Shown here: one piece after another, positions 1 through 64,000 of the stretch | Layout of the letters: each line of letters opens with the position of its first letter | Position numbering within the stretch: position 1 is the stretch's first letter | Source of the DNA: Celeribacter litoreus | Lineage (GTDB): Bacteria > Pseudomonadota > Alphaproteobacteria > Rhodobacterales > Rhodobacteraceae | Assembly (NCBI RefSeq): GCF_020165855.1 | Contig: NZ_JAIUFY010000008.1 | Span: forward strand, 310,001 to 374,000 | Length of the DNA: 64,000 nucleotides | Reading direction: 5' to 3' | Made by a program: the position numbers and the translations under genes | Notes under the pieces: generated by a model | What the model saw: only the letters and a program-made list of their open reading frames with translations | The model's database searches: none | Told to the model about the DNA's origin: nothing

Positions 1-290
1 AACTGTCCTCCTCGCACGATTACCCAGTGCGCGGTCGTGGTGGTCAGGGCGTCACAGCCATGGAGAAAACCATGCGCGGCGGTCCGATTGTGGCCTGCTT
101 CCCGGTTGGCACCGAGGACCAGATCATGCTCGCGACCTCCAAAGGCCAGTCCATCCGCTGTCCGGTGGATGGCATCTCCTTCCGCTCCCGCGGCGCGGGT
201 GGTGTGAAAGTGTTCAACACTGGCAAGGGTGAAGAAGTCGTCTCGGTCGCCTGGATCGCGGAAAGCGAAGAAGACGAAAACGAAGCCTGA
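1..290 (+). CDS. gyrA: DNA gyrase subunit A, C-terminal end (partial)
   Basis: Only the last ~95 codons are present, and the reading frame is open from the window edge (first full codon at 3). The translation carries the repeated beta-pinwheel blades of the GyrA C-terminal DNA-wrapping domain, including a DYPVRGRGGQG stretch and a GGVKVFNTGKGEEVVSV blade, and ends in an acidic tail (ESEEDENEA), as in alphaproteobacterial GyrA. GyrA is the DNA-cleaving and wrapping subunit of the type II topoisomerase that introduces negative supercoils. A strong intrinsic terminator follows, so it ends its transcription unit. The 5' part, including the catalytic tyrosine, lies outside the window. Confidence 0.95.
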   Translation, partial: LSSSHDYPVRGRGGQGVTAMEKTMRGGPIVACFPVGTEDQIMLATSKGQSIRCPVDGISFRSRGAGGVKVFNTGKGEEVVSVAWIAESEEDENEA

Positions 291-328
291 CACCGAACAC
301 ATCTGAACTCTCAGATGACGTAAGGGCA

Positions 329-362
329 CCCCCGGCACATTCAACATGTGTCGGGGGTTTTC
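329..362 (+). terminator. Rho-independent terminator after gyrA
   Basis: A 12-bp stem (329-340 with 346-357, one G:U pair) with a five-base loop is followed by a T-rich run. It lies 39 bases after the gyrA stop. Confidence 0.9.
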
Positions 363-532
363 ATTTAAAGTTTACCTTAAGTCATTGATCATAAAAACAA
401 AGACACGCAGGCATTCAGAGGATTCTGGAGGCTCCGCAAGTGTGCATCCTTGTAAAAATTTCCCCCTAATCGAACTGACATAAATTTTTTAAGAGCGAAC
501 CACTCAGTAAAATATTGACCATAGGGTAAAAC

Positions 533-1429
533 ATGTTCCTACGTACATCCGCCATTTCCATTGCGTTTCTCGCAACCGCAGGCGTCGCATTTGCCGACGG
601 GCTCTCCTACAGCTCCGTCGAAGTGACGCATATGGATATTGAGGGCACAACAGTCGATAATATCACAGGCTCTTTTGACTACCTCACGGGCGCACTCTCG
701 TTCACTGGTACGGCAGACGTGTCAGACTTTGGTGGCACCGACGTCCACAATCTGTCCTTCTCGGCCGGTTACGAATTCATGCCGAATATGACCATCTACG
801 CTGCACTCGGGACGAGCGACGACGGACGCGATAGCGGCAGCGATTATGGCATCGGCGCGGAATACAAAACCGCGACCTACGGTGCAGCCATCGACTATCA
901 CGACTACGATGCTTTTGATTACGAAGTTCTGACTGTTGCAGGTTATTATGAATTCGGAAACTCGGTGGTCTTTGGCTCCTATCGCGATATCGAAGGCACC
1001 TCCATCTACAATGTCGGGTATACCTTTGACGCGCCGACATGGGACGTTGATCTCGAATCCACTTGGTACGACGAATTTGATGCGGGCCTGACCTCGATCG
1101 CCACATCTTACGCATTGACGGATGCGATCCGCCTCCAGACCTCCATGACAACGCTTAACGACGACTTCTTTAATGTCGGCGTCGCAACGCTCGGCGGGGA
1201 ATACCGGTTCAATGACGCGCTGAGCCTCGAAGCAGACTACTCCGAGAGCTACGGCGACAACCGTCAAGCCCAAATCTTCACTCTGGCGTTCAAATGGGAA
1301 AATGGTGCGGATCGTGCACGTGTTCTCGACAAGGTTGCGGACTTCTCCTCTAACAGCGATCCCTACTACGATCTGTTCACAGAACTCAGCGCGGGTGGTG
1401 TCCGCTTGGGTGGCGGTGGCGCACGCTAA
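533..1429 (+). CDS. Exported outer-membrane beta-barrel-like protein
   Basis: The 298-residue product begins with a clear signal peptide (about residues 1-21, cut after AFA). The mature part has alternating hydrophobic/polar residues rich in Tyr, Asp, Gly and Thr, which is typical of outer-membrane barrel strands. Examples are [18 protein letters not shown] and the late repeated [19 protein letters not shown]. The last ~40 residues leave this pattern and end Gly-rich ([11 protein letters not shown]). I do not recognise the exact family; a small porin or YfaZ/OmpW-like barrel would fit. An AGGG-type ribosome site lies just upstream. The gene is flanked by terminators on both sides, so it is probably a single-gene unit with its own promoter in the AT-rich 363-532 gap. 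Confidence 0.7.
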
Positions 1430-1469
1430 GCGCTGCGCCCGCACTCTCTCAAATATCAGGCAAAAACAG

Positions 1470-1500
1470 GAACGGTCCCACTTTCGTGGGGCCGTTTTGG
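1470..1500 (+). terminator. Rho-independent terminator after the barrel gene
   Basis: An 11-bp inverted repeat (AACGGTCCCAC pairing with GTGGGGCCGTT, loop TTTC) is followed by TT and lies 40 bases after the stop codon at 1429. Confidence 0.8.
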
Positions 1501-1580
1501 ATTCGACCGGCGGTCCCTGTGTTGCGCGAAGTGAAGGTTTCTTTTCAATGCCCCTTTTCCGCAACAGAAGTTCGGTTTAC

Positions 1581-2936
1581 ATGCCCCACATGACTGACAA
1601 AACACTTCATATCGTGGGCGGCGGCATGGCCGGGTCCGAGGCCGCCTGGCAGGCCGCTAATCTTGGCATCAACGTCGTGCTGCACGAAATGCGGCCCGCG
1701 GTGGAAACCTTTGCGCACCAAACCGGCAATTTCGGGGAAATGGTGTGCTCGAACTCCTTCCGCTCGGACGACGATGAACAGAATGCCGTCGGGCTGCTGC
1801 ATTGGGAAATGCGGGCGGCGAACGGCCTGATCATGGCCTCTGCGGATGAGCATAAACTGCCGGCTGGCGGCGCGCTTGCGGTAGACCGTGAGGCCTTTGC
1901 CGAACACATCACCGCGAAACTGAAGTCGCATCCGAATGTATCCGTCGAATACGGTGAAATCACCGACCTGCCGGATGACGGTATGTGGATCTTCGCGACG
2001 GGCCCGCTGACCTCCCCCAAACTGGGCGAAGCGATTGCGAAAGAGACCGGCACGGACCGTCTCGCTTTCTTCGATGCCATCGCGCCAATTGTCTATGCGG
2101 AGAGCATCGACATGGACGTCGCGTGGCTCCAGTCCCGTTATGATAAGGGCGAGACTGAGGAAGAACAAAAGGCCTATCTCAACTGCCCAATGACGAAGGA
2201 TCAGTATGAGGCCTTCATCGACGCACTTCTCGCAGCCGACAAAACCGAGTTCCACGAGGGTGAAACCGCGGGTTACTTCGATGGCTGCCTCCCGATTGAG
2301 GTGATGGCCGAACGCGGGCGCGAGACTCTGCGCCACGGTCCGATGAAGCCCATCGGCCTGACGAACGCGCACAAGCCCGAGGAAAAGGCCTATGCAGTCG
2401 TGCAGCTCCGCCGCGATAACGCGCTCGGCACGCTCTACAACATCGTTGGGTTCCAGACGAAGATGAAATACGGCGCCCAGACCGAGGTCTTCAAAATGAT
2501 CCCGGGCCTTGAGAACGCCTCTTTCGCGCGTCTGGGTGGCATTCATCGGAACACTTTCCTGAATTCTCCGACCCTGCTCGACGACCAAATGCGCCTCAAA
2601 TCACGTCCGAACATCCGGTTCGCGGGTCAGGTGACGGGCGTCGAGGGCTATGTGGAAAGCTCCGCGATGGGTCTTCTGGCCGGCCGCCTGGCCGCGGCAG
2701 AACTCTTGGGCGTCGAGATGGGCCCGCCTCCGGGCACGACCGCCATGGGCGCGTTGATCCATCACATCACCGGCGGCGCAGAGGCAAAGACCTTCCAACC
2801 TATGAACGTGAACTTCGGTCTGTTCCCGCCGCTCGACGGAATGCGCGGTGGCCGCAAGGGGCGCAAAGAGCGCTACAAAGGATACACGGACCGCGCGAAA
2901 GAAGAATTTACTCAGTGGCTTGAGGCGCAAAGCTAA
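1581..2936 (+). CDS. trmFO: Methylenetetrahydrofolate-tRNA-(uracil-5-)-methyltransferase TrmFO
   Basis: The 451-residue protein is of the usual length for the folate- and FAD-dependent enzyme that makes ribothymidine at tRNA position 54. The FAD-binding GGGMAGSEA is at residues 13-21, followed by the family HEMRP and the [11 protein letters not shown] region. The C-terminal half has [13 protein letters not shown] and the [11 protein letters not shown] block. An in-frame open stretch reaches back to 1302, but it overlaps the preceding terminator and has no family similarity. The start at 1581 has a GAAG-type site upstream. A start at 1590 ([12 protein letters not shown]) is almost as good and matches homologues more closely. 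Its stop shares a base with the gluQ start (TAATG), so the two are co-transcribed. Confidence 0.95.
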
Positions 2937-3790
2937 TGCGCTACGCCACCCGTTTTGCACCTAGCCCCACGGGGCCGCTGCATCTCGGGCATGCGTTCTC
3001 CGCGCTCACGGCCGCGCGCCGAGCGGAGGCACATGGGGGCACATTTCTCCTCCGGATTGAGGACGGCGATATCTCACGCTGCCGTCCCGAATGGGAGGCG
3101 CTGATCTATGCGGACCTGCGCTGGCTCGGGCTGTCATGGCCGGAACCGGTCCTGCATGTCACCGCCCGCGAAGCGATCTACGCGAGTGCGCTGTCCCGCC
3201 TCGATGAGCTTGGCCTGATCTATCCCTGCTCCTGCACGCGGCGCGATGTGATGAACGCGCTCTCCGCCCCGCAAGAAGGCGCGCCAATGGGACCGGATGG
3301 CGTCATCTATCCGGGCACCTGTCGAGTGCGGTCCATGGCGACCTTTGTCGAGGGAGAGGCGATACGGCTGAACATGGCCAAGGCCGTCGCCTACCTCGGC
3401 GATGTCTCGAAGTTCTCATGGGAAGAAACCGGCCCATTCGAGACCGGCACACAGCGCCTCGATGCGGCTCGACTCGTGGAGGGTGTCGGCGACATCGTTC
3501 TCGCCCGCAAAGACATCGGAACCGCCGCCTATCACCTTTCTGTGGTGCTGGACGATGCCGCGCAGGGGATCACAGAGGCCGTGCGCGGTGTCGATCTCAT
3601 GGAGGCAACGCAAATTCATCGGCTCTTGCAAGCGCTCCTCGACCTGCCCGAAATCGCCTACCATCACCACGATCTCATCCGCGACGAAAACGACAAACGT
3701 CTCGCGAAACGCACAGACGCAAAGGCGATCCGCAAGTTCCGTGAAGAGGGTTATAGCCCTGAAGACGTTCGAAAAATGATCGGCCTCTAG
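2936..3790 (+). CDS. gluQ: Glutamyl-Q tRNA(Asp) synthetase
   Basis: The 284-residue protein is a truncated glutamyl-tRNA synthetase paralogue with the catalytic core only. It attaches glutamate to the queuosine base of tRNA-Asp rather than to a tRNA 3' end. The HIGH-type motif appears as PLHLGHA near residues 16-22 and a KMSKS-type KRLAKR near residue 254. The cysteines YPCSC and a later GTC are the expected zinc ligands. The anticodon-binding domain of GltX is absent, which distinguishes it from a true GluRS. It overlaps trmFO by one base, which places two tRNA-modification genes in one operon. It is convergent with hisI, with seven bases between the stops. Confidence 0.93.
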   Translation: MRYATRFAPSPTGPLHLGHAFSALTAARRAEAHGGTFLLRIEDGDISRCRPEWEALIYADLRWLGLSWPEPVLHVTAREAIYASALSRLDELGLIYPCSCTRRDVMNALSAPQEGAPMGPDGVIYPGTCRVRSMATFVEGEAIRLNMAKAVAYLGDVSKFSWEETGPFETGTQRLDAARLVEGVGDIVLARKDIGTAAYHLSVVLDDAAQGITEAVRGVDLMEATQIHRLLQALLDLPEIAYHHHDLIRDENDKRLAKRTDAKAIRKFREEGYSPEDVRKMIGL

Positions 3791-3797
3791 TCCGAGC

Positions 3798-4157
3798 TCA
3801 TTCCATCGGCGCGGAGAGTTCGACCACCTCACCCTCACGCACGGCGCGGTAGAAACAGGACCGGCGGTTGGTGTGGCACGCGGGACCCGTCTGATCAACC
3901 GTCACCAGAATGCAATCGCTGTCGCAGTCATAGCGGAAATCCACGAGCGCCTGAACGTGGCCAGAGGTCTCTCCCTTGATCCAGAACGCCTGACGCGAGC
4001 GCGACCAGTAGGTCACTTTGCCTGTCTCAAGCGTCTTTTCCACGGCCTCGCGGTTCATCCACGCCATCATGAGGACTTCCCCCGACACATGATCCTGTGC
4101 AATTGCGGGGATCAGGCCCTTGTCGTCATATTTCAGTGAAGCGGGGTCGAAAGCCAT
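3798..4157 (-). CDS. hisI: Phosphoribosyl-AMP cyclohydrolase
   Basis: The 119-residue enzyme catalyses the third step of histidine biosynthesis, opening the purine ring of phosphoribosyl-AMP. Visible signatures are [29 protein letters not shown], the metal-binding DCDSDC and the [14 protein letters not shown] block. It is the stand-alone HisI, without the HisE pyrophosphatase part. The start at 4157 is chosen because it has a good AAAGGACC ribosome site and fits the family N-terminus; the frame is open further upstream without homology. It is transcribed divergently from the NifU-like gene, so the ~64-base gap must hold both promoters. Confidence 0.95.
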
Positions 4158-4221
4158 TGGGGGTCCTTTCCAATCATGCGTGCGTGACCTATCTATGGAC
4201 ACTGATCCCGAAAGGCAAACC

Positions 4222-4662
4222 ATGACGCAATCCGCAACCGATCTCGCCAAACTCTACTCCGGCACATTGCTGTCTCTGGCGGCGGACATTCCGCTCACCG
4301 GTCGGTTGGAGAATCCCCAGGCTACGGTGCGCGAACGTGCGCCGCTCTGTGGGTCTACCGTGACGGTCGATCTGGACATGGAGGACGGCAAAGTCAGCCG
4401 TTTCGCGCAGGATGTAAAAGCCTGTGCCTTGGGTCAGGCCTCAGCCTCTGTGCTCGGTCGTCACGTCCTCGGGCGGACACCTGACGAACTCAACCGCGCG
4501 AAAGAGGAACTCACGGCATTTCTCAAAGAAGACGGCCCTGCCCCATCCGCGCCGTTTGATGAGCTTGAGGCGCTCTTGCCCGCGCGGGAGTTCAAGAACC
4601 GGCATGCCTCGATCCTCTTGGCGCTGACGGCGACCTGCCGCGCGATCGAGTCTCTCGAATAA
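4222..4662 (+). CDS. NifU/IscU-like iron-sulfur scaffold-type protein
   Basis: The 146-residue product resembles the NifU N-terminal scaffold domain. Conserved cysteines sit in APLCGS (about residue 44), [14 protein letters not shown] (about residue 68) and TATCRAIE near the C-terminus. This three-cysteine arrangement is used by IscU/SufU to hold nascent Fe-S clusters. Rhodobacteraceae commonly carry such a protein away from the suf operon. The start at 4222 has an AAAGG site at the right distance; an ATG at 4195 lacks one. Whether it acts as a scaffold here, in addition to SufBCD encoded at 55-62 kb, is inferred. Confidence 0.75.
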
Positions 4663-4818
4663 ACCAAAAAAGAAACCGCTGCGCTCAGTTAAGAGACACA
4701 GCGGCAGTATGATCTGAAGGTCGCAGACAGGCGCATTGAGGCGTGCGCCTGATAGGGATAGGTTGGGTCAGCTCTGCGGGCGGGATCAGATCCGAGGCAA
4801 AATCAAATGCTTACGCGG

Positions 4819-4941
4819 TCACACAAGACCCGGAAGCGACAGACCGCCAACCAGAATGACCAAGAGCGCGACAGCGCCGATCATGTCCTCGACGAGAGTG
4901 GCTTGGGACCGGGCAACAACGGATTTCAAATCATTGATCAT
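4819..4941 (-). CDS. 40-residue single-span membrane protein
   Basis: A short open frame reads MINDLKSVVARSQATLVEDM, then one strongly hydrophobic helix (IGAVALLVILVGGLSLPG) and LV. The layout is an amphipathic or charged N-terminus and one C-terminal membrane span. It is preceded by a purine-rich AGCGAGA site. I do not recognise a family. Similar tiny 'charged head plus one helix' proteins occur twice more in this window (18804-18935 and 30993-31130). It lies between the NifU-like gene and the recG stop, in what would otherwise be a 400-base gap. Confidence 0.6.
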   Translation of the reverse strand: MINDLKSVVARSQATLVEDMIGAVALLVILVGGLSLPGLV

Positions 4942-5070
4942 GGTAGTCTCGCTTTCTCTCAATCGTGGTTAACGTCTTGTTGCTAATTTGTTCTCATATC
5001 CCCCGATTCCTGTAAAGAACTTTTTGAGAACATTTGTGAACATTTTGGATCAGATGAGAACGAAACGGGA

Positions 5071-9308
<4,238 letters not shown>

Positions 9309-9393
9309 TTAGGAGAGGGGCACGGGGAGGTCCAGTAAGATTCCACGAAGGCGCAACACTGCCTCAACTCGATAACGGAAAAGGAGAGAGCCC

Positions 9394-10101
9394 TTACGCA
9401 CCAACGGCGAATTTGGTTTCAACCGGTTCCGGATCACGCAGGACGTAACCACGCCCCCAAACCGTTTCGATGTAATTGGCACCATCTGTGGCGGTGGCGA
9501 GCTTTTTCCGGAGTTTGCAGATGAAGACATCGATGATTTTGAGTTCCGGCTCATCCATGCCGCCGTAGAGATGGTTGAGGAACATTTCTTTCGTGAGCGT
9601 CGTGCCTTTGCGAAGGGAAAGAAGTTCGAGCATCTGGTATTCCTTGCCGGTCAGATGCACGGGTTTGTCGCCCGCCGAGACCGTTTTGGCGTCGAGGTTC
9701 ACGGCGATCTCACCGGTTTGGATGATCGACTGCGAATGGCCTTTGGAACGGCGAATAATCGCATGAATGCGCGCGACGAGTTCTTCGCGATGGAAGGGTT
9801 TCGTCAGGTAATCGTCTGCCCCGAATCCGAAGCCTTTGATTTTGTTCTCTGTATCGTCCGCCCCAGACAGGATCAGGATCGGCGTTTCCACCCGAGCAAG
9901 ACGGATTTGGCGCAGCACTTCATGGCCATTCATGTCCGGCAGGCCGAGATCGAGCAGGATCAGGTCATAATCATAGAGCTTTGCAAGATCGATGCCTTCT
10001 TCGCCGAGATCCGTCGTGTAGACGTTCAAATTGGCATGGGACAGCATCAACTCGATACTTTTCGATGTGGTTGGATCGTCCTCGACCAGCAAAATCCGCA
10101 T
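9394..10101 (-). CDS. ctrA: Cell-cycle response regulator CtrA
   Basis: The 235-residue OmpR-type response regulator is almost identical in style to alphaproteobacterial CtrA. It begins [20 protein letters not shown], the phosphoacceptor aspartate is D51 in [12 protein letters not shown], and the receiver ends at YLTKPF. The winged-helix DNA-binding domain carries [20 protein letters not shown] and [20 protein letters not shown]. In Rhodobacterales CtrA typically controls motility, gene-transfer-agent and quorum-sensing genes rather than being essential. The start at 10101 is the family start; the longer open frame to 10191 is not conserved. sciP, encoding its usual inhibitor, lies directly upstream on the same strand. 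Confidence 0.97.
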
Positions 10102-10197
10102 AACCCTATGTCTCCGTTTTTTTAGTCCATGTGCCTCGTGGGAACGCGACCGCCGGTTCTTGGTGCGTTCGCGCAATTCGAAGATGGTCAAAATTAG

Positions 10198-10212
10198 TTA
10201 ACTACACGTTAC
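10198..10212. promoter_or_regulatory. Candidate CtrA box in the sciP-ctrA gap
   Basis: TTAA-CTACACG-TTAC matches the known CtrA full-site consensus TTAA-N7-TTAA with one mismatch. It lies 97 bases upstream of the ctrA start and just after the sciP stop, which is suitable for autoregulation. Confidence 0.6.
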
Positions 10213-10238
10213 CGGTTTAGTAATTTTCGAATTACAAC

Positions 10239-10517
10239 TCAAGGTTGTCTATATTTTTGCACAGCAGTGGCGCGCAATGCGGCTTCACCGTGCTGAAAAA
10301 TTGCGCTTTTCCACGACTCGAGCTCCTCTTCGGAAAGGCCATAGGTCTGGAGCGCCTCACTTTGCGAAATCAGGCCGAACACGACCCCTTTCACAACAGC
10401 CGCCTTGCGCGACGCGACCCAGCGGCGCGTGTCGGCTGGCGGTAGATCAGCACGCGTCATCATCGATCCATCAGGAAGCGTCACTGCGCGCGGACCGTCA
10501 ACTTTTTTCAAATACAT
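10239..10517 (-). CDS. sciP: CtrA inhibitor SciP (DUF1153)
   Basis: The 92-residue protein matches the SciP/DUF1153 family: a short N-terminal strand region (LPDGSMMTRADLPPADTRRW), then a basic helix-turn-helix (SRKAAVVKGVVFGLISQSEALQTYGLSEEE) and the closing HGEAALRATAVQKYRQ. In Caulobacter, SciP binds CtrA at promoters and prevents transcription activation. Placement immediately upstream of ctrA, on the same strand with a 137-base gap, supports the assignment. Read-through could couple the two, but the candidate CtrA box in the gap suggests separate control. Confidence 0.92.
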   Translation of the reverse strand: MYLKKVDGPRAVTLPDGSMMTRADLPPADTRRWVASRKAAVVKGVVFGLISQSEALQTYGLSEEELESWKSAIFQHGEAALRATAVQKYRQP

Positions 10518-10639
10518 GGTTCACCCCGTTCCTTTCTGAGCATCACTTTCGCGCAAACGCCTTAATGCAGAATGAAACGCCCCCTTGAGAGTGCTTAGGA
10601 TTTACCTATATTGCGGCATATTCCTGAAAGGTTCTGTAA

Positions 10640-11782
10640 ATGCATGACGGCGCTACACCGCTGAACTCTCTTGGTTTCGCCAAGGCCCCCTCTGAAACCC
10701 GAGTCGTGGTTGCGATGTCGGGCGGCGTGGATTCGTCGGTTGTGGCCGCGCAACTGGCTGAGGAAGGCTACGATGTGGTTGGTGTCACCTTGCAGCTTTA
10801 CGACCACGGTGCGGCACTCGCCAAAAAAGGGGCGTGCTGTGCGGGGCGTGACATTCACGATGCCCGCCGCGTGGCCGAGGAGATGGGGTTCCCGCATTAC
10901 GTGCTCGACTATGAGAACGTATTCAAGGACGCGGTGATTGACGAATTTGCCGACAGCTATCTCGCCGGTGCCACGCCTGTGCCCTGCATTCGCTGCAACG
11001 AGCGGGTGAAGTTCAAAGACCTCCTCAACACCGCAAAGGACCTCGACGCCGACTGTATGGCGACGGGGCATTACATCCAGCGCGTGATGGGCGTGAACGG
11101 GCCGGAGCTTCATTCCGCCGAGGATGCGAACCGTGATCAGAGCTATTTCCTGTTCTCGACCACTCCTGAACAGTTGGATTACCTACGCTTCCCGCTCGGG
11201 CATCTGCCGTCCAAGGACGCGACCCGTGCGCTTGCCGCGAAATACGGGCTGTCTGTGGCAGACAAACCGGACAGTCAGGACATCTGTTTCGTACCGAATG
11301 GCAACTATGCGCAGGTGATTGAAAAACTGCGCCCAGGTGCCGCTGAACCCGGCGAGATTGTCGATCACGAGGGCAATGTGCGTGGCACCCATAACGGCGT
11401 CATTCACTACACCATCGGTCAGCGTCGCGGGCTCGGGATCGGCGGTCTGTCCGAGCCGCTTTATGTCGTGAAACTCGACGTGGACAACAGGCGTGTGGTT
11501 GTCGGACCGAAAGAGATGCTCGCCACGCGGAAAATTCCTGTGCGGGAGATCAACTGGCTCGGCGATGAACCGTTTACGTCCCGCGACGAATGGGTGCTCG
11601 ACGTCAAGGTGCGCTCCACCCGTCCACCGCGTGAGGCGATCATCCGACCGATTTCCGACACTGAGGCCGAGGTCGAATTGATCGTTGCCGAAGAAGGTGT
11701 CTCGCCAGGTCAGGCCTGCGTGTTCTATGATCCCAACAGCCCGCGGATTTACGGCGGCGGTTGGATCTGGAAAGGCGAATGA
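10640..11782 (+). CDS. mnmA: tRNA-uridine 2-sulfurtransferase MnmA
   Basis: The 380-residue PP-loop enzyme thiolates U34 of tRNA-Lys, -Glu and -Gln. The ATP-pyrophosphatase loop SGGVDSS is at residues 27-33. The catalytic cysteine pair is C119 (in CNERVKF) and C216 (in [11 protein letters not shown]). The C-terminal region has [12 protein letters not shown]. The ATG at 10640 has GAAAGG seven to nine bases upstream. It is divergent from sciP, and the 122-base gap holds both promoters. The LprI-like gene follows after one base. Confidence 0.97.
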
Positions 11783-11783
11783 G

Positions 11784-12164
11784 ATGAAACGGCTGGCTCT
11801 CGTGTTGATGTTCCCCACTGCGGCGCTGGCTGATCCCTCTCTCGAATGTTCGCTCGACCTCGGGTCTCAAGTGGAAATCGCCGGTTGCGTTGGCGAGGCA
11901 GAGGACAAAGCGACCCGCGCGATGGAACTCATGCTCGGGTTCGCGCGCGCCTCTGCGCAAGACCTAGACACGCAGACCGGCCGCGACGTTGCCCTGCCTG
12001 CTCTCGAAGCCTCTCAATCCGCGTGGGAAGCCTATCGCGACGCGCAGTGCGATTATGTCGGGGCGGGATTTGGCGGTGGCTCTGGCACGGGGATCGCGAT
12101 CCGGTCGTGCAAGGTCGAACTGACCCGCGCGCGCACCGCTGAGATTGAAACCCAATTACGCTGA
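11784..12164 (+). CDS. LprI/DUF1311-family exported protein
   Basis: The 126-residue product has a short signal peptide (MKRLALVLMFPTAALA). The mature domain is typical of DUF1311/LprI: paired cysteines (LECS, AGCVGEAE), the core QSAWEAYRDAQCDYVGA and a final RSCKVELTRARTAEI. Family members are periplasmic and one (LprI) inhibits lysozyme, but most have no assigned role, so a cell-envelope function is only likely. Its start lies two bases after the mnmA stop, so it is translated from the same message. It is convergent with lpxB. Confidence 0.8.
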   Translation: MKRLALVLMFPTAALADPSLECSLDLGSQVEIAGCVGEAEDKATRAMELMLGFARASAQDLDTQTGRDVALPALEASQSAWEAYRDAQCDYVGAGFGGGSGTGIAIRSCKVELTRARTAEIETQLR

Positions 12165-12192
12165 CACTGCGCGCTGAAGAGATCTTTCTCGC

Positions 12193-13338
12193 TTAGACCT
12201 TCAGACCTTCAAGAATGGCTTTGGCCGCACGAAGGCCGGGAGCTTCCTCTCCACGCCCCAAACGCTCCATCGTGAGAGCAAGTGCTTCACGTTGGTCCTC
12301 TCCCGTATTCAGAACATGCGACAGGCTCGCGGCGATCTTTTGGGCGATGCACTCCGGTCCGAGGAATTCCGGCACCACGCGGGTTTCAGACACAAGGTTC
12401 ACGAGCGTCACCGTGTCGATCAGCAGCTTGCGCTTGACGATTTGCTCGGTGAGCCAGTTCATACGGTAGGCAACAACCATCGGCGTGTCATTGGCGGCAA
12501 GCTCAAGCGACACAGTGCCCGAAGCCGCGAGCGCGATGTCGGCGGCCTTGAATGCGGCACGTTTCGCAGCACGGTCCGTTCCGTCAATCAGGATCGGGGT
12601 CACGGGCCAATTTGCGACGGCCTCACGGACCAACTCATCGCGACCGTGTGCGACGGGCACGACGTAGCGCGCATCTTTGTGGCTATGGGCAAACTGTTCG
12701 AGCGCCTGACCGAAAATCGGCGCGAGGCGGTTGATTTCGCCCTTGCGTGAGCCGGGAAGGACGAGCACCAGAGGTGAGTCACCGATGGTGTGGGCTGCCC
12801 TGAACTCTGCAACCTCCGCATCCGTTGCAATCTCGTCCGTCACGACGGGATGACCAACGAAATCACAGCGCAGGCCGTGGGCCTCGAAATACGGAGGCTC
12901 GAACGGAAAGAGCGCGAGGACCTGATCGACGCGCTTCGCCATCTTCTCGGCTCGCTCGGGCCGCCATGCCCAGACGGTCGGGGCGACGTAGTGGCAGATG
13001 CGGATATCGCTCTCGGCCTTCACAAGATCGGCCACACGCAGGCAAAAGTCTGGGCTGTCAATGGTCAGCACCACATCCGGTTTCCACGCGAGGATCGCAT
13101 CCGCAACCTCTCGGATGCGGCGTTTGAGGTGGAAATACTTCGGGAGGATTTCCGCGATCCCCATGAGGCTCAACTCGGACATGGCAAACTGGCTCGTGAG
13201 GCCCTGCTCTTCCATGAACGGCCCGCCGACGCCGCGAAACTCTACGTCTGTAAGGGATTTGAGCCCCGCCATCGCCGCGCCGCCGAGTTTGTCGCCGGAG
13301 GCCTCGCCCGCGATGACAAACACCTTGAGCACGGTCAT
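12193..13338 (-). CDS. lpxB: Lipid-A-disaccharide synthase
   Basis: The 381-residue GT19 enzyme joins UDP-2,3-diacylglucosamine to lipid X to form the lipid A disaccharide. Motifs seen are VFVIAGEASGDKLGGAAM at the N-terminus, MGIAEILPKYF, CHYVAPTVWAWRPER, VLPGSRKGEINRLAP and the late ASGTVSLELA. It is the last gene of the long envelope operon and overlaps lpxI by four bases (ATGA). Confidence 0.97.
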   Translation of the reverse strand: MTVLKVFVIAGEASGDKLGGAAMAGLKSLTDVEFRGVGGPFMEEQGLTSQFAMSELSLMGIAEILPKYFHLKRRIREVADAILAWKPDVVLTIDSPDFCLRVADLVKAESDIRICHYVAPTVWAWRPERAEKMAKRVDQVLALFPFEPPYFEAHGLRCDFVGHPVVTDEIATDAEVAEFRAAHTIGDSPLVLVLPGSRKGEINRLAPIFGQALEQFAHSHKDARYVVPVAHGRDELVREAVANWPVTPILIDGTDRAAKRAAFKAADIALAASGTVSLELAANDTPMVVAYRMNWLTEQIVKRKLLIDTVTLVNLVSETRVVPEFLGPECIAQKIAASLSHVLNTGEDQREALALTMERLGRGEEAPGLRAAKAILEGLKV

Positions 13339-14117
13339 TGAGCCAACAGGAACAGGCCCGCCTCCTCGACTTTCACCTTCACCTCATCACGGTCAAGGAC
13401 AATGACCTCACCCGGCGGGATCACCAGACCGCCGACGCCCGCCTTGATCACCGCGTCAATGGTGCCCAAACCAATCGTCGGCACGTCAATGCGCATGTCC
13501 TGCCCCGCCTTTGGGCTCTTGACGAAGACACCTTTTGCGCGGCGAAGACGCTCAGGCGTTTCCGCGACGAAGCGGAGCATCGCATCCGTGCCCTGAAGCG
13601 TCTCGATCCCGAGGATCATGCCGCCCGCGCATACCGCCCCTTGACCTACATCGAGGGGCGAGAGCGCTGTGAGGATTTTAGAAGCGCGCGCCGCGTCCTC
13701 GAGATCTTCCTTTGTGACCTTGCGGCCCCAATGCGTGCCCGGGGCGAGGACGAGACCCGGATGGATTTCGGTCGCACTGCGCACAAGGAATCCTTGGGAT
13801 TCGAAAAGCGCGATGACCTCACGCAAAATCCCGTCGTCGCCCTTCTTCATCGACAACGCGAGTTTGAGCGCGTGGCGGTCGAGGCGCATGGGGTTGATTT
13901 TCGGACGCGACACGGCACCAGCAAAGACAACGGCGCCCACATCGCGCGCCTTCATGTCTTTGAAGAGGCGGCCGAGCTTTTCGAACCGCGCCTTGAGATG
14001 CTCAACACCGGCCGGAACCGGCGCATCATCGAAAGTCACATAAAGCGGGTCCGGCAGGGCCTCGGCCATGAGCTGCGGGAGCGCGCCGCTCCCGGCTATG
14101 ATTGCAGTGCGCGTCAT
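13335..14117 (-). CDS. lpxI: UDP-2,3-diacylglucosamine pyrophosphatase LpxI
   Basis: The 260-residue DUF1009 protein hydrolyses UDP-2,3-diacylglucosamine to lipid X. It is the alphaproteobacterial replacement for the unrelated LpxH of E. coli. The family N-terminus (TAIIAGSGALPQLMAEA), GAVSRPKINPMRLDRHALKL, the VGQGAVCAGGMILGIETLQGTDAML core and the VDVPTIGLGTIDAVIKAG C-terminal half are all present. Position between lpxA and lpxB, overlapping both by four bases, fits the pathway order. Confidence 0.95.
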   Translation of the reverse strand: MTRTAIIAGSGALPQLMAEALPDPLYVTFDDAPVPAGVEHLKARFEKLGRLFKDMKARDVGAVVFAGAVSRPKINPMRLDRHALKLALSMKKGDDGILREVIALFESQGFLVRSATEIHPGLVLAPGTHWGRKVTKEDLEDAARASKILTALSPLDVGQGAVCAGGMILGIETLQGTDAMLRFVAETPERLRRAKGVFVKSPKAGQDMRIDVPTIGLGTIDAVIKAGVGGLVIPPGEVIVLDRDEVKVKVEEAGLFLLAQ

Positions 14118-14911
14118 TTCGGGGTCAGGAACCCGCGATCGCTGTCGCCCATGACGAACTCAATCATGCGAGCGACATAGGCACTATCGAAATCATCGGA
14201 GAGACGCTGTGCGCGGTCTTTAAACGACCCCTCACCCTGTTTGAGCATCTGGAACGCCGCGCGCAATTGGTTGATGTCGTCGCGATCAACGCCTTTGCGT
14301 TTGAGGCCCACGAGATTGAGACCGTCGAGCTCACCGCGCGGCCCCTGCACGAGCGCGTGAGGCAGCACATCTGCGGTCACCATCGAGAGCGCGCCAACAA
14401 TGGCGCCCTGCCCGATCCGCACCCATTGGTGGATGCCGGACAGACCGCCGATGATGACGTCGTCTTCGATGTGACAGTGGCCCGCCACAGCAACGGAGTT
14501 CACGAGGATCACACGATCCCCGATCTGTGCATCGTGTGCGACGTGACAGGAGGACATGAAGAGCCCGTCATCACCAATACGGGTGACGCCGCCACCGCCC
14601 TCTGTGCCGGTGTTCATGGTCACATATTCACGGATGCGGTTGCGCTTGCCGATCACGAGGCGGGTATCCTCGCCGCGGAACTTGAGGTCCTGCGGGATCT
14701 CCCCGATGGAGGCGAATTGATAGACAACCGTGCCCTCACCGATCTCGGTGCGACCGGTGACGACCACATGCGATTTCAGCGTGACGTTTTCCGCCAGTGT
14801 CACATTCGGCCCGACGAGGCAAAATGGCCCGATCTCGCAGCCGGCTCCGATCACGGCCCCGTCTTCGATCACGCTGGAGGCATGAATTTTTGCGCTCGGA
14901 TGAATGCTCAT
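14114..14911 (-). CDS. lpxA: UDP-N-acetylglucosamine O-acyltransferase
   Basis: The 265-residue left-handed beta-helix protein shows hexapeptide repeats through its first two-thirds (IEDGAVIGAG, IGPFCLVGPNV and so on). The catalytic histidine is H126 in SCHVAHDAQIGD, matching H125 of E. coli LpxA. It adds the first 3-hydroxyacyl chain from ACP to UDP-GlcNAc. The start at 14911 (MSIHPSAKIHASS) is the family start; the frame extends upstream without similarity. It is co-transcribed with fabZ, which lies 23 bases upstream. Confidence 0.97.
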   Translation of the reverse strand: MSIHPSAKIHASSVIEDGAVIGAGCEIGPFCLVGPNVTLAENVTLKSHVVVTGRTEIGEGTVVYQFASIGEIPQDLKFRGEDTRLVIGKRNRIREYVTMNTGTEGGGGVTRIGDDGLFMSSCHVAHDAQIGDRVILVNSVAVAGHCHIEDDVIIGGLSGIHQWVRIGQGAIVGALSMVTADVLPHALVQGPRGELDGLNLVGLKRKGVDRDDINQLRAAFQMLKQGEGSFKDRAQRLSDDFDSAYVARMIEFVMGDSDRGFLTPK

Positions 14912-14934
14912 GGCGAATGCTCCGCGTCGTCGTT

Positions 14935-15393
14935 TCAGTCTTTCGGCAGGTCCATCATGGCGGTGAACTCTGCTTGGCAAGCCAGTTCCCCATCGACCTC
15001 TGCACGGCCTTCGAATTTCCAGACCTTACCACCGCCACGCTTCACGGTGACATGCATTTTCAGTTGATCGCCCGGTACAACTTTGCGGCGGAACTTCACG
15101 CCATCAAGGGCCATGAAATAGACACCGAATTTCTTATCCGCGAGACCTTTATCCACGCCAACCATGACGGCGGCAGTTTGGGCCATCGCCTCAACAATGG
15201 TCACGCCCGGCATCACAGGTTCGCCCGGAAAGTGGCCCTGAAAATGCGGTTCGTTGAAGGTCACGTTCTTGATGCCGGTGCAGGTTTCGCCGCCCTGAAT
15301 ATCAACCACGCGATCTACGAGAAGAAACGGATAGCGGTGCGGCAGAATGCGCTGGATCAGGTCAATGTCGGCGGTGGTCGGTGTCTCGGTCAT
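14935..15393 (-). CDS. fabZ: 3-hydroxyacyl-ACP dehydratase FabZ
   Basis: The 152-residue hot-dog-fold dehydratase carries the catalytic histidine H54 and glutamate E68 in [19 protein letters not shown], and begins [20 protein letters not shown]. It provides unsaturated acyl-ACP for fatty-acid elongation and competes with LpxA for 3-hydroxyacyl-ACP, which explains its conserved place beside lpxA. A 193-base gap separates it from skp upstream, so an internal promoter is possible; no clear element was seen there. Confidence 0.97.
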
Positions 15394-15586
15394 CTCATGT
15401 CCCCTTTTATATTTTTATCGTTCGCCCCGAAGACGGGACAGCCGGCGTTTGAGGTTTCGATTTCCACCCGACCGGCGCAAGGATCACACATGCCTCCCCT
15501 CGGCCTGATGCGATGCCCGTCGTCTCTCCTACCAACCACTAGACTGTGTGACAAGCACTCCGCGCATCTAGCGCTCTGGTGAGGAG

Positions 15587-16195
15587 TTACGGAGAGGTCC
15601 CGGCGCGCTCACCACGTTCATTCAACGCGTTAATCACGGGCATGGTGATGTCCACGGCACTGCTCGCAAGATAGACCTGCTGCCGCTCGAAAATCATCGC
15701 GGCCCCACGCTCGCGCGCAATCTCTGTGAGCACGGAATTCATCGTTACTTCGATGTCCTGAATCCCGTCCTCATACTGCGTTTGAATGTCCTGTGCTTTG
15801 CGGTCCTGCTCGGCACGCACTTCGGTCACTTTCGTGTCGAAACTCGTGGCACGCGCCCGAAATGCTTCATCCGACAGGCTTTCGCGCAAAAGCGAGATTT
15901 CGCGCTCCTCAGCTTCGAGCTCAGCATAAATTCGTGCATTTTCTTCCAGAAGCGCCGCGCGGGACGCCTCAATCTCTGCCAGAAGTGATTTCGCGGCATC
16001 ACTCTCGCTCAAAACCCGATCACGGTCGAATACGTAAACTGGCCAGACGATATTGCTTCTTTCCGAAGCGCTTTCACTGGACTGCGGCGCAACATCAACC
16101 TCTTGTGCAAGAGCGGCACCCGGGAGCACAAGAATAGCAAAGACGAGTGCCGCAGTCAGGTGCAGCACTCCCAATAACGTTTTCGCTCTGCGCAT
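15587..16195 (-). CDS. OmpH/Skp-family periplasmic chaperone
   Basis: The 202-residue protein has a signal peptide (about residues 1-30, ending GAALA). A charged helical stretch with alternating Glu/Arg and Ala follows from about residue 75 to 145, the prongs of the Skp jellyfish shape. Then come VEVTMNSVLTEIARERGAAMIFE and the VYLASSAVDITMPVINALN C-terminus seen in OmpH proteins. Skp carries unfolded outer-membrane proteins to BamA. Its start overlaps the bamA stop, as expected for this operon. It is longer than E. coli Skp (161 residues) because of an N-terminal region before the helices. Confidence 0.88.
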   Translation of the reverse strand: MRRAKTLLGVLHLTAALVFAILVLPGAALAQEVDVAPQSSESASERSNIVWPVYVFDRDRVLSESDAAKSLLAEIEASRAALLEENARIYAELEAEEREISLLRESLSDEAFRARATSFDTKVTEVRAEQDRKAQDIQTQYEDGIQDIEVTMNSVLTEIARERGAAMIFERQQVYLASSAVDITMPVINALNERGERAGTSP

Positions 16196-18576
16196 CAGAA
16201 ACTCGTCGAGATCGTCAAATCAAACTTCTGCTCTTGGTCGTAAACTTCTTTGTCGAGCGCTTTGGTGAAGTTGAAACGCAGCGGACCAACCGGCGTCTCC
16301 CAGAAAAGCGTGGCACCGATCACGGACCGCCAGTTCTGATCCGCAGATCCGGCGATGATCCCAGTCGTGTCATCAAGCCCCCAGACAGACCCGTAGTCAA
16401 AGAAGACACCGCCATTGATGCCGTACTCTTCAGGCAAACCGAGCGGGAACTTGGCCTCGAGACGCGCAACCGCAAATTTGTTGCCGCCAAGTGCGATATC
16501 CGTCGCAGAATCACGCGGGCCAATGCCGCCCGGATCAAAACCCCGCATCATCGAAGTGTTGTTGAAGAAACGCTCGGTCACACGTGTTCCGTTGTCACCT
16601 TCGAGGAACCCGCCCTCGAGTGTTGCCGTCAGCGTCACCTCTTCGTTGAAGAGTTTGGTCTCACCGGTGATCTCTGCGGTCGTCAGAACATAGTCCGCAT
16701 CGCCGCCGAGAAGGCCCGCAAACTGCTGGCCGAATTTCAGGAGGTAGCCTGCGTTCGGGTTAAGACCCGTCCGACGGGTATCGTAGCTGTAGGAATAGCC
16801 GAGAGAATGCGTGGTCACTCGACCTTCATCAATGTCTGCCTGGATCTGGGTCGGATAGACATTGTCGTCCCCGCCGCCGAGCGCACCGTCAGGTCCATAG
16901 GTATAGTCCGTATCCGCAAGAACATCGGTCAGTTCCATGCGATAGCTGGCTGTCAGGGCGCCGTTTTTCGAAACAGGGAATGTGAGCCGCGGCGTCAGAT
17001 AAGCGCTCCGAGTATCATGGTAGGAGTAGCTCATCTGCGTGTTGCCGATCCCGACACCGATCCCAAAGCCAACATCGCGGCCGAGGAACGCCGGTTCGGC
17101 AAAATTGAACGAAAGGCTACCATCCTCAACATCTGTGGTCAGACGGAAAGACAGAGACTGGCCACGCCCGAGGAAATTCCGCTCGGAAAAGCTCGCCACA
17201 AGGTTTGCCCCTTCCGACACAGAATAGTTTCCGCCGAAGGTAAAGGACCCCGTTGGTTGCTCAACGACGTTCGCGTCGATCACAATACGGTCGCTTGCAG
17301 ATCCCTGACGCGTATTCACATCCACATCAGAGAAGAACCCGAGCGCACGAATACGATCCGCAGCCGCACGGATTTCGCGCGGATTGAACGGGTCGCCTTC
17401 AACGGTTTTGAATTTCTGACGGACCACACGATCAAGTGTCGTCTGGTTGCCCTCAATATCAATCCGCTCGACGAAGATGCGCGGGCCACGGGTGAGAACG
17501 AATTCGATGTCGAGCGTCAAGTCGCGGTCATTGCGGGTGACGCGTGGCTCAACGCGCAGGAAGTCGATGCCTTTTTGCTCAGCGAGAGCTTCCATCCGTT
17601 CAATCGTGTTGTCGACTGCAAGCGGAGAATATGTCTGACCTTCACGGATTTTGTTCACCGCGAGGAACTCTGCGTCGTCCGCATCTGCAATTTCAGATGA
17701 AACGGTGATCTCACCGAATTCATACTTCTGCCCTTCACGGACATTGAACGTCAGAAAATACGCGCCACGGTCGCGCGAAAACTCTGCGGCGACGTTCAGC
17801 ACCTGAAAATCGACATACCCCCGAGAGGTGTAAAAATCAGTCAGGACGCGTTTATCAAACTCGATGCGGTCCTCTGCGTAGGTGTCCTGACCGACGATGA
17901 AGCGGAACAAACCTGCCTGCTTCGTTTCCAGAACGCGGCGCAGACGCGAGTCGCTATAGGAACGGTTACCGACAAAGCTCAACCGTTCGACTTCGACGCC
18001 TTTGCCTTCGGTCACTTCGAAGACCACATCAACGCGGTTGTCCGGACGGCGAATGATTTTGGGCGTGACAGTTGCGATCAACTGCCCCTTCACCTCATAG
18101 GCCTCGGTGATGGCCGCAGCGTCTGCCTCAACGGTGGACGGGCTGTAAACGCGCCGGACTTTCGTCACGAGAAGCGGCGTGAGCGCCTCATCGGACACGC
18201 GGCGATTGCCCTCGATGGAAATCGCGGAAACTACCGGGAATTCAACGACCTTGATCGTGAGCGTGTTGCCACGCGGGATGAACTCGACCGTCTCGAAGAG
18301 ACCTGACCCAAGAACATTCTGGTATGCGTCATTCAAAGCGGCGGCTGAGACGGTCTCACCGCGCGTCAGGCCTGCATAGGACAGAACGGTGTCGGCGGAG
18401 ACTCGCTCTGTGCCCTCAATGACGACAGACGTGAAACGGTAATCCTGAGCATAGGCCGGGGCGGTAAACGCCGTATATGAAACCGAGGTGGTGGCGAAGG
18501 CGGCAAAGGACAAAACAAATGCGCGCGCCGTTTTTCGGGTGGTCGCACGCAGGGATCGCTGATCGAATGAGGACAT
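16195..18576 (-). CDS. bamA: Outer membrane protein assembly factor BamA
   Basis: The 793-residue protein has a signal peptide ending PAYAQ, five POTRA repeats (about 48-385; the first starts YRFTSVVIEGTERVSADTVL) and a C-terminal 16-strand barrel. The barrel includes the L6 'VRGF'-type motif, here MMRGFDPGGIGPRD, and ends in phenylalanine (TISTSF). It inserts beta-barrel proteins into the outer membrane. It follows rseP and a tiny membrane protein in the operon and overlaps skp by three bases. A gap of 227 bases upstream could contain an extra promoter. Confidence 0.98.
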   Translation of the reverse strand: MSSFDQRSLRATTRKTARAFVLSFAAFATTSVSYTAFTAPAYAQDYRFTSVVIEGTERVSADTVLSYAGLTRGETVSAAALNDAYQNVLGSGLFETVEFIPRGNTLTIKVVEFPVVSAISIEGNRRVSDEALTPLLVTKVRRVYSPSTVEADAAAITEAYEVKGQLIATVTPKIIRRPDNRVDVVFEVTEGKGVEVERLSFVGNRSYSDSRLRRVLETKQAGLFRFIVGQDTYAEDRIEFDKRVLTDFYTSRGYVDFQVLNVAAEFSRDRGAYFLTFNVREGQKYEFGEITVSSEIADADDAEFLAVNKIREGQTYSPLAVDNTIERMEALAEQKGIDFLRVEPRVTRNDRDLTLDIEFVLTRGPRIFVERIDIEGNQTTLDRVVRQKFKTVEGDPFNPREIRAAADRIRALGFFSDVDVNTRQGSASDRIVIDANVVEQPTGSFTFGGNYSVSEGANLVASFSERNFLGRGQSLSFRLTTDVEDGSLSFNFAEPAFLGRDVGFGIGVGIGNTQMSYSYHDTRSAYLTPRLTFPVSKNGALTASYRMELTDVLADTDYTYGPDGALGGGDDNVYPTQIQADIDEGRVTTHSLGYSYSYDTRRTGLNPNAGYLLKFGQQFAGLLGGDADYVLTTAEITGETKLFNEEVTLTATLEGGFLEGDNGTRVTERFFNNTSMMRGFDPGGIGPRDSATDIALGGNKFAVARLEAKFPLGLPEEYGINGGVFFDYGSVWGLDDTTGIIAGSADQNWRSVIGATLFWETPVGPLRFNFTKALDKEVYDQEQKFDLTISTSF

Positions 18577-18803
18577 GGCAGCCTTCTCGAGTTTCTCACA
18601 AGTTTATTGCTGAGTAACGGCTCTCTGGCCCCTTGTCAAAAACCATCGGCGCCGTGCTCGCGCGACATGGGAGCACAGCATAGGGGTGCATGCAACGCGC
18701 GTTAGCGCAACATGTGGAGATTTCAGGCATTTAGTCTGTGAAAGCGGCAAGATACGGCTCAACCGTCCGAATGCGAAAGGCACCTGTGCGCCTCAACCCG
18801 TCC

Positions 18804-18935
18804 TCAGAGGAAGAGCTGTCCGAAGAAGGATCCTGCCACCAGCGCCACACAGATCGTGAGCGCGTATAGAAGCCGGTCCCAGTTCAGATCGGCGAGTTGC
18901 GAAAGGCTGCGGTAGCCAGCGCGAATTGCAGTCAT
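18804..18935 (-). CDS. 43-residue membrane protein between rseP and bamA
   Basis: The frame encodes MTAIRAGYRSLSQLADLNWD followed by one hydrophobic span (RLLYALTICVALVAGSFFG) and QLFL. It has an excellent GAGGAGG ribosome site six to seven bases upstream, which is stronger than most genes here. I know of no named family. Position inside the rseP-bamA interval suggests expression with the envelope operon. The longer frame starting at 18986 has no ribosome site, so the short form is chosen. Confidence 0.65.
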   Translation of the reverse strand: MTAIRAGYRSLSQLADLNWDRLLYALTICVALVAGSFFGQLFL

Positions 18936-19143
18936 CGATGCCTCCTCGGGCTCGCCCGCGCGACACAAGTGCGCGGAATGGGTCAATCCTCACGGTTGAC
19001 TTCTGGTTAGAGCCCTATCGCGACAATATGGCAGGATTTGGACATATCCAGATATCCTGCGCATCCGAACACAAAACCGTGAGCGAGCGTGTCAGCCGCG
19101 CAACACCTCTAAGTTGCGCTCCCAGTCGCCAACCTCGCAGGGC

Positions 19144-20493
19144 TTATTTGCAGAAAAGATCCGATCCAAGGCCCATGATCATAAAAGTCAGAACAACAGC
19201 GAGCCCAATGGTCATCATGATGCCCACGGCCCGATCCGGAAGCGGTTTACCGCGCACCGCCTCAAAGGCATAGAACACGAGGTGCCCACCGTCGAGCACG
19301 GGAATCGGGAACAGGTTAATCAGGCCAATCGCAGTGGATAGCATTGCAATGGTCCAGACAAAGCTCGTCGCACCATCAGACGCGGACGAAGACACAACCT
19401 CTGCAATGCCGACGGGACCGGACAGGTTGCACGCAGAAATCGCGCCCGTAATCATGTGCCACAGACCGGACAAAGACATCGATATCACGCTCCATACGCC
19501 CGTTAGACCGGAAACAATCGCCTCACCCAAACCGACAGGCTCAGTCCCGACGGAAAAGACCAGTCCACCGTTGATCCCAATGAGCCAACGGGTCTCGAAA
19601 CCGCCCTCTTCCGACGGAAGGTCACGCCGGCGCGGTTCCAGCGTCGTCTCAAAGGTCTCGCCCCCCGCCTCTGTCTCACGCCAGATCGTGAGTGTCATCG
19701 CAGCGCCATCGTGGCTCCCGACATACTCCTGCAAATCCCAGAAGGTCGGAACCACTTCCCCATCCAGATGGGTAATCACATCTCCGCTCTCGAGTCCCGC
19801 ATCACGCGCTGCGGACTTGGGCGAGACACCGGCGGCAATGACCGGATACGGATAGGGACCATCGACAGTTACCTCCGCACCGTTACGCTCCACGGTGTAG
19901 GAAACCATCATCTTGCGCGTCAGATCTTCTTTGATGAAATCAATGAGTTCTGTGGGCTCCGGAATCTCCTGCCCGTCAATGGCAAGGATCACATCGCCGC
20001 TCTGGAGTTCATTCACGAAAGGAGTCGGCGTGATCTCTTCGACGATCACAGTGTCTCCGACACGGCCGGCAAAGAGCATAAATGCTGCAAAGATCAGGAA
20101 CGAAAAGATGAAGTTGAAGATGGGACCAGCGGCCACAGTCGCCGTACGCGCCCAAAGCGGGGCGCCGGGCATGGTGTGGCGGGCTTCTTCTTCGCTCAGA
20201 CCCTCGACCGCGTGGGCGTCCGGCGCAGAAGCCGCGTTTGCGTCCCCCGCAAATTTCACATAGCCGCCCAGAGGCAGTGCCGCGATTTGCCAGACAGTGC
20301 CGCGTTTATCCGTGCGTTGCCAAAGCGGTTTGCCAAAACCGATGGAGAACACCTCGGCTCTGATCCCGGACCAGCGACCAACGATGTAGTGGCCGTATTC
20401 ATGAACCGTCACGATGATCGACAGGGCAATGATAAACGACACAAGCGTATAGGCCGTGCCCCCCACTCCGCTCACAAGCGTGCTCAGATCCAT
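19144..20493 (-). CDS. rseP: Site-2 membrane protease RseP
   Basis: The 449-residue zinc protease has the active-site HEYGH at residues 31-35 in the first transmembrane helix. It then has GFGKPLW and PLGGYVKFAGD, two PDZ domains (one at LQSGDVILAIDGQEI, the second at AGLESGDVITHLDGE), and the C-terminal NLFPIPVLDGGHL that supplies the third zinc ligand. Family members cleave anti-sigma factors within the membrane. It is translated 15 bases after dxr. Confidence 0.97.
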   Translation of the reverse strand: MDLSTLVSGVGGTAYTLVSFIIALSIIVTVHEYGHYIVGRWSGIRAEVFSIGFGKPLWQRTDKRGTVWQIAALPLGGYVKFAGDANAASAPDAHAVEGLSEEEARHTMPGAPLWARTATVAAGPIFNFIFSFLIFAAFMLFAGRVGDTVIVEEITPTPFVNELQSGDVILAIDGQEIPEPTELIDFIKEDLTRKMMVSYTVERNGAEVTVDGPYPYPVIAAGVSPKSAARDAGLESGDVITHLDGEVVPTFWDLQEYVGSHDGAAMTLTIWRETEAGGETFETTLEPRRRDLPSEEGGFETRWLIGINGGLVFSVGTEPVGLGEAIVSGLTGVWSVISMSLSGLWHMITGAISACNLSGPVGIAEVVSSSASDGATSFVWTIAMLSTAIGLINLFPIPVLDGGHLVFYAFEAVRGKPLPDRAVGIMMTIGLAVVLTFMIMGLGSDLFCK

Positions 20494-20508
20494 GAAATCA
20501 AACCTCTT

Positions 20509-21672
20509 TTAATTCGAGTGACCCGCGAAAACACGGTCCCGAGCCTCTTTATCCGCTTCGAGCACCATATCCAAGGTCATGGACCGACCCGCGAGGCTCA
20601 CAGAGTCTGACATTTCGGTCAGAACACGCTCGACGTGGCGGGCCATATCGAGAAATCCGATCTTGTTCGCGATGAAGAGATCGAGTGCCGCCTCTTTCGC
20701 GGCGTTGAACACCGCGCCAGAAAGGCCGCCCGTGGCCATAACTTCCTGCGCGAGACGCAGTGCAGGGAAACGGACTTGGTCCGGCGCCTCAAACCGAAGC
20801 GTGCCGACTTTTGCGAGATCGAGGCGCGCAACCGGCAGGTCGCGACGTTCGGGCCAGTGCAGCGCATAGCCGATGGCGTGACGCATATCGGGGGCACCGA
20901 GGTGGGCCATGAGGGCACCATCTTTGAAGCCCACGAGCGCATGAACGTAAGACCCGGGGTGGACGAGCACCTCGATCTGATCCGGCGTGAACCCGAAGTA
21001 TTCTTTTGTTTCAATTAGTTCTAGCGCCTTATTGAACATGGAAGCGCTGTCAATCGTGATGCGCTGCCCCATATCCCAACTTGGATGCTGGCTCGCTTGC
21101 TCGAGCGTCGCGCCTTCGAGTTGCTCAAGAGACCAATCGCGGAACGGACCGCCGGAGGCGGTGATGATTACGCGCTCGACCTCGGATTTGTCCTCACCGA
21201 CGAGGCCTTGGAACACGGCAGAGTGCTCGGAATCGACCGGAAGGATACGTGCCCCATGGCTCTGCGCAGACCCGAGCAAAAGTGGGCCGGCAGTCACGAG
21301 GCTCTCTTTGTTGGCGAGTGCCAGCGTCGTGCCGTGGCGCAAAGCGTGGAGACCGGGGGCAAGCCCCGCCGCGCCGACGATGGCGGACATGATCCAATCT
21401 GCTTCGCGGTCTGCAGCCTCCAAAAGCGCGTGCGGGCCAGCCGCCGCGTGGACACCACTGCCCGCGAGTGCCGCTCTAAGATCAGAAAGGCGGTTCTCGT
21501 AGGCCGTCACAGCCACGTCCGCGCCGAACTCGATCGCGTCCTTCGCAAGCTGATCAATGTTCCCGCCGCCCGTCAGCGCAACGATGTCATAGGATTCTTT
21601 GTCCCGCCGGATGAGGTCCAGTGTGGATTGGCCGATGGAGCCCGTCGCCCCGAAGATGGAAATACGTCGCAT
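20509..21672 (-). CDS. dxr: 1-deoxy-D-xylulose 5-phosphate reductoisomerase
   Basis: The 387-residue enzyme makes 2-C-methyl-D-erythritol 4-phosphate in the non-mevalonate isoprenoid pathway. The NADPH-binding GATGSIGQSTLDLI is at the N-terminus. ALANKESLVTAG, PVDSEHSAVFQ (metal ligands), ITASGGPFRDW and MGQRITIDSASMFNKALELIE are all present. It supplies precursors for undecaprenyl phosphate made by UppS, encoded two genes upstream. Confidence 0.98.
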   Translation of the reverse strand: MRRISIFGATGSIGQSTLDLIRRDKESYDIVALTGGGNIDQLAKDAIEFGADVAVTAYENRLSDLRAALAGSGVHAAAGPHALLEAADREADWIMSAIVGAAGLAPGLHALRHGTTLALANKESLVTAGPLLLGSAQSHGARILPVDSEHSAVFQGLVGEDKSEVERVIITASGGPFRDWSLEQLEGATLEQASQHPSWDMGQRITIDSASMFNKALELIETKEYFGFTPDQIEVLVHPGSYVHALVGFKDGALMAHLGAPDMRHAIGYALHWPERRDLPVARLDLAKVGTLRFEAPDQVRFPALRLAQEVMATGGLSGAVFNAAKEAALDLFIANKIGFLDMARHVERVLTEMSDSVSLAGRSMTLDMVLEADKEARDRVFAGHSN

Positions 21673-21679
21673 AGCCGCC

Positions 21680-22390
21680 TTAGCCGAAACTTATTGCGAG
21701 AAAGAAATAGAGTGCCCCGATGGCCAGAAGCGCGTCGAACCGGTCGAGAACGCCGCCGTGTCCGGGGATGATGTGAGAGCTGTCCTTGACCCCCATTCGA
21801 CGCTTGAGCGCACTTTCAAGCATGTCGCCCATCTGAGAGGCGAAGGCCAACAGCACGGAGCCGATCACGAAGGGAAGGAAAGGCAAGAAATCTTCGGGCA
21901 TCCACTGGTGGCACAGCGCCGCGAGCGCGCCCACGCCAACCCAGCCACCGACAATGCCTGCCCATGTTTTTTTGGGCGAAACCTTCGGCCAGAACTTGGG
22001 GCCGCCGATCGCTTTGCCGACGAGGTATCCGAGACTGTCAGAGGTGATCACGAGTGCGATGGCATAGAGCAGCACCGCACGCCCACCGTGATAGGACAGT
22101 TCGAGCAACCCGAGCGCCCCGAAGATCACAATCATCGTATAGAGCAACAGCCAGAGCCAGTCTTTGACCGTCATCCCAAAGGCTCTGAGCTTGAGCCGGA
22201 GCATATTCGACAGTTCCCAAAGGCCAATCAGCGCAGCGAGTAGAACGAGACCTCGAAACGCCGCGTGTCCCTGAAGAATAGCCCCCAGTCCGAGCGCGAT
22301 CATCACAATCGCGGACAGGATACGGGGCATCAGGTCGCGCCATTTGCTCCGCTTCTGCGCAATCTCGACTTCTGGGAGCCGCGAGGTCAC
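21680..22390 (-). CDS. cdsA: Phosphatidate cytidylyltransferase
   Basis: The 236-residue polytopic membrane enzyme makes CDP-diacylglycerol. The C-terminal CTP_transf_1 signature is clear: SDSLGYLVGKAIGGPKFWPKVSPKKTWAG in the middle, and later KRRMGVKDSSHIIPGHGGVLDRFDAL. A GTG at 22390 that overlaps the uppS stop (GTGA) is the preferred start, giving VTSRLPEVEIAQKRSKW; an ATG further in (MPRILSAIV) is also possible. It is coupled to uppS upstream, with dxr eight bases downstream. Confidence 0.94.
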   Translation of the reverse strand: MTSRLPEVEIAQKRSKWRDLMPRILSAIVMIALGLGAILQGHAAFRGLVLLAALIGLWELSNMLRLKLRAFGMTVKDWLWLLLYTMIVIFGALGLLELSYHGGRAVLLYAIALVITSDSLGYLVGKAIGGPKFWPKVSPKKTWAGIVGGWVGVGALAALCHQWMPEDFLPFLPFVIGSVLLAFASQMGDMLESALKRRMGVKDSSHIIPGHGGVLDRFDALLAIGALYFFLAISFG

Positions 22391-23127
22391 GCCTTTACTC
22401 CACCGAAACGCCGTTCGCGCCCTGCGAAACGGCTCACACAAGACCGGAACACGTCGGACGTGAAATCGGGCCAGAGCGTATCAATGAATTCGTATTCCGA
22501 ATAGGCGGACTGCCACAGCAGGAAGTTTGAAATCCGCGCCTCACCGGACGTCCGGATCACAAGATCAGGATCCGGCAGAACGCGTGTATCGAGATATCCC
22601 GTCAGGGTCGTTTCATCGACGGACGTCGGATCAAGCTTGCCGGAGGCCACATCACAGGCCATTTCCTTGACCGCTCGGGCCACTTCGTCACGGCCACCGT
22701 AGTTGATCGCAATCGTCAGGTGCACCTTTTCATTGTGCTCCGTCCTCCGCTCGAGATCATCCATCATCGCCTGGAGTTTGCCATCGAGGCGCACGCGGTC
22801 CCCGATGAAACGGACGCGCACGCCTTCTTTCACGAGGCCCTTCATCTCCGCGCTGATGTAGCGCCGGAACAAAGACATGAGGCCGGAGACCTCGGATTGT
22901 GTGCGCTTCCAGTTCTCGGTCGAGAAAGCGAAAATCGTGAGGTATTTCACTCCGACATCCGGACAGGCACGGACGATTTCCTTGACACGTTTCGCACCGG
23001 CATGATGCCCGAAAAGACGCGGCTTACCCTGCGCCTGCGCCCATCGACCGTTGCCATCCATAATGATGGCAACGTGTTTCGGGCAATTCGGAATCGGAGC
23101 CTCAACTGTCGGATGCCGGTCGCTCAT
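22387..23127 (-). CDS. uppS: Isoprenyl transferase (undecaprenyl diphosphate synthase)
   Basis: The 246-residue cis-prenyltransferase carries the family start HVAIIMDGNGRWAQAQGKPR with the catalytic aspartate D24. It also has FAFSTENWKR, INYGGRDEVARAV and the DLVIRTSGEARISNFLLWQ block. It makes the C55 lipid carrier for peptidoglycan and O-antigen. The start at 23127 has AAAGGCC upstream; the open frame further 5' lacks similarity. Confidence 0.97.
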   Translation of the reverse strand: MSDRHPTVEAPIPNCPKHVAIIMDGNGRWAQAQGKPRLFGHHAGAKRVKEIVRACPDVGVKYLTIFAFSTENWKRTQSEVSGLMSLFRRYISAEMKGLVKEGVRVRFIGDRVRLDGKLQAMMDDLERRTEHNEKVHLTIAINYGGRDEVARAVKEMACDVASGKLDPTSVDETTLTGYLDTRVLPDPDLVIRTSGEARISNFLLWQSAYSEYEFIDTLWPDFTSDVFRSCVSRFAGRERRFGGVKA

Positions 23128-23190
23128 CTTTGGCCTTTTCGTCACTCTCATGATTGGCGACGGAAAAGAGTTTTCCGAGGCCGGTCTCAA

Positions 23191-23751
23191 TCAGACCTGC
23201 ATGATCTCTTCCTGCTTATGCGCGAGAAGTGCATCAATATCCTTAATATGTTTGTCGGTCAGGTCCTGAACTTCGGATTCCCAGAACTTCTGATCATCGT
23301 CGGACATCCCGTCCTTGTGCTTTTTGATCTGCTGCATGCCGTCCTGACGCACGTTGCGCACGGCAACACGGGCGTGCTCGGCGTATTGGCCTGCGACTTT
23401 GGTCAGCTCGCGACGACGCTCTTCGTTGAGCTCCGGAATCGGCAGCATGATGATCGTGCCATTCAGCTGCGGGTTGATTCCGAGACCGGATTCACGGATC
23501 GCTTTCTCGACTTTGTTGACGAGCGCTTTATCCCACACGTTGATCGTGACCATACGCGGCTCCGGCACGTTCACGGTGCCAACCTGGTTGATCGGCGTCA
23601 TCGCGCCGTAGGCATCGACCATAATCGGCTCAAGCATGGAGCCCGACGCGCGGCCTGTCCGCAGCGAGGCAAATTCGGTGCGCAAATTGCCAATCGCGCC
23701 ATCCATACGTTTTTTGAGGTCGTCAGTATCGAGTTCGAACTCTTCGGACAT
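23191..23751 (-). CDS. frr: Ribosome recycling factor
   Basis: The 186-residue two-domain protein splits post-termination ribosomes together with EF-G. It has [41 protein letters not shown], the [20 protein letters not shown] hinge and the [21 protein letters not shown]-terminal helix. The start at 23751 ([18 protein letters not shown]) has a GAAGGGG-type site. The gap to pyrH is 167 bases, wider than in many relatives. Confidence 0.98.
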
Positions 23752-23918
23752 GGGTATTTCCCCTTCTTTCACTCGCATTCGATGTTGCTGTGTCAGTGCA
23801 CGGCTCAGGAAGCTGGTCTGATCGTTGCTGCTTTCAATAAGGCACGGGCAGAGGCTTGTATAGCCCTTGCCCGCAGACCGTAATCGGCTCTCTCAGATCT
23901 CGCCCCCGAGCATGCCTG

Positions 23919-24668
23919 TCAGTTGACCAAGGTGTAGGTGCCCTCGCCCGCGAGGATGGAGCGGAACCCGCCCTCTGCGTCGAGCGGGAACACAATCAGC
24001 GGCAGGTTGTTGTCGCGTGCCAGCGCAATGGCGGAGGCGTCCATCACTTTGAGATTCTTGCGCAGGACTTCATCGTAGGACACATGATCATAGCGCTTCG
24101 CGTCCGGGTTGGTTTTCGGGTCCTTGTCGTAGACGCCGTCCACCCCGTTTTTCCCCATAAAGATCGCCTCACAGGCCATCTCGTTCGCACGGAGCGTCGC
24201 AGCAGTGTCGGTGGTGAAATACGGGTTGCCGGTGCCTGCGGCGAAAATACAAATCCGCTTTTTCTCAAGGTGACGCACAGCACGGCGGCGGATGTAGGGT
24301 TCGGCGACCTCGTTCATCGTGATCGCGGAGATCACACGGGTGTGGATACCGAGGCCCTCAAGCGCCGCCTGCATCCCTAGCGCGTTCATAACAGTCGCGA
24401 GCATTCCCATATAGTCGGCCGTCGTGCGCTCCATCCCCTGAGCAGAGCCCTGAAGCCCGCGGAAAATGTTGCCGCCACCGATGACCATACAAATCTCGAC
24501 ACCGAGATCATGGACGGTTTTGACCTCACGCGCGATGCGTTCGACGGTCGGCGGATGCAGGCCAAAGCCCTGATCCCCCATGAGCGCCTCACCTGAGATT
24601 TTCAAAAGCACACGTTTATATTTCGTGGCAGGATGATCCTGTCCCGGCTGGCTGCTCGCGTCAGTCAT
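23919..24668 (-). CDS. pyrH: Uridylate kinase
   Basis: The 249-residue amino-acid-kinase-fold UMP kinase shows [16 protein letters not shown] near residue 17, [49 protein letters not shown] and [19 protein letters not shown]. It makes UDP for nucleic acids and for the sugar nucleotides used by the envelope genes downstream. The start at 24668 (MTDASSQ) is chosen over a longer open frame that lacks similarity. It is divergent from miaA. Confidence 0.97.
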
Positions 24669-24801
24669 GAGGTGTCCCCGATCTGAATGGTGTTTTGAGG
24701 CAAAATGATCGAATTTTGCGTCAGGTTCAATGCAAGGAATTTGGATTTTTTCCCCTTTACCCCTCTGGACAACTGCGCTTGTGCGTGCCACCCGCGAAAG
24801 T

Positions 24802-25689
24802 ATGGCTCTTCCGCATGACATATCCGCCGAGTTGCCCGTGTTGATTGCGGGTCCGACTGCCTCGGGAAAATCCGCGCTCGCGCTCGAGATCGCGGAGACA
24901 CAGGGCGGTGTGATTGTGAATGCGGATGCACTGCAGGTCTTTGAAAATTGGCGTGTTTTGACCGCGCGCCCCTCTGAGGAAGACGATGCACGCGCGCCGC
25001 ATCGCCTTTACGGGCATGTCGCCGGAGACGCGTTTTATTCCGTCGGTCACTGGCTTCGCGATGTCACGCAGTTTCTCTCCGGCGGCGCACGTCCGATCAT
25101 TGTCGGCGGCACGGGGCTTTATTTCACGGCGCTGACCGAAGGCCTCGTGGAGATCCCCGAAACACCGAGTGAAATCCGTGCTGAGGCGGACGCGCGGCGC
25201 GAGGTGGACGGCGATCATGCGGGCCTCTTGGCCGAACTCGACGCCGAAGACCCGCAAACGGCGGGCAAAATCGATCGCCTGAACCCCATGCGCGTCCAGC
25301 GGGCGTGGGAAGTGCTGCGCGCCACAGGTCGCGGTCTCGCTGCATGGCAAGCCGATACCCCGCCCCCGCTTCTGCCCCTCAAGGACTGTCAGCCTTATGT
25401 GATGGATGCGGACAAAGAGTGGCTCAACGAACGCATCGCGCGGCGATTCGGGTTAATGCTTGAACAGGGTGCATTGGAAGAGGCAGAGGCCAATTTGCCG
25501 ACATGGGACCCGAAAGCGCCCTCCTCCAAGGCGATTGGCGCCCCCGAATTGATCGCGTATCTGCGGGGAGACCTCACGCTTGAGGCCGCCCAAGAGGCCG
25601 CAACCATCGCAACACGGCAATATGCGAAGCGCCAACGCACATGGTTTAGAGCGCGAATGAAGGCCTACCACAAGATATCGCTGCCCTAA
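24802..25689 (+). CDS. miaA: tRNA dimethylallyltransferase MiaA
   Basis: The 295-residue enzyme isopentenylates A37 in tRNAs reading codons that start with U. The P-loop GPTASGKSA is near residues 17-25, followed by [36 protein letters not shown] and the [15 protein letters not shown] segment. The C-terminal half has [17 protein letters not shown] and [13 protein letters not shown]. The ribosome site is weak (GCGAAAG), and the frame is open upstream to 24730, so the exact start is less sure than the identity. It shares the 133-base gap with pyrH. Confidence 0.94.
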
Positions 25690-25814
25690 GCAGGGATCGC
25701 GGACACATTACAAATACAACATACCTCATTGAAAAGACGATATTTTCTTTGACAGATTGCCGCTCATGGTTACGGTTTTGACGAAGTTGGACAAACCGAA
25801 CAAGAACGAGTGCG

Positions 25815-26768
25815 ATGAGCGACACGCCTTTCCGTCAAATATTCAAAACCATGCCCCTGGGCGAAATGACTGATACAGCGCCTCAGGCCAAAACACCTGT
25901 AAAGGCGCGGGCCAAAGCTCCGAAACCCTCCTCACAAGCATCCCGGCCAAAGGCAAAGATCACCGAGATCCCGCAGCAGGCGGATTACCGTGTTCTGCCG
26001 CTCGGTCGTGGCACGGGCGCGCTTTCTCCGGCGATGAAATGGCGGACCGAAGCGATGCGCAGCCACCGCAGCCCGTCTTTCCTCTGGTTCACCCGTGGGC
26101 AAGGACGGATCACCGTCTCCGGTGTGACGCGTGGATTCGGGCCGCATAACCTCATCTACCTTCCGACCCGCACCATGTATGGCTTTGAACCGGTCGGACA
26201 GGTCATGGGGTATCGGGTCCACCTGCCCGACGATCCGGCGCTCTACCTACCCGAAGAACCGCTCCACATGCGGTTCCGCGAGGTGATCCAGCAAAACGAG
26301 ATCACAGGCCTGATCGAAACCCTTCAAAAAGAGATTGAAAGCGACCGTCCGGGACGTGAGCGCGCGATGGCGCTTCATGGTGGGATGATTTCTCTGTGGC
26401 TAGAGCGACAAATCTCGATCATGCCGGAGTATGACCTGACTCCCGACGCCTCGCGCCGGATTGCGGCGGCGTTTACGTCGCTCGTCGAAAGCGAACTGGA
26501 TGCGTCGCTGGGCGTGTCGCATTTCGCGCATCAGCTTGGCGTCACGCCGACGCACTTGTCGCGGGCGTGTAATATCGCCTGCGGGCGGTCGGCCTCAGCG
26601 ATCCTCGCAGACCGCCTGCACTATGAAGCGCGTCGGATGTTGGCGGAGACGGATTTACCGATCAAGGACGTGGCCGAAAAGCTAGGATTTCAGTCTGCGG
26701 CCTATTTCTCGCGCGCGTTTCACAAGCACACAGGCCTCTCACCGCGAGAGTTTCGTCAATCTGCGTGA
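25815..26768 (+). CDS. AraC-family transcriptional regulator
   Basis: The 317-residue protein has two parts after a ~60-residue Lys/Ala/Pro/Gln-rich tail. A cupin-type sensing domain (about 70-190) contains SPSFLWFTRGQGRITVSGVTRGF and PHNLIYLPTRTMYGFEP. A C-terminal AraC DNA-binding domain (about 215-317) has two helix-turn-helices, including GVTPTHLSRACN and DLPIKDVAEKLGFQSAAYFSRAFHKHTGLSPREFRQ. The ligand and targets are unknown; the neighbours give no clear hint. It is convergent with the lytic transglycosylase gene, with two bases between the stops. Confidence 0.88.
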   Translation: MSDTPFRQIFKTMPLGEMTDTAPQAKTPVKARAKAPKPSSQASRPKAKITEIPQQADYRVLPLGRGTGALSPAMKWRTEAMRSHRSPSFLWFTRGQGRITVSGVTRGFGPHNLIYLPTRTMYGFEPVGQVMGYRVHLPDDPALYLPEEPLHMRFREVIQQNEITGLIETLQKEIESDRPGRERAMALHGGMISLWLERQISIMPEYDLTPDASRRIAAAFTSLVESELDASLGVSHFAHQLGVTPTHLSRACNIACGRSASAILADRLHYEARRMLAETDLPIKDVAEKLGFQSAAYFSRAFHKHTGLSPREFRQSA

Positions 26769-26770
26769 TC

Positions 26771-27400
26771 TTATGATCCGTAGATGACTTCGACGTAATT
26801 CATCGTCTCTTTGTACGGAGGCACACCGTTGTATTTTTCAACGGCGAGCGGTCCGGCGTTATAGGCCGCGAGCGCGAGCCGCCAGTTGCCGAATTTGTTG
26901 TACATCATCCGCAAATACCGCGCCCCGCCTTCGAGGTTCTGGTGCGGATCGTTCGGGTTGACCTGCAAGAGGCGCGCTGTATCGGGCATCAGTTGCGCCA
27001 AGCCATAGGCCCCCGCATGCGACCGCGCTGTCGGGTTCCAGCCGCTCTCCTGCTGCACGAGGCGCAGGAAGAGATCAGTCGGCACACCGTGTTTACGCGC
27101 CATGGCTTCCGCGACGGGCAGGTATTCGCCCTTGTAAGCGCCGTTATACGCGGGGCTGATCCCGTCCGCTCCAAACCGCTCCGGCTTGAGCGCGTAGGCA
27201 TTGGAGTATTGATCCGCCGCGCGTCCGTCGAGCACATCGAGCTGGGATGCAAAGAGATCAACGCGGTTTCGCGAGGAAAACAAATCTTCGGCGACCGTCG
27301 CAGTGCCCAACAGGGCCAGACCCGCTGCCAAAATCCCGAGATGCACAAATTTCCGGTATCCGGAACCGATGGGGGCCGTGTGACGCGAAAAACAACTCAT
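26771..27400 (-). CDS. Lytic murein transglycosylase (SLT family)
   Basis: The 209-residue protein has an N-terminal hydrophobic export signal (about 20-37) and a C-terminal SLT/goose-lysozyme-type domain. The catalytic glutamate E118 lies in [16 protein letters not shown], followed by [38 protein letters not shown] and [17 protein letters not shown]. Such enzymes cleave the glycan strands of peptidoglycan with 1,6-anhydro ends. It is divergent from ssb. Confidence 0.92.
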
Positions 27401-27554
27401 TGTAGGAAGCCACTCGATTGTTACGCGCGCACTTTAGCCCGCTTGGTCAAACATTCCAAGTCTCTGCGCCGGATCAGCGGAGTTTTGCCTTGCGACCCCT
27501 GCCCGATGAGTGGTGTAAGGAGGATCAACAGGGAATCTCGATGGAGTAGAACGT

Positions 27555-28061
27555 ATGGCCGGTTCGGTGAACAAAGTCATCCTCGTGGGCAATCTGGGCG
27601 CGGACCCCGAAGTGCGCACGTTCCAGAACGGCGGCAAAGTGTGCAACCTGCGCATTGCAACCTCTGAGAACTGGAAAGACCGCAACACAGGCGAACGCCG
27701 CGAGCGCACCCAGTGGCACACGGTCGCAATCTTTTCCGAGCCGCTCGCCCGCACCGCAGAGCAATATCTACGCAAGGGCTCGAAAGTGTACATTGAGGGT
27801 CAACTTGAGACCCGCAAATGGCAGGACCAACAGGGCAATGACCGCTACTCGACCGAGGTCGTTCTCCGTCCCTACACCTCGACCATGGTGATGCTCGACG
27901 GCCGTGGCGAAGGCGGCGGTGGTGGCAGCTACGGTGGTGGCAGCGGTGGCGGTTATGGCGGTGGCTATGACCAAGGCCCGTCCGGCGGCTACGATCAGGG
28001 TGGCGGCGGCTACGGCGGCGGTTCGCGCCCGGCCCTCGACGACGACGAAATCCCGTTCTGA
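27555..28061 (+). CDS. ssb: Single-stranded DNA-binding protein
   Basis: The 168-residue protein has an N-terminal OB fold (about 1-115: [46 protein letters not shown]). A Gly/Tyr/Gln-rich linker (about 118-157) follows, and it closes with the acidic partner-binding tip DDDEIPF. It coats single-stranded DNA in replication and repair. A GGAG site is eight bases before the ATG. A strong terminator follows 23 bases after the stop, so it is monocistronic. No clear LexA box was seen in front of it. Confidence 0.97.
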
Positions 28062-28083
28062 GATCGAACAACAGATGACAGGA

Positions 28084-28110
28084 AAGCCCCCGATTTTCGG
28101 GGGTTTTTCT
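28084..28110 (+). terminator. Rho-independent terminator after ssb
   Basis: CCCCCGA pairs with TCGGGGG (28087-28093 with 28097-28103) around a very short TTT loop, followed by five T's and further T-rich sequence. Confidence 0.88.
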
Positions 28111-28246
28111 TTGTTCACTGACGTGATCCGGCGCTCAACCTGTCCCAAAGAACAACGCCTAACCCTCCGTTTTCCCGCCGAAATGTGCTATACTCTCAAT
28201 TAGCGCGTCGCCGCTGGGGAGAGGGGGCGCGGATGAACATATGGAT

Positions 28247-28256
28247 GGGGGGGGGG
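28247..28256 (+). repeat. G10 homopolymer just before the stress-protein start
   Basis: Ten consecutive G residues occupy the ribosome-site position, ending five bases before the ATG at 28261. An ATG at 28241 is out of frame by 20 bases. One extra G would bring it into frame and add seven residues. Confidence 0.9.
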
Positions 28257-28260
28257 AGCC

Positions 28261-29085
28261 ATGGACAGAATTCTTGTCGCCAGTGATCTTTCGAGCCGCT
28301 CGGATAGAGCCGTGGAGCGGGCAGTTCAGCTTGCGGAACGGCACGGGGCAAAGATCATCCTGATGCACGTGATAGACGACGATTTGCCTGCGGCGATGGT
28401 CACACGCACAAGGGCGACGGCGGAGGAAATTCTGGCAGATATCCGTACGTCGGAACGGATGCCAGAGAACACCGAAGTCGTCGTTGAAACCGGTGATCCG
28501 GTGACAGCCGTTGTCGATCTGGCGGAGGCCGCGCAGGTCGATCTGGTGATCATGGGCACACACCGCCCGCGACCGTTCTGGGACATATTCTCTGGCACAT
28601 CGGTGGAGCGGGTCGTGCGCGCCCTTCATCGTCCGGTTCTGGTTGTTGTCGCACCCGTCGCCGCGCCCTATCGCGAAATGATCTGCGGGATTGACCTGTC
28701 GCCCTCCTGCCTCGCGGCTGCGCGTGTCGCGCGCGCGGTCGCGCCGGAGGCAAATCTGCGGACAATCCACGCCGTTCATATCCCGTATCGCGGCATGTTG
28801 GCGCGCGACGCCACGGCAAAACAGCTCGCGCCATTTGTTCATGACGCCCAACTCCGTCTCGATGAGTGGTGGAAATCCGCCGCGGTGCCCGAAGGCCTCG
28901 CCAAACCAACAGTGACGGCGGCGAGCGTGCAGGATCTCTTTGAGGAGACCCGACGAACACACGAGGGGGATCTTTACGTTCTCGGCGCGCATGGCCGTTC
29001 GCCGCTGTCGCCCACCTTGCTCGGCAGCTTTACCGAAGAGCAGATCAGGACGCCCAAAACAGACCTCCTGATCGTGCGCGGATAG
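28261..29085 (+). CDS. Tandem universal stress protein
   Basis: The 274-residue protein has two UspA-type domains. The first (about 1-140) begins MDRILVASDLSSRSDRAVERA and ends with the ATP-loop-like VIMGTHRPRP...SVERVVRALHRPVLVV. The second (about 145-274) begins MICGIDLSPSC and ends LYVLGAHGRSPLS...LLIVRG; its nucleotide-binding loop is less typical. Usp proteins help survival under starvation and stress by mechanisms that are poorly defined. It is unusual in having a G10 tract in its ribosome-binding region. It is convergent with aroB. Confidence 0.9.
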   Translation: MDRILVASDLSSRSDRAVERAVQLAERHGAKIILMHVIDDDLPAAMVTRTRATAEEILADIRTSERMPENTEVVVETGDPVTAVVDLAEAAQVDLVIMGTHRPRPFWDIFSGTSVERVVRALHRPVLVVVAPVAAPYREMICGIDLSPSCLAAARVARAVAPEANLRTIHAVHIPYRGMLARDATAKQLAPFVHDAQLRLDEWWKSAAVPEGLAKPTVTAASVQDLFEETRRTHEGDLYVLGAHGRSPLSPTLLGSFTEEQIRTPKTDLLIVRG

Positions 29086-29087
29086 GC

Positions 29088-30203
29088 TTAGCCGTCCAAT
29101 CCGTCCTGAATGACCTTGAGGACCGCCTCGCGCGGCACATCTGCGGTCACGAAGGCCTCACCGATCCCGCGTGCGAGGATAAAGCGGAGTTGGCCGTCGA
29201 CGACTTTTTTGTCCTGCGACATCATATCGACGAGCGTCTCGGCGGATGGAAGATTACCCGGAATATCCGTGAGATCGCACTTCATCCCCATCGCCTTGAG
29301 ATGCGCACGAACACGACTTGGCGCCTCTTGGGAGCACAGGCCCAGACGGGACGACAGTTCAAACGCAAGCGCGCAGCCAATGGCAACGCCCTCACCATGG
29401 AGGAGGCGATCGCCATATCCGGTCGCGGATTCGAGGACGTGGCAGAAGGTATGACCGAGGTTTAGAAGCGCGCGATCCCCCTGCTCCGTCTCGTCTCGCT
29501 CGACAATGTCGGCTTTCATCTGGACAGACCACCGCACGGCCTCTGTCCGGAGTTCCATGTCACCTGCGGCGAGTGCGGGGCCGTTCACTTCGAGCCATTC
29601 AAAGAAGCTCTCGTCGCCCAAGAGGCCGTATTTCTGCACCTCGCCATACCCCGCGAGGAAATCGCGTTGGGTCAGCGTGCCAAGAATGGAAATATCGGCG
29701 AGCACGAGCGACGGCTGGTGGAACGCACCGATGAGGTTCTTCCCCTGAGGCGCGTTGATGCCTGTCTTACCGCCCACAGAGCTATCGACCTGCGCGAGGA
29801 GTGTCGTCGGGATCTGCACGAACCGGACCCCGCGGCGCAAAACGGCGGCGGCAAATCCGGCGAGATCACCGATCACCCCACCGCCAAATGCGACAACGAT
29901 GTCCTTGCGCTCGCATTTCTCCTCGAGGAGCCATTCGACGGCACGGGTGAATTGCGGCCAGGCCTTCGTCGTCTCACCTGCCGGAAGCGCGAGGGACACC
30001 ATATCAATACCGTCGGCGGCCAAACCTGCCTCGAGCGCATTAAGGTGAAGCGCGGCAACGGTTTCGTCCGTCAGAACGAACACCTTTTTCTTTTTCCCCA
30101 AGAGCGGCGCGATATGAGCACCCGCCTCCGCAACAAGACCTGCCCCGATGCGCACATCATAGGCGCGGTCCCCCAAAGGCACATGCACGGTCGTATAGCT
30201 CAT
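29088..30203 (-). CDS. aroB: 3-dehydroquinate synthase
   Basis: The 371-residue NAD- and metal-dependent enzyme makes the shikimate-pathway ring. Motifs include FVLTDETVAALHL, FGGGVIGDLAGFAAAVLRRGVRF, QIPTTLLAQVDSSVGGKTGIN and the metal-binding RALLNLGHTFCHVLE and LLHGEGVAIGCALA. The ATG at 30203 is chosen because a GGAG site lies five bases before it. A GTG at 30209 would overlap the aroK stop (GTGA) but sits inside that site. aroK and aroB form an operon. Confidence 0.97.
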   Translation of the reverse strand: MSYTTVHVPLGDRAYDVRIGAGLVAEAGAHIAPLLGKKKKVFVLTDETVAALHLNALEAGLAADGIDMVSLALPAGETTKAWPQFTRAVEWLLEEKCERKDIVVAFGGGVIGDLAGFAAAVLRRGVRFVQIPTTLLAQVDSSVGGKTGINAPQGKNLIGAFHQPSLVLADISILGTLTQRDFLAGYGEVQKYGLLGDESFFEWLEVNGPALAAGDMELRTEAVRWSVQMKADIVERDETEQGDRALLNLGHTFCHVLESATGYGDRLLHGEGVAIGCALAFELSSRLGLCSQEAPSRVRAHLKAMGMKCDLTDIPGNLPSAETLVDMMSQDKKVVDGQLRFILARGIGEAFVTADVPREAVLKVIQDGLDG

Positions 30204-30205
30204 GG

Positions 30206-30748
30206 TCACTCCTTCAGAATTCCGCCGTGGTCCCGTAGGGCCGCGATGACCTTATCAGCCATTCCGTCAACGGACAGTCCGGGCTCAGCCTGAACAGTCA
30301 CACCGGCCTGCGCGTAAAACGGAGTACGTGCCTCGGCCAGTTCCTTGAGCGTTTCATAGGGGTTGGCGGTATGCAGCAACGGTCGGGTTGTCTTGTGTTT
30401 CACACGGTTCCAGAGAATTTCGATGTCGGCCTGAAGCCAGACAGCAATCCCCTTTTCCGCAATCATGTCACGATTGGTGCCGGAGAGGAACGCGCCACCT
30501 CCAGTGGACAACACCGCGCGCTCATCTTCGAGCAAGCGTCCGATGACCTCGGTTTCCCGACGACGGAAGAATGCTTCACCGTCCCGCTCGAAAATTTCGG
30601 CAATGGTGCGATCCGCTGCTTGTTCGATCTCGTGATCGGAGTCGAGAAATGGCACGCCGAGTTTCGCCGCGAGAGCCTTGCCCACAGCGGTTTTCCCTGC
30701 GCCCATCATCCCCACAAGGGCTATTGTCTTATTCAGGCCTTTCGCCAT
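30206..30748 (-). CDS. aroK: Shikimate kinase
   Basis: The 180-residue P-loop kinase phosphorylates shikimate at the 3-position. The ATP-binding GMMGAGKTAVGKAL is near residues 12-25, then DSDHEIEQAADRTIAEIFERDGEA, STGGGAFLS and KHKTTRPLL of the substrate lid. The start at 30748 (MAKGLNKTIALVG) has an AGAGGA site but close spacing; an ATG at 30772 would add eight residues and is also possible. It sits immediately upstream of aroB. Confidence 0.95.
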   Translation of the reverse strand: MAKGLNKTIALVGMMGAGKTAVGKALAAKLGVPFLDSDHEIEQAADRTIAEIFERDGEAFFRRRETEVIGRLLEDERAVLSTGGGAFLSGTNRDMIAEKGIAVWLQADIEILWNRVKHKTTRPLLHTANPYETLKELAEARTPFYAQAGVTVQAEPGLSVDGMADKVIAALRDHGGILKE

Positions 30749-30992
30749 TGTCCTCTTCGCGGATCCGTCCATGCAAATCCGTTCCCCCGTCCGTCTTCGC
30801 GCCGCACACTGACGCGACACGCGCGGCAAATTCCTGCCGACGAAAATTTGACCCCTTCAATGGCGTGATCTCTCGGAAAATGCCATATATAAATTGCAGA
30901 AATGATGAAAACCGTTCTCATTGAAGGAACGGAGAAATAGACAAAGACCCGCCCAAAGCGTGACTTAAGGGCGTGAATGGAGGCAGTTTACC

Positions 30993-31130
30993 GTGCGAAA
31001 GTTCCTTTTCCGGCTCATCGCCATTCTTATTCTTCTCGGAATCATCGGCTTTATCGGCTTTGCCTACGTCGGCGATCTGTCGCCGGATCGCGCCGAGGAA
31101 CGTGTGCCCGTGACGATCGAAGTGAAATGA
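30993..31130 (+). CDS. 45-residue membrane protein at head of the xerD operon
   Basis: A GTG start with GGAGG nine bases upstream opens a frame encoding RKFLFRL, one hydrophobic helix (IAILILLGIIGFIGFAYVG) and a soluble tail (DLSPDRAEERVPVTIEVK). It probably sits in the inner membrane with its tail outside. The stop overlaps the next start by four bases (ATGA), which strongly supports translation. I know of no named family, though its position argues for a shared role with the exported protein that follows. Confidence 0.75.
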   Translation: MRKFLFRLIAILILLGIIGFIGFAYVGDLSPDRAEERVPVTIEVK

Positions 31131-32713
31131 GCCAACGCCGTCCGTCCCCGCGCCTGTTCCTGCGCGCGCTCCTCTTGTCCACGGCCTGCCTCTATGGCGC
31201 GGGCCTTACGGCGGCGAGCGCGCAGAGCACCGACGAGAGACCGCTGTCGGCAATTGACTGGCTCTCCGATACGCTCGACACCCCGCGCGAGGACCCGAAC
31301 CTTGGGACCGAGAGCGACATCGCAACGAGTGCGCTGCCCGAGGATGTGACGGTCTCTCCGCTTGAGGCACCCGGACCGGATGCGACGGGGCTTTTGCCCT
31401 CTTCTGTGACAGGCTTTCCACGCGCACTCTGGGGCGCCTCGACCGCGACCGATCTCGCGCGGCGGATCACAATGATCTCCACACGCACGGATCTGTTGCC
31501 GGCCTCGCGGCGTCTGCTAAACACATTGATCCTCGCCGAACTTGATCCGCCGCTACAATCCGACCGCGATGGGCGCCTGTTTCTGGCTCGTATCGACGCT
31601 TTGCTTGCGCAAGGGTTGCTCGACGAGGCGGATTCTATGCTGAACCTCGCGGGCTCGACATCGCCGGAAATTTTCCGGCGGTCTTTCGATACCAAATTGC
31701 TCTTGGGGACCGAGAACGAGGCCTGTCGCACGCTCAACACCACCCCCGGTCTGTCTCCGACTTTGTCCGCCCGCATCTTCTGCCTCGCACGGGCGGGAAA
31801 ATGGGAGGCCGCTGCCCTCACCCTCGAAAGCGGCGAAGCCCTCGGCCTCATCCGTCAGGATCAAGGCGATCTGATCGCACGCTTTCTCGATCCCGAACTG
31901 TTCGAGGGCGAGCCATCGCTCAGAATTCCAGAACACCCGACGCCGCTCACCTTCCGCCTCATGGAGGCCATCGGGGAACCGCTCCCGACAAACGGCCTCC
32001 CGCTTGCCTTCGCACAGAGCGATCTGCGGGCAACCTCCGGCTGGAAAGCGCGGGCGACTGCCGCGGAGCGTCTTGCGCGCGTCGGCGCACTTTCACCAAA
32101 CCGCTGGCTCGGGATTTGGTCCGAACATCTTCCCGCCGCCTCCGGTGGCATTTGGGACAGGATCGATGCGCTTCAAAGTTTTGAGACGGCGCTCAACTCC
32201 GGAGATACTGCGCAGCTTTCCGAAGAACTGCCAAAGGTCTGGGACGCCATGAGCGCGGCAGGGCTACAAACCGTCTTCGCCGAGGCCTTCGCGAAATCGC
32301 TCGCAACACAGTCCCTTGATGAAGCCGCCTCAGAGATCGCCTTTGAAATTGCGCTCCTGTCCCCCGACTATGAACGAATTGCGCTCTCCTGGCCGCACCC
32401 GCTCACCCGTGATCAGACCTTCCTGCACGGTATCGCGACAGGCAACATTCCGACGCAGCGCCCGTCAACTGATGTCGCGCGCGCCATCGCGCAGGGATTT
32501 ATCGAAGAGGGCATCCCGGTGAGGCTCTCGACCCTCGTGTCTGAGCGTCGCCTTGGTGAGGCAATTCTGCGTGCCATTGAACTGCTCGAAGGCGGGGCTG
32601 CCGGTGATCTTGACGAACTCTCAGACGCGATCCAATTCTTCCGCGCCATCGGACTTGAGGCCACGGCACGGCGGGCGTCTCTCGAACTGTTGCTTTTGGA
32701 GCGTCGTGGATGA
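31127..32713 (+). CDS. Exported protein of unknown function
   Basis: The 528-residue product starts inside the previous gene (ATGA) and has a signal peptide (about residues 1-32, ending TAASAQS). The mature part is mostly alpha-helical, with repeating helix pairs rich in Leu/Ala (for example RLARRITM, LLPASRRLLNTLILAELDPPL, RIDALLAQGLLDEADSMLNLAG). This resembles a TPR- or SEL1-like solenoid without clear consensus repeats. I do not recognise the family. The stop overlaps the xerD start (ATGA), so the three genes are translationally coupled. An envelope role is likely only because of the export signal. Confidence 0.75.
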   Translation: MSQRRPSPRLFLRALLLSTACLYGAGLTAASAQSTDERPLSAIDWLSDTLDTPREDPNLGTESDIATSALPEDVTVSPLEAPGPDATGLLPSSVTGFPRALWGASTATDLARRITMISTRTDLLPASRRLLNTLILAELDPPLQSDRDGRLFLARIDALLAQGLLDEADSMLNLAGSTSPEIFRRSFDTKLLLGTENEACRTLNTTPGLSPTLSARIFCLARAGKWEAAALTLESGEALGLIRQDQGDLIARFLDPELFEGEPSLRIPEHPTPLTFRLMEAIGEPLPTNGLPLAFAQSDLRATSGWKARATAAERLARVGALSPNRWLGIWSEHLPAASGGIWDRIDALQSFETALNSGDTAQLSEELPKVWDAMSAAGLQTVFAEAFAKSLATQSLDEAASEIAFEIALLSPDYERIALSWPHPLTRDQTFLHGIATGNIPTQRPSTDVARAIAQGFIEEGIPVRLSTLVSERRLGEAILRAIELLEGGAAGDLDELSDAIQFFRAIGLEATARRASLELLLLERRG

Positions 32714-33642
32714 GATCACATGACCGCTGGATATCGGCCTTTTCAGAAGCCCAGATGGCGGAACGCGGGGCGTCTGAGAACACACTGCTGTCTTATGGGC
32801 GCGACCTCATCGACTTCTCGGATTGGCTGATCCGTCGAAGCGGTCATTTCGAAACCGTAGAACGTGCGCAGATTGAGGACTATCTCGTCTTTTGCGAGGC
32901 GCAGGGCCTCGCGCAATCGACCCGTGCGCGACGGCTCTCGTCGATCAAACAACTCTTCCGGTTCGCCTATGAGGAAGGCTGGCGTGAACACAACCCGACG
33001 CTTCAAATCCGTGGTCCTGGCCGGTCCAAACGTCTCCCCAAATCGCTCTCGGAAGAGGAAGTGATGCGCCTGTTGGACGCGGCGCAAAAGGTTGGTCGCA
33101 CCCAATCCGATCGCCTGCGCAACACTTGCCTGATGGAAGTGCTCTATGCGACGGGGATGCGGGTGAGCGAGCTTGTCTCCCTGCCCGTTTCTGCCGCGCG
33201 GGGTGATCCGCGTATGTTGCTCGTCAAAGGCAAGGGCGACAAGGAACGCATGGTGCCCCTGTCTGAGCCGGCCCGCGCGGCGCTCGCCACATGGCTTACG
33301 GAGCGAGATGAGGCCGAAGACCTCGCGAAGCGTGAAAAAGGGATCAAGCCGTCGCCCTATCTCTTTCCGTCGCGCGGGAAATCCGGCCATTTCACCCGCG
33401 TAGGCTTCTACCAGCTCATCAAGGACATTTCGGTCAAAGCGGGCGTCAGTCCGGAGAAGGTCACGCCACATACACTTCGCCACGCTTTTGCGACGCATCT
33501 CTTGGCACACGGCGCCGATCTCAGAGCGATTCAGACGCTGCTTGGCCATGCCGATCTCTCGACGACCGAGATCTACACCCACGTCCTTGACGAGCGGCTC
33601 AAAGAGCTTGTTCTAAAACATCACCCTCTCGCCGAAAAATAA
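32710..33642 (+). CDS. xerD: Site-specific tyrosine recombinase XerD
   Basis: The 310-residue recombinase resolves chromosome dimers at dif with XerC and FtsK. The N-terminal SAM-like domain spans about 1-95. Catalytic residues are R151 (ATGMRVSEL), the K174/K176 beta-hairpin (VKGKGDKER), H254 and R257 (HTLRHAFATHLL), H280 (LLGHADLSTTEIY) and the nucleophile Y289. It resembles housekeeping Xer proteins rather than island integrases. It overlaps the preceding exported-protein gene by four bases. Confidence 0.93.
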   Translation: MRSHDRWISAFSEAQMAERGASENTLLSYGRDLIDFSDWLIRRSGHFETVERAQIEDYLVFCEAQGLAQSTRARRLSSIKQLFRFAYEEGWREHNPTLQIRGPGRSKRLPKSLSEEEVMRLLDAAQKVGRTQSDRLRNTCLMEVLYATGMRVSELVSLPVSAARGDPRMLLVKGKGDKERMVPLSEPARAALATWLTERDEAEDLAKREKGIKPSPYLFPSRGKSGHFTRVGFYQLIKDISVKAGVSPEKVTPHTLRHAFATHLLAHGADLRAIQTLLGHADLSTTEIYTHVLDERLKELVLKHHPLAEK

Positions 33643-33716
33643 CAGCTCCAACAACGTCGTGACGTTCGAAAGCGCGGGTTCGGCCCTTGCGCAGTGACAC
33701 ACGCGACCCCATAACC

Positions 33717-35045
33717 ATGTCCATGACAGAGACCACGTTAGACGCCGCCTTCTGGATCACCGCCGCTGCCATTGCCGGCCTGCTGATCATGTCCGCATTC
33801 TTCTCGGGCTCCGAGACCGCTTTGACGGCGGCCTCGCGCGGGAAACTGCGCGCGAAAGCTGATAAAGGTGAAGTTGGCGCCGAACGTGCGCTAAAAGTGA
33901 CCGAGGACAGTGAACGCCTCATCGGCTCCGTTCTGCTCGGCAACAACCTCGTGAACATCCTCGCGACGTCCCTCGCCACCGCGTTGTTTACGAAACTCTT
34001 CGGACAGAATGGCGTAGCGCTCGCCACCATGATCATGACCCTGCTCGTTCTGATCTTTGCTGAGGTACTCCCGAAAACCTACGCCATCACCAACCCCGAA
34101 AGCGCCGCTTCCCACGTGGCGCGGCCGATCAGCATCGTTGTGACGGTCTTTGCGCCTGTCGTGAGCTTTGTGCGCTTTCTGGTCCGCGGGATGCTGAGCC
34201 TCTTCGGCGTTCAGACCGACCCCGAGGCAGACGTGCTCGCCGTCAAGGACGAGATCGCGGGGGCCATTGCTCTGGGCCACGTTGAGGGCGTTGTGCAAAA
34301 GGAAGACCGCGACCGCATTCTCGGCGCGCTCGATCTGGGTGAACGCACTGTCGAAGAGATCATGCTCCACCGCAGCCAGATCGAAATGATCGACGTGAGC
34401 CTGCCGCCCGCAGAAATTCTGAACCGCTCTCTCAAAAGCCCCTACACGCGCATCCCGCTCTATCGGGATGAGCAGGAAAACATCGTCGGTGTTCTCCACT
34501 CCAAAGACCTCCTGCGCGGGATGCATGCAGACCGAGTGGCCCACGAAACCGAGAACCCTGCAACGCTCGTGGATTTCAGCGATTTCGATGTGATGAAAGT
34601 CGCGATGAAGCCCTACTTCGTGCCGGAGACCACCACGCTCGACGATCAGATGCGGCAGTTCCTGAAACGCCACACCCACTTCGCGCTGGTCGTGGACGAA
34701 TACGGCGCGCTTCAGGGTCTCATCACGCTCGAAGACATTCTCGAAGAGATCGTCGGCGAGATCACCGATGAGTTCGACCGTTCAGAAGACGCGCCGAAAC
34801 AGAGTGAAGACACCGGGGATTGGGAGGTCGATGGCGGCATGACCATCCGCGACTTCAACCGCTGGACCGAATGCCAGTTGCCGGATGAGGAAGCAAATAC
34901 CATCGCGGGTCTCGTGATCCATGAGGCGCAGATGATCCCGAACGAGGGGCAGGTGTTCTCTTTCCACGGCTACCGTTTCGAAGTCGTCGAACGCAAAGAC
35001 AACCGCGTCACGAAACTCAAAATCCGCCCACGTCGCGACGTCTGA
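33717..35045 (+). CDS. CNNM/CorC-type membrane protein with CBS pair
   Basis: The 442-residue protein has an N-terminal DUF21 domain with about four membrane spans (FWITAAAIAGLLIMSAFFSGSETALTAASR onward). A CBS pair follows (about 215-335, including SPYTRIPLYRDEQENIVGVLHSKDLL and HFALVVDEYGALQGLITLEDILEEIVG), and then a CorC_HlyC domain. Such proteins are implicated in Mg2+/Co2+ efflux and are often misnamed hemolysins. The start at 33717 (or 33723) lacks a good ribosome site; a TTG further up at 33687 is less likely. rlmJ follows 14 bases later. Confidence 0.9.
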   Translation: MSMTETTLDAAFWITAAAIAGLLIMSAFFSGSETALTAASRGKLRAKADKGEVGAERALKVTEDSERLIGSVLLGNNLVNILATSLATALFTKLFGQNGVALATMIMTLLVLIFAEVLPKTYAITNPESAASHVARPISIVVTVFAPVVSFVRFLVRGMLSLFGVQTDPEADVLAVKDEIAGAIALGHVEGVVQKEDRDRILGALDLGERTVEEIMLHRSQIEMIDVSLPPAEILNRSLKSPYTRIPLYRDEQENIVGVLHSKDLLRGMHADRVAHETENPATLVDFSDFDVMKVAMKPYFVPETTTLDDQMRQFLKRHTHFALVVDEYGALQGLITLEDILEEIVGEITDEFDRSEDAPKQSEDTGDWEVDGGMTIRDFNRWTECQLPDEEANTIAGLVIHEAQMIPNEGQVFSFHGYRFEVVERKDNRVTKLKIRPRRDV

Positions 35046-35059
35046 GCGGGGTGGACCGG

Positions 35060-35833
35060 ATGCTTTCCTATCAACACGGCTTTCACGCGGGCAATCTCGC
35101 AGACGTTCAGAAACACGCTCTGATGGCGGTGACGCTCGATTACATGACGCGCAAGGACAAGCCGCTCAGTTATATCGAGACCCATGCAGGCCGTGGCCTC
35201 TATGATCTCTCGGGAGTTCAGGCGGAAAAGACGGGCGAGGCGCGTGAGGGCATTCTCAAGGTCGCGGACTGGTTTGGGGCGGACCACCCCTACACCAAAG
35301 CGCGCGAACGGATTGCGGAGGAGTTCGGAGAGACGATCTACCCCGGGTCTCCGGCGCTCGCGCAGGCATTGTTCCGTGACATGGACACAATCCACCTCGC
35401 AGAACTGCACCCGGGTGAGAACGAGAAACTACAGGACGCGTTGCCGTTCGCTCATGTCGTCAAAGAGGACGGCTTTGCCTTCGCGCAGAGCATCTGCCCG
35501 CCGACCCCGCGACGAGGCGTGCTGCTCATCGATCCGCCCTATGAGATCAAATCCGACTACGCAACGATCCCGACGTTTATCTCCAAGCTCCACCGCAAAT
35601 GGAACGTCGGCGTTATCGCCCTCTGGTATCCGATCCTCACGACGGGCGCGCATGTCCAAATGACCCGCGCGCTTGAGGCCGCGAATTTTCCGGGCTTTCT
35701 CAAACATGAGGTGCGTTTCCCGCCCGCGCGTGAGGGTCACGGGATGATCGGGTCGGGCATGATCTTTGTGAACGCGCCTTATGGCCTCACGGATGAGGTC
35801 ACGCGTCTCACGGGTCTCTTCCGGTCGCTCTGA
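35060..35833 (+). CDS. rlmJ: 23S rRNA A2030 N6-methyltransferase RlmJ
   Basis: The 257-residue methyltransferase matches the RlmJ family: start MLSYQHGFHAGNLADVQKHA, the SAM-binding IETHAGRGLYDL, and the catalytic DPPY in LLIDPPYEIKSDY. Then come WYPIL and the GHGMIGSGMIFVN C-terminus. It methylates one adenine in 23S rRNA. The start at 35060 is preferred over a GTG three codons upstream because it matches the conserved N-terminus. The gene is convergent with the YjgR-type ATPase gene, with two bases between stops. Confidence 0.95.
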   Translation: MLSYQHGFHAGNLADVQKHALMAVTLDYMTRKDKPLSYIETHAGRGLYDLSGVQAEKTGEAREGILKVADWFGADHPYTKARERIAEEFGETIYPGSPALAQALFRDMDTIHLAELHPGENEKLQDALPFAHVVKEDGFAFAQSICPPTPRRGVLLIDPPYEIKSDYATIPTFISKLHRKWNVGVIALWYPILTTGAHVQMTRALEAANFPGFLKHEVRFPPAREGHGMIGSGMIFVNAPYGLTDEVTRLTGLFRSL

Positions 35834-35835
35834 CG

Positions 35836-37383
35836 TCAGCGGGCCTTAAACATACCGCCGAGGATCCCGCGCACGATCTTTTTGCCCGTCGTGCCAGTGA
35901 GTTCCTTCATCACCATTTTCGACAGCTCCGTGCCGAAACTCTTGTCCGAGGACTTTGATCGCGCCGAGGACCGAGTATAGCTGCGTGTCTCATAGCGCCG
36001 TGCCTTGTTGAACTCTCTTGCCTTCGCGTCTTCTTCTGCGGCCTCCGCTTCTTCTGCCGCCTTGGACGCGGCCTCGGCGCGGGCCTGAAGCATCTCGAAT
36101 GCACTCTGCCGATCAATCACAGCTTCATATTTCCCGGCGATGGGCGAGCCTTTGATCTGGTCCGCCCGTTCCGCATCAGTGATGGGCCCAAGCTGTGACG
36201 ACGGCGGACGGATCAAGGTGCGCTCCGCAATCCCCGGTGCGCCCTTCTCGATGAGGAACGACGTCACGGCCTCCCCCGTCCCGACCTCTTTGATCGCCGT
36301 CTCAATGTCGAACCTCGGATTGACGCGATAGGTCTGGGCAGCAAGGCGCAGCGCCTTTTGATCCCGCGCTGTGAAGGCACGAAGCGCGTGTTGGACGCGG
36401 TTGCCAAGCTGTCCGAGAATATCCTCCGGCACATCGTCGGGGTTTTGCGTGACGAAATAGACGCCCACACCTTTGGAGCGGATGAGCCGCGCGACCTGCT
36501 CCACCTTATCGACCAAGGCCTTCGGCGCATCGTCAAACAAGAGATGCGCCTCATCAAAGAAGAACACGAGTTTGGGTTTGTCCGGATTCCCGACCTCGGG
36601 AAGTTCTTCGAACAGTTCGGACAAAAGCCAGAGGAGGAACGTCGCGTAGAGTTTCGGCGACGCCATGAGCTTGTCGGAAGCGAGAATGGAAATCCGCCCT
36701 CGCCCGTCCGGATCGGTCCTAATAATGTCCGAGAGCTCCAGCGCAGGCTCTCCGAAGAGCCGATCTCCGCCCTGATTTTCAAGGACGAGCAATGCCCGCT
36801 GGATCGCGCCGACAGACGATTTCGAGACGTTGCCATAGCGGAGTGAAAGCTCGTCCGCATTCTCCCCGACCCACACGAGTAGAGATTGCAGGTCTTTCAG
36901 ATCGAGAAGCGGCAGGCCCTGTTCATCCGACATGCGGAAGGCGATGTTGAGCACGCCCTCCTGTGCCTCTGTGAGTTGCAAGAGTTGCGCGAGCAAAAGC
37001 GGCCCCATCTCCGCGACAGTCGTGCGGATCGGATGCCCCTGCTCGCCGTAAAGGTCCCAGAAGGTGACGGGAAAGGCTTCATACAGATAACTGTCCGCGA
37101 ACCCGATCGTGGTCGCGCGTTTGGTGAAGGCGTCATGCAGTTTGGCCTCCGCTGATCCAGCTTTTGCTAGTCCAGACAGATCGCCCTTCACGTCAGAGAG
37201 AAACACAGGGACACCTGCGGCAGCAAACCCCTCGGCGAGAATCTGGAGCGTGACGGTTTTGCCCGTGCCGGTTGCGCCCGCGATCAACCCGTGCCGGTTG
37301 CCATATTCAAGCAAAAGATACTGAGGCGTTGCATAGCCTTCTCCACCGCCACCGACAAAAACACGATCCATCTTTTCACTCAT
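35836..37383 (-). CDS. HerA/YjgR-type ATPase (DUF853)
   Basis: The 515-residue FtsK/HerA-superfamily ATPase shows Walker [11 protein letters not shown] near residues 36-45 and [14 protein letters not shown]. It also has the Walker [20 protein letters not shown] and the arginine-finger-type [28 protein letters not shown]. The late part is Ala/Glu-rich (about 430-465), then basic. E. coli YjgR is the closest known relative and has no firm function. The gene stands alone on the minus strand; its promoter lies in the 629-base gap upstream, which also holds two candidate plus-strand RNAs. Confidence 0.9.
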
Positions 37384-37494
37384 CGCACCACCTCACGACT
37401 GTCTAAACGCACGCATCCCAAAAGCACAAATTCGTGGCTTTTCAAAACCGTATGCCACCACAATACAATGTTAACGGTATCCTGCCATACTAAA

Positions 37495-37577
37495 GACCTC
37501 TGGGACGAAACCTCTATCGTCCCGAGTGTTTTCCTCCCTGTCAGACTTGCCGCGCCCTCCAGAGGCGCGGCTTTCTT
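37495..37577 (+). ncRNA. Candidate small RNA with two hairpins and a UCCUCCCU linker
   Basis: A perfect 7-bp hairpin (37502-37508 with 37517-37523, loop AACCTCTA) is followed by a pyrimidine-rich linker with TCCTCCCT (37532-37539). A perfect 8-bp GC hairpin follows (37549-37556 with 37564-37571, loop CTCCAGA) and then TTTCTT, as in an intrinsic terminator. No plus-strand gene ends nearby, so the terminator needs its own transcript. The linker is complementary to a Shine-Dalgarno sequence, a feature of alphaproteobacterial regulators such as the CCUCCUCCC 'cuckoo' RNAs. A weak -10-like CATACT is at 37486-37491. Existence and 5' end are inferred. Confidence 0.5.
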
Positions 37578-37696
37578 GGCAGAGGTTCCCACCCATTATG
37601 ACGCTAAATTCCGCACAAAAATGGGGATCATCACGACCTGTGATCGCCCCTATATTTTTCCGTTGACCTCTTCAAATTCCTGTCATACCGTCACGG

Positions 37697-37833
37697 CATA
37701 AAGTCCGGCTAAGTCCGGCAGGGAGAAAACAAAACGCCCTGACAGGCAGCTCGATCACCGGATCGGCGTTCTGTACAGGAGCACCTGATCAGATCATGAT
37801 CTGCAAAAGCCTCGGGTCTCCGAGGCTTTTTGC
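37697..37833 (+). ncRNA. Second candidate small RNA or leader ending in a strong terminator
   Basis: This stretch has a direct repeat AAGTCCGGC (37701-37709 and 37711-37719), a CAGGG...CCCTG stem (37719-37723 with 37737-37741) and a perfect 14-base palindrome CAGATCATGATCTG (37790-37803). It ends with the terminator AAAAGCCTCGG-GTCT-CCGAGGCTTTTT (37805-37831). The terminator lies 182 bases before the next gene and no coding frame precedes it. A short RNA, or an attenuated leader, is the simplest reading; the structure is not one I can assign to a known family. Confidence 0.4.
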
Positions 37834-38012
37834 ATCTCGCCTCTTGGACGCAGGTCCAGAACGCATTCTTTAGGAGAGGTAAGCGCTTCTCCGCCGAAAG
37901 TGCCATATCCCGCTCAAGTCACATCCCATCACAAAAATATTGCTCTGTGCCCCCTGACAGATCATCGTCTGCGTGATAGAGAACATCTCGGAATTGAACA
38001 AAAAATGGACCG

Positions 38013-38633
38013 ATGATGACTTCTGTCTCTCACAAGTTTTCGACCTTCGTCTCTGCCGCTTTGATCGCTCTGGGCACCGCTGCGCCCGTCGTCGCACAGG
38101 ACGAAGAGCTTTCGACCGGCGTTCCAGTTGAAGCCAACGAGAATGTGGGGCGCACTTACCTGCTTGAGACACAGGGCGACTGGGAAATCCACTGCATCAA
38201 AGCACCGGAAGGTCAGCCCGACCCCTGCAGCATGTACCAGCTCCTCAAAGACGCCAGTGGCGCAGAGATCGCTGAGGTAACTCTGTTCCATCTCGGTCAG
38301 GAAAATGCCGAAGCTGCGATGACGATCATCACGCCGCTTGAAACAAACCTGACGAAGATGTTGAGCTTCTATGTAGATGAGGAAAACGGTCGCCGTTATC
38401 CGTTCCAGTTCTGCACACAGGGCGGCTGTTTCGTGCGCGCGGCTCTTCCGGCAGAAGAGATTGATCTGCTCAAGAAGGGCAACAATGGTCAGATTTCGAT
38501 TTCTCAGGTATCCTCGCAAAACCCTGTGAACCTGACGATGTCGCTCACTGGTTTTACCGCTGGTTACACCCGGGTTACCGCGCTGAATGAAGCCGCGAAA
38601 AATGGTCAAGGCCCGGACACGGTCACTCAATAA
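38013..38633 (+). CDS. Invasion-associated locus B (IalB) family protein
   Basis: The 206-residue protein has a signal peptide (about 1-29, ending APVVAQ). The mature domain is typical of IalB: GDWEIHCIKAPEGQPDPCSMYQ with two cysteines, then a second pair in FQFCTQGGCFVRAALPAEEI, and late NLTMSLTGFTAGYTRV. It is found widely in free-living alphaproteobacteria, so the name inherited from Bartonella does not imply virulence. The periplasmic role is unknown. ATG codons at 38013 and 38016 are equally possible. It is monocistronic, with a terminator 25 bases after the stop. Confidence 0.88.
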   Translation: MMTSVSHKFSTFVSAALIALGTAAPVVAQDEELSTGVPVEANENVGRTYLLETQGDWEIHCIKAPEGQPDPCSMYQLLKDASGAEIAEVTLFHLGQENAEAAMTIITPLETNLTKMLSFYVDEENGRRYPFQFCTQGGCFVRAALPAEEIDLLKKGNNGQISISQVSSQNPVNLTMSLTGFTAGYTRVTALNEAAKNGQGPDTVTQ

Positions 38634-38657
38634 ATCGGACATCACGTCCGTGAAACA

Positions 38658-38690
38658 AAGAACGCCACGCAACCCTGCGTGGCGTTTTTC
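38658..38690 (+). terminator. Rho-independent terminator after the IalB-family gene
   Basis: A 10-bp stem AACGCCACGC/GCGTGGCGTT (38661-38670 with 38677-38686, loop AACCCT) is followed by TTTC. Confidence 0.9.
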
Positions 38691-38714
38691 GTTTCTCCGA
38701 AGAGGCAGGTCTGT

Positions 38715-39926
38715 TTAGGACGCTTTCTTGAGCGCCATCACCGCATTCAGACCGCCAAAAGCAAAGGCGTTCGACAAGACGATATCCACATTCGCGTCGC
38801 GCGCTTCATTCGGAACGACGTCAAGTGCACATTCCGGATCCGGCTCTTCGTAGTTGATCGTCGGTGCAATCACCCCGTCGCGGAGCGCCATGATACAGGC
38901 CAAGAGCTCGACCGCGCCGGTGCCGCCGATCAGGTGACCATGCATCGACTTGGTAGACGAGATCATGATGTTATCCGCGTGCCGTCCGAGCGCATCCGCC
39001 ACCGCCGCACATTCGGTTTTGTCATTGGCCGCCGTGCCCGTGCCGTGGGCGTTGATATAACCGACCTGCTCCGGATTGACGCGCGCATCTGTGAGCGCGC
39101 CGGAAATGGCGCGTGCGGCGCCCTGTTTCGACGGCATCACGATGTCGGAGGCGTCAGATGTCATCGCAAAACCAATGACCTCAGCCAGAATTTCCGCCCC
39201 ACGGGCCTTGGCGTGGTCGTAATCTTCAAACACGAAGACCGCCGCTCCCTCGCCCTGCACCATGCCGTTGCGGTTGAGGCTAAACGGGCGACAGGCGTCT
39301 TTTGACATGACGCGCAGCCCTTCCCAGGCTTTCACGCCACCGAAGCACAGCATCGACTCGGAGCCGCCCGTCACCATGGCCGTCGCCATGCCGGAGCGGA
39401 TCATGTTGAACGCTTGACCCATCGCATGGTTGGAACTCGCACACGCGGTTGCAACGGTGAAGGACGGGCCTTTCAGGTTGTATTCCATGCTGACGTGCGA
39501 ACAGGCCGCGTTGTTCATCAGTTTGGGCACAACGAAGGGGTGAACGCGGTTTTTGCCTTCTTCGTAGACCACACGGTAGTTTTCGTCCTGTGTGGACAGA
39601 CCACCGCCGGAGGTGCCGAGGATCACACCGGAGCGCAGCGCCAGTTCGCCTACGAACTCAAGACCTGACTGAGAAATCGCCTGTTCCGCTGCAACGAGCG
39701 TGAATTGCGTAAACCGGTCATAAAGCGCCATCTGCTGGCGATTAAAGCGACCTTCCGCGTCCCACTCATGAATTTGACCACCAATCTTGATCGAAAGCCG
39801 GTCGACATCGCGGAAATTCAGCTCGCCGATCCCGCACTTGCCTTCGGCCATAGCCGAAAGCGTCGACTTCACATCGAGACCGAGTGCATTGACGGTCCCG
39901 GCTCCGGTGATCACGACACGTTTCAT
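38715..39926 (-). CDS. 3-oxoacyl-ACP synthase II-type (FabF-like), LpxD-linked
   Basis: The 403-residue thiolase-fold condensing enzyme has the catalytic Cys C162 (TVATACASSNHA), H294 (NAHGTGTAANDKTE), K326 and H331 (KSMHGHLIGGTGA). These define KAS II. It is encoded in an operon with a dedicated ACP and, 100 bases upstream of that, lpxD. This suggests an acyl-chain assembly role for a special lipid, most likely lipid A, rather than housekeeping fatty-acid synthesis. The main fabF would be expected beside the primary acpP elsewhere. It starts within the ACP stop (ATGA overlap). Confidence 0.9.
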   Translation of the reverse strand: MKRVVITGAGTVNALGLDVKSTLSAMAEGKCGIGELNFRDVDRLSIKIGGQIHEWDAEGRFNRQQMALYDRFTQFTLVAAEQAISQSGLEFVGELALRSGVILGTSGGGLSTQDENYRVVYEEGKNRVHPFVVPKLMNNAACSHVSMEYNLKGPSFTVATACASSNHAMGQAFNMIRSGMATAMVTGGSESMLCFGGVKAWEGLRVMSKDACRPFSLNRNGMVQGEGAAVFVFEDYDHAKARGAEILAEVIGFAMTSDASDIVMPSKQGAARAISGALTDARVNPEQVGYINAHGTGTAANDKTECAAVADALGRHADNIMISSTKSMHGHLIGGTGAVELLACIMALRDGVIAPTINYEEPDPECALDVVPNEARDANVDIVLSNAFAFGGLNAVMALKKAS

Positions 39927-40189
39927 GATTTCTGGTCGGCAATCAGGTTTTCGACGGCTTTGACGATCGCGGCGACAGAGGAAATATCGAAATCGGACTG
40001 TTCAGGTTCGTTCGCATTGAACGGGACCGAAATGTCAAAGGTCTCTTCAATGGCAAAAATGCTTTCCACGAGACCGAGGCTGTCGATGCCAAGATCGTCA
40101 AGCGACTGGTCCATCGACACGTCCGCCGGATCAAGCACCGCTTGTTCTGCGATGATCTCAATGATTTGCGTCTTCACGTCTTGCGACAT
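39923..40189 (-). CDS. Acyl carrier protein, specialised
   Basis: The 88-residue acidic protein has the phosphopantetheine serine S37 in LGIDSLGLVE. The helix I region is VKTQIIEIIAEQAVLDPADV and the C-terminal helix is IVKAVENLIADQKS. It differs from the main AcpP (the usual DSLDTVEL motif is DSLGLVES). It is closer to the special ACPs that carry 3-hydroxy or long-chain acyl groups for lipid A in alphaproteobacteria; this link is inferred from its neighbours. It overlaps the KAS II gene by four bases. Confidence 0.9.
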   Translation of the reverse strand: MSQDVKTQIIEIIAEQAVLDPADVSMDQSLDDLGIDSLGLVESIFAIEETFDISVPFNANEPEQSDFDISSVAAIVKAVENLIADQKS

Positions 40190-40289
40190 GTAATCCCCTC
40201 CGGTTCAGGCTTGGGGCCTGATTTAGTCTGTATTTGCGGCCTAGGAAACAGGTTTTTGTAACGGCCGTATGTCAGTGACGTGACGGTCT

Positions 40290-41351
40290 TCATCCGTCGC
40301 CTTTAAGTTTTGCCATAAACCGCGGCAGGCGTCGAAGGGCTTTGTACATTTCGACGTGCGTTTGCATCGCAACTGCGGGATATCCCATCATTGCTTTGCC
40401 CTTCGCGACATTGGACAGAACACCCGTGCCCGCACCGATAATGGCGCCCGAGCCGATGGTGAGATTGTCTGCGGCCCCGGCCTGTCCGCCCATAACACAA
40501 TAGTCGCCGATGACGGTAGATCCCGCGACGCCAACCTGACCACATAGCAGACAATGACGCCCGACGATCACGTTGTGTCCAATATGCACCTGATTATCGA
40601 GTTTTGTGCCATCCCCGATCCGTGTCGGGCGGATGGTGCCCTGATCAATCGTGACATTCGCGCCGAGTTCAACATCGTCGCCGATCACAACAGCCCCGAT
40701 AGATGCGATACGCATCCACGCCTGCCCTTCGGCGGCTACATCGGCCCCGAGGCTCTCGCGCGCTTCTTCGACATGGCTTTTCTCTGCAGTGACAAAGGAG
40801 AAGCCGTCGGAGCCAACGACACCGCCAGGCTGGGCAATCAGTCGATTCCCGATCACGACGCGCGCACCGATTTTAACGCCTGCATGAATGAGCGCGTCAT
40901 CCCCGATCTGCGCCTGCGCACCGATAGAGACATGAGGCGCGATCTGGGCGTTTGCGCCGATCTTCACGTCCTTGCCAATCACAACGAACGGGCCGATTGC
41001 AGCCCCTGCCCCGATCTCTGCGCTCGGATCGACCACAGCGGCCGGATGGATGCCGGGTTCAAGTCCCAGGCCCGCCGCGAAGGCCGCCGTGACACCCGCC
41101 ATCGCGAGACGCCCGCGCTTCACAAGAATTGCTGCCTCAAGCCCGAGGTCCGCCCAATCAGCCCCGTCCCAAAGCACAGCCACCTTCGCCTGACCTTTTG
41201 CAATATTCGGGGCAAAACGCGGGTCCATCGCGAGCGCTAGGTCTGTCTCGCCTGCATCCTGCGGTTCCGCAGCGCCCGCGACGACGAGCGTCCCGTCCCC
41301 TTCAAATGGCGCGTTCAAAGTTGCAGCAAGCTCAGCAATGGTGATCGACAT
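40290..41351 (-). CDS. lpxD: UDP-3-O-acylglucosamine N-acyltransferase
   Basis: The 353-residue protein has an N-terminal substrate-binding domain (about 1-100) and a long left-handed beta-helix with hexapeptide repeats (IGAGAAIGPFVVIGKDVKIG and on). The nucleotide-binding and catalytic His region follows (NQVHIGHNVIVGRHCLLCGQVGVAG). It adds the second 3-hydroxyacyl chain in lipid A synthesis. In many Proteobacteria lpxD lies between skp and fabZ; here it is ~25 kb away with an ACP and KAS II. The start at 41351 (MSITIAELA) fits the family. Confidence 0.96.
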   Translation of the reverse strand: MSITIAELAATLNAPFEGDGTLVVAGAAEPQDAGETDLALAMDPRFAPNIAKGQAKVAVLWDGADWADLGLEAAILVKRGRLAMAGVTAAFAAGLGLEPGIHPAAVVDPSAEIGAGAAIGPFVVIGKDVKIGANAQIAPHVSIGAQAQIGDDALIHAGVKIGARVVIGNRLIAQPGGVVGSDGFSFVTAEKSHVEEARESLGADVAAEGQAWMRIASIGAVVIGDDVELGANVTIDQGTIRPTRIGDGTKLDNQVHIGHNVIVGRHCLLCGQVGVAGSTVIGDYCVMGGQAGAADNLTIGSGAIIGAGTGVLSNVAKGKAMMGYPAVAMQTHVEMYKALRRLPRFMAKLKGDG

Positions 41352-41403
41352 CGGTGTCTCCAAATTCGTTGCCTAGAGACATAAGCACTTTGTTCCCCTT
41401 TGA

Positions 41404-41436
41404 AAAGGAAAGGGCGCCCACTCGGGACGCCCTCCT
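41404..41436 (-). terminator. Rho-independent terminator of the transpeptidase gene
   Basis: Read on the minus strand, GGGCGTCC pairs with GGGCGCCC around a short loop and is followed by TTTCCTTTTC. It lies just beyond the stop at 41462. Confidence 0.75.
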
Positions 41437-41461
41437 CTATTTCTCATGTGCTGGGTCTGTG

Positions 41462-43123
41462 TCAGCCGCCGACAGTGCCGACTTGCACGCCCTGTTGCTG
41501 AAGCGCGGACCAGATTTTCGCATCGCGCCCGTAAACGTCGCGACGATACTCCATCCCGCCTTTCGGCAGCGTCACTGCGGTGCGGTAGACAAGGTGCACC
41601 GGCACCTGCTTTTCAAGGGGCACAACAGTCTCAACACGCGTCTTAAGCTTGGACTGGAAGAGGCCGACAGGATCATTGGTTTGCTTGGCAAGAAGCGCAT
41701 ATGCGAAATCAAACGGGTCCTGCAGGCGGATACACCCGTGGCTATAGGCGCGCACCTCGCGACCGAACAGGGATTTGGCCGGCGTATCATGCAGATAGAT
41801 GTTGTACTTGTTCGGGAACATGAATTTCACGAGCCCGAGCGCGTTGCTGTTCGACGGCGGCTGCTTGAGATTGAACGGGAAGGACGACGCAGAATAGGTC
41901 GTGAAATCAATGTTTTCACGGCTCACGGTCCGACCGCGCGCGTCCACGAGACGAAGATGCCCCGCCGCACTCGGGTTCTTCTGCATCATCGGCAGGTATT
42001 CTTTCACAGCGATCGACCGCGGCACGTTCCACGTCGGGTTGATCACCATGTGCTCCATAACATCGGAAAACTCCGGGCTCCGGCGGTCATGCGCATTCAT
42101 GCCGACAACAGAGCGGGTTTCAAACGTCACACGTCCGTTGTCGATAATCTTTGCAGAGAAGTCGGTCAGGTTGACCCAGATATGACGGTCCCCACGCGGC
42201 ATGTTGATCCAACGCTCACGCTCCAGCGCCACAAGGATGGAAGCCATGCGGTCTTCAGGGCTGACGTTCAGCTCGGAAATCGTGGACTGCCCAGCGACAC
42301 CATCAGAGGTCAAACCATGCTGCATCTGAAAGAGTTGCACGGCTTTTTGCATGTTTGCATCATAAGTCGAGGTCGCCGACCGTGACAAATACCCCATCGC
42401 AATGAGACGGTTGCGCAGCGCAATCACGCCATTGCCGCTCTGACCCGGCTCATATTTACCAGTGGGCACAGTCGCGCCCCAACCGCCCTTTGCGATCACT
42501 TTCTCAAGCTTCACTTTCTCCTTCAGGAGACGGGCATATTCCGGAGACGTCGGCTCCAGACTGCGCAAATAGGACTGCGGCGAAGATTTCGTGAAATTGG
42601 TCAGCGTCTGGAGGCTATCCCGATACGGCACCTGACGCACGAGACCGCTATCGATCTTTGACGGGATCAGCTGACCAGTCTGAACATCGCGCGCATAATC
42701 GAGAAAGAGCGAGGCCATCGCCACTTCGGCACGGCCAAGATCTCGATCCGACTTGATCGCACGCAGGTTCGCCTCGAGCAGAGAGGTATCATAAGGCGCA
42801 AGCCCCTTTTCCGGCGCATCGAGAACCGCACGCAACAAAGCCTGTCGACGGGCTTTTGCACGGGCACTGTTGTCCGCGAAGATCGGCTGATAGCCGTTCG
42901 CGCGGTAAAACTCGGAAAGAACTTTCGAAGAGGATGCGGCCTCTGCAATCGACTGCATCAAGGCACTGACCTGCTGCGCCGCAACAGGCTTTGGTGCAAG
43001 CGTCAGTGCACTTGTCCCGAGGGCAGCGCCGAGCATGAGCGCCTTTACCGACAAACGCGTGCCGCCCGCCAAAGATGACGGAGACAACAAAGCCAGAAAC
43101 CGCGAAACCGGGGTGGAAATCAT
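41462..43123 (-). CDS. L,D-transpeptidase, LdtD/YcbB type
   Basis: The 553-residue protein has an N-terminal signal anchor (to about residue 49). A scaffold domain with YRANGYQPIFADNSARAKARRQALL precedes a peptidoglycan-binding-like domain (about 220-285: GVIALRNRLIAMGYLS...MQKAVQLFQMQHGLTSDGVAG). The YkuD catalytic domain has EHMVINPTWNVPRSIAVKEY and the active-site Cys in YSHGCIRLQDP. Such enzymes make 3-3 cross-links between diaminopimelate residues of peptidoglycan. It is divergent from a MepK-like endopeptidase gene, with a 724-base gap. Confidence 0.93.
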   Translation of the reverse strand: MISTPVSRFLALLSPSSLAGGTRLSVKALMLGAALGTSALTLAPKPVAAQQVSALMQSIAEAASSSKVLSEFYRANGYQPIFADNSARAKARRQALLRAVLDAPEKGLAPYDTSLLEANLRAIKSDRDLGRAEVAMASLFLDYARDVQTGQLIPSKIDSGLVRQVPYRDSLQTLTNFTKSSPQSYLRSLEPTSPEYARLLKEKVKLEKVIAKGGWGATVPTGKYEPGQSGNGVIALRNRLIAMGYLSRSATSTYDANMQKAVQLFQMQHGLTSDGVAGQSTISELNVSPEDRMASILVALERERWINMPRGDRHIWVNLTDFSAKIIDNGRVTFETRSVVGMNAHDRRSPEFSDVMEHMVINPTWNVPRSIAVKEYLPMMQKNPSAAGHLRLVDARGRTVSRENIDFTTYSASSFPFNLKQPPSNSNALGLVKFMFPNKYNIYLHDTPAKSLFGREVRAYSHGCIRLQDPFDFAYALLAKQTNDPVGLFQSKLKTRVETVVPLEKQVPVHLVYRTAVTLPKGGMEYRRDVYGRDAKIWSALQQQGVQVGTVGG

Positions 43124-43847
43124 GACAATCCTCGAAAGTGCGTGAACGTATCAGACGAGAGTAGGTCGTTTCGCGAATTTTGTCAGGGGGAAGAAATCCA
43201 CATGTGTGACATGTGTTGCGAAGACAACATCACCGCAAAAGTCGACTGACTCGAATTTTTCCCCCTTACCTGCAAAACCATCCACAGCCCCCGTGATGGC
43301 GCAAACGGCAAGAGATGCGCGAAATGTTGCACAGGAATTGGCCGCAACATTCTTGAGCGTCAAATTCGCGCCATGGTAGAAAAATGCCCAATTCTAGGGA
43401 TTTGGTAGGGTTAACCTGACCAGATTGCGCAAAAAACTGCCGATTTTCTCATCAGTAGCCTTCTGCGACCAACAGGGCTCTTGGACGTAGAATCAACATA
43501 TGTCATAAAACAGGCATCGCATCTGAGGGGATGCGACAGGGAATGGTTCGCAAGCACATGAACTAGGTTCCATACGGTTTTTCGGTTGGCGTTCAGTCAG
43601 AACACTCCGAAAAAACGCCAAATTTGGGTTCAAGCATCACACAGATGTGATGTTTCGGGGACAAAGAAACGGCGACTGACCGGGGCCTGGGTTCGGAACA
43701 GTAAGACGGCATCAAGGAATGCGCCACGTCACGACCTGATTTCGATCATGGAGCGGGCGACAAGACAGGTTAAGAATGCCGCAGGAAGCGGCGCAAAACA
43801 AAGCCGCACGAGGCGGGAACAGGTAAGCGACGGGACGCTTTGAGAAA
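43124..43847. other. 724-base intergenic region between the transpeptidase and endopeptidase genes
   Basis: No convincing gene was found; a TTG-started frame at 43586-43843 has no ribosome site and no protein-like composition. It contains a GGTTAACC palindrome (43409-43416), a hairpin TCGCATC/GATGCGA (43517-43523 with 43530-43536) and a perfect 7-bp inverted repeat CATCACA-CAGA-TGTGATG (43635-43652). Promoters for both divergent genes must lie here. The 3' end of this region is the leader of the 43848 gene. Confidence 0.6.
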
Positions 43848-44417
43848 ATGACCAAAGACGCATTGAGCGCCATCACGCGCCGTGGACTACTCCGCGGTTT
43901 TGCAGCCACAGCGATCAGCGCAGCACCAGTCTATGCAAACGCCGCAGGGTTCCTGCGTGGTTCCGGCGACGTTCGCCGCATTCGCATGTATTCGGGACGC
44001 ACGGGTGAGAGCCTTGACACCATCTATTGGGTCGAAGGCAAATACATCCCCGAAGCCCTGAAAGAAGTCACTTACTTCATGCGCGACTGGCGCAATTCCA
44101 AGATGAAATCGATCGACGCACGTACCGTCGATATCATGGCCGCTTCGCACCGCCTGATGGATGTGGATGAGCCCTATATGCTTCTCTCCGGCTACCGCTC
44201 TCCGGAAACCAATGCGATGCTGCGCTCCCGGTCTTCGGGTGTCGCGAAGAACTCTCTCCACATGCAGGGCCAGGCCGCAGACCTGCGCCTTAAATCCCGT
44301 TCTGTGAGCCAGATGGCACAAGCCGCACAATCCTGTTCCGCAGGTGGCGTCGGACGCTACTTCGGCTCCAACTTTGTGCACATGGATTGCGGCCCGGTTC
44401 GCACTTGGCGCGGATAA
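43848..44417 (+). CDS. DUF882/MepK-like murein endopeptidase
   Basis: The 189-residue protein begins with a twin-arginine-type export signal (TRRGLLRGFAATAISAAPVYANA). It continues with a DUF882 domain related to M15 peptidases. Metal ligands are visible in SLHMQGQAADLRL (His and Asp) and NFVHMDCGPVRTW (His). E. coli MepK (YcbK) cleaves 3-3 cross-links between diaminopimelate residues and is encoded next to the LdtD gene ycbB. The same pairing here supports the assignment. A terminator follows. Confidence 0.88.
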   Translation: MTKDALSAITRRGLLRGFAATAISAAPVYANAAGFLRGSGDVRRIRMYSGRTGESLDTIYWVEGKYIPEALKEVTYFMRDWRNSKMKSIDARTVDIMAASHRLMDVDEPYMLLSGYRSPETNAMLRSRSSGVAKNSLHMQGQAADLRLKSRSVSQMAQAAQSCSAGGVGRYFGSNFVHMDCGPVRTWRG

Positions 44418-44454
44418 TCGGCGCCTCCCCAGATTTAGACAAAGAGCAGTCGCA

Positions 44455-44480
44455 AAAGCCGCCCAACGAGGCGGTTTTTG
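44455..44480 (+). terminator. Rho-independent terminator after the endopeptidase gene
   Basis: CCGCC pairs with GGCGG (44459-44463 with 44470-44474, loop CAACGA), extended by flanking A and T runs. Confidence 0.85.
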
Positions 44481-44590
44481 TTTGTCTGTCGCGCGTTTGG
44501 CGTTGACCTGCGTTCCCGGGCTTTACCGTCGCGTGGACTGGGTGTTAGCACTTGAAACAACACCCGCATCTCATTTCAGAGGACCCGCAT

Positions 44591-44938
44591 ATGAAACGTG
44601 CTATCGCACTTGGCTGTCTCGCCCTCACTTTGGCCGCTTGCAGCGAGCCGATTACACCCGCCGGAGAAGTTGTGATCACTGAAGGCGATATCATCAACGG
44701 CCAACGCTTTCGAATGATCAAGCCTCTGACGCTTATCGTTTCGGGTCCGCAAGGGGGAATGACGCCGCCGACCGAAGAACAGGCAAAAGATCGGCTGCGC
44801 CAAGAGGCAAAGTTCTACGATGCAGGTGCGGTGACGCGCGTGATGATCAGCGTCCCCTATCTCTGTGCAGAGGCCACCTATTGCCGCCGCGCGGAAGGGC
44901 TATCCGTCGACTTTCCGGACGGGCCTGTTGGACAGTGA
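44591..44938 (+). CDS. Small lipoprotein
   Basis: The 115-residue protein has a lipoprotein signal with lipobox LAAC near residues 14-17 (MKRAIALGCLALTLAACSEP). The mature part is mixed, with ITEGDIINGQRFRMIKPLT and two further cysteines (YLCAEATYCRR). I do not recognise a family. GAGGA lies seven bases before the ATG. Terminators on both sides make it monocistronic. It is convergent with the phosphatase gene. Confidence 0.75.
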   Translation: MKRAIALGCLALTLAACSEPITPAGEVVITEGDIINGQRFRMIKPLTLIVSGPQGGMTPPTEEQAKDRLRQEAKFYDAGAVTRVMISVPYLCAEATYCRRAEGLSVDFPDGPVGQ

Positions 44939-44959
44939 AGATCCAATACATTCGAAAAA

Positions 44960-44994
44960 AAAGAACGCGCAGACGAACCTCTGCGCGTTTTTCT
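44960..44994. terminator. Bidirectional terminator between the lipoprotein and phosphatase genes
   Basis: A perfect 10-bp stem AACGCGCAGA/TCTGCGCGTT (44964-44973 with 44980-44989) has A-rich sequence on its left and T-rich on its right. It can stop transcription from both sides, including the seven-gene minus-strand operon. Confidence 0.85.
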
Positions 44995-45013
44995 GTTTGA
45001 ATGTCAGACAGAT

Positions 45014-45568
45014 TTAGCCGAGCAGGCTCGGGATCCCGTAGCGCTCTTCCATAAAGGACCGGCGACGTGGCGCACCCCATTTGAGAGTGCGCAGGAACTC
45101 CATCTGCTCTTCACTCTCGATCCAGACCGGATTGCGGCGCTTTGTCAGACTGATGGCGTCCTCGTTCGAGGCCCCTTTGTAAATGAGCATGCAGGCCAAA
45201 AGCGTCCCTGTCCGCCCCTTCCCTGCCCGACAATGGAACGCAGTCGGCATCCCCTCTTTCAACAGCCCGTCCACCTGTTCGCACAGCGCGCGCGCTTCAT
45301 CTGCGCTCGGGGCACATTGGTCAGGGATCGGGAGATAGATGCTCTTGAGGCCATGCCCTTCGATGGCTTCGGTTAGCGGCTCTTTTTCTTCGGTGAGGGT
45401 CACGAGAACCTTGATTCCAACGCGGGACAACGCCTCAAGATCCAAAGCTGGATCCTGAAGCAAACCAGGTTGCGGACAACCGGCGAGCAGACCTTGCTCC
45501 AGCCACTCAAAATCGCGCGGGCCATAATAAGAGGACAGGAAGGACGGACGTGCATAGTTTCGAAACAC
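45014..45568 (-). CDS. Dual-specificity/tyrosine-type protein phosphatase, last gene of dynamin operon
   Basis: The 184-residue protein has the cysteine phosphatase signature HCRAGKGRTG with nucleophile C113 and arginine R119. A candidate general-acid Asp lies in IPDQCAPSADE (D83). It belongs to the PTP/dual-specificity superfamily; the substrate could be phosphoprotein, phosphoinositide-like lipid or nucleotide. The GTG at 45568 is chosen because GAGGA lies seven bases upstream and it follows the ABC stop by 23 bases. A longer GTG frame from 45631 would overlap that gene and lacks a site. Its place at the end of the operon suggests it resets or signals for the upstream proteins. Confidence 0.85.
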   Translation of the reverse strand: MFRNYARPSFLSSYYGPRDFEWLEQGLLAGCPQPGLLQDPALDLEALSRVGIKVLVTLTEEKEPLTEAIEGHGLKSIYLPIPDQCAPSADEARALCEQVDGLLKEGMPTAFHCRAGKGRTGTLLACMLIYKGASNEDAISLTKRRNPVWIESEEQMEFLRTLKWGAPRRRSFMEERYGIPSLLG

Positions 45569-45591
45569 GGAAAAATCCTCAAAAAATCTTT

Positions 45592-46689
45592 TCAGTTCAG
45601 TTCCATCGCAAGGCGCAGGTCCAGATCCCACAAGAACGGCTCGATCCCGAGATCCGCCAAACTGCTCTTCTGGTTCACAGCCTCACCGGCTTTGTCCGGC
45701 GCAACACCCAGACACACTAACAAAGCTCCCAACAAGCGCGGGGCGAACTCACTCATTCGTCGATTTCTCAGAAGGACCGTGTGTTTCTTCGCGATCTCAT
45801 CTGCGATGTCTTTTGCGATCGTAATGATCGACTCGTCATCCAACGGTGCGTCAGCCATGAGGGTCGCGGTTCCGGATGTGCGCTTCAGACAACGGTCTGT
45901 CAGCTCATATTCCGTGTCCGCTTGCCAGAGGCAACATACGCACTCACTCTCATCGGCATACCAGAATTTATTCGGAATAATCCACCCGCAATTCCCAGGG
46001 GGAAGGATATTCTCGCCAATACCGTCCGGAAGGCCACGAAGGCTCGGATCAAGTGCATGAATTTCAGCATCTTCACGCGCGATGATGAGGCCGTTCGTTT
46101 TACGGAAATGCTCAATCTCCGGACCTGAGTCGCCGGACAAGAAAGCGGCCGCATTGCAATGCGCGAGAACACGCCCTGCCCCAAGAAGGATAACGCCGGA
46201 CCAAGAAGATGAAATCAGGTTCATCTGATGGGTTGCCATCAGGACCAGACGTTCTTTTGCCAGCTCCAGAAGAACGGCCATCATCTCGCTGCACTCGTCG
46301 TCCCAGAGACCTGCGGTCGGCTCATCGACGCAAAGCACCTGTCCCGGAACCTGAATGTAATCTTTGAGAAGCGACAGTCGGAAATTCGCAAGATCGCGAG
46401 AACTTTCCGCATCGTTTGCAGCCTCGCGCGGTCGCTGTGCGAACAGGGCAACACGATTTTCGGCACCAAGCGGCGCACCTTTGCAATCCGCTTTCAAAAA
46501 ATCTGCTGTGAGGTTGTAATGCTCGAGATGCCCCGCAAGAAAGCGGAACAATGTGGACTTTCCACTGCCCATCGGACCAATGAATCCGACAAGACCGCGT
46601 TCCGGCAGATTGAGCGAAACATCCGACAGGATTGTCCGGTCCACGGTGTAGACGTTCAATCCAGAGAGTTCGATTCCAGAAACAGACAT
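45592..46689 (-). CDS. ABC-type ATPase lacking the signature helical region
   Basis: The 365-residue protein has an ABC core: Walker A GPMGSGKST at 38-46, a Q-loop glutamine at 85, Walker B VLCVDEPTAG with D122/E123, and an H-loop histidine at 154 (MATHQM). Walker A and B are only ~77 residues apart, against ~115 in usual transporters. No LSGGQ is seen, so the helical subdomain is missing or very short. After about residue 175 comes an unfamiliar domain with three cysteines (ESECVCC) and several conserved-looking acidic stretches. No membrane spans are present or encoded nearby, so it is not a standard transporter. It overlaps the 238-residue gene by one base (TGATG). Confidence 0.75.
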   Translation of the reverse strand: MSVSGIELSGLNVYTVDRTILSDVSLNLPERGLVGFIGPMGSGKSTLFRFLAGHLEHYNLTADFLKADCKGAPLGAENRVALFAQRPREAANDAESSRDLANFRLSLLKDYIQVPGQVLCVDEPTAGLWDDECSEMMAVLLELAKERLVLMATHQMNLISSSWSGVILLGAGRVLAHCNAAAFLSGDSGPEIEHFRKTNGLIIAREDAEIHALDPSLRGLPDGIGENILPPGNCGWIIPNKFWYADESECVCCLWQADTEYELTDRCLKRTSGTATLMADAPLDDESIITIAKDIADEIAKKHTVLLRNRRMSEFAPRLLGALLVCLGVAPDKAGEAVNQKSSLADLGIEPFLWDLDLRLAMELN

Positions 46690-47405
46690 CAGTCCTTCAA
46701 CACATCCATCAAAAAGCGACCGATGTGCGCCGGTCTGAATTCACTTCGTTCATCTTTTTGCCCACCGATCGACAGGCCGAGAGAATCCTCGCTCGGATCA
46801 ACAGGGTTCCAGACCCCAATGATATGCCCGCCCATCTTCTTATGGAGATGTTGGAGCAAAGCCATCTGTGGGTCGTCAGAATCGAGTGGTTCAGTCACGT
46901 CACTCGGTTCTTCGTTAGGCGCAGCCGCCGCCGATGAGATCGGAACCACCTGATCCTGTGTGAGCACCAGAGGTTCAGAGTCAGACTTCGTCCCAAGAAC
47001 GGCGTCAACGGAAAACCCGTCTTCGCTGCCAATATCATCCTCGTAATCCTCGAACTCCTGCTTCAGGTCGCTGGAATGATTGAGAAAGTCGAGAATCTGG
47101 CCTCGCAACTTTGCTGCAAAACCGGGTTTATCCTTGTTTGAAGTCAAAACAGTCTTCTCTTCTGAAGGCATCGTTTCATCGGCATCATCATACCGAAGCC
47201 CGACCACGCGTTGACCTGCTGCAATGATGCCCAGCCGACCGTTGGTCCCCACCACCCAGATTACCTGAGGGAGAACGGATCTTCCAACGGATTGCATAAG
47301 CACTTTGAGCTTTTCTTCCGCAGGGAGAGTCCCGTCTATGTGATGACGCACCGTGGCCCCGAGAGAGGACCCAAGCACATCAGGAACAGCGACCAGCGTA
47401 GTCAT
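46689..47405 (-). CDS. Uncharacterised 238-residue protein of the dynamin operon
   Basis: An N-terminal folded part (about 1-75) contains LPQVIWVVGTNGRLGIIAAG and GLRYDD. A middle acidic region (about 120-180) is low in hydrophobic residues and probably disordered. A C-terminal part (about 182-238) has QMALLQHLHKKMGGHIIGVWNP and LGLSIGG. I recognise no family and no catalytic motif. The acidic linker between two small domains suggests an adaptor that could connect the Roadblock-like protein and the ATPase encoded on either side. It follows the Roadblock-like gene by 66 bases. Confidence 0.7.
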   Translation of the reverse strand: MTTLVAVPDVLGSSLGATVRHHIDGTLPAEEKLKVLMQSVGRSVLPQVIWVVGTNGRLGIIAAGQRVVGLRYDDADETMPSEEKTVLTSNKDKPGFAAKLRGQILDFLNHSSDLKQEFEDYEDDIGSEDGFSVDAVLGTKSDSEPLVLTQDQVVPISSAAAAPNEEPSDVTEPLDSDDPQMALLQHLHKKMGGHIIGVWNPVDPSEDSLGLSIGGQKDERSEFRPAHIGRFLMDVLKD

Positions 47406-47471
47406 CTTAACCCATCATAGGACGTTTCGGCGGGCATCAAGGACGCCCGCCGAAAATTTTCATTCAGAAAC

Positions 47472-47876
47472 TCAGAGAGCGTCTGCGAGCGGTGCAACGG
47501 CCATACGGGACTTTGCGAGAACCATGCCAACGTTCGCGCTCTTGTTGCAGACGAAGCAAATTGCGTGCTCAGGGTATTTTTTGGAACGCATGAACACGTG
47601 CAGGAGGTTCTCGGAGAACACGAGGAATTCCTGGAAGTAGTAGTGCTTGTCAGCCGGGTTGCCGCGAGACTTGTTGAAGGAGTTCTCGATGTGGCGCACG
47701 GTCGGGCCGTCAAAGAGGTCTGCGGTAGCTGCTGCAACCATGTCGAGCACTTCTTGCGGGTGGGAGTCGAGCGTCTTCACAGCGAGAAGCATCCCGGAGG
47801 ACATGTCAACATAACCACCTGCGAGGCAGTCAGGGATGGATTTCATAGCTTCCTGAAGAGCTTTATCAAGCGACAT
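47472..47876 (-). CDS. Roadblock/LC7-like protein
   Basis: The 134-residue protein has the layout of the Roadblock/LC7 (MglB) fold. An initial helix (LDKALQEAMKSI) is followed by two strands (CLAGGYVDMSSGMLLAVKT), a long helix (QEVLDMVAAATADLFDG), and strands (YFQEFLVFSENLLHVFMRS, EHAICFVCNKSANVGMVLA). Such proteins commonly dimerise and regulate small GTPases, as MglB does for MglA. The assignment is from pattern only. It has a strong AAGGA site, and the GTPase gene 29 bases upstream offers an obvious partner. Confidence 0.65.
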   Translation of the reverse strand: MSLDKALQEAMKSIPDCLAGGYVDMSSGMLLAVKTLDSHPQEVLDMVAAATADLFDGPTVRHIENSFNKSRGNPADKHYYFQEFLVFSENLLHVFMRSKKYPEHAICFVCNKSANVGMVLAKSRMAVAPLADAL

Positions 47877-47905
47877 TTGCGTTCCTTTACGTATTTTGTC
47901 AGTTT

Positions 47906-49072
47906 TTATGGGGTTTTGTGGGGAAGATACGAGAAACAGAACCGATCTCGTAATTCTAAGGCGAGGATGACGGCAATCATGTCGTCGGCCTCACGGTTGG
48001 ACAAAAGGCGTTGCGCCTTTTTAAAGCTACGCGCCAATGGCAAGTATATGGCCGTATGTGATGGAATGACAGAGATAATTCCATCTAGGCGCGCTTTGAT
48101 CTCGGTGTGAAGTGTTCCCGCAGGAACATGTTTCACATCGGCATAAAGTTCCTGAATGACGCGGAATTCCTCGGCCCAGGCGTGGGCGATGGCGGGCGCG
48201 TCTTTGAGGATATAGGGTTTATGTGCGGCAGGTGCCGGTCGTGCCACTTCGGGAGCGGCCTGCACCGGTGCGGGCGCTGGCTCAGTCTCAGGTGCCGGAA
48301 CAACTTGAGCAATCGGGGCAGACGGAACGGCCTGAATTGTTGGGGCCGGCTCATACCCCTCCCGAATCTCGACAATCCGCTTCTGGACGAGATCGAACAG
48401 TTTCGCACCGCCCGCGGTCTCCCAGACATCGTCATCCGACGCGCCTTTGATAACGCGCGCGCTCGTGTCGACGAGCACAAGCTGCTTGAAGAATTCAGAA
48501 GACAAATCCCCCACCCGCGCAACAACGCGCGAGCGAGCGGCTTCATCGAGATAGTCTGCCCGATTGATCACCAAGATCGATTTGTCGAGGATGTCGCGGC
48601 GGATCCCTTCGATGATGTGGATTTCGCTGAGGCACCACGCGCGCTGCGCCATCGTGCACCAGATAATAAAATCGGCCTCATCAATTGCAGCGGCCGCCTG
48701 ATCCGTCAGCGTGCCGTTTTCACTCACCGAAACTTCGGTCAGCACGACATCCGAAAAATCTGCAGTCGGAGCGACAGTCGACACTTCGTCCGTCTCACGC
48801 ATTTGCGTAACCCGGATCGGCATCGCCGAAACCTTTTCCCAATCAGATCCGCCACGGACCGACAGCGACGTCGTCCCCTGCAATTGATCTGTATCGAGCA
48901 ACTCTACATGCAGCGGCGGAACATTCGACGGCTCCAGCGTGCTTTCGAGAAGATTCCGGCGAAGGAGCAGATTCACAAGCGCGGATTTACCGGAATTGAA
49001 CTCCCCGACAACCGCCACACGGACGGGATTTCTCTCGTCCATTGTAAATTCACGCTTAAGAACACTTACCAT
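47906..49072 (-). CDS. Dynamin-related small GTPase with Pro/Ala-rich linker
   Basis: The 388-residue protein opens with a GTPase domain: G1 GEFNSGKSALVNLLL at 23-37 and G4 NRAD at 170-173, with the following ARV...SSEFF and DTSAR region. The usual DxxG (G3) is not evident (TEVSVSENG occupies its place), so hydrolysis may be weak or depend on a partner. A Pro/Ala/Glu-rich linker (about 243-290) joins a C-terminal helical domain (about 291-388: HAWAEEFRVIQELYADVKHV). The G1 motif resembles the GxxxSGKS of dynamin-like proteins. It starts 28 bases after the 727-residue gene; an alternative start is ten codons downstream (49042). Confidence 0.78.
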   Translation of the reverse strand: MVSVLKREFTMDERNPVRVAVVGEFNSGKSALVNLLLRRNLLESTLEPSNVPPLHVELLDTDQLQGTTSLSVRGGSDWEKVSAMPIRVTQMRETDEVSTVAPTADFSDVVLTEVSVSENGTLTDQAAAAIDEADFIIWCTMAQRAWCLSEIHIIEGIRRDILDKSILVINRADYLDEAARSRVVARVGDLSSEFFKQLVLVDTSARVIKGASDDDVWETAGGAKLFDLVQKRIVEIREGYEPAPTIQAVPSAPIAQVVPAPETEPAPAPVQAAPEVARPAPAAHKPYILKDAPAIAHAWAEEFRVIQELYADVKHVPAGTLHTEIKARLDGIISVIPSHTAIYLPLARSFKKAQRLLSNREADDMIAVILALELRDRFCFSYLPHKTP

Positions 49073-49100
49073 TAGTCAACTGTCCACAACATCAAAAGAC

Positions 49101-51284
49101 TCAGGTCTCTCTCGACCTGATTGTAGTCACGCTTTCCTGCTTAAGGCGAGCCACTGTTTTACCCGAAAGTGTTTCCGGGAACTGACGGGCCAAAGTCGAT
49201 TTCGCTGCTTCGATTTCCTCAGCACATTCAACAAACCACTGCGCACGCGCGTTACGCTCGTCGTAGATCTGTTTTACACGCTCACGCGCATCGCCCTTGT
49301 TCAGCTTTTCCAAATCGGTCGCAAGTGCACGACCTTCGGACCCGAGAAGGTTCGATGCCGTATGCAGGATGCTCTGAAGACGCTGCATCCCCTCTGCGTT
49401 CCGTTTCGCGATCGCATCAACGGCAGTTGCGCGGAGCTCAGCTTCTGCAGACTTCACCTCGGAGGACACCATACGCTTCAGACGCTCAGCAGCCTCTTCA
49501 GCGCTCATGCTCTTCTTCTGCCAGAACTTCCAGCCACGATCGACTTTGAATTCCATCTCGATGAGCAGAGAGCGCGGTTTGAAGCTCGGGAACACCATAT
49601 CGAAGGGCATATTCCGCAGAAGACCACCAAGCGACATTTCACCCACAAAGGGAGCCACACGTTCGTTCATCTGATCAGCATGGCGCTCCAGCGTCATATC
49701 GACGTGCGCGCGACCAAGCTGGTAGGCTTTCGACACTTGCAACTCGACGCGACGGCAGAACGGCTCGATGTTCACAATCCAGGAGCCATCGGCATTGCCG
49801 TCGTCAAACGCGTCACGCAGTTCATCTGCCTGCATGTCCACGAATTCGGAGATCGCGACATCGATTGCGGTCTGGATACGGCCATTGACGTTTTCGCCGT
49901 TCTTCAGGATTTCGGCATGCGCCTGATCCTGAATTGCCTGCAGTTCGACGAGAGCGCCTTCAATCTGCTCGAGACGCGCACCAATGCGTTTGCGTTCCAT
50001 ATCAGCAATTTGCGGGATGTCGTTCGCGTCAACAAGGTTGCGACCTTCACGCTCTGCACGCTCGTTCAGAATGTTCACCAAGAGCTCGAACGCTGCGTAG
50101 ATCTCCGTCGCGGCCTTCCGGATCGCGCCGTCGATCGGACCTTCTTCGATCAGGCTGGAGATACAGTTGGCAAGCTCGGGCATGCCGGATGCGCGATAGA
50201 GACGCGCGCGCGGAGACAGAGACATGTCCTCGCCACCGGTTGCGGCCATGTAGTTCTTGTAAGACGTCGACTCAAGCGCCTTCGCCACATCCTCATCCGA
50301 ACCAGTCGCAGCAAGGCGACCCCAGTATGCACTCCCAGTCATCAAGATGATGTTGGACTTCTTCAACTCATCAGACAGTCGTTTCTGCAACGCCGGCAAA
50401 AGCTCTTTCTCGACGAGCGACGGATCTTCGAGTTCGTCGATCCGGTTGACGTAAACGATGGTTTTCTTCGTCGTGTGCGTCGCCAGCATTTTCAGGAGCG
50501 CAACGTCCGCCGGCCCGAGTGGCTGGTGCACGGAGATCGCAGAGATGAAGACATCCGCTTCTTTGAAGCTGGAGGTCGTCAGAGCGTCGCGAACGAGGAA
50601 CGGGTCGTTGATGCCGGGCGTATCAGACAGAGTGACGGGAACGCGGAAGGCCTCTGGCGGGAGGAACACGTCTGCCGCTTTCGTGATACCGGAGAAGCGG
50701 CCAGCGCTTTTCTCATCCACGTCCACATCGCCATAACCGGCGGAAACGTAGCGTTCGAGAATTTCCGGTGTCACTTCGCTAAAGCGGTGCTTTTTGCCAA
50801 GAAGCAGGTGGTAGAGCGACCCGAGACGTTTCTTTGCGCTCTCCTGCATGTCGCGAATTTGCTGTTCGAGAACTTCGGATTTGAAGCCAGGCAACAGCTG
50901 CTCTGCGAGCTCACGGCTTTCTTTGTCGCCCTCGATCATCTGTTTCCACTCTTCTTCACTGAAGAGTTCGAATACAGCACCGGCATCCGGTTTGTCCGGA
51001 TGGCCGAAATGGAGGTTGGTGATGACGGCGGTCCAGGGGTTCACCTCGGTCGGGAGAAAATCACCCAGACCGGAGATCGCGTTGATCAAAGAACTTTTAC
51101 CCGACTTCACCTGACCAACGACACTCACGGTCGTGCCCGTCTCGCTCAGGAGCTTTACAGCTTTTTCGAGTATCTCGTTGAATTCCGTGATCTCGTTGTT
51201 CTTGAGCGCCACGGAATACACGAGAGACGCGAGGTCCCCGATACGGGCTTCCGTATTCTGACCGATGGGTTGGATCTCAAACAT
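49101..51284 (-). CDS. Dynamin-family GTPase (727 residues)
   Basis: The protein has a complete dynamin-type GTPase domain: G1 GQVKSGKSSL at 57-66, G2 threonine in NPWTAVIT (81-88), G3 DTPGINDP at 221-228 and G4 NRID at 280-283. A long helical stalk (about 370-727) follows, with coiled-coil-like stretches. In it lies a hydrophobic/aromatic patch (about 555-600: LGGLLRNMPFDMVFP then RGWKFWQKK) that could serve as a membrane-binding paddle. Bacterial dynamins bind and reshape membranes and are often encoded in pairs; the neighbour upstream is the second. The ATG at 51284 is 131 bases after the upstream gene. Confidence 0.88.
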   Translation of the reverse strand: MFEIQPIGQNTEARIGDLASLVYSVALKNNEITEFNEILEKAVKLLSETGTTVSVVGQVKSGKSSLINAISGLGDFLPTEVNPWTAVITNLHFGHPDKPDAGAVFELFSEEEWKQMIEGDKESRELAEQLLPGFKSEVLEQQIRDMQESAKKRLGSLYHLLLGKKHRFSEVTPEILERYVSAGYGDVDVDEKSAGRFSGITKAADVFLPPEAFRVPVTLSDTPGINDPFLVRDALTTSSFKEADVFISAISVHQPLGPADVALLKMLATHTTKKTIVYVNRIDELEDPSLVEKELLPALQKRLSDELKKSNIILMTGSAYWGRLAATGSDEDVAKALESTSYKNYMAATGGEDMSLSPRARLYRASGMPELANCISSLIEEGPIDGAIRKAATEIYAAFELLVNILNERAEREGRNLVDANDIPQIADMERKRIGARLEQIEGALVELQAIQDQAHAEILKNGENVNGRIQTAIDVAISEFVDMQADELRDAFDDGNADGSWIVNIEPFCRRVELQVSKAYQLGRAHVDMTLERHADQMNERVAPFVGEMSLGGLLRNMPFDMVFPSFKPRSLLIEMEFKVDRGWKFWQKKSMSAEEAAERLKRMVSSEVKSAEAELRATAVDAIAKRNAEGMQRLQSILHTASNLLGSEGRALATDLEKLNKGDARERVKQIYDERNARAQWFVECAEEIEAAKSTLARQFPETLSGKTVARLKQESVTTIRSRET

Positions 51285-51415
51285 TGGTTTTCTAACCTTT
51301 ATACGGTGGAGCCATGAATTCCCGAGGCTACTCTGTGCGCTCTGTTGCGGCTCAATAAGAAGAAGGGCTGATGTTCAAACGTGCCTTCGATGTTTCGTCT
51401 TAATCTTCAATTCGC

Positions 51416-53254
51416 TCATCCAGCGGCCCTCACCTCAGAGAACTCACCGGTCTCATCATACCCGGACCAATCGGCCCCAATCTGATCGAGAACATGGCGC
51501 TTCGCCTGCTCGAGATAAGCTTCAAGCGCACGCTCTGCCTCTTCCATCCCAAAGCTCAGCGCACCGCCACGAAGACCAATGGTCATCTTACGGACGTGCT
51601 TGTTTGCCTCGGTTTCGAGGAACTTCTGGAGGCGTTCCGCCTTTTTCTTCTTGCTCAGCCATGGGCGCACGCAAGACGATGGAACAGTCAGCATGATCTC
51701 GGTGCCATTGGTCGGAGCACGTTCAAGCGCAGCAACGGGCGGCACTTTTAGATCAAAGGTGCAGGCATTCGCACTGTCGGCGGCTTCGAGGAACACGTCG
51801 AGCTCACGCTCGAACTTGCCCGCAACGTTCTTGAGGCTCCGGAAGGCAGCAGCATTGAACCAGCCCGTGAGCGCAGACACCCGCATATAGAAGGGATCAA
51901 ACGATTTGATGAATTTGATCGGCTCTTTGCGGCTGACTTCATCAGTCATATGCGCATCGACGAGGGCGGTCGCATAGCGCTCGGAATAATCGGCAACCAT
52001 CTTTGTGAACTCGTCACGGCGCTCTTCCATCTCAACTGTAAAGTCGGCACGCAAGCGCAGGAAAAGATGATTGAAAAACTTGTCGAGCTCATCGAAATCG
52101 ACCTTCGCACCGGACTCACGGGACTCACGACCATCTTCAAGCGCGGTCAGGATCGCAGTGCAGTCTTTCATCAGGTTCTCGACGAATTTCTCACCCTGAC
52201 GCTCCACAACATCATCAACGAGCGCCTTAACGAGATCGGCTACCCCGTTGCTCAGATCACCTTGCACCGCGTCGTTGAGAACGGCAGAGAGTTCGGTGTC
52301 CTCAGTCTGGGCAGCGGACTCGCAGCCGATGCTGCCGAAGTAAATCGGAAGGGTTTTGTCGAGACCCGCCTCTTCAAGCTGCGACCGAAGCGTCTCTTCG
52401 AGCGCGGCGGTATCGACATTCTCGGAACAGTTCACGAACAAGAAGACCATCCGTGACGGAGACCGCAGAATCTTCAGACACGCGATGTCAACCGACGTGA
52501 GCAAATCCTGAGCCGTCGTGATGAGAACGCTCGTTTGGGCACTCCGCATCATGGTCACGGAAAGGCGCTCGCCAATCGGGTCATTTGATAGGCCGGGTGT
52601 GTCGACGAGCGCGAGGCGCCACGGAACCCAAGGCGCCGAAAGGTAGATATCTGCCTCGACCGGATGGCGGTTTTCGTGCTGAGCCGCACCGCCGAGAACG
52701 ATCTCGTCGTAGAACGCTTTGTCTTTGCGGCTTTGGTAAACACGCTCGGGACGGACCTCCGAAACGGACTCCGCAACCCAATTGTCTTTAACGTCCTTCA
52801 TGATCTGTGCGGTCTCGAACCGAAGATCCTCGCGCTGGCTACGACGACCGATCTGGTCTGCACTGCGAGCTAGGCGATCCCAGTCTTTTCCGGAGAAATA
52901 CTGAACTTTCGCGGGGACATCATCCGCACCGGACCGAATGTTCAAACACACGTTCACGGGGATGGCTGTCGAACTGCCCTCACCCACAGGCAAAAGCCCC
53001 GGACGACCGGACATGGCATTCACGAGCGATGTCTTCCCGACACCGGAACGACCGAAGATCGCGATCTTCGGACGGTATTGCTCGATCCGAGTGAGTGTTT
53101 CAGCGGCTTTGAGTGAGGAAAAGGCATCAGAAAGTTGCGAGATGTCCGTCAAGACATCACGGATCTCCTCTTGTTGCTCCTTAATAGATCTCATCGCAGC
53201 GAATGAGCCGGGGAAAACAACTTGAGGTTGCCCTGCCGTGGAAATGGACGTCAA
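51416..53254 (-). CDS. Dynamin-like GTPase (612 residues), first gene of the operon
   Basis: The GTPase domain has G1 GRSGVGKTSLVNA at 68-80, a G2 candidate threonine in GSSTAIPV (about 96) and G3 DTPGLSNDP at 218-226. The G4 position reads FVNCSENVD (about 273-281) instead of N/TKxD, so base specificity may be altered. The rest (about 330-612) is helical, with an aromatic patch FDPFYMRVSALTGWF and a basic KKKK stretch that could touch membrane. The start is a TTG with GGAG eight bases upstream; the next ATG, 20 codons in, lacks a site. It pairs with the 727-residue protein, like other two-component bacterial dynamins. Confidence 0.82.
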   Translation of the reverse strand: MTSISTAGQPQVVFPGSFAAMRSIKEQQEEIRDVLTDISQLSDAFSSLKAAETLTRIEQYRPKIAIFGRSGVGKTSLVNAMSGRPGLLPVGEGSSTAIPVNVCLNIRSGADDVPAKVQYFSGKDWDRLARSADQIGRRSQREDLRFETAQIMKDVKDNWVAESVSEVRPERVYQSRKDKAFYDEIVLGGAAQHENRHPVEADIYLSAPWVPWRLALVDTPGLSNDPIGERLSVTMMRSAQTSVLITTAQDLLTSVDIACLKILRSPSRMVFLFVNCSENVDTAALEETLRSQLEEAGLDKTLPIYFGSIGCESAAQTEDTELSAVLNDAVQGDLSNGVADLVKALVDDVVERQGEKFVENLMKDCTAILTALEDGRESRESGAKVDFDELDKFFNHLFLRLRADFTVEMEERRDEFTKMVADYSERYATALVDAHMTDEVSRKEPIKFIKSFDPFYMRVSALTGWFNAAAFRSLKNVAGKFERELDVFLEAADSANACTFDLKVPPVAALERAPTNGTEIMLTVPSSCVRPWLSKKKKAERLQKFLETEANKHVRKMTIGLRGGALSFGMEEAERALEAYLEQAKRHVLDQIGADWSGYDETGEFSEVRAAG

Positions 53255-53729
53255 TATTTCCGCTCCAAAGGTTTAGCGGCGCATGGAAACACGTGAACCC
53301 GGAACCAACACATTCGCGCCACATAGATTAGTATTTCCTCATCCTAATCATGGCCTGACACAAATGGCAAAAGTAAGGCAACATTACCTTTTATTTATGG
53401 TTAACCTGCCACACTTTTGAAGCATTCCCTCCCCTCAGCCCAGCACCTTAACTTGAAAAAAACAATATGTTTCTGCGCCTTAGACGCGCAACATTTGCTC
53501 CGGCACGCAGCGCAACGCCGTGTTGCGCAAATAAAGGCATTTCAGAGATGTTTGCGCTAGCGCACAAAATGGACGAAAGAATCGGAGTGGGAACTGTTAA
53601 AAAAATACACAGTGAGCTGAAATATGCGCCACGTGTTTATGCTGCGTCCGCATTCCAAATGCAGAGAACAACATAGCGCCGAGCGTGCGCAACCCTAGGG
53701 GTTTTGCTGATATCAGGGAGTTTGGAAAA
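53255..53729. other. AT-rich spacer between the dynamin operon and tRNA-Arg
   Basis: No gene is supported. The sequence is richer in A/T than its surroundings. It contains ATGGTTAA (53397-53404; its complement TTAACCAT is the known CtrA half-site), an inverted repeat GCGCAACA/TGTTGCGC (53486-53493 with 53521-53528) and the palindrome TGCGCTAGCGCA (53553-53564). The promoter for the seven-gene operon must lie here; no convincing -35/-10 pair was found. Confidence 0.6.
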
Positions 53730-53806
<77 letters not shown>

Positions 53807-53833
53807 GCATGCGCCTGTCTATAGGCGATGGCT

Positions 53834-53865
53834 GCGGGGCGTGCAAACTGTTTTCCACGCCCCGC
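53834..53865 (-). terminator. Strong hairpin between sufS and tRNA-Arg
   Basis: A perfect 10-bp stem GCGGGGCGTG/CACGCCCCGC (53834-53843 with 53856-53865, loop of 12) lies 11 bases beyond the sufS stop. No T-run follows, so it may be a processing or mRNA-end-protecting structure rather than a classic terminator. Confidence 0.55.
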
Positions 53866-53876
53866 CCAAAGGATGA

Positions 53877-55094
53877 TTATCCGAAAAACTCGCGGCAAAG
53901 TTCGAGAGCATCGATCAGGCGGTCAACTTCGTCCGTCGTGTTATACATGGCAAAAGACGCCCGGCAGGTTGCCGTCACCCCGAGGTGCTCCATGAGCGGC
54001 ATGGCACAATGGCTCCCTGCCCGCACGGCCACGCCCTTTTTGTCGAGAACGGTGGAAATATCGTGGGGGTGCGCGCCTTCCATGGTAAAGGAGAAAATCG
54101 CGCCTTTATCCGCGGTGGTCCCCTGAACCGACAGCCAGTTGAGGTTCTGAAGCCGGTCTGCCGCATAGGCCGCAAGCGTCGCCTCATGCGCCGCGATGTT
54201 CTCCATCCCGATGTCCATGAGGTAATCGAGCGCAACGCCCATCCCGATCGTTTGAACGATACCCGGCGTGCCGGCCTCGAACTTGAGCGGCGGCTTGGCG
54301 TAGGTAATGGCGTCGCGGGTCACAGTGTCGATCATGTCACCACCACCGAGGAACGGACGCATCTCGGCCTGACGTTCCGAACGGATGTAGATCGCGCCGG
54401 AGCCGGACGGACCGTAGAGCTTGTGCCCCGTGATCGGATAGAAGTCGCACCCGATGTCCTGAACATCCACCGGACCATGCACCGCACCCTGAGACCCGTC
54501 CACAAGCGACGCAATCCCGCGTTCGCGCGCGGCAGCACAGATCGCCTTTACATCGACACGGGTGCCAGTGACGTTCGACATCTGCGTGATCGCTACGAGT
54601 TTGGTTTTCGGCCCCATCGCGTCAATCACCGCCTGCGGATCGAGCGATCCGTCAGCGCCACACTCGACCCACTTGAGCACGACACCCTGACGTTCGCGCA
54701 GGAAGTGCCACGGCACAATATTGGCGTGGTGTTCGAGCACAGAGAGAACGATCTCGTCACCTGCCGAGAGATGCTCCGCAGCCCAGGCATAGGACACGAG
54801 GTTGATCGCCTCCGTGGTGCCGGAGGTGAAAATGATCTCGTCCTCATGGCCTGCATTCAGGAACCGCGCGACCTTGGCCCGCACGCTCTCATACTTGTCG
54901 GTCGCAAGGTTAGAAAGGTAGTGCAACCCTCTATGCACGTTAGCATATTCCTGAGAATAGGCCTGCGTGATTGCATCGATCACCACCTGCGGCTTTTGCG
55001 CCGAGGCACCGTTATCGAGATAGGTGAGCGGGTTTCCGTTGATCTCGCGCGACAGGATCGGGAAATCGGATCGGATTTTTTGAACGTCGAACAT
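53877..55094 (-). CDS. sufS: Cysteine desulfurase SufS
   Basis: The 405-residue group II desulfurase supplies persulfide sulfur to the SufBCD scaffold. It has TYLDNGASAQKPQ, the GTTEAINLVSYAW cofactor loop, the PLP lysine in ITGHKLYGPSGSGAIYI and the catalytic Cys in RAGSHCAMPLMEHLGV. It begins one base after the Yip1-like gene. A second desulfurase of IscS type is encoded at the head of the same operon. Neither sufE nor sufU lies next to it; the NifU-like gene at 4.2 kb is a possible partner. Confidence 0.96.
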   Translation of the reverse strand: MFDVQKIRSDFPILSREINGNPLTYLDNGASAQKPQVVIDAITQAYSQEYANVHRGLHYLSNLATDKYESVRAKVARFLNAGHEDEIIFTSGTTEAINLVSYAWAAEHLSAGDEIVLSVLEHHANIVPWHFLRERQGVVLKWVECGADGSLDPQAVIDAMGPKTKLVAITQMSNVTGTRVDVKAICAAARERGIASLVDGSQGAVHGPVDVQDIGCDFYPITGHKLYGPSGSGAIYIRSERQAEMRPFLGGGDMIDTVTRDAITYAKPPLKFEAGTPGIVQTIGMGVALDYLMDIGMENIAAHEATLAAYAADRLQNLNWLSVQGTTADKGAIFSFTMEGAHPHDISTVLDKKGVAVRAGSHCAMPLMEHLGVTATCRASFAMYNTTDEVDRLIDALELCREFFG

Positions 55095-55095
55095 G

Positions 55096-55578
55096 TCAGC
55101 CTTCTTTTCGGGCCACTTCCGAGAGGTTCACCCCCCAGAAAAACATCAATGCAAAGAGCGCCAGAACGCCCACGAGAGAGGTCGCCGCACCCGGGCCGAC
55201 AAAGCCCGCCGTGAGCCCCCAAAGAAGCCACAGAGGTGCCGCACACAAGAGTCCCCAAAAGAGCGCCATGCGCGCCTCATACCCGCTCGTCGGACGGCCT
55301 ATGGCCCGCAGGACCAAGCCCGCGACACCGGCGAGGACATAAAAGATCAGCGGCATGATGAAGAGCCACCCGAGCAAGGTCGCCCCCATCAGCATCTGAA
55401 CCTCCTGCCCCGTCTCGAACGCGACCCGCGACAGACGCGGCCATTGTGCCACGAAAATCAGGCCACAGGCGAGCATGAGGGTCACAAGAGCGCTGCTCTC
55501 GTTCTCTGCCCCGAGGCGCCGTCTGAGCACCGCGCGCGGTGCGCGGTAGCTCTGGGCCATATCCAGCACGACACCCAT
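55096..55578 (-). CDS. Yip1-type membrane protein in the suf operon
   Basis: The 160-residue protein has about four hydrophobic spans (LVTLMLACGLIFVAQW, MLMGATLLGWLFIMPLIFYVLAGVAGLVLRA, MALFWGLLCAAPLWLLWGL, SLVGVLALFALMFFWGV). The order and the early MAQSYRAPRAVL resemble Yip1-domain proteins. The function is unknown. The ATG at 55578 shares its A with the sufD stop (TGATG), so it is coupled to sufD. Conservation of this gene inside suf operons of Rhodobacterales would be worth testing. Confidence 0.75.
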   Translation of the reverse strand: MGVVLDMAQSYRAPRAVLRRRLGAENESSALVTLMLACGLIFVAQWPRLSRVAFETGQEVQMLMGATLLGWLFIMPLIFYVLAGVAGLVLRAIGRPTSGYEARMALFWGLLCAAPLWLLWGLTAGFVGPGAATSLVGVLALFALMFFWGVNLSEVARKEG

Positions 55579-56872
55579 CAGCTGCGGCGGCGCTGGAGCC
55601 ACCCTTCGAAACGGTGAAGCACATCTTCAACAATCTCGGGGCTTTCGATTTCCTCGATCGCTTCCGCGAGGAACGCGATCACGAGCAGATCAGTCGCTTC
55701 CGGCGTCGTGACACCGCGAGACCGCAGGTAGAAGAGCGCCTCTTCGTCGATCGCGCCTACGGTGGAGCCGTGGGAACAGGCCACGTCGTCGGCGTAGATT
55801 TCAAGCTCCGGCTTCGCGAGGAACTGGCTGTCGTCATCGAGCAGCAGACCCTGAGAAATTTGGTAGCCGTCCGTTTTCTGAGCGCCCTCTTTCACGAGGA
55901 TTTTACCCTGAAACACGCCTTTTGCACCGTTGCGCAGCACCTTTTTGAAAACCTGACGGCTTTCGCAGCGCTCTGCATCGTGGGTGATGAACACGGTGTC
56001 ATCGTGGTGAAAATCACCGTCGCCCATGGCGGCGCCCGCAATATGCGCAACGCTGTCGTCACCGATGATGTCGATAAAGGCCTCGTTGCGGGTCAGAACG
56101 CCGTTGGCGGTCATGGTGAAGCTTTTAAAGGTCGCCTCGGAGCCAACAGTCGCAAAAAGATGCGTCACAGCGCGGCGCTCGTGGTCGCGACCTTGGGCGC
56201 GCACATGGTGAAACGCAGCACCGTCGGCGACGTCCACTTCCATCACTTTGTTGAAGCGTGCAGCCGCCGGACCGTTTTCGAGAACGGTCACTTCAGCCCC
56301 CTCTTCCACGCGGATCACGTGGTGGAGAATAGCCTCGGAGCTGTCGTCCTGGTGGAGATAGATGAGCGAGACAGGGCGCGACACTTTGCCGGTCGCACGC
56401 AGCACAATGCCGTCGGTGGCAAATGCGGTGTTGAACGTCGCCATCGGACGTTCCACCGGCACCTGCGCCTTTTTCTCCTGCACGCCATAGGCATCGCGGA
56501 CCCAATGGATATCGGTCGCGAGCGCGTCAGACAGGCGCATGATCTCGAGATTTTCGCCAGACAGGTCGTCAGATGCATCCGCATCAAACACACCATCGAC
56601 AAACACAACTTTCAGGCGATCAATGCTGGAGAACAGCGGAGCTTCGTCCGCAGAGAACGTCGCCGCCTTCGGCACCTCTGCGGAGATCAGAGTGTCCGGA
56701 CGGGTCCAGCGCCAGTATTCATCGCGTGCCGCCGGCAGACCCATGGTCAAAAGACGGCTCAACGCGTCCTCGCGAAGCGACTTTGCCCAGCTCGCGCCGT
56801 CCGGCATCTGCACGTCGAGGACACGCGCTTGCGTCGCATCCAGCTTGCGTTGTTTCAGTTCAGACCGTTTCA

Positions 56873-56873
<1 letters not shown>
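55578..56873 (-). CDS. sufD: Fe-S cluster assembly protein SufD
   Basis: The 431-residue beta-helix protein forms the SufBC2D scaffold with SufB. The C-terminal half shows the family's VFQGKILVKEGAQKTDGYQISQGLLL, and CSHGSTVGAIDEEALFYLRSRGV supplies the conserved Cys/His. The N-terminal half is more variable, as usual in SufD. It overlaps the sufC stop (TGATG). Confidence 0.95.
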
Positions 56874-57634
<761 letters not shown>

Positions 57635-57766
57635 ATTATTGTCCTTTCACGGAAGAGATCCCGCGCGGGATCCGTGTCCCGGCAGGCGCATGTGCGATTT
57701 GATTGTAGGTGAAGGAGACGGTCGTTTGTGCCGTCCCTATGGGTGACGTCGCGGTGACAGCCTGTG

Positions 57767-58036
57767 TCAGTTGCCCGCGATAAGAAGATAGAGCGCAAGC
57801 CCCGCGCCGAGCACGAAGACTTTCAGAAGCGCCGACATAAGGCCGCGACGCAATAGCGTCCCAAGCCCCGGCTTTTCGAGATCCGACTGGTCCACCTTGC
57901 GCGCAGCTTTTGCGCGGCGCGCGTCGTCCTCGGCAGCTCCGGTGTAGGTTGTCCCGTTGGTGTTTGCCCCGCCGCGTTCGATCCGCTTGATCCGGTCGGC
58001 AAACCCCGCCTGCTGAGACGCTTTCATAGATCCCAT
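57767..58036 (-). CDS. Hypothetical protein with one C-terminal membrane span
   Basis: The 89-residue product has a charged soluble region (about 1-60, with RIKRIERGGANTNGTTYTG and many Lys/Arg/Asp) and one hydrophobic C-terminal helix (LMSALLKVFVLGAGLALYLLIAG). This tail-anchored layout is typical of small inner-membrane proteins. I do not recognise it. The start at 58036 is supported by GGCGAG upstream. It lies between two other membrane-protein genes in the suf operon. Confidence 0.7.
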   Translation of the reverse strand: MGSMKASQQAGFADRIKRIERGGANTNGTTYTGAAEDDARRAKAARKVDQSDLEKPGLGTLLRRGLMSALLKVFVLGAGLALYLLIAGN

Positions 58037-58153
58037 ATTTCTCGCCACCTGACTCGTCGTTGTTGGACGCCGAAACATGCAGGCGCAATGGGGAGAGATC
58101 ATGGCGGATGGCAGGCATTCTTGCGAACCCGCCATCGAAATACGTCTCAAAAC

Positions 58154-58705
58154 TCAGATGTGATAGGTGTGCCCGCGGAAATACAGCGTGCCGGGTTCCG
58201 TTGTCTCCAGAACGTGCTCCACCCATTGTTCCGAGAAGAGCCGCGCGAAGGTGCTTGGCATTTCGTGCACGACATTGTGCATCGTGACGATCGCAATCAA
58301 TATGCCCGCCACCTGCGCGCCCATACGTTTTACCGCCGACAGCGACACTGCCTCGCGCAGGATGAACGCCACAACAATGGCAAAGAGAATATCGAGCGCC
58401 AAATCCATGTCCGTCGAGAGCTGCTCCGCCGTTCCCGCGATCTGGAAACGCAGAAAACGCGCGATAAACGCTGCCAGTGCGCCCATGGCGAAGGCGAGAA
58501 TATAGGACGCCACCTGCGTCAACCGGAGACGCGGCTCGATCGACGAACCGCTGATCCCGTCCTCGCGATTGCGCTCCATAATCTCCTGGATTCTCTGGTT
58601 GCGCGCATAGTTCTTTGTGTGTGCGGGCCCCTTCTTGGCGGGCCCTTTGGTCTGTGCCTGCGAACTGCGATGGAGCCGTTCGTAGAATTCCTGCTTCTGA
58701 TCCAT
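58154..58705 (-). CDS. Membrane protein with about three spans
   Basis: The 183-residue protein begins with a basic, Gln-rich soluble part (about 1-65), then three hydrophobic segments (SYILAFAMGALAAFIARFL, DILFAIVVAFILREAVSL, MGAQVAGILIAIVTMHNVV). It ends with a short tail containing TLYFRGHTYHI. No family is recognised. ATG codons at 58708 and 58705 are adjacent; the spacing from GGGGG favours 58705. It is in the interval between sufB and sufC. Confidence 0.75.
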   Translation of the reverse strand: MDQKQEFYERLHRSSQAQTKGPAKKGPAHTKNYARNQRIQEIMERNREDGISGSSIEPRLRLTQVASYILAFAMGALAAFIARFLRFQIAGTAEQLSTDMDLALDILFAIVVAFILREAVSLSAVKRMGAQVAGILIAIVTMHNVVHEMPSTFARLFSEQWVEHVLETTEPGTLYFRGHTYHI

Positions 58706-58857
58706 CATTGCCCCCTGAATGGATGCTCGAATGCTCACAGACTAACGACGAAGCTTTGCGAAAATCAAGCACCCTCACCCGCGCCCCTTTCGGGGAACGG
58801 TTCCAAGACCTTGGAAGGGTCAGCTGGATATGAGGACGGGTGGAACTCATGGAAACA

Positions 58858-59070
58858 TTAGCCGCCGTAGGTCACGAGTTTGATCAGAGCGGACAGAACC
58901 CACGCTGCAACCGACCCGAGAAAGGCGGTTGCCGCGATCGAGTTCATGAAGAGCCCCTCGCGTTTTCCGCTTTTTGCCCGAACGAGGAGGCCGATGAACA
59001 GACCAGCAAAGACACCCAGCGCAACGCCGGTCGTCTGACCAAGGAAGACAGGGAAGAGTTCAAAGGGCAT
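58858..59070 (-). CDS. 70-residue two-span membrane protein
   Basis: Two hydrophobic segments (GVALGVFAGLFIGLLVRA and SIAATAFLGSVAAWVLSALI) flank a basic loop (KSGKREG). There is no recognised family. It begins 30 bases beyond the glycosyltransferase-like stop and is followed by a gap of about 150 bases. It probably sits in the inner membrane with the loop in the cytoplasm. Confidence 0.7.
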   Translation of the reverse strand: MPFELFPVFLGQTTGVALGVFAGLFIGLLVRAKSGKREGLFMNSIAATAFLGSVAAWVLSALIKLVTYGG

Positions 59071-59100
59071 TGTTGTATCCTTGTGCTGTCAGGGCACGGC

Positions 59101-59997
59101 TCATGAGCGGGCCTTGTTTTTGAGGTTGCGGGCAACATCGTAAATTCGGGCGCCGACACGGTCCGCGAAGACCTTGATCTCGTCATCAGACATTTCGGCG
59201 AAGCTCGGACCCATGTTCCGAAAAAACGCGAAAGAGTTGACGGCGACACGTTTGCTCACAGCCTCGATAAATTCGCTGAGCGGGTGCACCGGGTGGCATA
59301 CTTGGTTCTCGTCGCCGAGTTCGGCGAATATCGCACGGTCAAACCGGTCAGGGTCCGGGCTAAACATCTTGCGGTTGAACCATTCCGGCATCTGTTCGGC
59401 AAGACCACCGACAGTGAAATCAGTGTGTGACGCGAGATGCGAGAAACAGAAGGTTTCATCGTTTGTAAAACGATTGAAACCTACAGCGGTGTTCTTTGAA
59501 TAGGCGCGGCGCGCCTCCAAAAGATAATCAATCGCCTTTCCCGAGAAACGCGTCAGAGCAAAGGTCGCTTTGTAGGGTGTCATTCCCGCCGGAAGGCCTT
59601 TGACAAACCGGTTCTCATCGAGTGACTGCTTCCGGAAATCAACGCCAAGCCCGTCTTCGGGGCGTTGCGCGGCTTCCGCAAAGAACGCCGCGACATCGCC
59701 GTTGATCAGGACGTCCGGCTCAATGAGCCAATACCGGTCATACTCCGGAAAGGCCAACCGCGCTGCGTAAAGCGCGTAGTCACCACATCGCCATCCGTAG
59801 TCACCAACGGGCCGCAGTTTATTCGAGCGCACCCACCGGTCGTTGAAATTCGCCACGCGCACCGGCGGTTGGACGTCCTCCGGACGATTGTGAAACGCCA
59901 CAACGATGTCATCACCAAACACAGGAGCGAGGGCCGCCACGAGACGGTCCTCTTCAACTCCCCATTTATGGGTGCGTATGGCGATACAATCGGTCAC
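59101..59997 (-). CDS. Glycosyltransferase-like protein in the suf operon
   Basis: The 298-residue soluble protein begins IAIRTHKWGVEEDRLVAAL. It contains YDRYWLIEPDVLINGDVAAFF, whose acidic cluster resembles the DxD region of GT-A glycosyltransferases, followed by KATFALTRFSGKAIDYLLEAR and a late NSFAFFRNMGP. The fold is my inference from pattern; the substrate is unknown. Its presence inside an Fe-S operon is unexpected unless it is carried along by position. It has no signal peptide. It begins nine bases after the YbjQ-like stop. Confidence 0.55.
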   Translation of the reverse strand: MTDCIAIRTHKWGVEEDRLVAALAPVFGDDIVVAFHNRPEDVQPPVRVANFNDRWVRSNKLRPVGDYGWRCGDYALYAARLAFPEYDRYWLIEPDVLINGDVAAFFAEAAQRPEDGLGVDFRKQSLDENRFVKGLPAGMTPYKATFALTRFSGKAIDYLLEARRAYSKNTAVGFNRFTNDETFCFSHLASHTDFTVGGLAEQMPEWFNRKMFSPDPDRFDRAIFAELGDENQVCHPVHPLSEFIEAVSKRVAVNSFAFFRNMGPSFAEMSDDEIKVFADRVGARIYDVARNLKNKARS

Positions 59998-60006
59998 GAC
60001 GGCTCC

Positions 60007-60318
60007 TTATGCCAACGACACCGCTGTGCCGGACGCGGCCACCATGAGCATCTGACCGATCACTTCGTAATCGATATCGACGCCCACAACCGCATCAGCG
60101 CCCATAGCGGCCGCGCGTTCCCGCATTTCGCGAAGGGCAGTCTCGCGCCCCTCGCCTAGTTTTTGCTCATAGGCCCCGGAGCGCCCACCGATGATGTCGG
60201 TGACCTGCGCAAAGATATCGCGCACGATGTTCGCCCCCATAATCGCTTCGCCTGTGACGATGCCGTGGTAGGTCTTAATCGTGTGTCCTTCGATGGACGG
60301 TGTCGTCGTCGTGATCAT
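60007..60318 (-). CDS. YbjQ/UPF0145 family protein
   Basis: The 103-residue protein has the family pattern: [20 protein letters not shown], then [21 protein letters not shown], and [20 protein letters not shown], closing with GTAVSLA. Family members form pentamers and are sometimes called heavy-metal-binding, without proven function. Length is exactly as expected with the start at 60318, which has a GGAGG site. It sits 38 bases after sufB. Confidence 0.9.
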
Positions 60319-60356
60319 CTTTGCTCCTCCGGATTGCGCCCACGGCCCCGTGGACA

Positions 60357-61898
60357 TTAGCCCACGGACCCCTCAAGCGAGATCGCCACAAGTTGCTGCG
60401 CTTCCATGGCGAATTCCATCGGCAGCGCCTGAAGCACTTCCTTGGCAAAGCCGTTGACGATCAGCGCCACGGCCTCTTCTTCGTCCATGCCCCGCTGGCG
60501 GCAGTAGAACATTTGCTCATCGTCCACCTTGGACGTGGTGGCCTCGTGCTCAACACGCGAAGAGTTATTGCGCACTTCGATATACGGAACGGTGTGCGCC
60601 CCGCATTTGTCGCCGATAAGCAGAGAGTCACACTGCGTGTAGTTGCGCGAGTTCTTCGCCTTCGGGTGCATCGACACCTGACCGCGATAGGTGTTCTGCG
60701 CCACACCTGCAGAGATGCCTTTGGAGACGATGCGCGAGCGCGTGTCTTTGCCGAGGTGGATCATCTTCGTGCCGGTGTCGGCCTGCTGATGGTTGTTGGT
60801 GATGGCGATGGAGTAGAACTCACCCTGGCTCTCGTTGCCGCGCAGAATGCAGGACGGGTATTTCCACGTCACGGACGATCCGGTCTCCACCTGCGTCCAC
60901 ATCACTTTGGAGCGGTCGCCGCGGCAATCCGCGCGCTTGGTCACAAAGTTGTAGATGCCGCCTTTGCCTTCTTCGTCACCGGGGAACCAGTTCTGAACGG
61001 TGGAGTATTTCACCTCGGCGTCTTCCTCGATGATGATCTCGACCACAGCGGCGTGAAGCTGGGCAGTGTCACGTTGCGGCGCGGTACAGCCCTCGAGGTA
61101 GGAAACATAAGAGCCCTTGTCCGCGATGATCAGCGTGCGCTCGAACTGACCGGTGTTTTCCGCGTTGATGCGGAAGTAGGTGGACAGTTCCATCGGGCAA
61201 CGTGTGTTTGGCGGGATGTAGACAAACGACCCGTCAGAGAACACGGCGGAGTTCAGCGTCGCATAGTAGTTGTCCGAGATCGGCACCACAGAAGCGAGGT
61301 ATTTCTTCACGAGTTCCGGATGCTCTTTGATCGCTTCCGAGATGGAACAGAAGATCACACCGGCTTTCTCAAGCTCTTTCTTGAAGGTCGTGCCAACGGA
61401 GACGGAGTCGAACACCGCATCCACAGCAACCTTGCGCTCGGAGTTGTTGCCATCGGCAGCCATTTCTTCCGCACCTTCGACACCGGCGAGGATCATCTGT
61501 TCTTTCAGAGAGATGCCGAGTTTTTCGTAGGTGGCGAGCAGCTTGGGATCGACCTCATCGAGAGACTTCGGCTTTTTCTCCATGCTCTTCGGGCGGGCGT
61601 AGTAATACTGATCCTGAAAATCGATTTCCGGATAGTCGATCATAGCCCAATCCGGCTCTTCGAGGGTGAGCCAGCGACGGTAGGCCTCAAGACGCCATTC
61701 GGTCATCCATTCTGGCTCTTCGTTCTTGGCCGAAATGAGACGCACGATGTCCTCGGAGAGACCTTTCGGCGCATACTCCATCTCGATCTCTGTGTCCCAG
61801 CCGTATTTATACTTCCCGGCCAGTGCCTGAACGGCGGCGACGGTTTCTTCCTCGACGCCTTCTTTGACCTGGTCCTTCAGTTGTACGTCATCCACCAT
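60357..61898 (-). CDS. sufB: Fe-S cluster assembly protein SufB
   Basis: The 513-residue scaffold protein binds the nascent cluster with SufD and SufC. It has [19 protein letters not shown] near the N-terminus, [30 protein letters not shown], the [20 protein letters not shown] block and C-terminal [22 protein letters not shown]. The start at 61898 has GGAGTG upstream; the longer open frame has no homology. Its length is somewhat over the E. coli SufB length, as common in alphaproteobacteria. Confidence 0.98.
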
Positions 61899-61979
61899 GG
61901 GATCACTCCTTACCGTGCTATGCGGGGCCATTCGTGGCCCTCTAATGTTTCTTTCTCGCGCGCCAACCGGCGCAATTCT

Positions 61980-63029
61980 CTATGCCGCGCGCTTTTTCCA
62001 GCGCGCATACGCGGAAAGCCATGCTTTGGCAAACCGCTCCAACTCTTCTTTCGTCACATCCGGCCCGATGGAGACACGCAATGCGCTCGTTGCAGCATCC
62101 GCATCAAATCCCATCGCAGTGAGAACCGAAGAGGCCTTCACCTTGCCAGACGAACAGGCCGAGCCCGCAGACACCGCGAACCCCGCCAAATCCATTTGCA
62201 TCACCTGTGTTTCACCGCGCCAACCGGGGGTGATCAGGTTCATTGTGTTAGGCAGCCGTTTGGCGCCCTGCCCGACAAAGATGGGGTCTTCCACCCCGTC
62301 TGCCAACATTGCTTCGAGATAATCGCGCTTCTCCGCGACCTCATCCCACAGCCCGTCGGCCAATGCCTTGCTCGCAGCTTCTGCTGCCGCGCCAAATCCG
62401 GCGATCCCGATCAGGTTCTCGGTGCCGGACCGGCGCCCCATTTCCTGCCCACCACCGCGAATGCGGGCGGTGACGTCGAGACCCTGCTTGAGCACGAGCG
62501 CGCCCACACCTTTCGGCCCGCCAATCTTGTGCGCCGAAATGAGCGCCATATCCGCGCCGAGCCAGTTAAACGCCACGGGGATCTTGCCGAAGCCTTGCGT
62601 CGCATCACAAACGGCCAAACCCTCGGGGATCTTCTGAATGATGCCTGTCTCGGAATTTGCAAGCTGAACCGTGCTTTGCGCGGGGTCTGTCACAGTAACC
62701 ACCCCATCCTTCGCAACCGGCAGATCAACCTCACACCACGCGGACACCGCGTCATGCTCAACGCCTGCGCAATGCAAATTGCGATCGGTCAGAGCCAAAG
62801 CAGCGCCCTCTGTGGAGCCAGACGTAAACACAACATCCGCGCCCTGCGCGCCAAAAGCCTCAGCCACCTGCGCTCGCGCGCGTTCCATCAGCCCCTTGGC
62901 CGCACGGCCCTCACCATGGACAGACGACGGATTGCCGACCACATCCATGGCCGCAATCATCGCCTCACGCGCCGCCTGCACCAGCGGTGCAGTCGCGTTC
63001 CAGTCGAGATATGTGCGGGTCTTGGTCAT
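61980..63029 (-). CDS. IscS/NifS-type cysteine desulfurase
   Basis: The 349-residue group I-type desulfurase has TYLDWNATAPL, the VFTSGSTEGAALAL cofactor loop, the PLP lysine in SAHKIGGPKGVGALV and the catalytic Cys loop SAGSACSSGKVKASSVL. It is shorter than E. coli IscS (404 residues), closer to NifS/IscS-like forms. It is encoded between iscR and sufB, while a second, SufS-type enzyme closes the operon; this mix of isc and suf parts is typical of Rhodobacterales. The start at 63029 (MTKTRTYLD) is the family start. Confidence 0.93.
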   Translation of the reverse strand: MTKTRTYLDWNATAPLVQAAREAMIAAMDVVGNPSSVHGEGRAAKGLMERARAQVAEAFGAQGADVVFTSGSTEGAALALTDRNLHCAGVEHDAVSAWCEVDLPVAKDGVVTVTDPAQSTVQLANSETGIIQKIPEGLAVCDATQGFGKIPVAFNWLGADMALISAHKIGGPKGVGALVLKQGLDVTARIRGGGQEMGRRSGTENLIGIAGFGAAAEAASKALADGLWDEVAEKRDYLEAMLADGVEDPIFVGQGAKRLPNTMNLITPGWRGETQVMQMDLAGFAVSAGSACSSGKVKASSVLTAMGFDADAATSALRVSIGPDVTKEELERFAKAWLSAYARWKKRAA

Positions 63030-63068
63030 CAACTCTTCTTCTTGGCTCAAATACTCAAAAGGCGGGCG

Positions 63069-63530
63069 TCACTCTTCATCCACAACGGCAAAGAGGTTCG
63101 GCACCGCAGGACAGGGGCGCAACTCATTGCGCACGACGTCAGAGAGGCGGGTCTGGTGCAGGAACACGTAGACATGCGCTGACAGACCTTCCCACAGGCG
63201 GTTGGTCATGCTTTGCGCCCGAGAGCCAGAGACACCGCCAGACGCGCCCGCACCAGTGTGCAGCGCGGAAACTGTTTCATCCACAGCCCCCAAAATGTCG
63301 GAGACACGGATTTCAGACGCCGCTTTCGCGAGTTTGTAACCGCCACCTGGCCCGCGCACGGATTCAACCAGCTCCGCACGACGCAGTTTCACAAACAACT
63401 GCTCCAGATACGGCAGGGAGATGTCCTGACGTTTTGAAATCTCTGCCAATGACAACAGATTGCCATCCGGCAACAAGGCCAGATCGACAAGCGCCACCAT
63501 GGCGTAACGTCCTTTCGTCGACAGCTTCAT
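63069..63530 (-). CDS. iscR: Rrf2-family Fe-S regulator IscR
   Basis: The 153-residue Rrf2 regulator has an N-terminal winged helix (MKLSTKGRYAMVALVDLAL, SLPYLEQLFVKLRRAELV, VRGPGGGYKLAK). The usual three cysteines of IscR that hold a 2Fe-2S cluster are absent: the loop reads SALHTGAGASGGVSGSRAQ. Only one cysteine, C140 (RPCPAVP), remains. R. sphaeroides IscR is reported as a single-cysteine type, so this agrees with Rhodobacterales. It probably represses the suf operon that it heads. The start at 63530 is the family start; longer frames lack homology. Confidence 0.93.
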   Translation of the reverse strand: MKLSTKGRYAMVALVDLALLPDGNLLSLAEISKRQDISLPYLEQLFVKLRRAELVESVRGPGGGYKLAKAASEIRVSDILGAVDETVSALHTGAGASGGVSGSRAQSMTNRLWEGLSAHVYVFLHQTRLSDVVRNELRPCPAVPNLFAVVDEE

Positions 63531-63700
63531 TCCCGTCCCCCTTCTCTGTGCGGGCCACAAACCACATCCATTTCGCCTCTTCCCCGAAAAATGACGTGGT
63601 TTCAGACCCAATAAACGACTCAAAACCGATGCAATGCATTGACGCGCACGCGATAGGGCCTTACCTCCGTATCACCCGCGTATACTTTGCTTTCGGTCAA

Positions 63701-63717
63701 TTTAGAATGCTTCTAAA
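63701..63717. promoter_or_regulatory. Irr/ICE-type iron-control box upstream of iscR
   Basis: TTTAGAA-TGC-TTCTAAA is a perfect 7-base inverted repeat with a 3-base spacer, identical to the iron control element bound by Irr in alphaproteobacteria. It lies 171 bases upstream of the iscR start and 155 bases before the opposing hydrolase gene. Control of the isc/suf operon by iron through Irr is the likely meaning. Confidence 0.75.
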
Positions 63718-63871
63718 TATCCCGAGCAATTCCGTCAAGTATTGAGCGCAAGAATGACGGCAATAAAGCGCAAGAAGAGAAAAAGCCGCCCGGACCCATC
63801 CATCTCCAGTATTTATGGAGCGCGCAAACTGGATCGGCGACCGCGAGCGACATGAGGAGAATGGGACAAAG

Positions 63872-64000
63872 ATGCCCGAAGTGATTTTTCCCGGCCCTGA
63901 AGGCCGGCTCGAAGGCCGCTATCACCCCCAAGCCCAGAAAGACGCCCCCATCGCGATTATCCTTCATCCGCATCCGCAATTTGGCGGAACGATGAACAAC
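63872..64000 (+). CDS. Alpha/beta hydrolase (partial)
   Basis: Only the first 43 codons are present: MPEVIFPGPEGRLEGRYHPQ, then IAIILHPHPQFGGTMNN. The LHPHPQFGGTMNN segment is characteristic of the small alpha/beta-hydrolase group related to COG2945, where it forms the oxyanion loop. The catalytic serine lies outside the window. GAGGAGAA lies about 12 bases before the ATG. It is divergent from iscR, sharing a 341-base gap with the Irr box. Confidence 0.8.
   Translation, partial: MPEVIFPGPEGRLEGRYHPQAQKDAPIAIILHPHPQFGGTMNN

Follow-up and report, generated by a model that had tools for sequence, protein, structure and literature searches.

A seven-gene operon that may place dynamin-type GTPases under a Roadblock/phosphatase module

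What could three dynamin-type GTPases have in common with a putative Roadblock protein, an ABC-like ATPase and a phosphatase? The question is raised by seven consecutive ORFs, all on the minus strand (45014-53254), which were found by ORF calling in a 64,000-nt stretch of Celeribacter litoreus DNA, referred to here as the window. The answer that we prefer, with a probability of about 0.47, is that the operon encodes a cytoplasmic switch built on GTPases and operated by a Roadblock/phosphatase module.

Layout and genomic site of the operon

The genes are transcribed in the order DynA, DynB, GtpC, RobD, E238, AbcF and PtpG, with intergenic gaps of 131, 28, 29 and 66 nt which are followed by overlaps of 1 and 40 nt. 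A sequence-only reading of this DNA had reported the same minus-strand run of seven genes, and its claim of overlaps or gaps of 23-131 bases stands in the overlaps and the upper bound, the lower bound being slightly off as the smallest gap is 28 nt. After PtpG, at the operon end, there is a terminator-like hairpin with a T-run (44964..44989, minus strand), a consensus match only, of a kind that overall occurs near chance (12 observed vs 9.9 expected). Directly upstream of the operon lies tRNA-Arg (CCG) (53730..53806, minus strand), which adjoins a SufS-like gene, as it does in 6 of 6 retrieved genus regions holding that gene, and the content of this tRNA-adjacent site varies between genus members. 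The variation would fit unrelated accessory genes gathered at the site by chance. Such an origin of the operon is in the main refuted by the recurrence of its gene families, the same ones being found in the same neighbourhoods of other genera, with fusions, and we consider it barely credible.

A variable site adjoining a tRNA would also suit an anti-phage or conflict system, in which infection would shift phosphorylation or redox state, RobD/PtpG would release the dynamins, and the phage would be blocked or the cell killed. This is in accordance with the patchy spread of RobD, present in 1 of 20 genus genomes, and with the G+C of the operon (0.553), which is lower than in all 74 windows sampled to the left (minimum 0.565). 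PADLOC gave weak matches of LeoA to DynB (1e-7) and of mad3 to AbcF (4e-10), and a kinase encoded in one sister-type locus has antiphage MADS6 as its closest match, with 127.5 bits vs a cut-off of 460; the window's operon holds no kinase. However, the matches of the seven proteins to the 2023 PADLOC library are weak and partial, none of them resembling a full system, and RobD matched none of 50,697 phage records at E 1e-3, while scanning viral contigs in a pattern-led way gave a single one. We regard a role in phage defence or another conflict as quite unlikely.

Products of the seven genes

DynA (51416..53254, minus strand, 612 aa, TTG start), DynB (49101..51284, minus strand, 727 aa) and GtpC (47906..49072, minus strand, 388 aa) scored 45.5, 59.3 and 33.7 bits with Pfam Dynamin_N, all above its cut-off of 27 bits. 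DynA and DynB, which had been recognized as dynamins before, possess in addition both motifs of the superfamily, G1 and G3: GRSGVGKT and DTPG in DynA, together with an unusual G4-like VNCSE, and G1 with DTPG in DynB. GtpC had been called a third GTPase, rightly so, with its dynamin type, which follows from a score above the Dynamin_N cut-off, being missed; it has G1 and no DxPG, for which reason it could be inactive. DynB is 46% identical to the dynamin that adjoins RobD in another locus (L054), and among PDB entries it comes closest in sequence to 5owv, which is a GTP-binding protein (E 1e-7), followed by 2j68, a bacterial dynamin-like protein.

The three Dynamin_N proteins, these matches of DynB and the loci of relatives that have as many as three dynamin genes each (L062, L088, L105) speak for a membrane-remodelling machine, whose DynA and DynB would act as a pair on the inner membrane by bending, tethering or repairing it, with the remaining five proteins having only a regulatory part. 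Two adjacent dynamin genes are also what the operon shares with the bacterial dynamin pairs of two published studies, which we take to be Campylobacter DLP1/DLP2 and IniA/IniC. According to these sources, the majority of bacterial dynamins are encoded as pairs within operons, a pair of this kind tethers membranes (PMC6104087), and mycobacterial IniA mediates fission (PMC6715688). The window proteins differ from the pairs in their Roadblock and phosphatase partners and in the absence of a clear predicted membrane segment: Kyte-Doolittle means over 19 residues reach at most 1.6 in AbcF and 1.14-1.29 in the other six, so that no clear one is seen in any of the seven. Furthermore, it is the Roadblock protein with the ATPase/phosphatase that recurs across phyla, dynamin not being found with this core outside Alphaproteobacteria in the loci compared, and E. 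coli RdcA, a relative of the Dyn profile, has been described as a switch in signalling that is soluble (PMC6510439). Membrane fission or vesicle formation, named first among the possible roles in the sequence-only reading, is therefore not supported as the leading one, and we find membrane remodelling unlikely.

RobD (47472..47876, minus strand, 134 aa) had no Pfam match at E 1, Robl_LC7 included, and a search with the PF03259 profile gave nothing in the whole genome. Its predicted model matches the MglB/Roadblock fold, with the Roadblock/LC7 order of helix, two strands, helix, three strands, helix, and matches Ragulator chains as well, while hhalign against Roadblock profiles was moderate for one (73.7%) and weak for another (22.9%). 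The model thus predicts a divergent Roadblock/LC7 protein with the MglB/Roadblock fold, as had been guessed from the letters. Roadblock folds are also known in proteins other than GTPase regulators. RobD is conserved across phyla at 54-70% identity, and its relatives are fused to phosphatase and to dynamin-type GTPase. The next product, E238 (46689..47405, minus strand, 238 aa), had no Pfam match and is a member of a fast-changing family (10-24% identity within it) adjoining RobD; its C-terminal part (165-238) possibly has a partial Roadblock/longin-like fold, the likeness being weak.

AbcF (45592..46689, minus strand, 365 aa) matches Pfam ABC_tran with 30.3 bits and possesses Walker A, Walker B and the H-loop. 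A motif scan agreed with the previous observation that the LSGGQ signature is absent, and in AbcF's cluster of 65 this signature is found only in L127_5, an ordinary-looking ABC protein. Both marks of an ABC transporter ATPase are therefore missing, LSGGQ as well as a permease partner, there being no permease among the seven products by Pfam. At about residues 195-365 a phosphatase-derived domain is fused, in which Cx5R is lost; it had been overlooked. At the level of sequence motifs AbcF is shown to be an ABC-like ATPase with a dead phosphatase domain, and since the signature motif is absent the protein could be inactive. The last product, PtpG (45014..45631, minus strand, 205 aa), previously named a phosphatase, is of the dual-specificity/tyrosine type, with a PTP-SAK match of 81.6 bits (Pfam) and an intact HCx5R active site (HCRAGKGRT at residue 133), and it is DUSP23-like by sequence (DUSP23 2img, E 1e-16).

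Recurrence and known systems

Several bacterial groups possess related gene sets. Of the 13 RobD loci that include a dynamin gene, 7 contain six of the seven families at once; these 7 belong to other alphaproteobacterial records, so the co-occurrence extends beyond this strain and the arrangement is not chance; among the loci compared none other has exactly these seven genes including two dynamins. RobD is repeatedly accompanied by the ATPase/phosphatase in different phyla, with parts fused in relatives, and 6 of 67 well-covered loci are without both ATPase and phosphatase (L067, L086, L090, L114, L115, L122). A small Ras-like GTPase is found near RobD relatives in 17 of 80 loci and a reductase-globin gene in 36 of 80, counts made with profiles built from the same loci, whose members match by construction, and with several loci sharing one genome. 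In 40 of 63 non-alphaproteobacterial loci the profiles used detected no GTPase in the vicinity of RobD, so a GTPase client may not be a general feature. The reductase-globin protein is absent from the window's genome by search, which suggests that the window's gene set may be a reduced version.

Literature searches turned up no described system of this composition and no account of the related sets, in line with the earlier statement. MglA/MglB of Myxococcus and Thermus is similar in that an MglB-fold Roadblock regulator is encoded with GTPases, but the window's GTPases are of dynamin type and not the small single-domain Ras-like partner, AbcF, PtpG and E238 are extra, and there is no response regulator or motility gene in the operon. 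Streptomyces conservons (cvn) likewise join Roadblock and GTPase in one operon (PMC4316618), whereas the window operon has dynamins, AbcF and PtpG in place of a sensor histidine kinase. Eukaryotic Ragulator/Rag, with its Roadblock scaffold and GTPases, is a design analogy only, the window having no Rag-type GTPase. In Methylacidiphilum HGbRL a haem globin is joined to Roadblock (PMC4476040), which recalls the reductase-globin genes near RobD, unlike the window's own genome.

In E. coli RdcA/RdcB a dynamin-type GTPase and a small cytosolic partner form a soluble switch encoded in one operon (PMC6510439). The window operon could by analogy be a unit controlling some enzyme, of second-messenger metabolism or otherwise, as RdcA/RdcB switch on the diguanylate cyclase DgcE, and the relation of RdcA to the Dyn profile (hhalign 98.4%) favours this. 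On the other hand, RdcB, as a single sequence, had no HMM match to the RobD profile and reached about 0.2% (<0.3%) in hhalign against the RobD and E profiles, RdcA/RdcB has no phosphatase or ATPase, and Pfam found no diguanylate cyclase among the seven products. Such a control unit seems highly improbable to us.

A proposed GTPase switch

In the cytoplasmic switch that we prefer, RobD dimers would bind GtpC and/or the dynamins at the G domain and, by analogy with MglB acting on MglA, would set their nucleotide state. PtpG would remove phosphate from a partner or from the GTPases, the ATP state of AbcF and its dead phosphatase domain may hold or gate PtpG and substrate, and E238 may be an adaptor. 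Released dynamins would then assemble and act on membrane or on a signalling enzyme. Where other lineages have a GTPase gene next to the core of RobD and ATPase/phosphatase, it is of Ras-like or Arf-like type, and for this reason dynamins have probably replaced the client in Rhodobacterales; this replacement is the weakest step, given the 40 loci lacking a GTPase match.

We tentatively propose a new signalling family, whose GTPase client, exchanged in evolution, may be controlled by a cryptic Roadblock protein together with an ATPase/phosphatase pair. The client would be Ras-like in Gamma- and Betaproteobacteria, of another Ras/Arf-like type in some Myxococcota and dynamin-type in Rhodobacterales. 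The phosphorylation input may be exchangeable too, being either a DSP phosphatase or Ser/Thr kinase-FHA-PP2C. To our knowledge, on/off control of bacterial dynamins is poorly known, and these would be, if the proposal is true, the first dynamins under Roadblock control that we know of. The conserved RobD, missed by Pfam and fused in relatives to phosphatase and dynamin-type GTPase, offers a testable handle on dynamin control. If true, the proposal would connect dynamins with MglA/Rag-type control, two separate GTPase worlds, and would point to functions for families that at present carry a hypothetical annotation.

Gene content of the operon and spread of RobD

The seven minus-strand genes at 45014-53254 in the 3.66 Mb genome are, by their open reading frames and gaps, tightly packed in an operon, transcribed in the order DynA, DynB, GtpC, RobD, E238, AbcF and PtpG. 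A Pfam scan of the seven products assigned Dynamin_N to DynA and DynB, as the sequence-only reading had it, and also to GtpC, which had been set apart as a third GTPase; AbcF was assigned ABC_tran and PtpG PTP-SAK, and no match was found for RobD and E238. Among the matches listed, no NCBIfam model was above cut-off for the operon proteins, and PADLOC gave weak partial matches only.

Relatives of RobD, a predicted Roadblock-fold protein, were collected by a pattern-led scan of genome contigs with five RobD sequences. The best 80 of the 133 found, 54-70% identical to RobD of the window and in several cases sharing one genome, were kept. Going by their record titles, they come from Rhodobacterales, Myxococcota, Gammaproteobacteria (Stenotrophomonas, Marinobacter, Halospina and others), Betaproteobacteria (Gallionella, Acidovorax) and one planctomycete, the closest being from Rhodobacteraceae. 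E 1e-15 was passed in the class sample by the window's own genome alone (1/289), and within the family 80 of 394 genomes passed E 1e-3, 15 of which, window's own included, reached E < 1e-40. A lone RobD relative (51%) also lies on an IMG/VR viral contig (L175:3001-3396), with no partner-gene match within 3 kb.

All six families named after the operon genes (Dyn, Gtp, Rob, E, Abc, Ptp) are present in seven loci (L055, L058, L059, L060, L061, L063, L066), six of which have the order Ptp-Rob-E-Abc-Dyn-Gtp, against Dyn-Dyn-Gtp-Rob-E-Abc-Ptp in the window; Rob-E-Abc is common to the window and 8 of 13 dynamin loci. Nowhere else among the RobD loci examined did the exact set of seven genes, with its two dynamins, turn up.

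ATPase and phosphatase beside RobD

Partners were searched for in six frames around RobD in the 80 loci, with profiles built from the same loci. The ATPase lies at most 3 kb from RobD in 69 loci and the phosphatase likewise in 69. Where at least 2.6 kb was available on both sides of RobD, 61 of 67 loci have one or both, and both are absent from L067, L086, L090, L114, L115 and L122. The closest such domain is at most 200 nt away in 60 of the 73 loci having one on the same strand. Every one of the 73 phosphatase matches in 1.37 Mb is within 3 kb of RobD; comparison loci have none (0/21), but two of these, L041 and L049, are contigs of L067 and L088, themselves without phosphatase.

Outside Alphaproteobacteria the two domains often form a single protein of about 450 aa, and one such fusion scanned by Pfam contained ABC_tran and a DSP phosphatase; the window, like most of the alphaproteobacterial relatives, encodes them separately. 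Cx5R is kept in 51 of 54 cluster members of at least 420 aa, the other three being alphaproteobacterial AbcF. Cx5R is lost from the C-termini of seven alphaproteobacterial AbcF proteins (window's included), and these C-termini align at 99.4% (E 2e-21) to the fused phosphatases and at 98.0% to PtpG-type proteins; eight controls each gave less than 3%. Pfam detected a phosphatase remnant in this region of L066 (E 0.0038) and none in L062. The alignment together with the missing motif argues, at the level of sequence, that AbcF is an ATPase with a putatively dead phosphatase domain and PtpG the copy with intact motif. An LSGGQ-type signature occurs in the 65-member AbcF cluster solely in L127_5, an ordinary-looking ABC protein pulled in by similarity. 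Two very long myxobacterial proteins (L077:6256-9903, L101:4114-10005) have the ATPase-phosphatase C-terminally and an uncharacterised N-terminal half.

GTPases and phosphorylation modules

Dynamin and GtpC-type genes accompany RobD in 13/80 loci, solely alphaproteobacterial (13 of 17), and one Ras-like GTPase family in 17/80, with no locus having both. The Ras-like loci fall among the 39 that are neither alphaproteobacterial nor from Myxococcota; none is among the 24 Myxococcota loci, six of which have a second, Ras/Arf-like family (of two members run through Pfam, one exceeded the Arf cut-off, 25.3 bits against 22.3, and one was without match). In L071 this second GTPase is on the opposite strand about 4.6 kb off; in L074, L075, L079, L109 and L111, also from Myxococcota, it stands beside RobD and has a long C-terminal extension. 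With the profiles used, 40 of the 63 non-alphaproteobacterial loci gave no match to any of these GTPase families. L125:6855-13646 unites two Ras-like GTPases, RobD, three Roadblock proteins (two Rob9-type, one Rob13-type), an ATPase-phosphatase and a reductase-globin. In a RobD tree of 47 sequences, which did not include dynamin-linked L088 and L105, 12 dynamin-linked sequences plus L122 and L053 (truncated by the contig end) are set apart from the rest by a branch with support 93/99, slightly short of the 95 line, and the dynamin label requires three changes rather than one.

Profiles confirmed each part of three fusions, all from draft assemblies in which frame errors are possible: GtpC, PtpG and RobD in a single 615-aa frame (L064), PtpG-RobD of 378 aa (L105), and a 467-aa product in which a Rob13-type Roadblock comes after GtpC (L040). 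Such fusions usually indicate joint action of their parts.

In 11 of 20 family loci, hand-picked from DynA matches, FHA, PP2C, dynamin, GtpC-type and Roadblock-type genes are found together, nine of them additionally with a Ser/Thr kinase, and the E profile matches seven of the 11 weakly (24-76 bits). For one of these, Pfam confirmed kinase and FHA domains, and the NCBIfam PP2C match was below cut-off (148 bits, cut-off 230); on a Ruegeria plasmid, the NCBI annotation likewise names kinase, FHA and PP2C genes together with four 'dynamin family proteins'. Since sister loci carry kinase, FHA and PP2C, the dynamin/GtpC/Roadblock set is, judging by gene content, used with two different phosphorylation modules. 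Rhodobacterales clusters of this kind include L043:5962-16278 and L165:11161-26678, some having periplasmic binding proteins, and no description of them was found in open PMC literature.

Genomic site and possible role

Flanking the operon are genes which, by sequence reading, we take to be DUF882-like and SufS-like. Homologues of both are present in 20/20 genus genomes, window's included, and RobD in the window's own only (1/20). Their spacing is 9.5 kb in the window versus 3.1-4.4 kb in four of the 19 others (G296, G305, G306, G310), the remaining ones being more widely spaced or split between contigs. Eight genus regions were retrieved, and a tRNA adjoins the SufS-like gene in all six containing it. 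In the three whose reading frames were read, the site holds, as named by that reading and not by family search, a cytochrome-like pair (L166), a large membrane protein (L167) and an antiporter-like gene (L171). The site, from DUF882-like to tRNA-Arg/SufS-like, spans 43848-55094 in the window and varies in content among species of the genus. Operon G+C (0.553) is lower than in all 74 same-size windows sampled leftward (0.565-0.605), and the right flank has 0.581. Patchy RobD in the genus, variable site content and low G+C argue that the operon is accessory and probably acquired.

In 36/80 loci (L093:11022-12614 and 35 others) a protein of some 520 aa is encoded near RobD that combines a ferredoxin-type 2Fe-2S domain, an FAD/NAD reductase and a bacterial globin, as Pfam showed for one member, and has a cysteine-rich C-terminus. 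The window's genome gave generic matches only (26-28% identity). Relatives with this protein may respond to redox state, oxygen or nitric oxide, and in the window's strain a redox-type input would be absent or supplied from elsewhere.

Every domain family in the operon is already known. Open PMC literature yielded no account of the gene set, of the split live/dead phosphatase or of the possible exchange of the client GTPase, which agrees with the initial impression that no described system has this composition. MglB and Rag-linked Roadblock proteins are established to act on GTPases (PMC4316618); on this ground, and because one relative encodes it in a single frame with GtpC and PtpG, RobD would act on a GTPase. 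We infer a phosphorylated partner and the role of the dynamins. For output, the nearest worked-out analogue among those examined is the soluble E. coli switch RdcA/RdcB (PMC6510439); RdcB as a single sequence had no detected relation to RobD or E. Our best reading, to which we give slightly less than an even chance, is that dynamin-type GTPases are under Roadblock/phosphatase control, and we rate the operon among the Roadblock-GTPase switches, as a variant.
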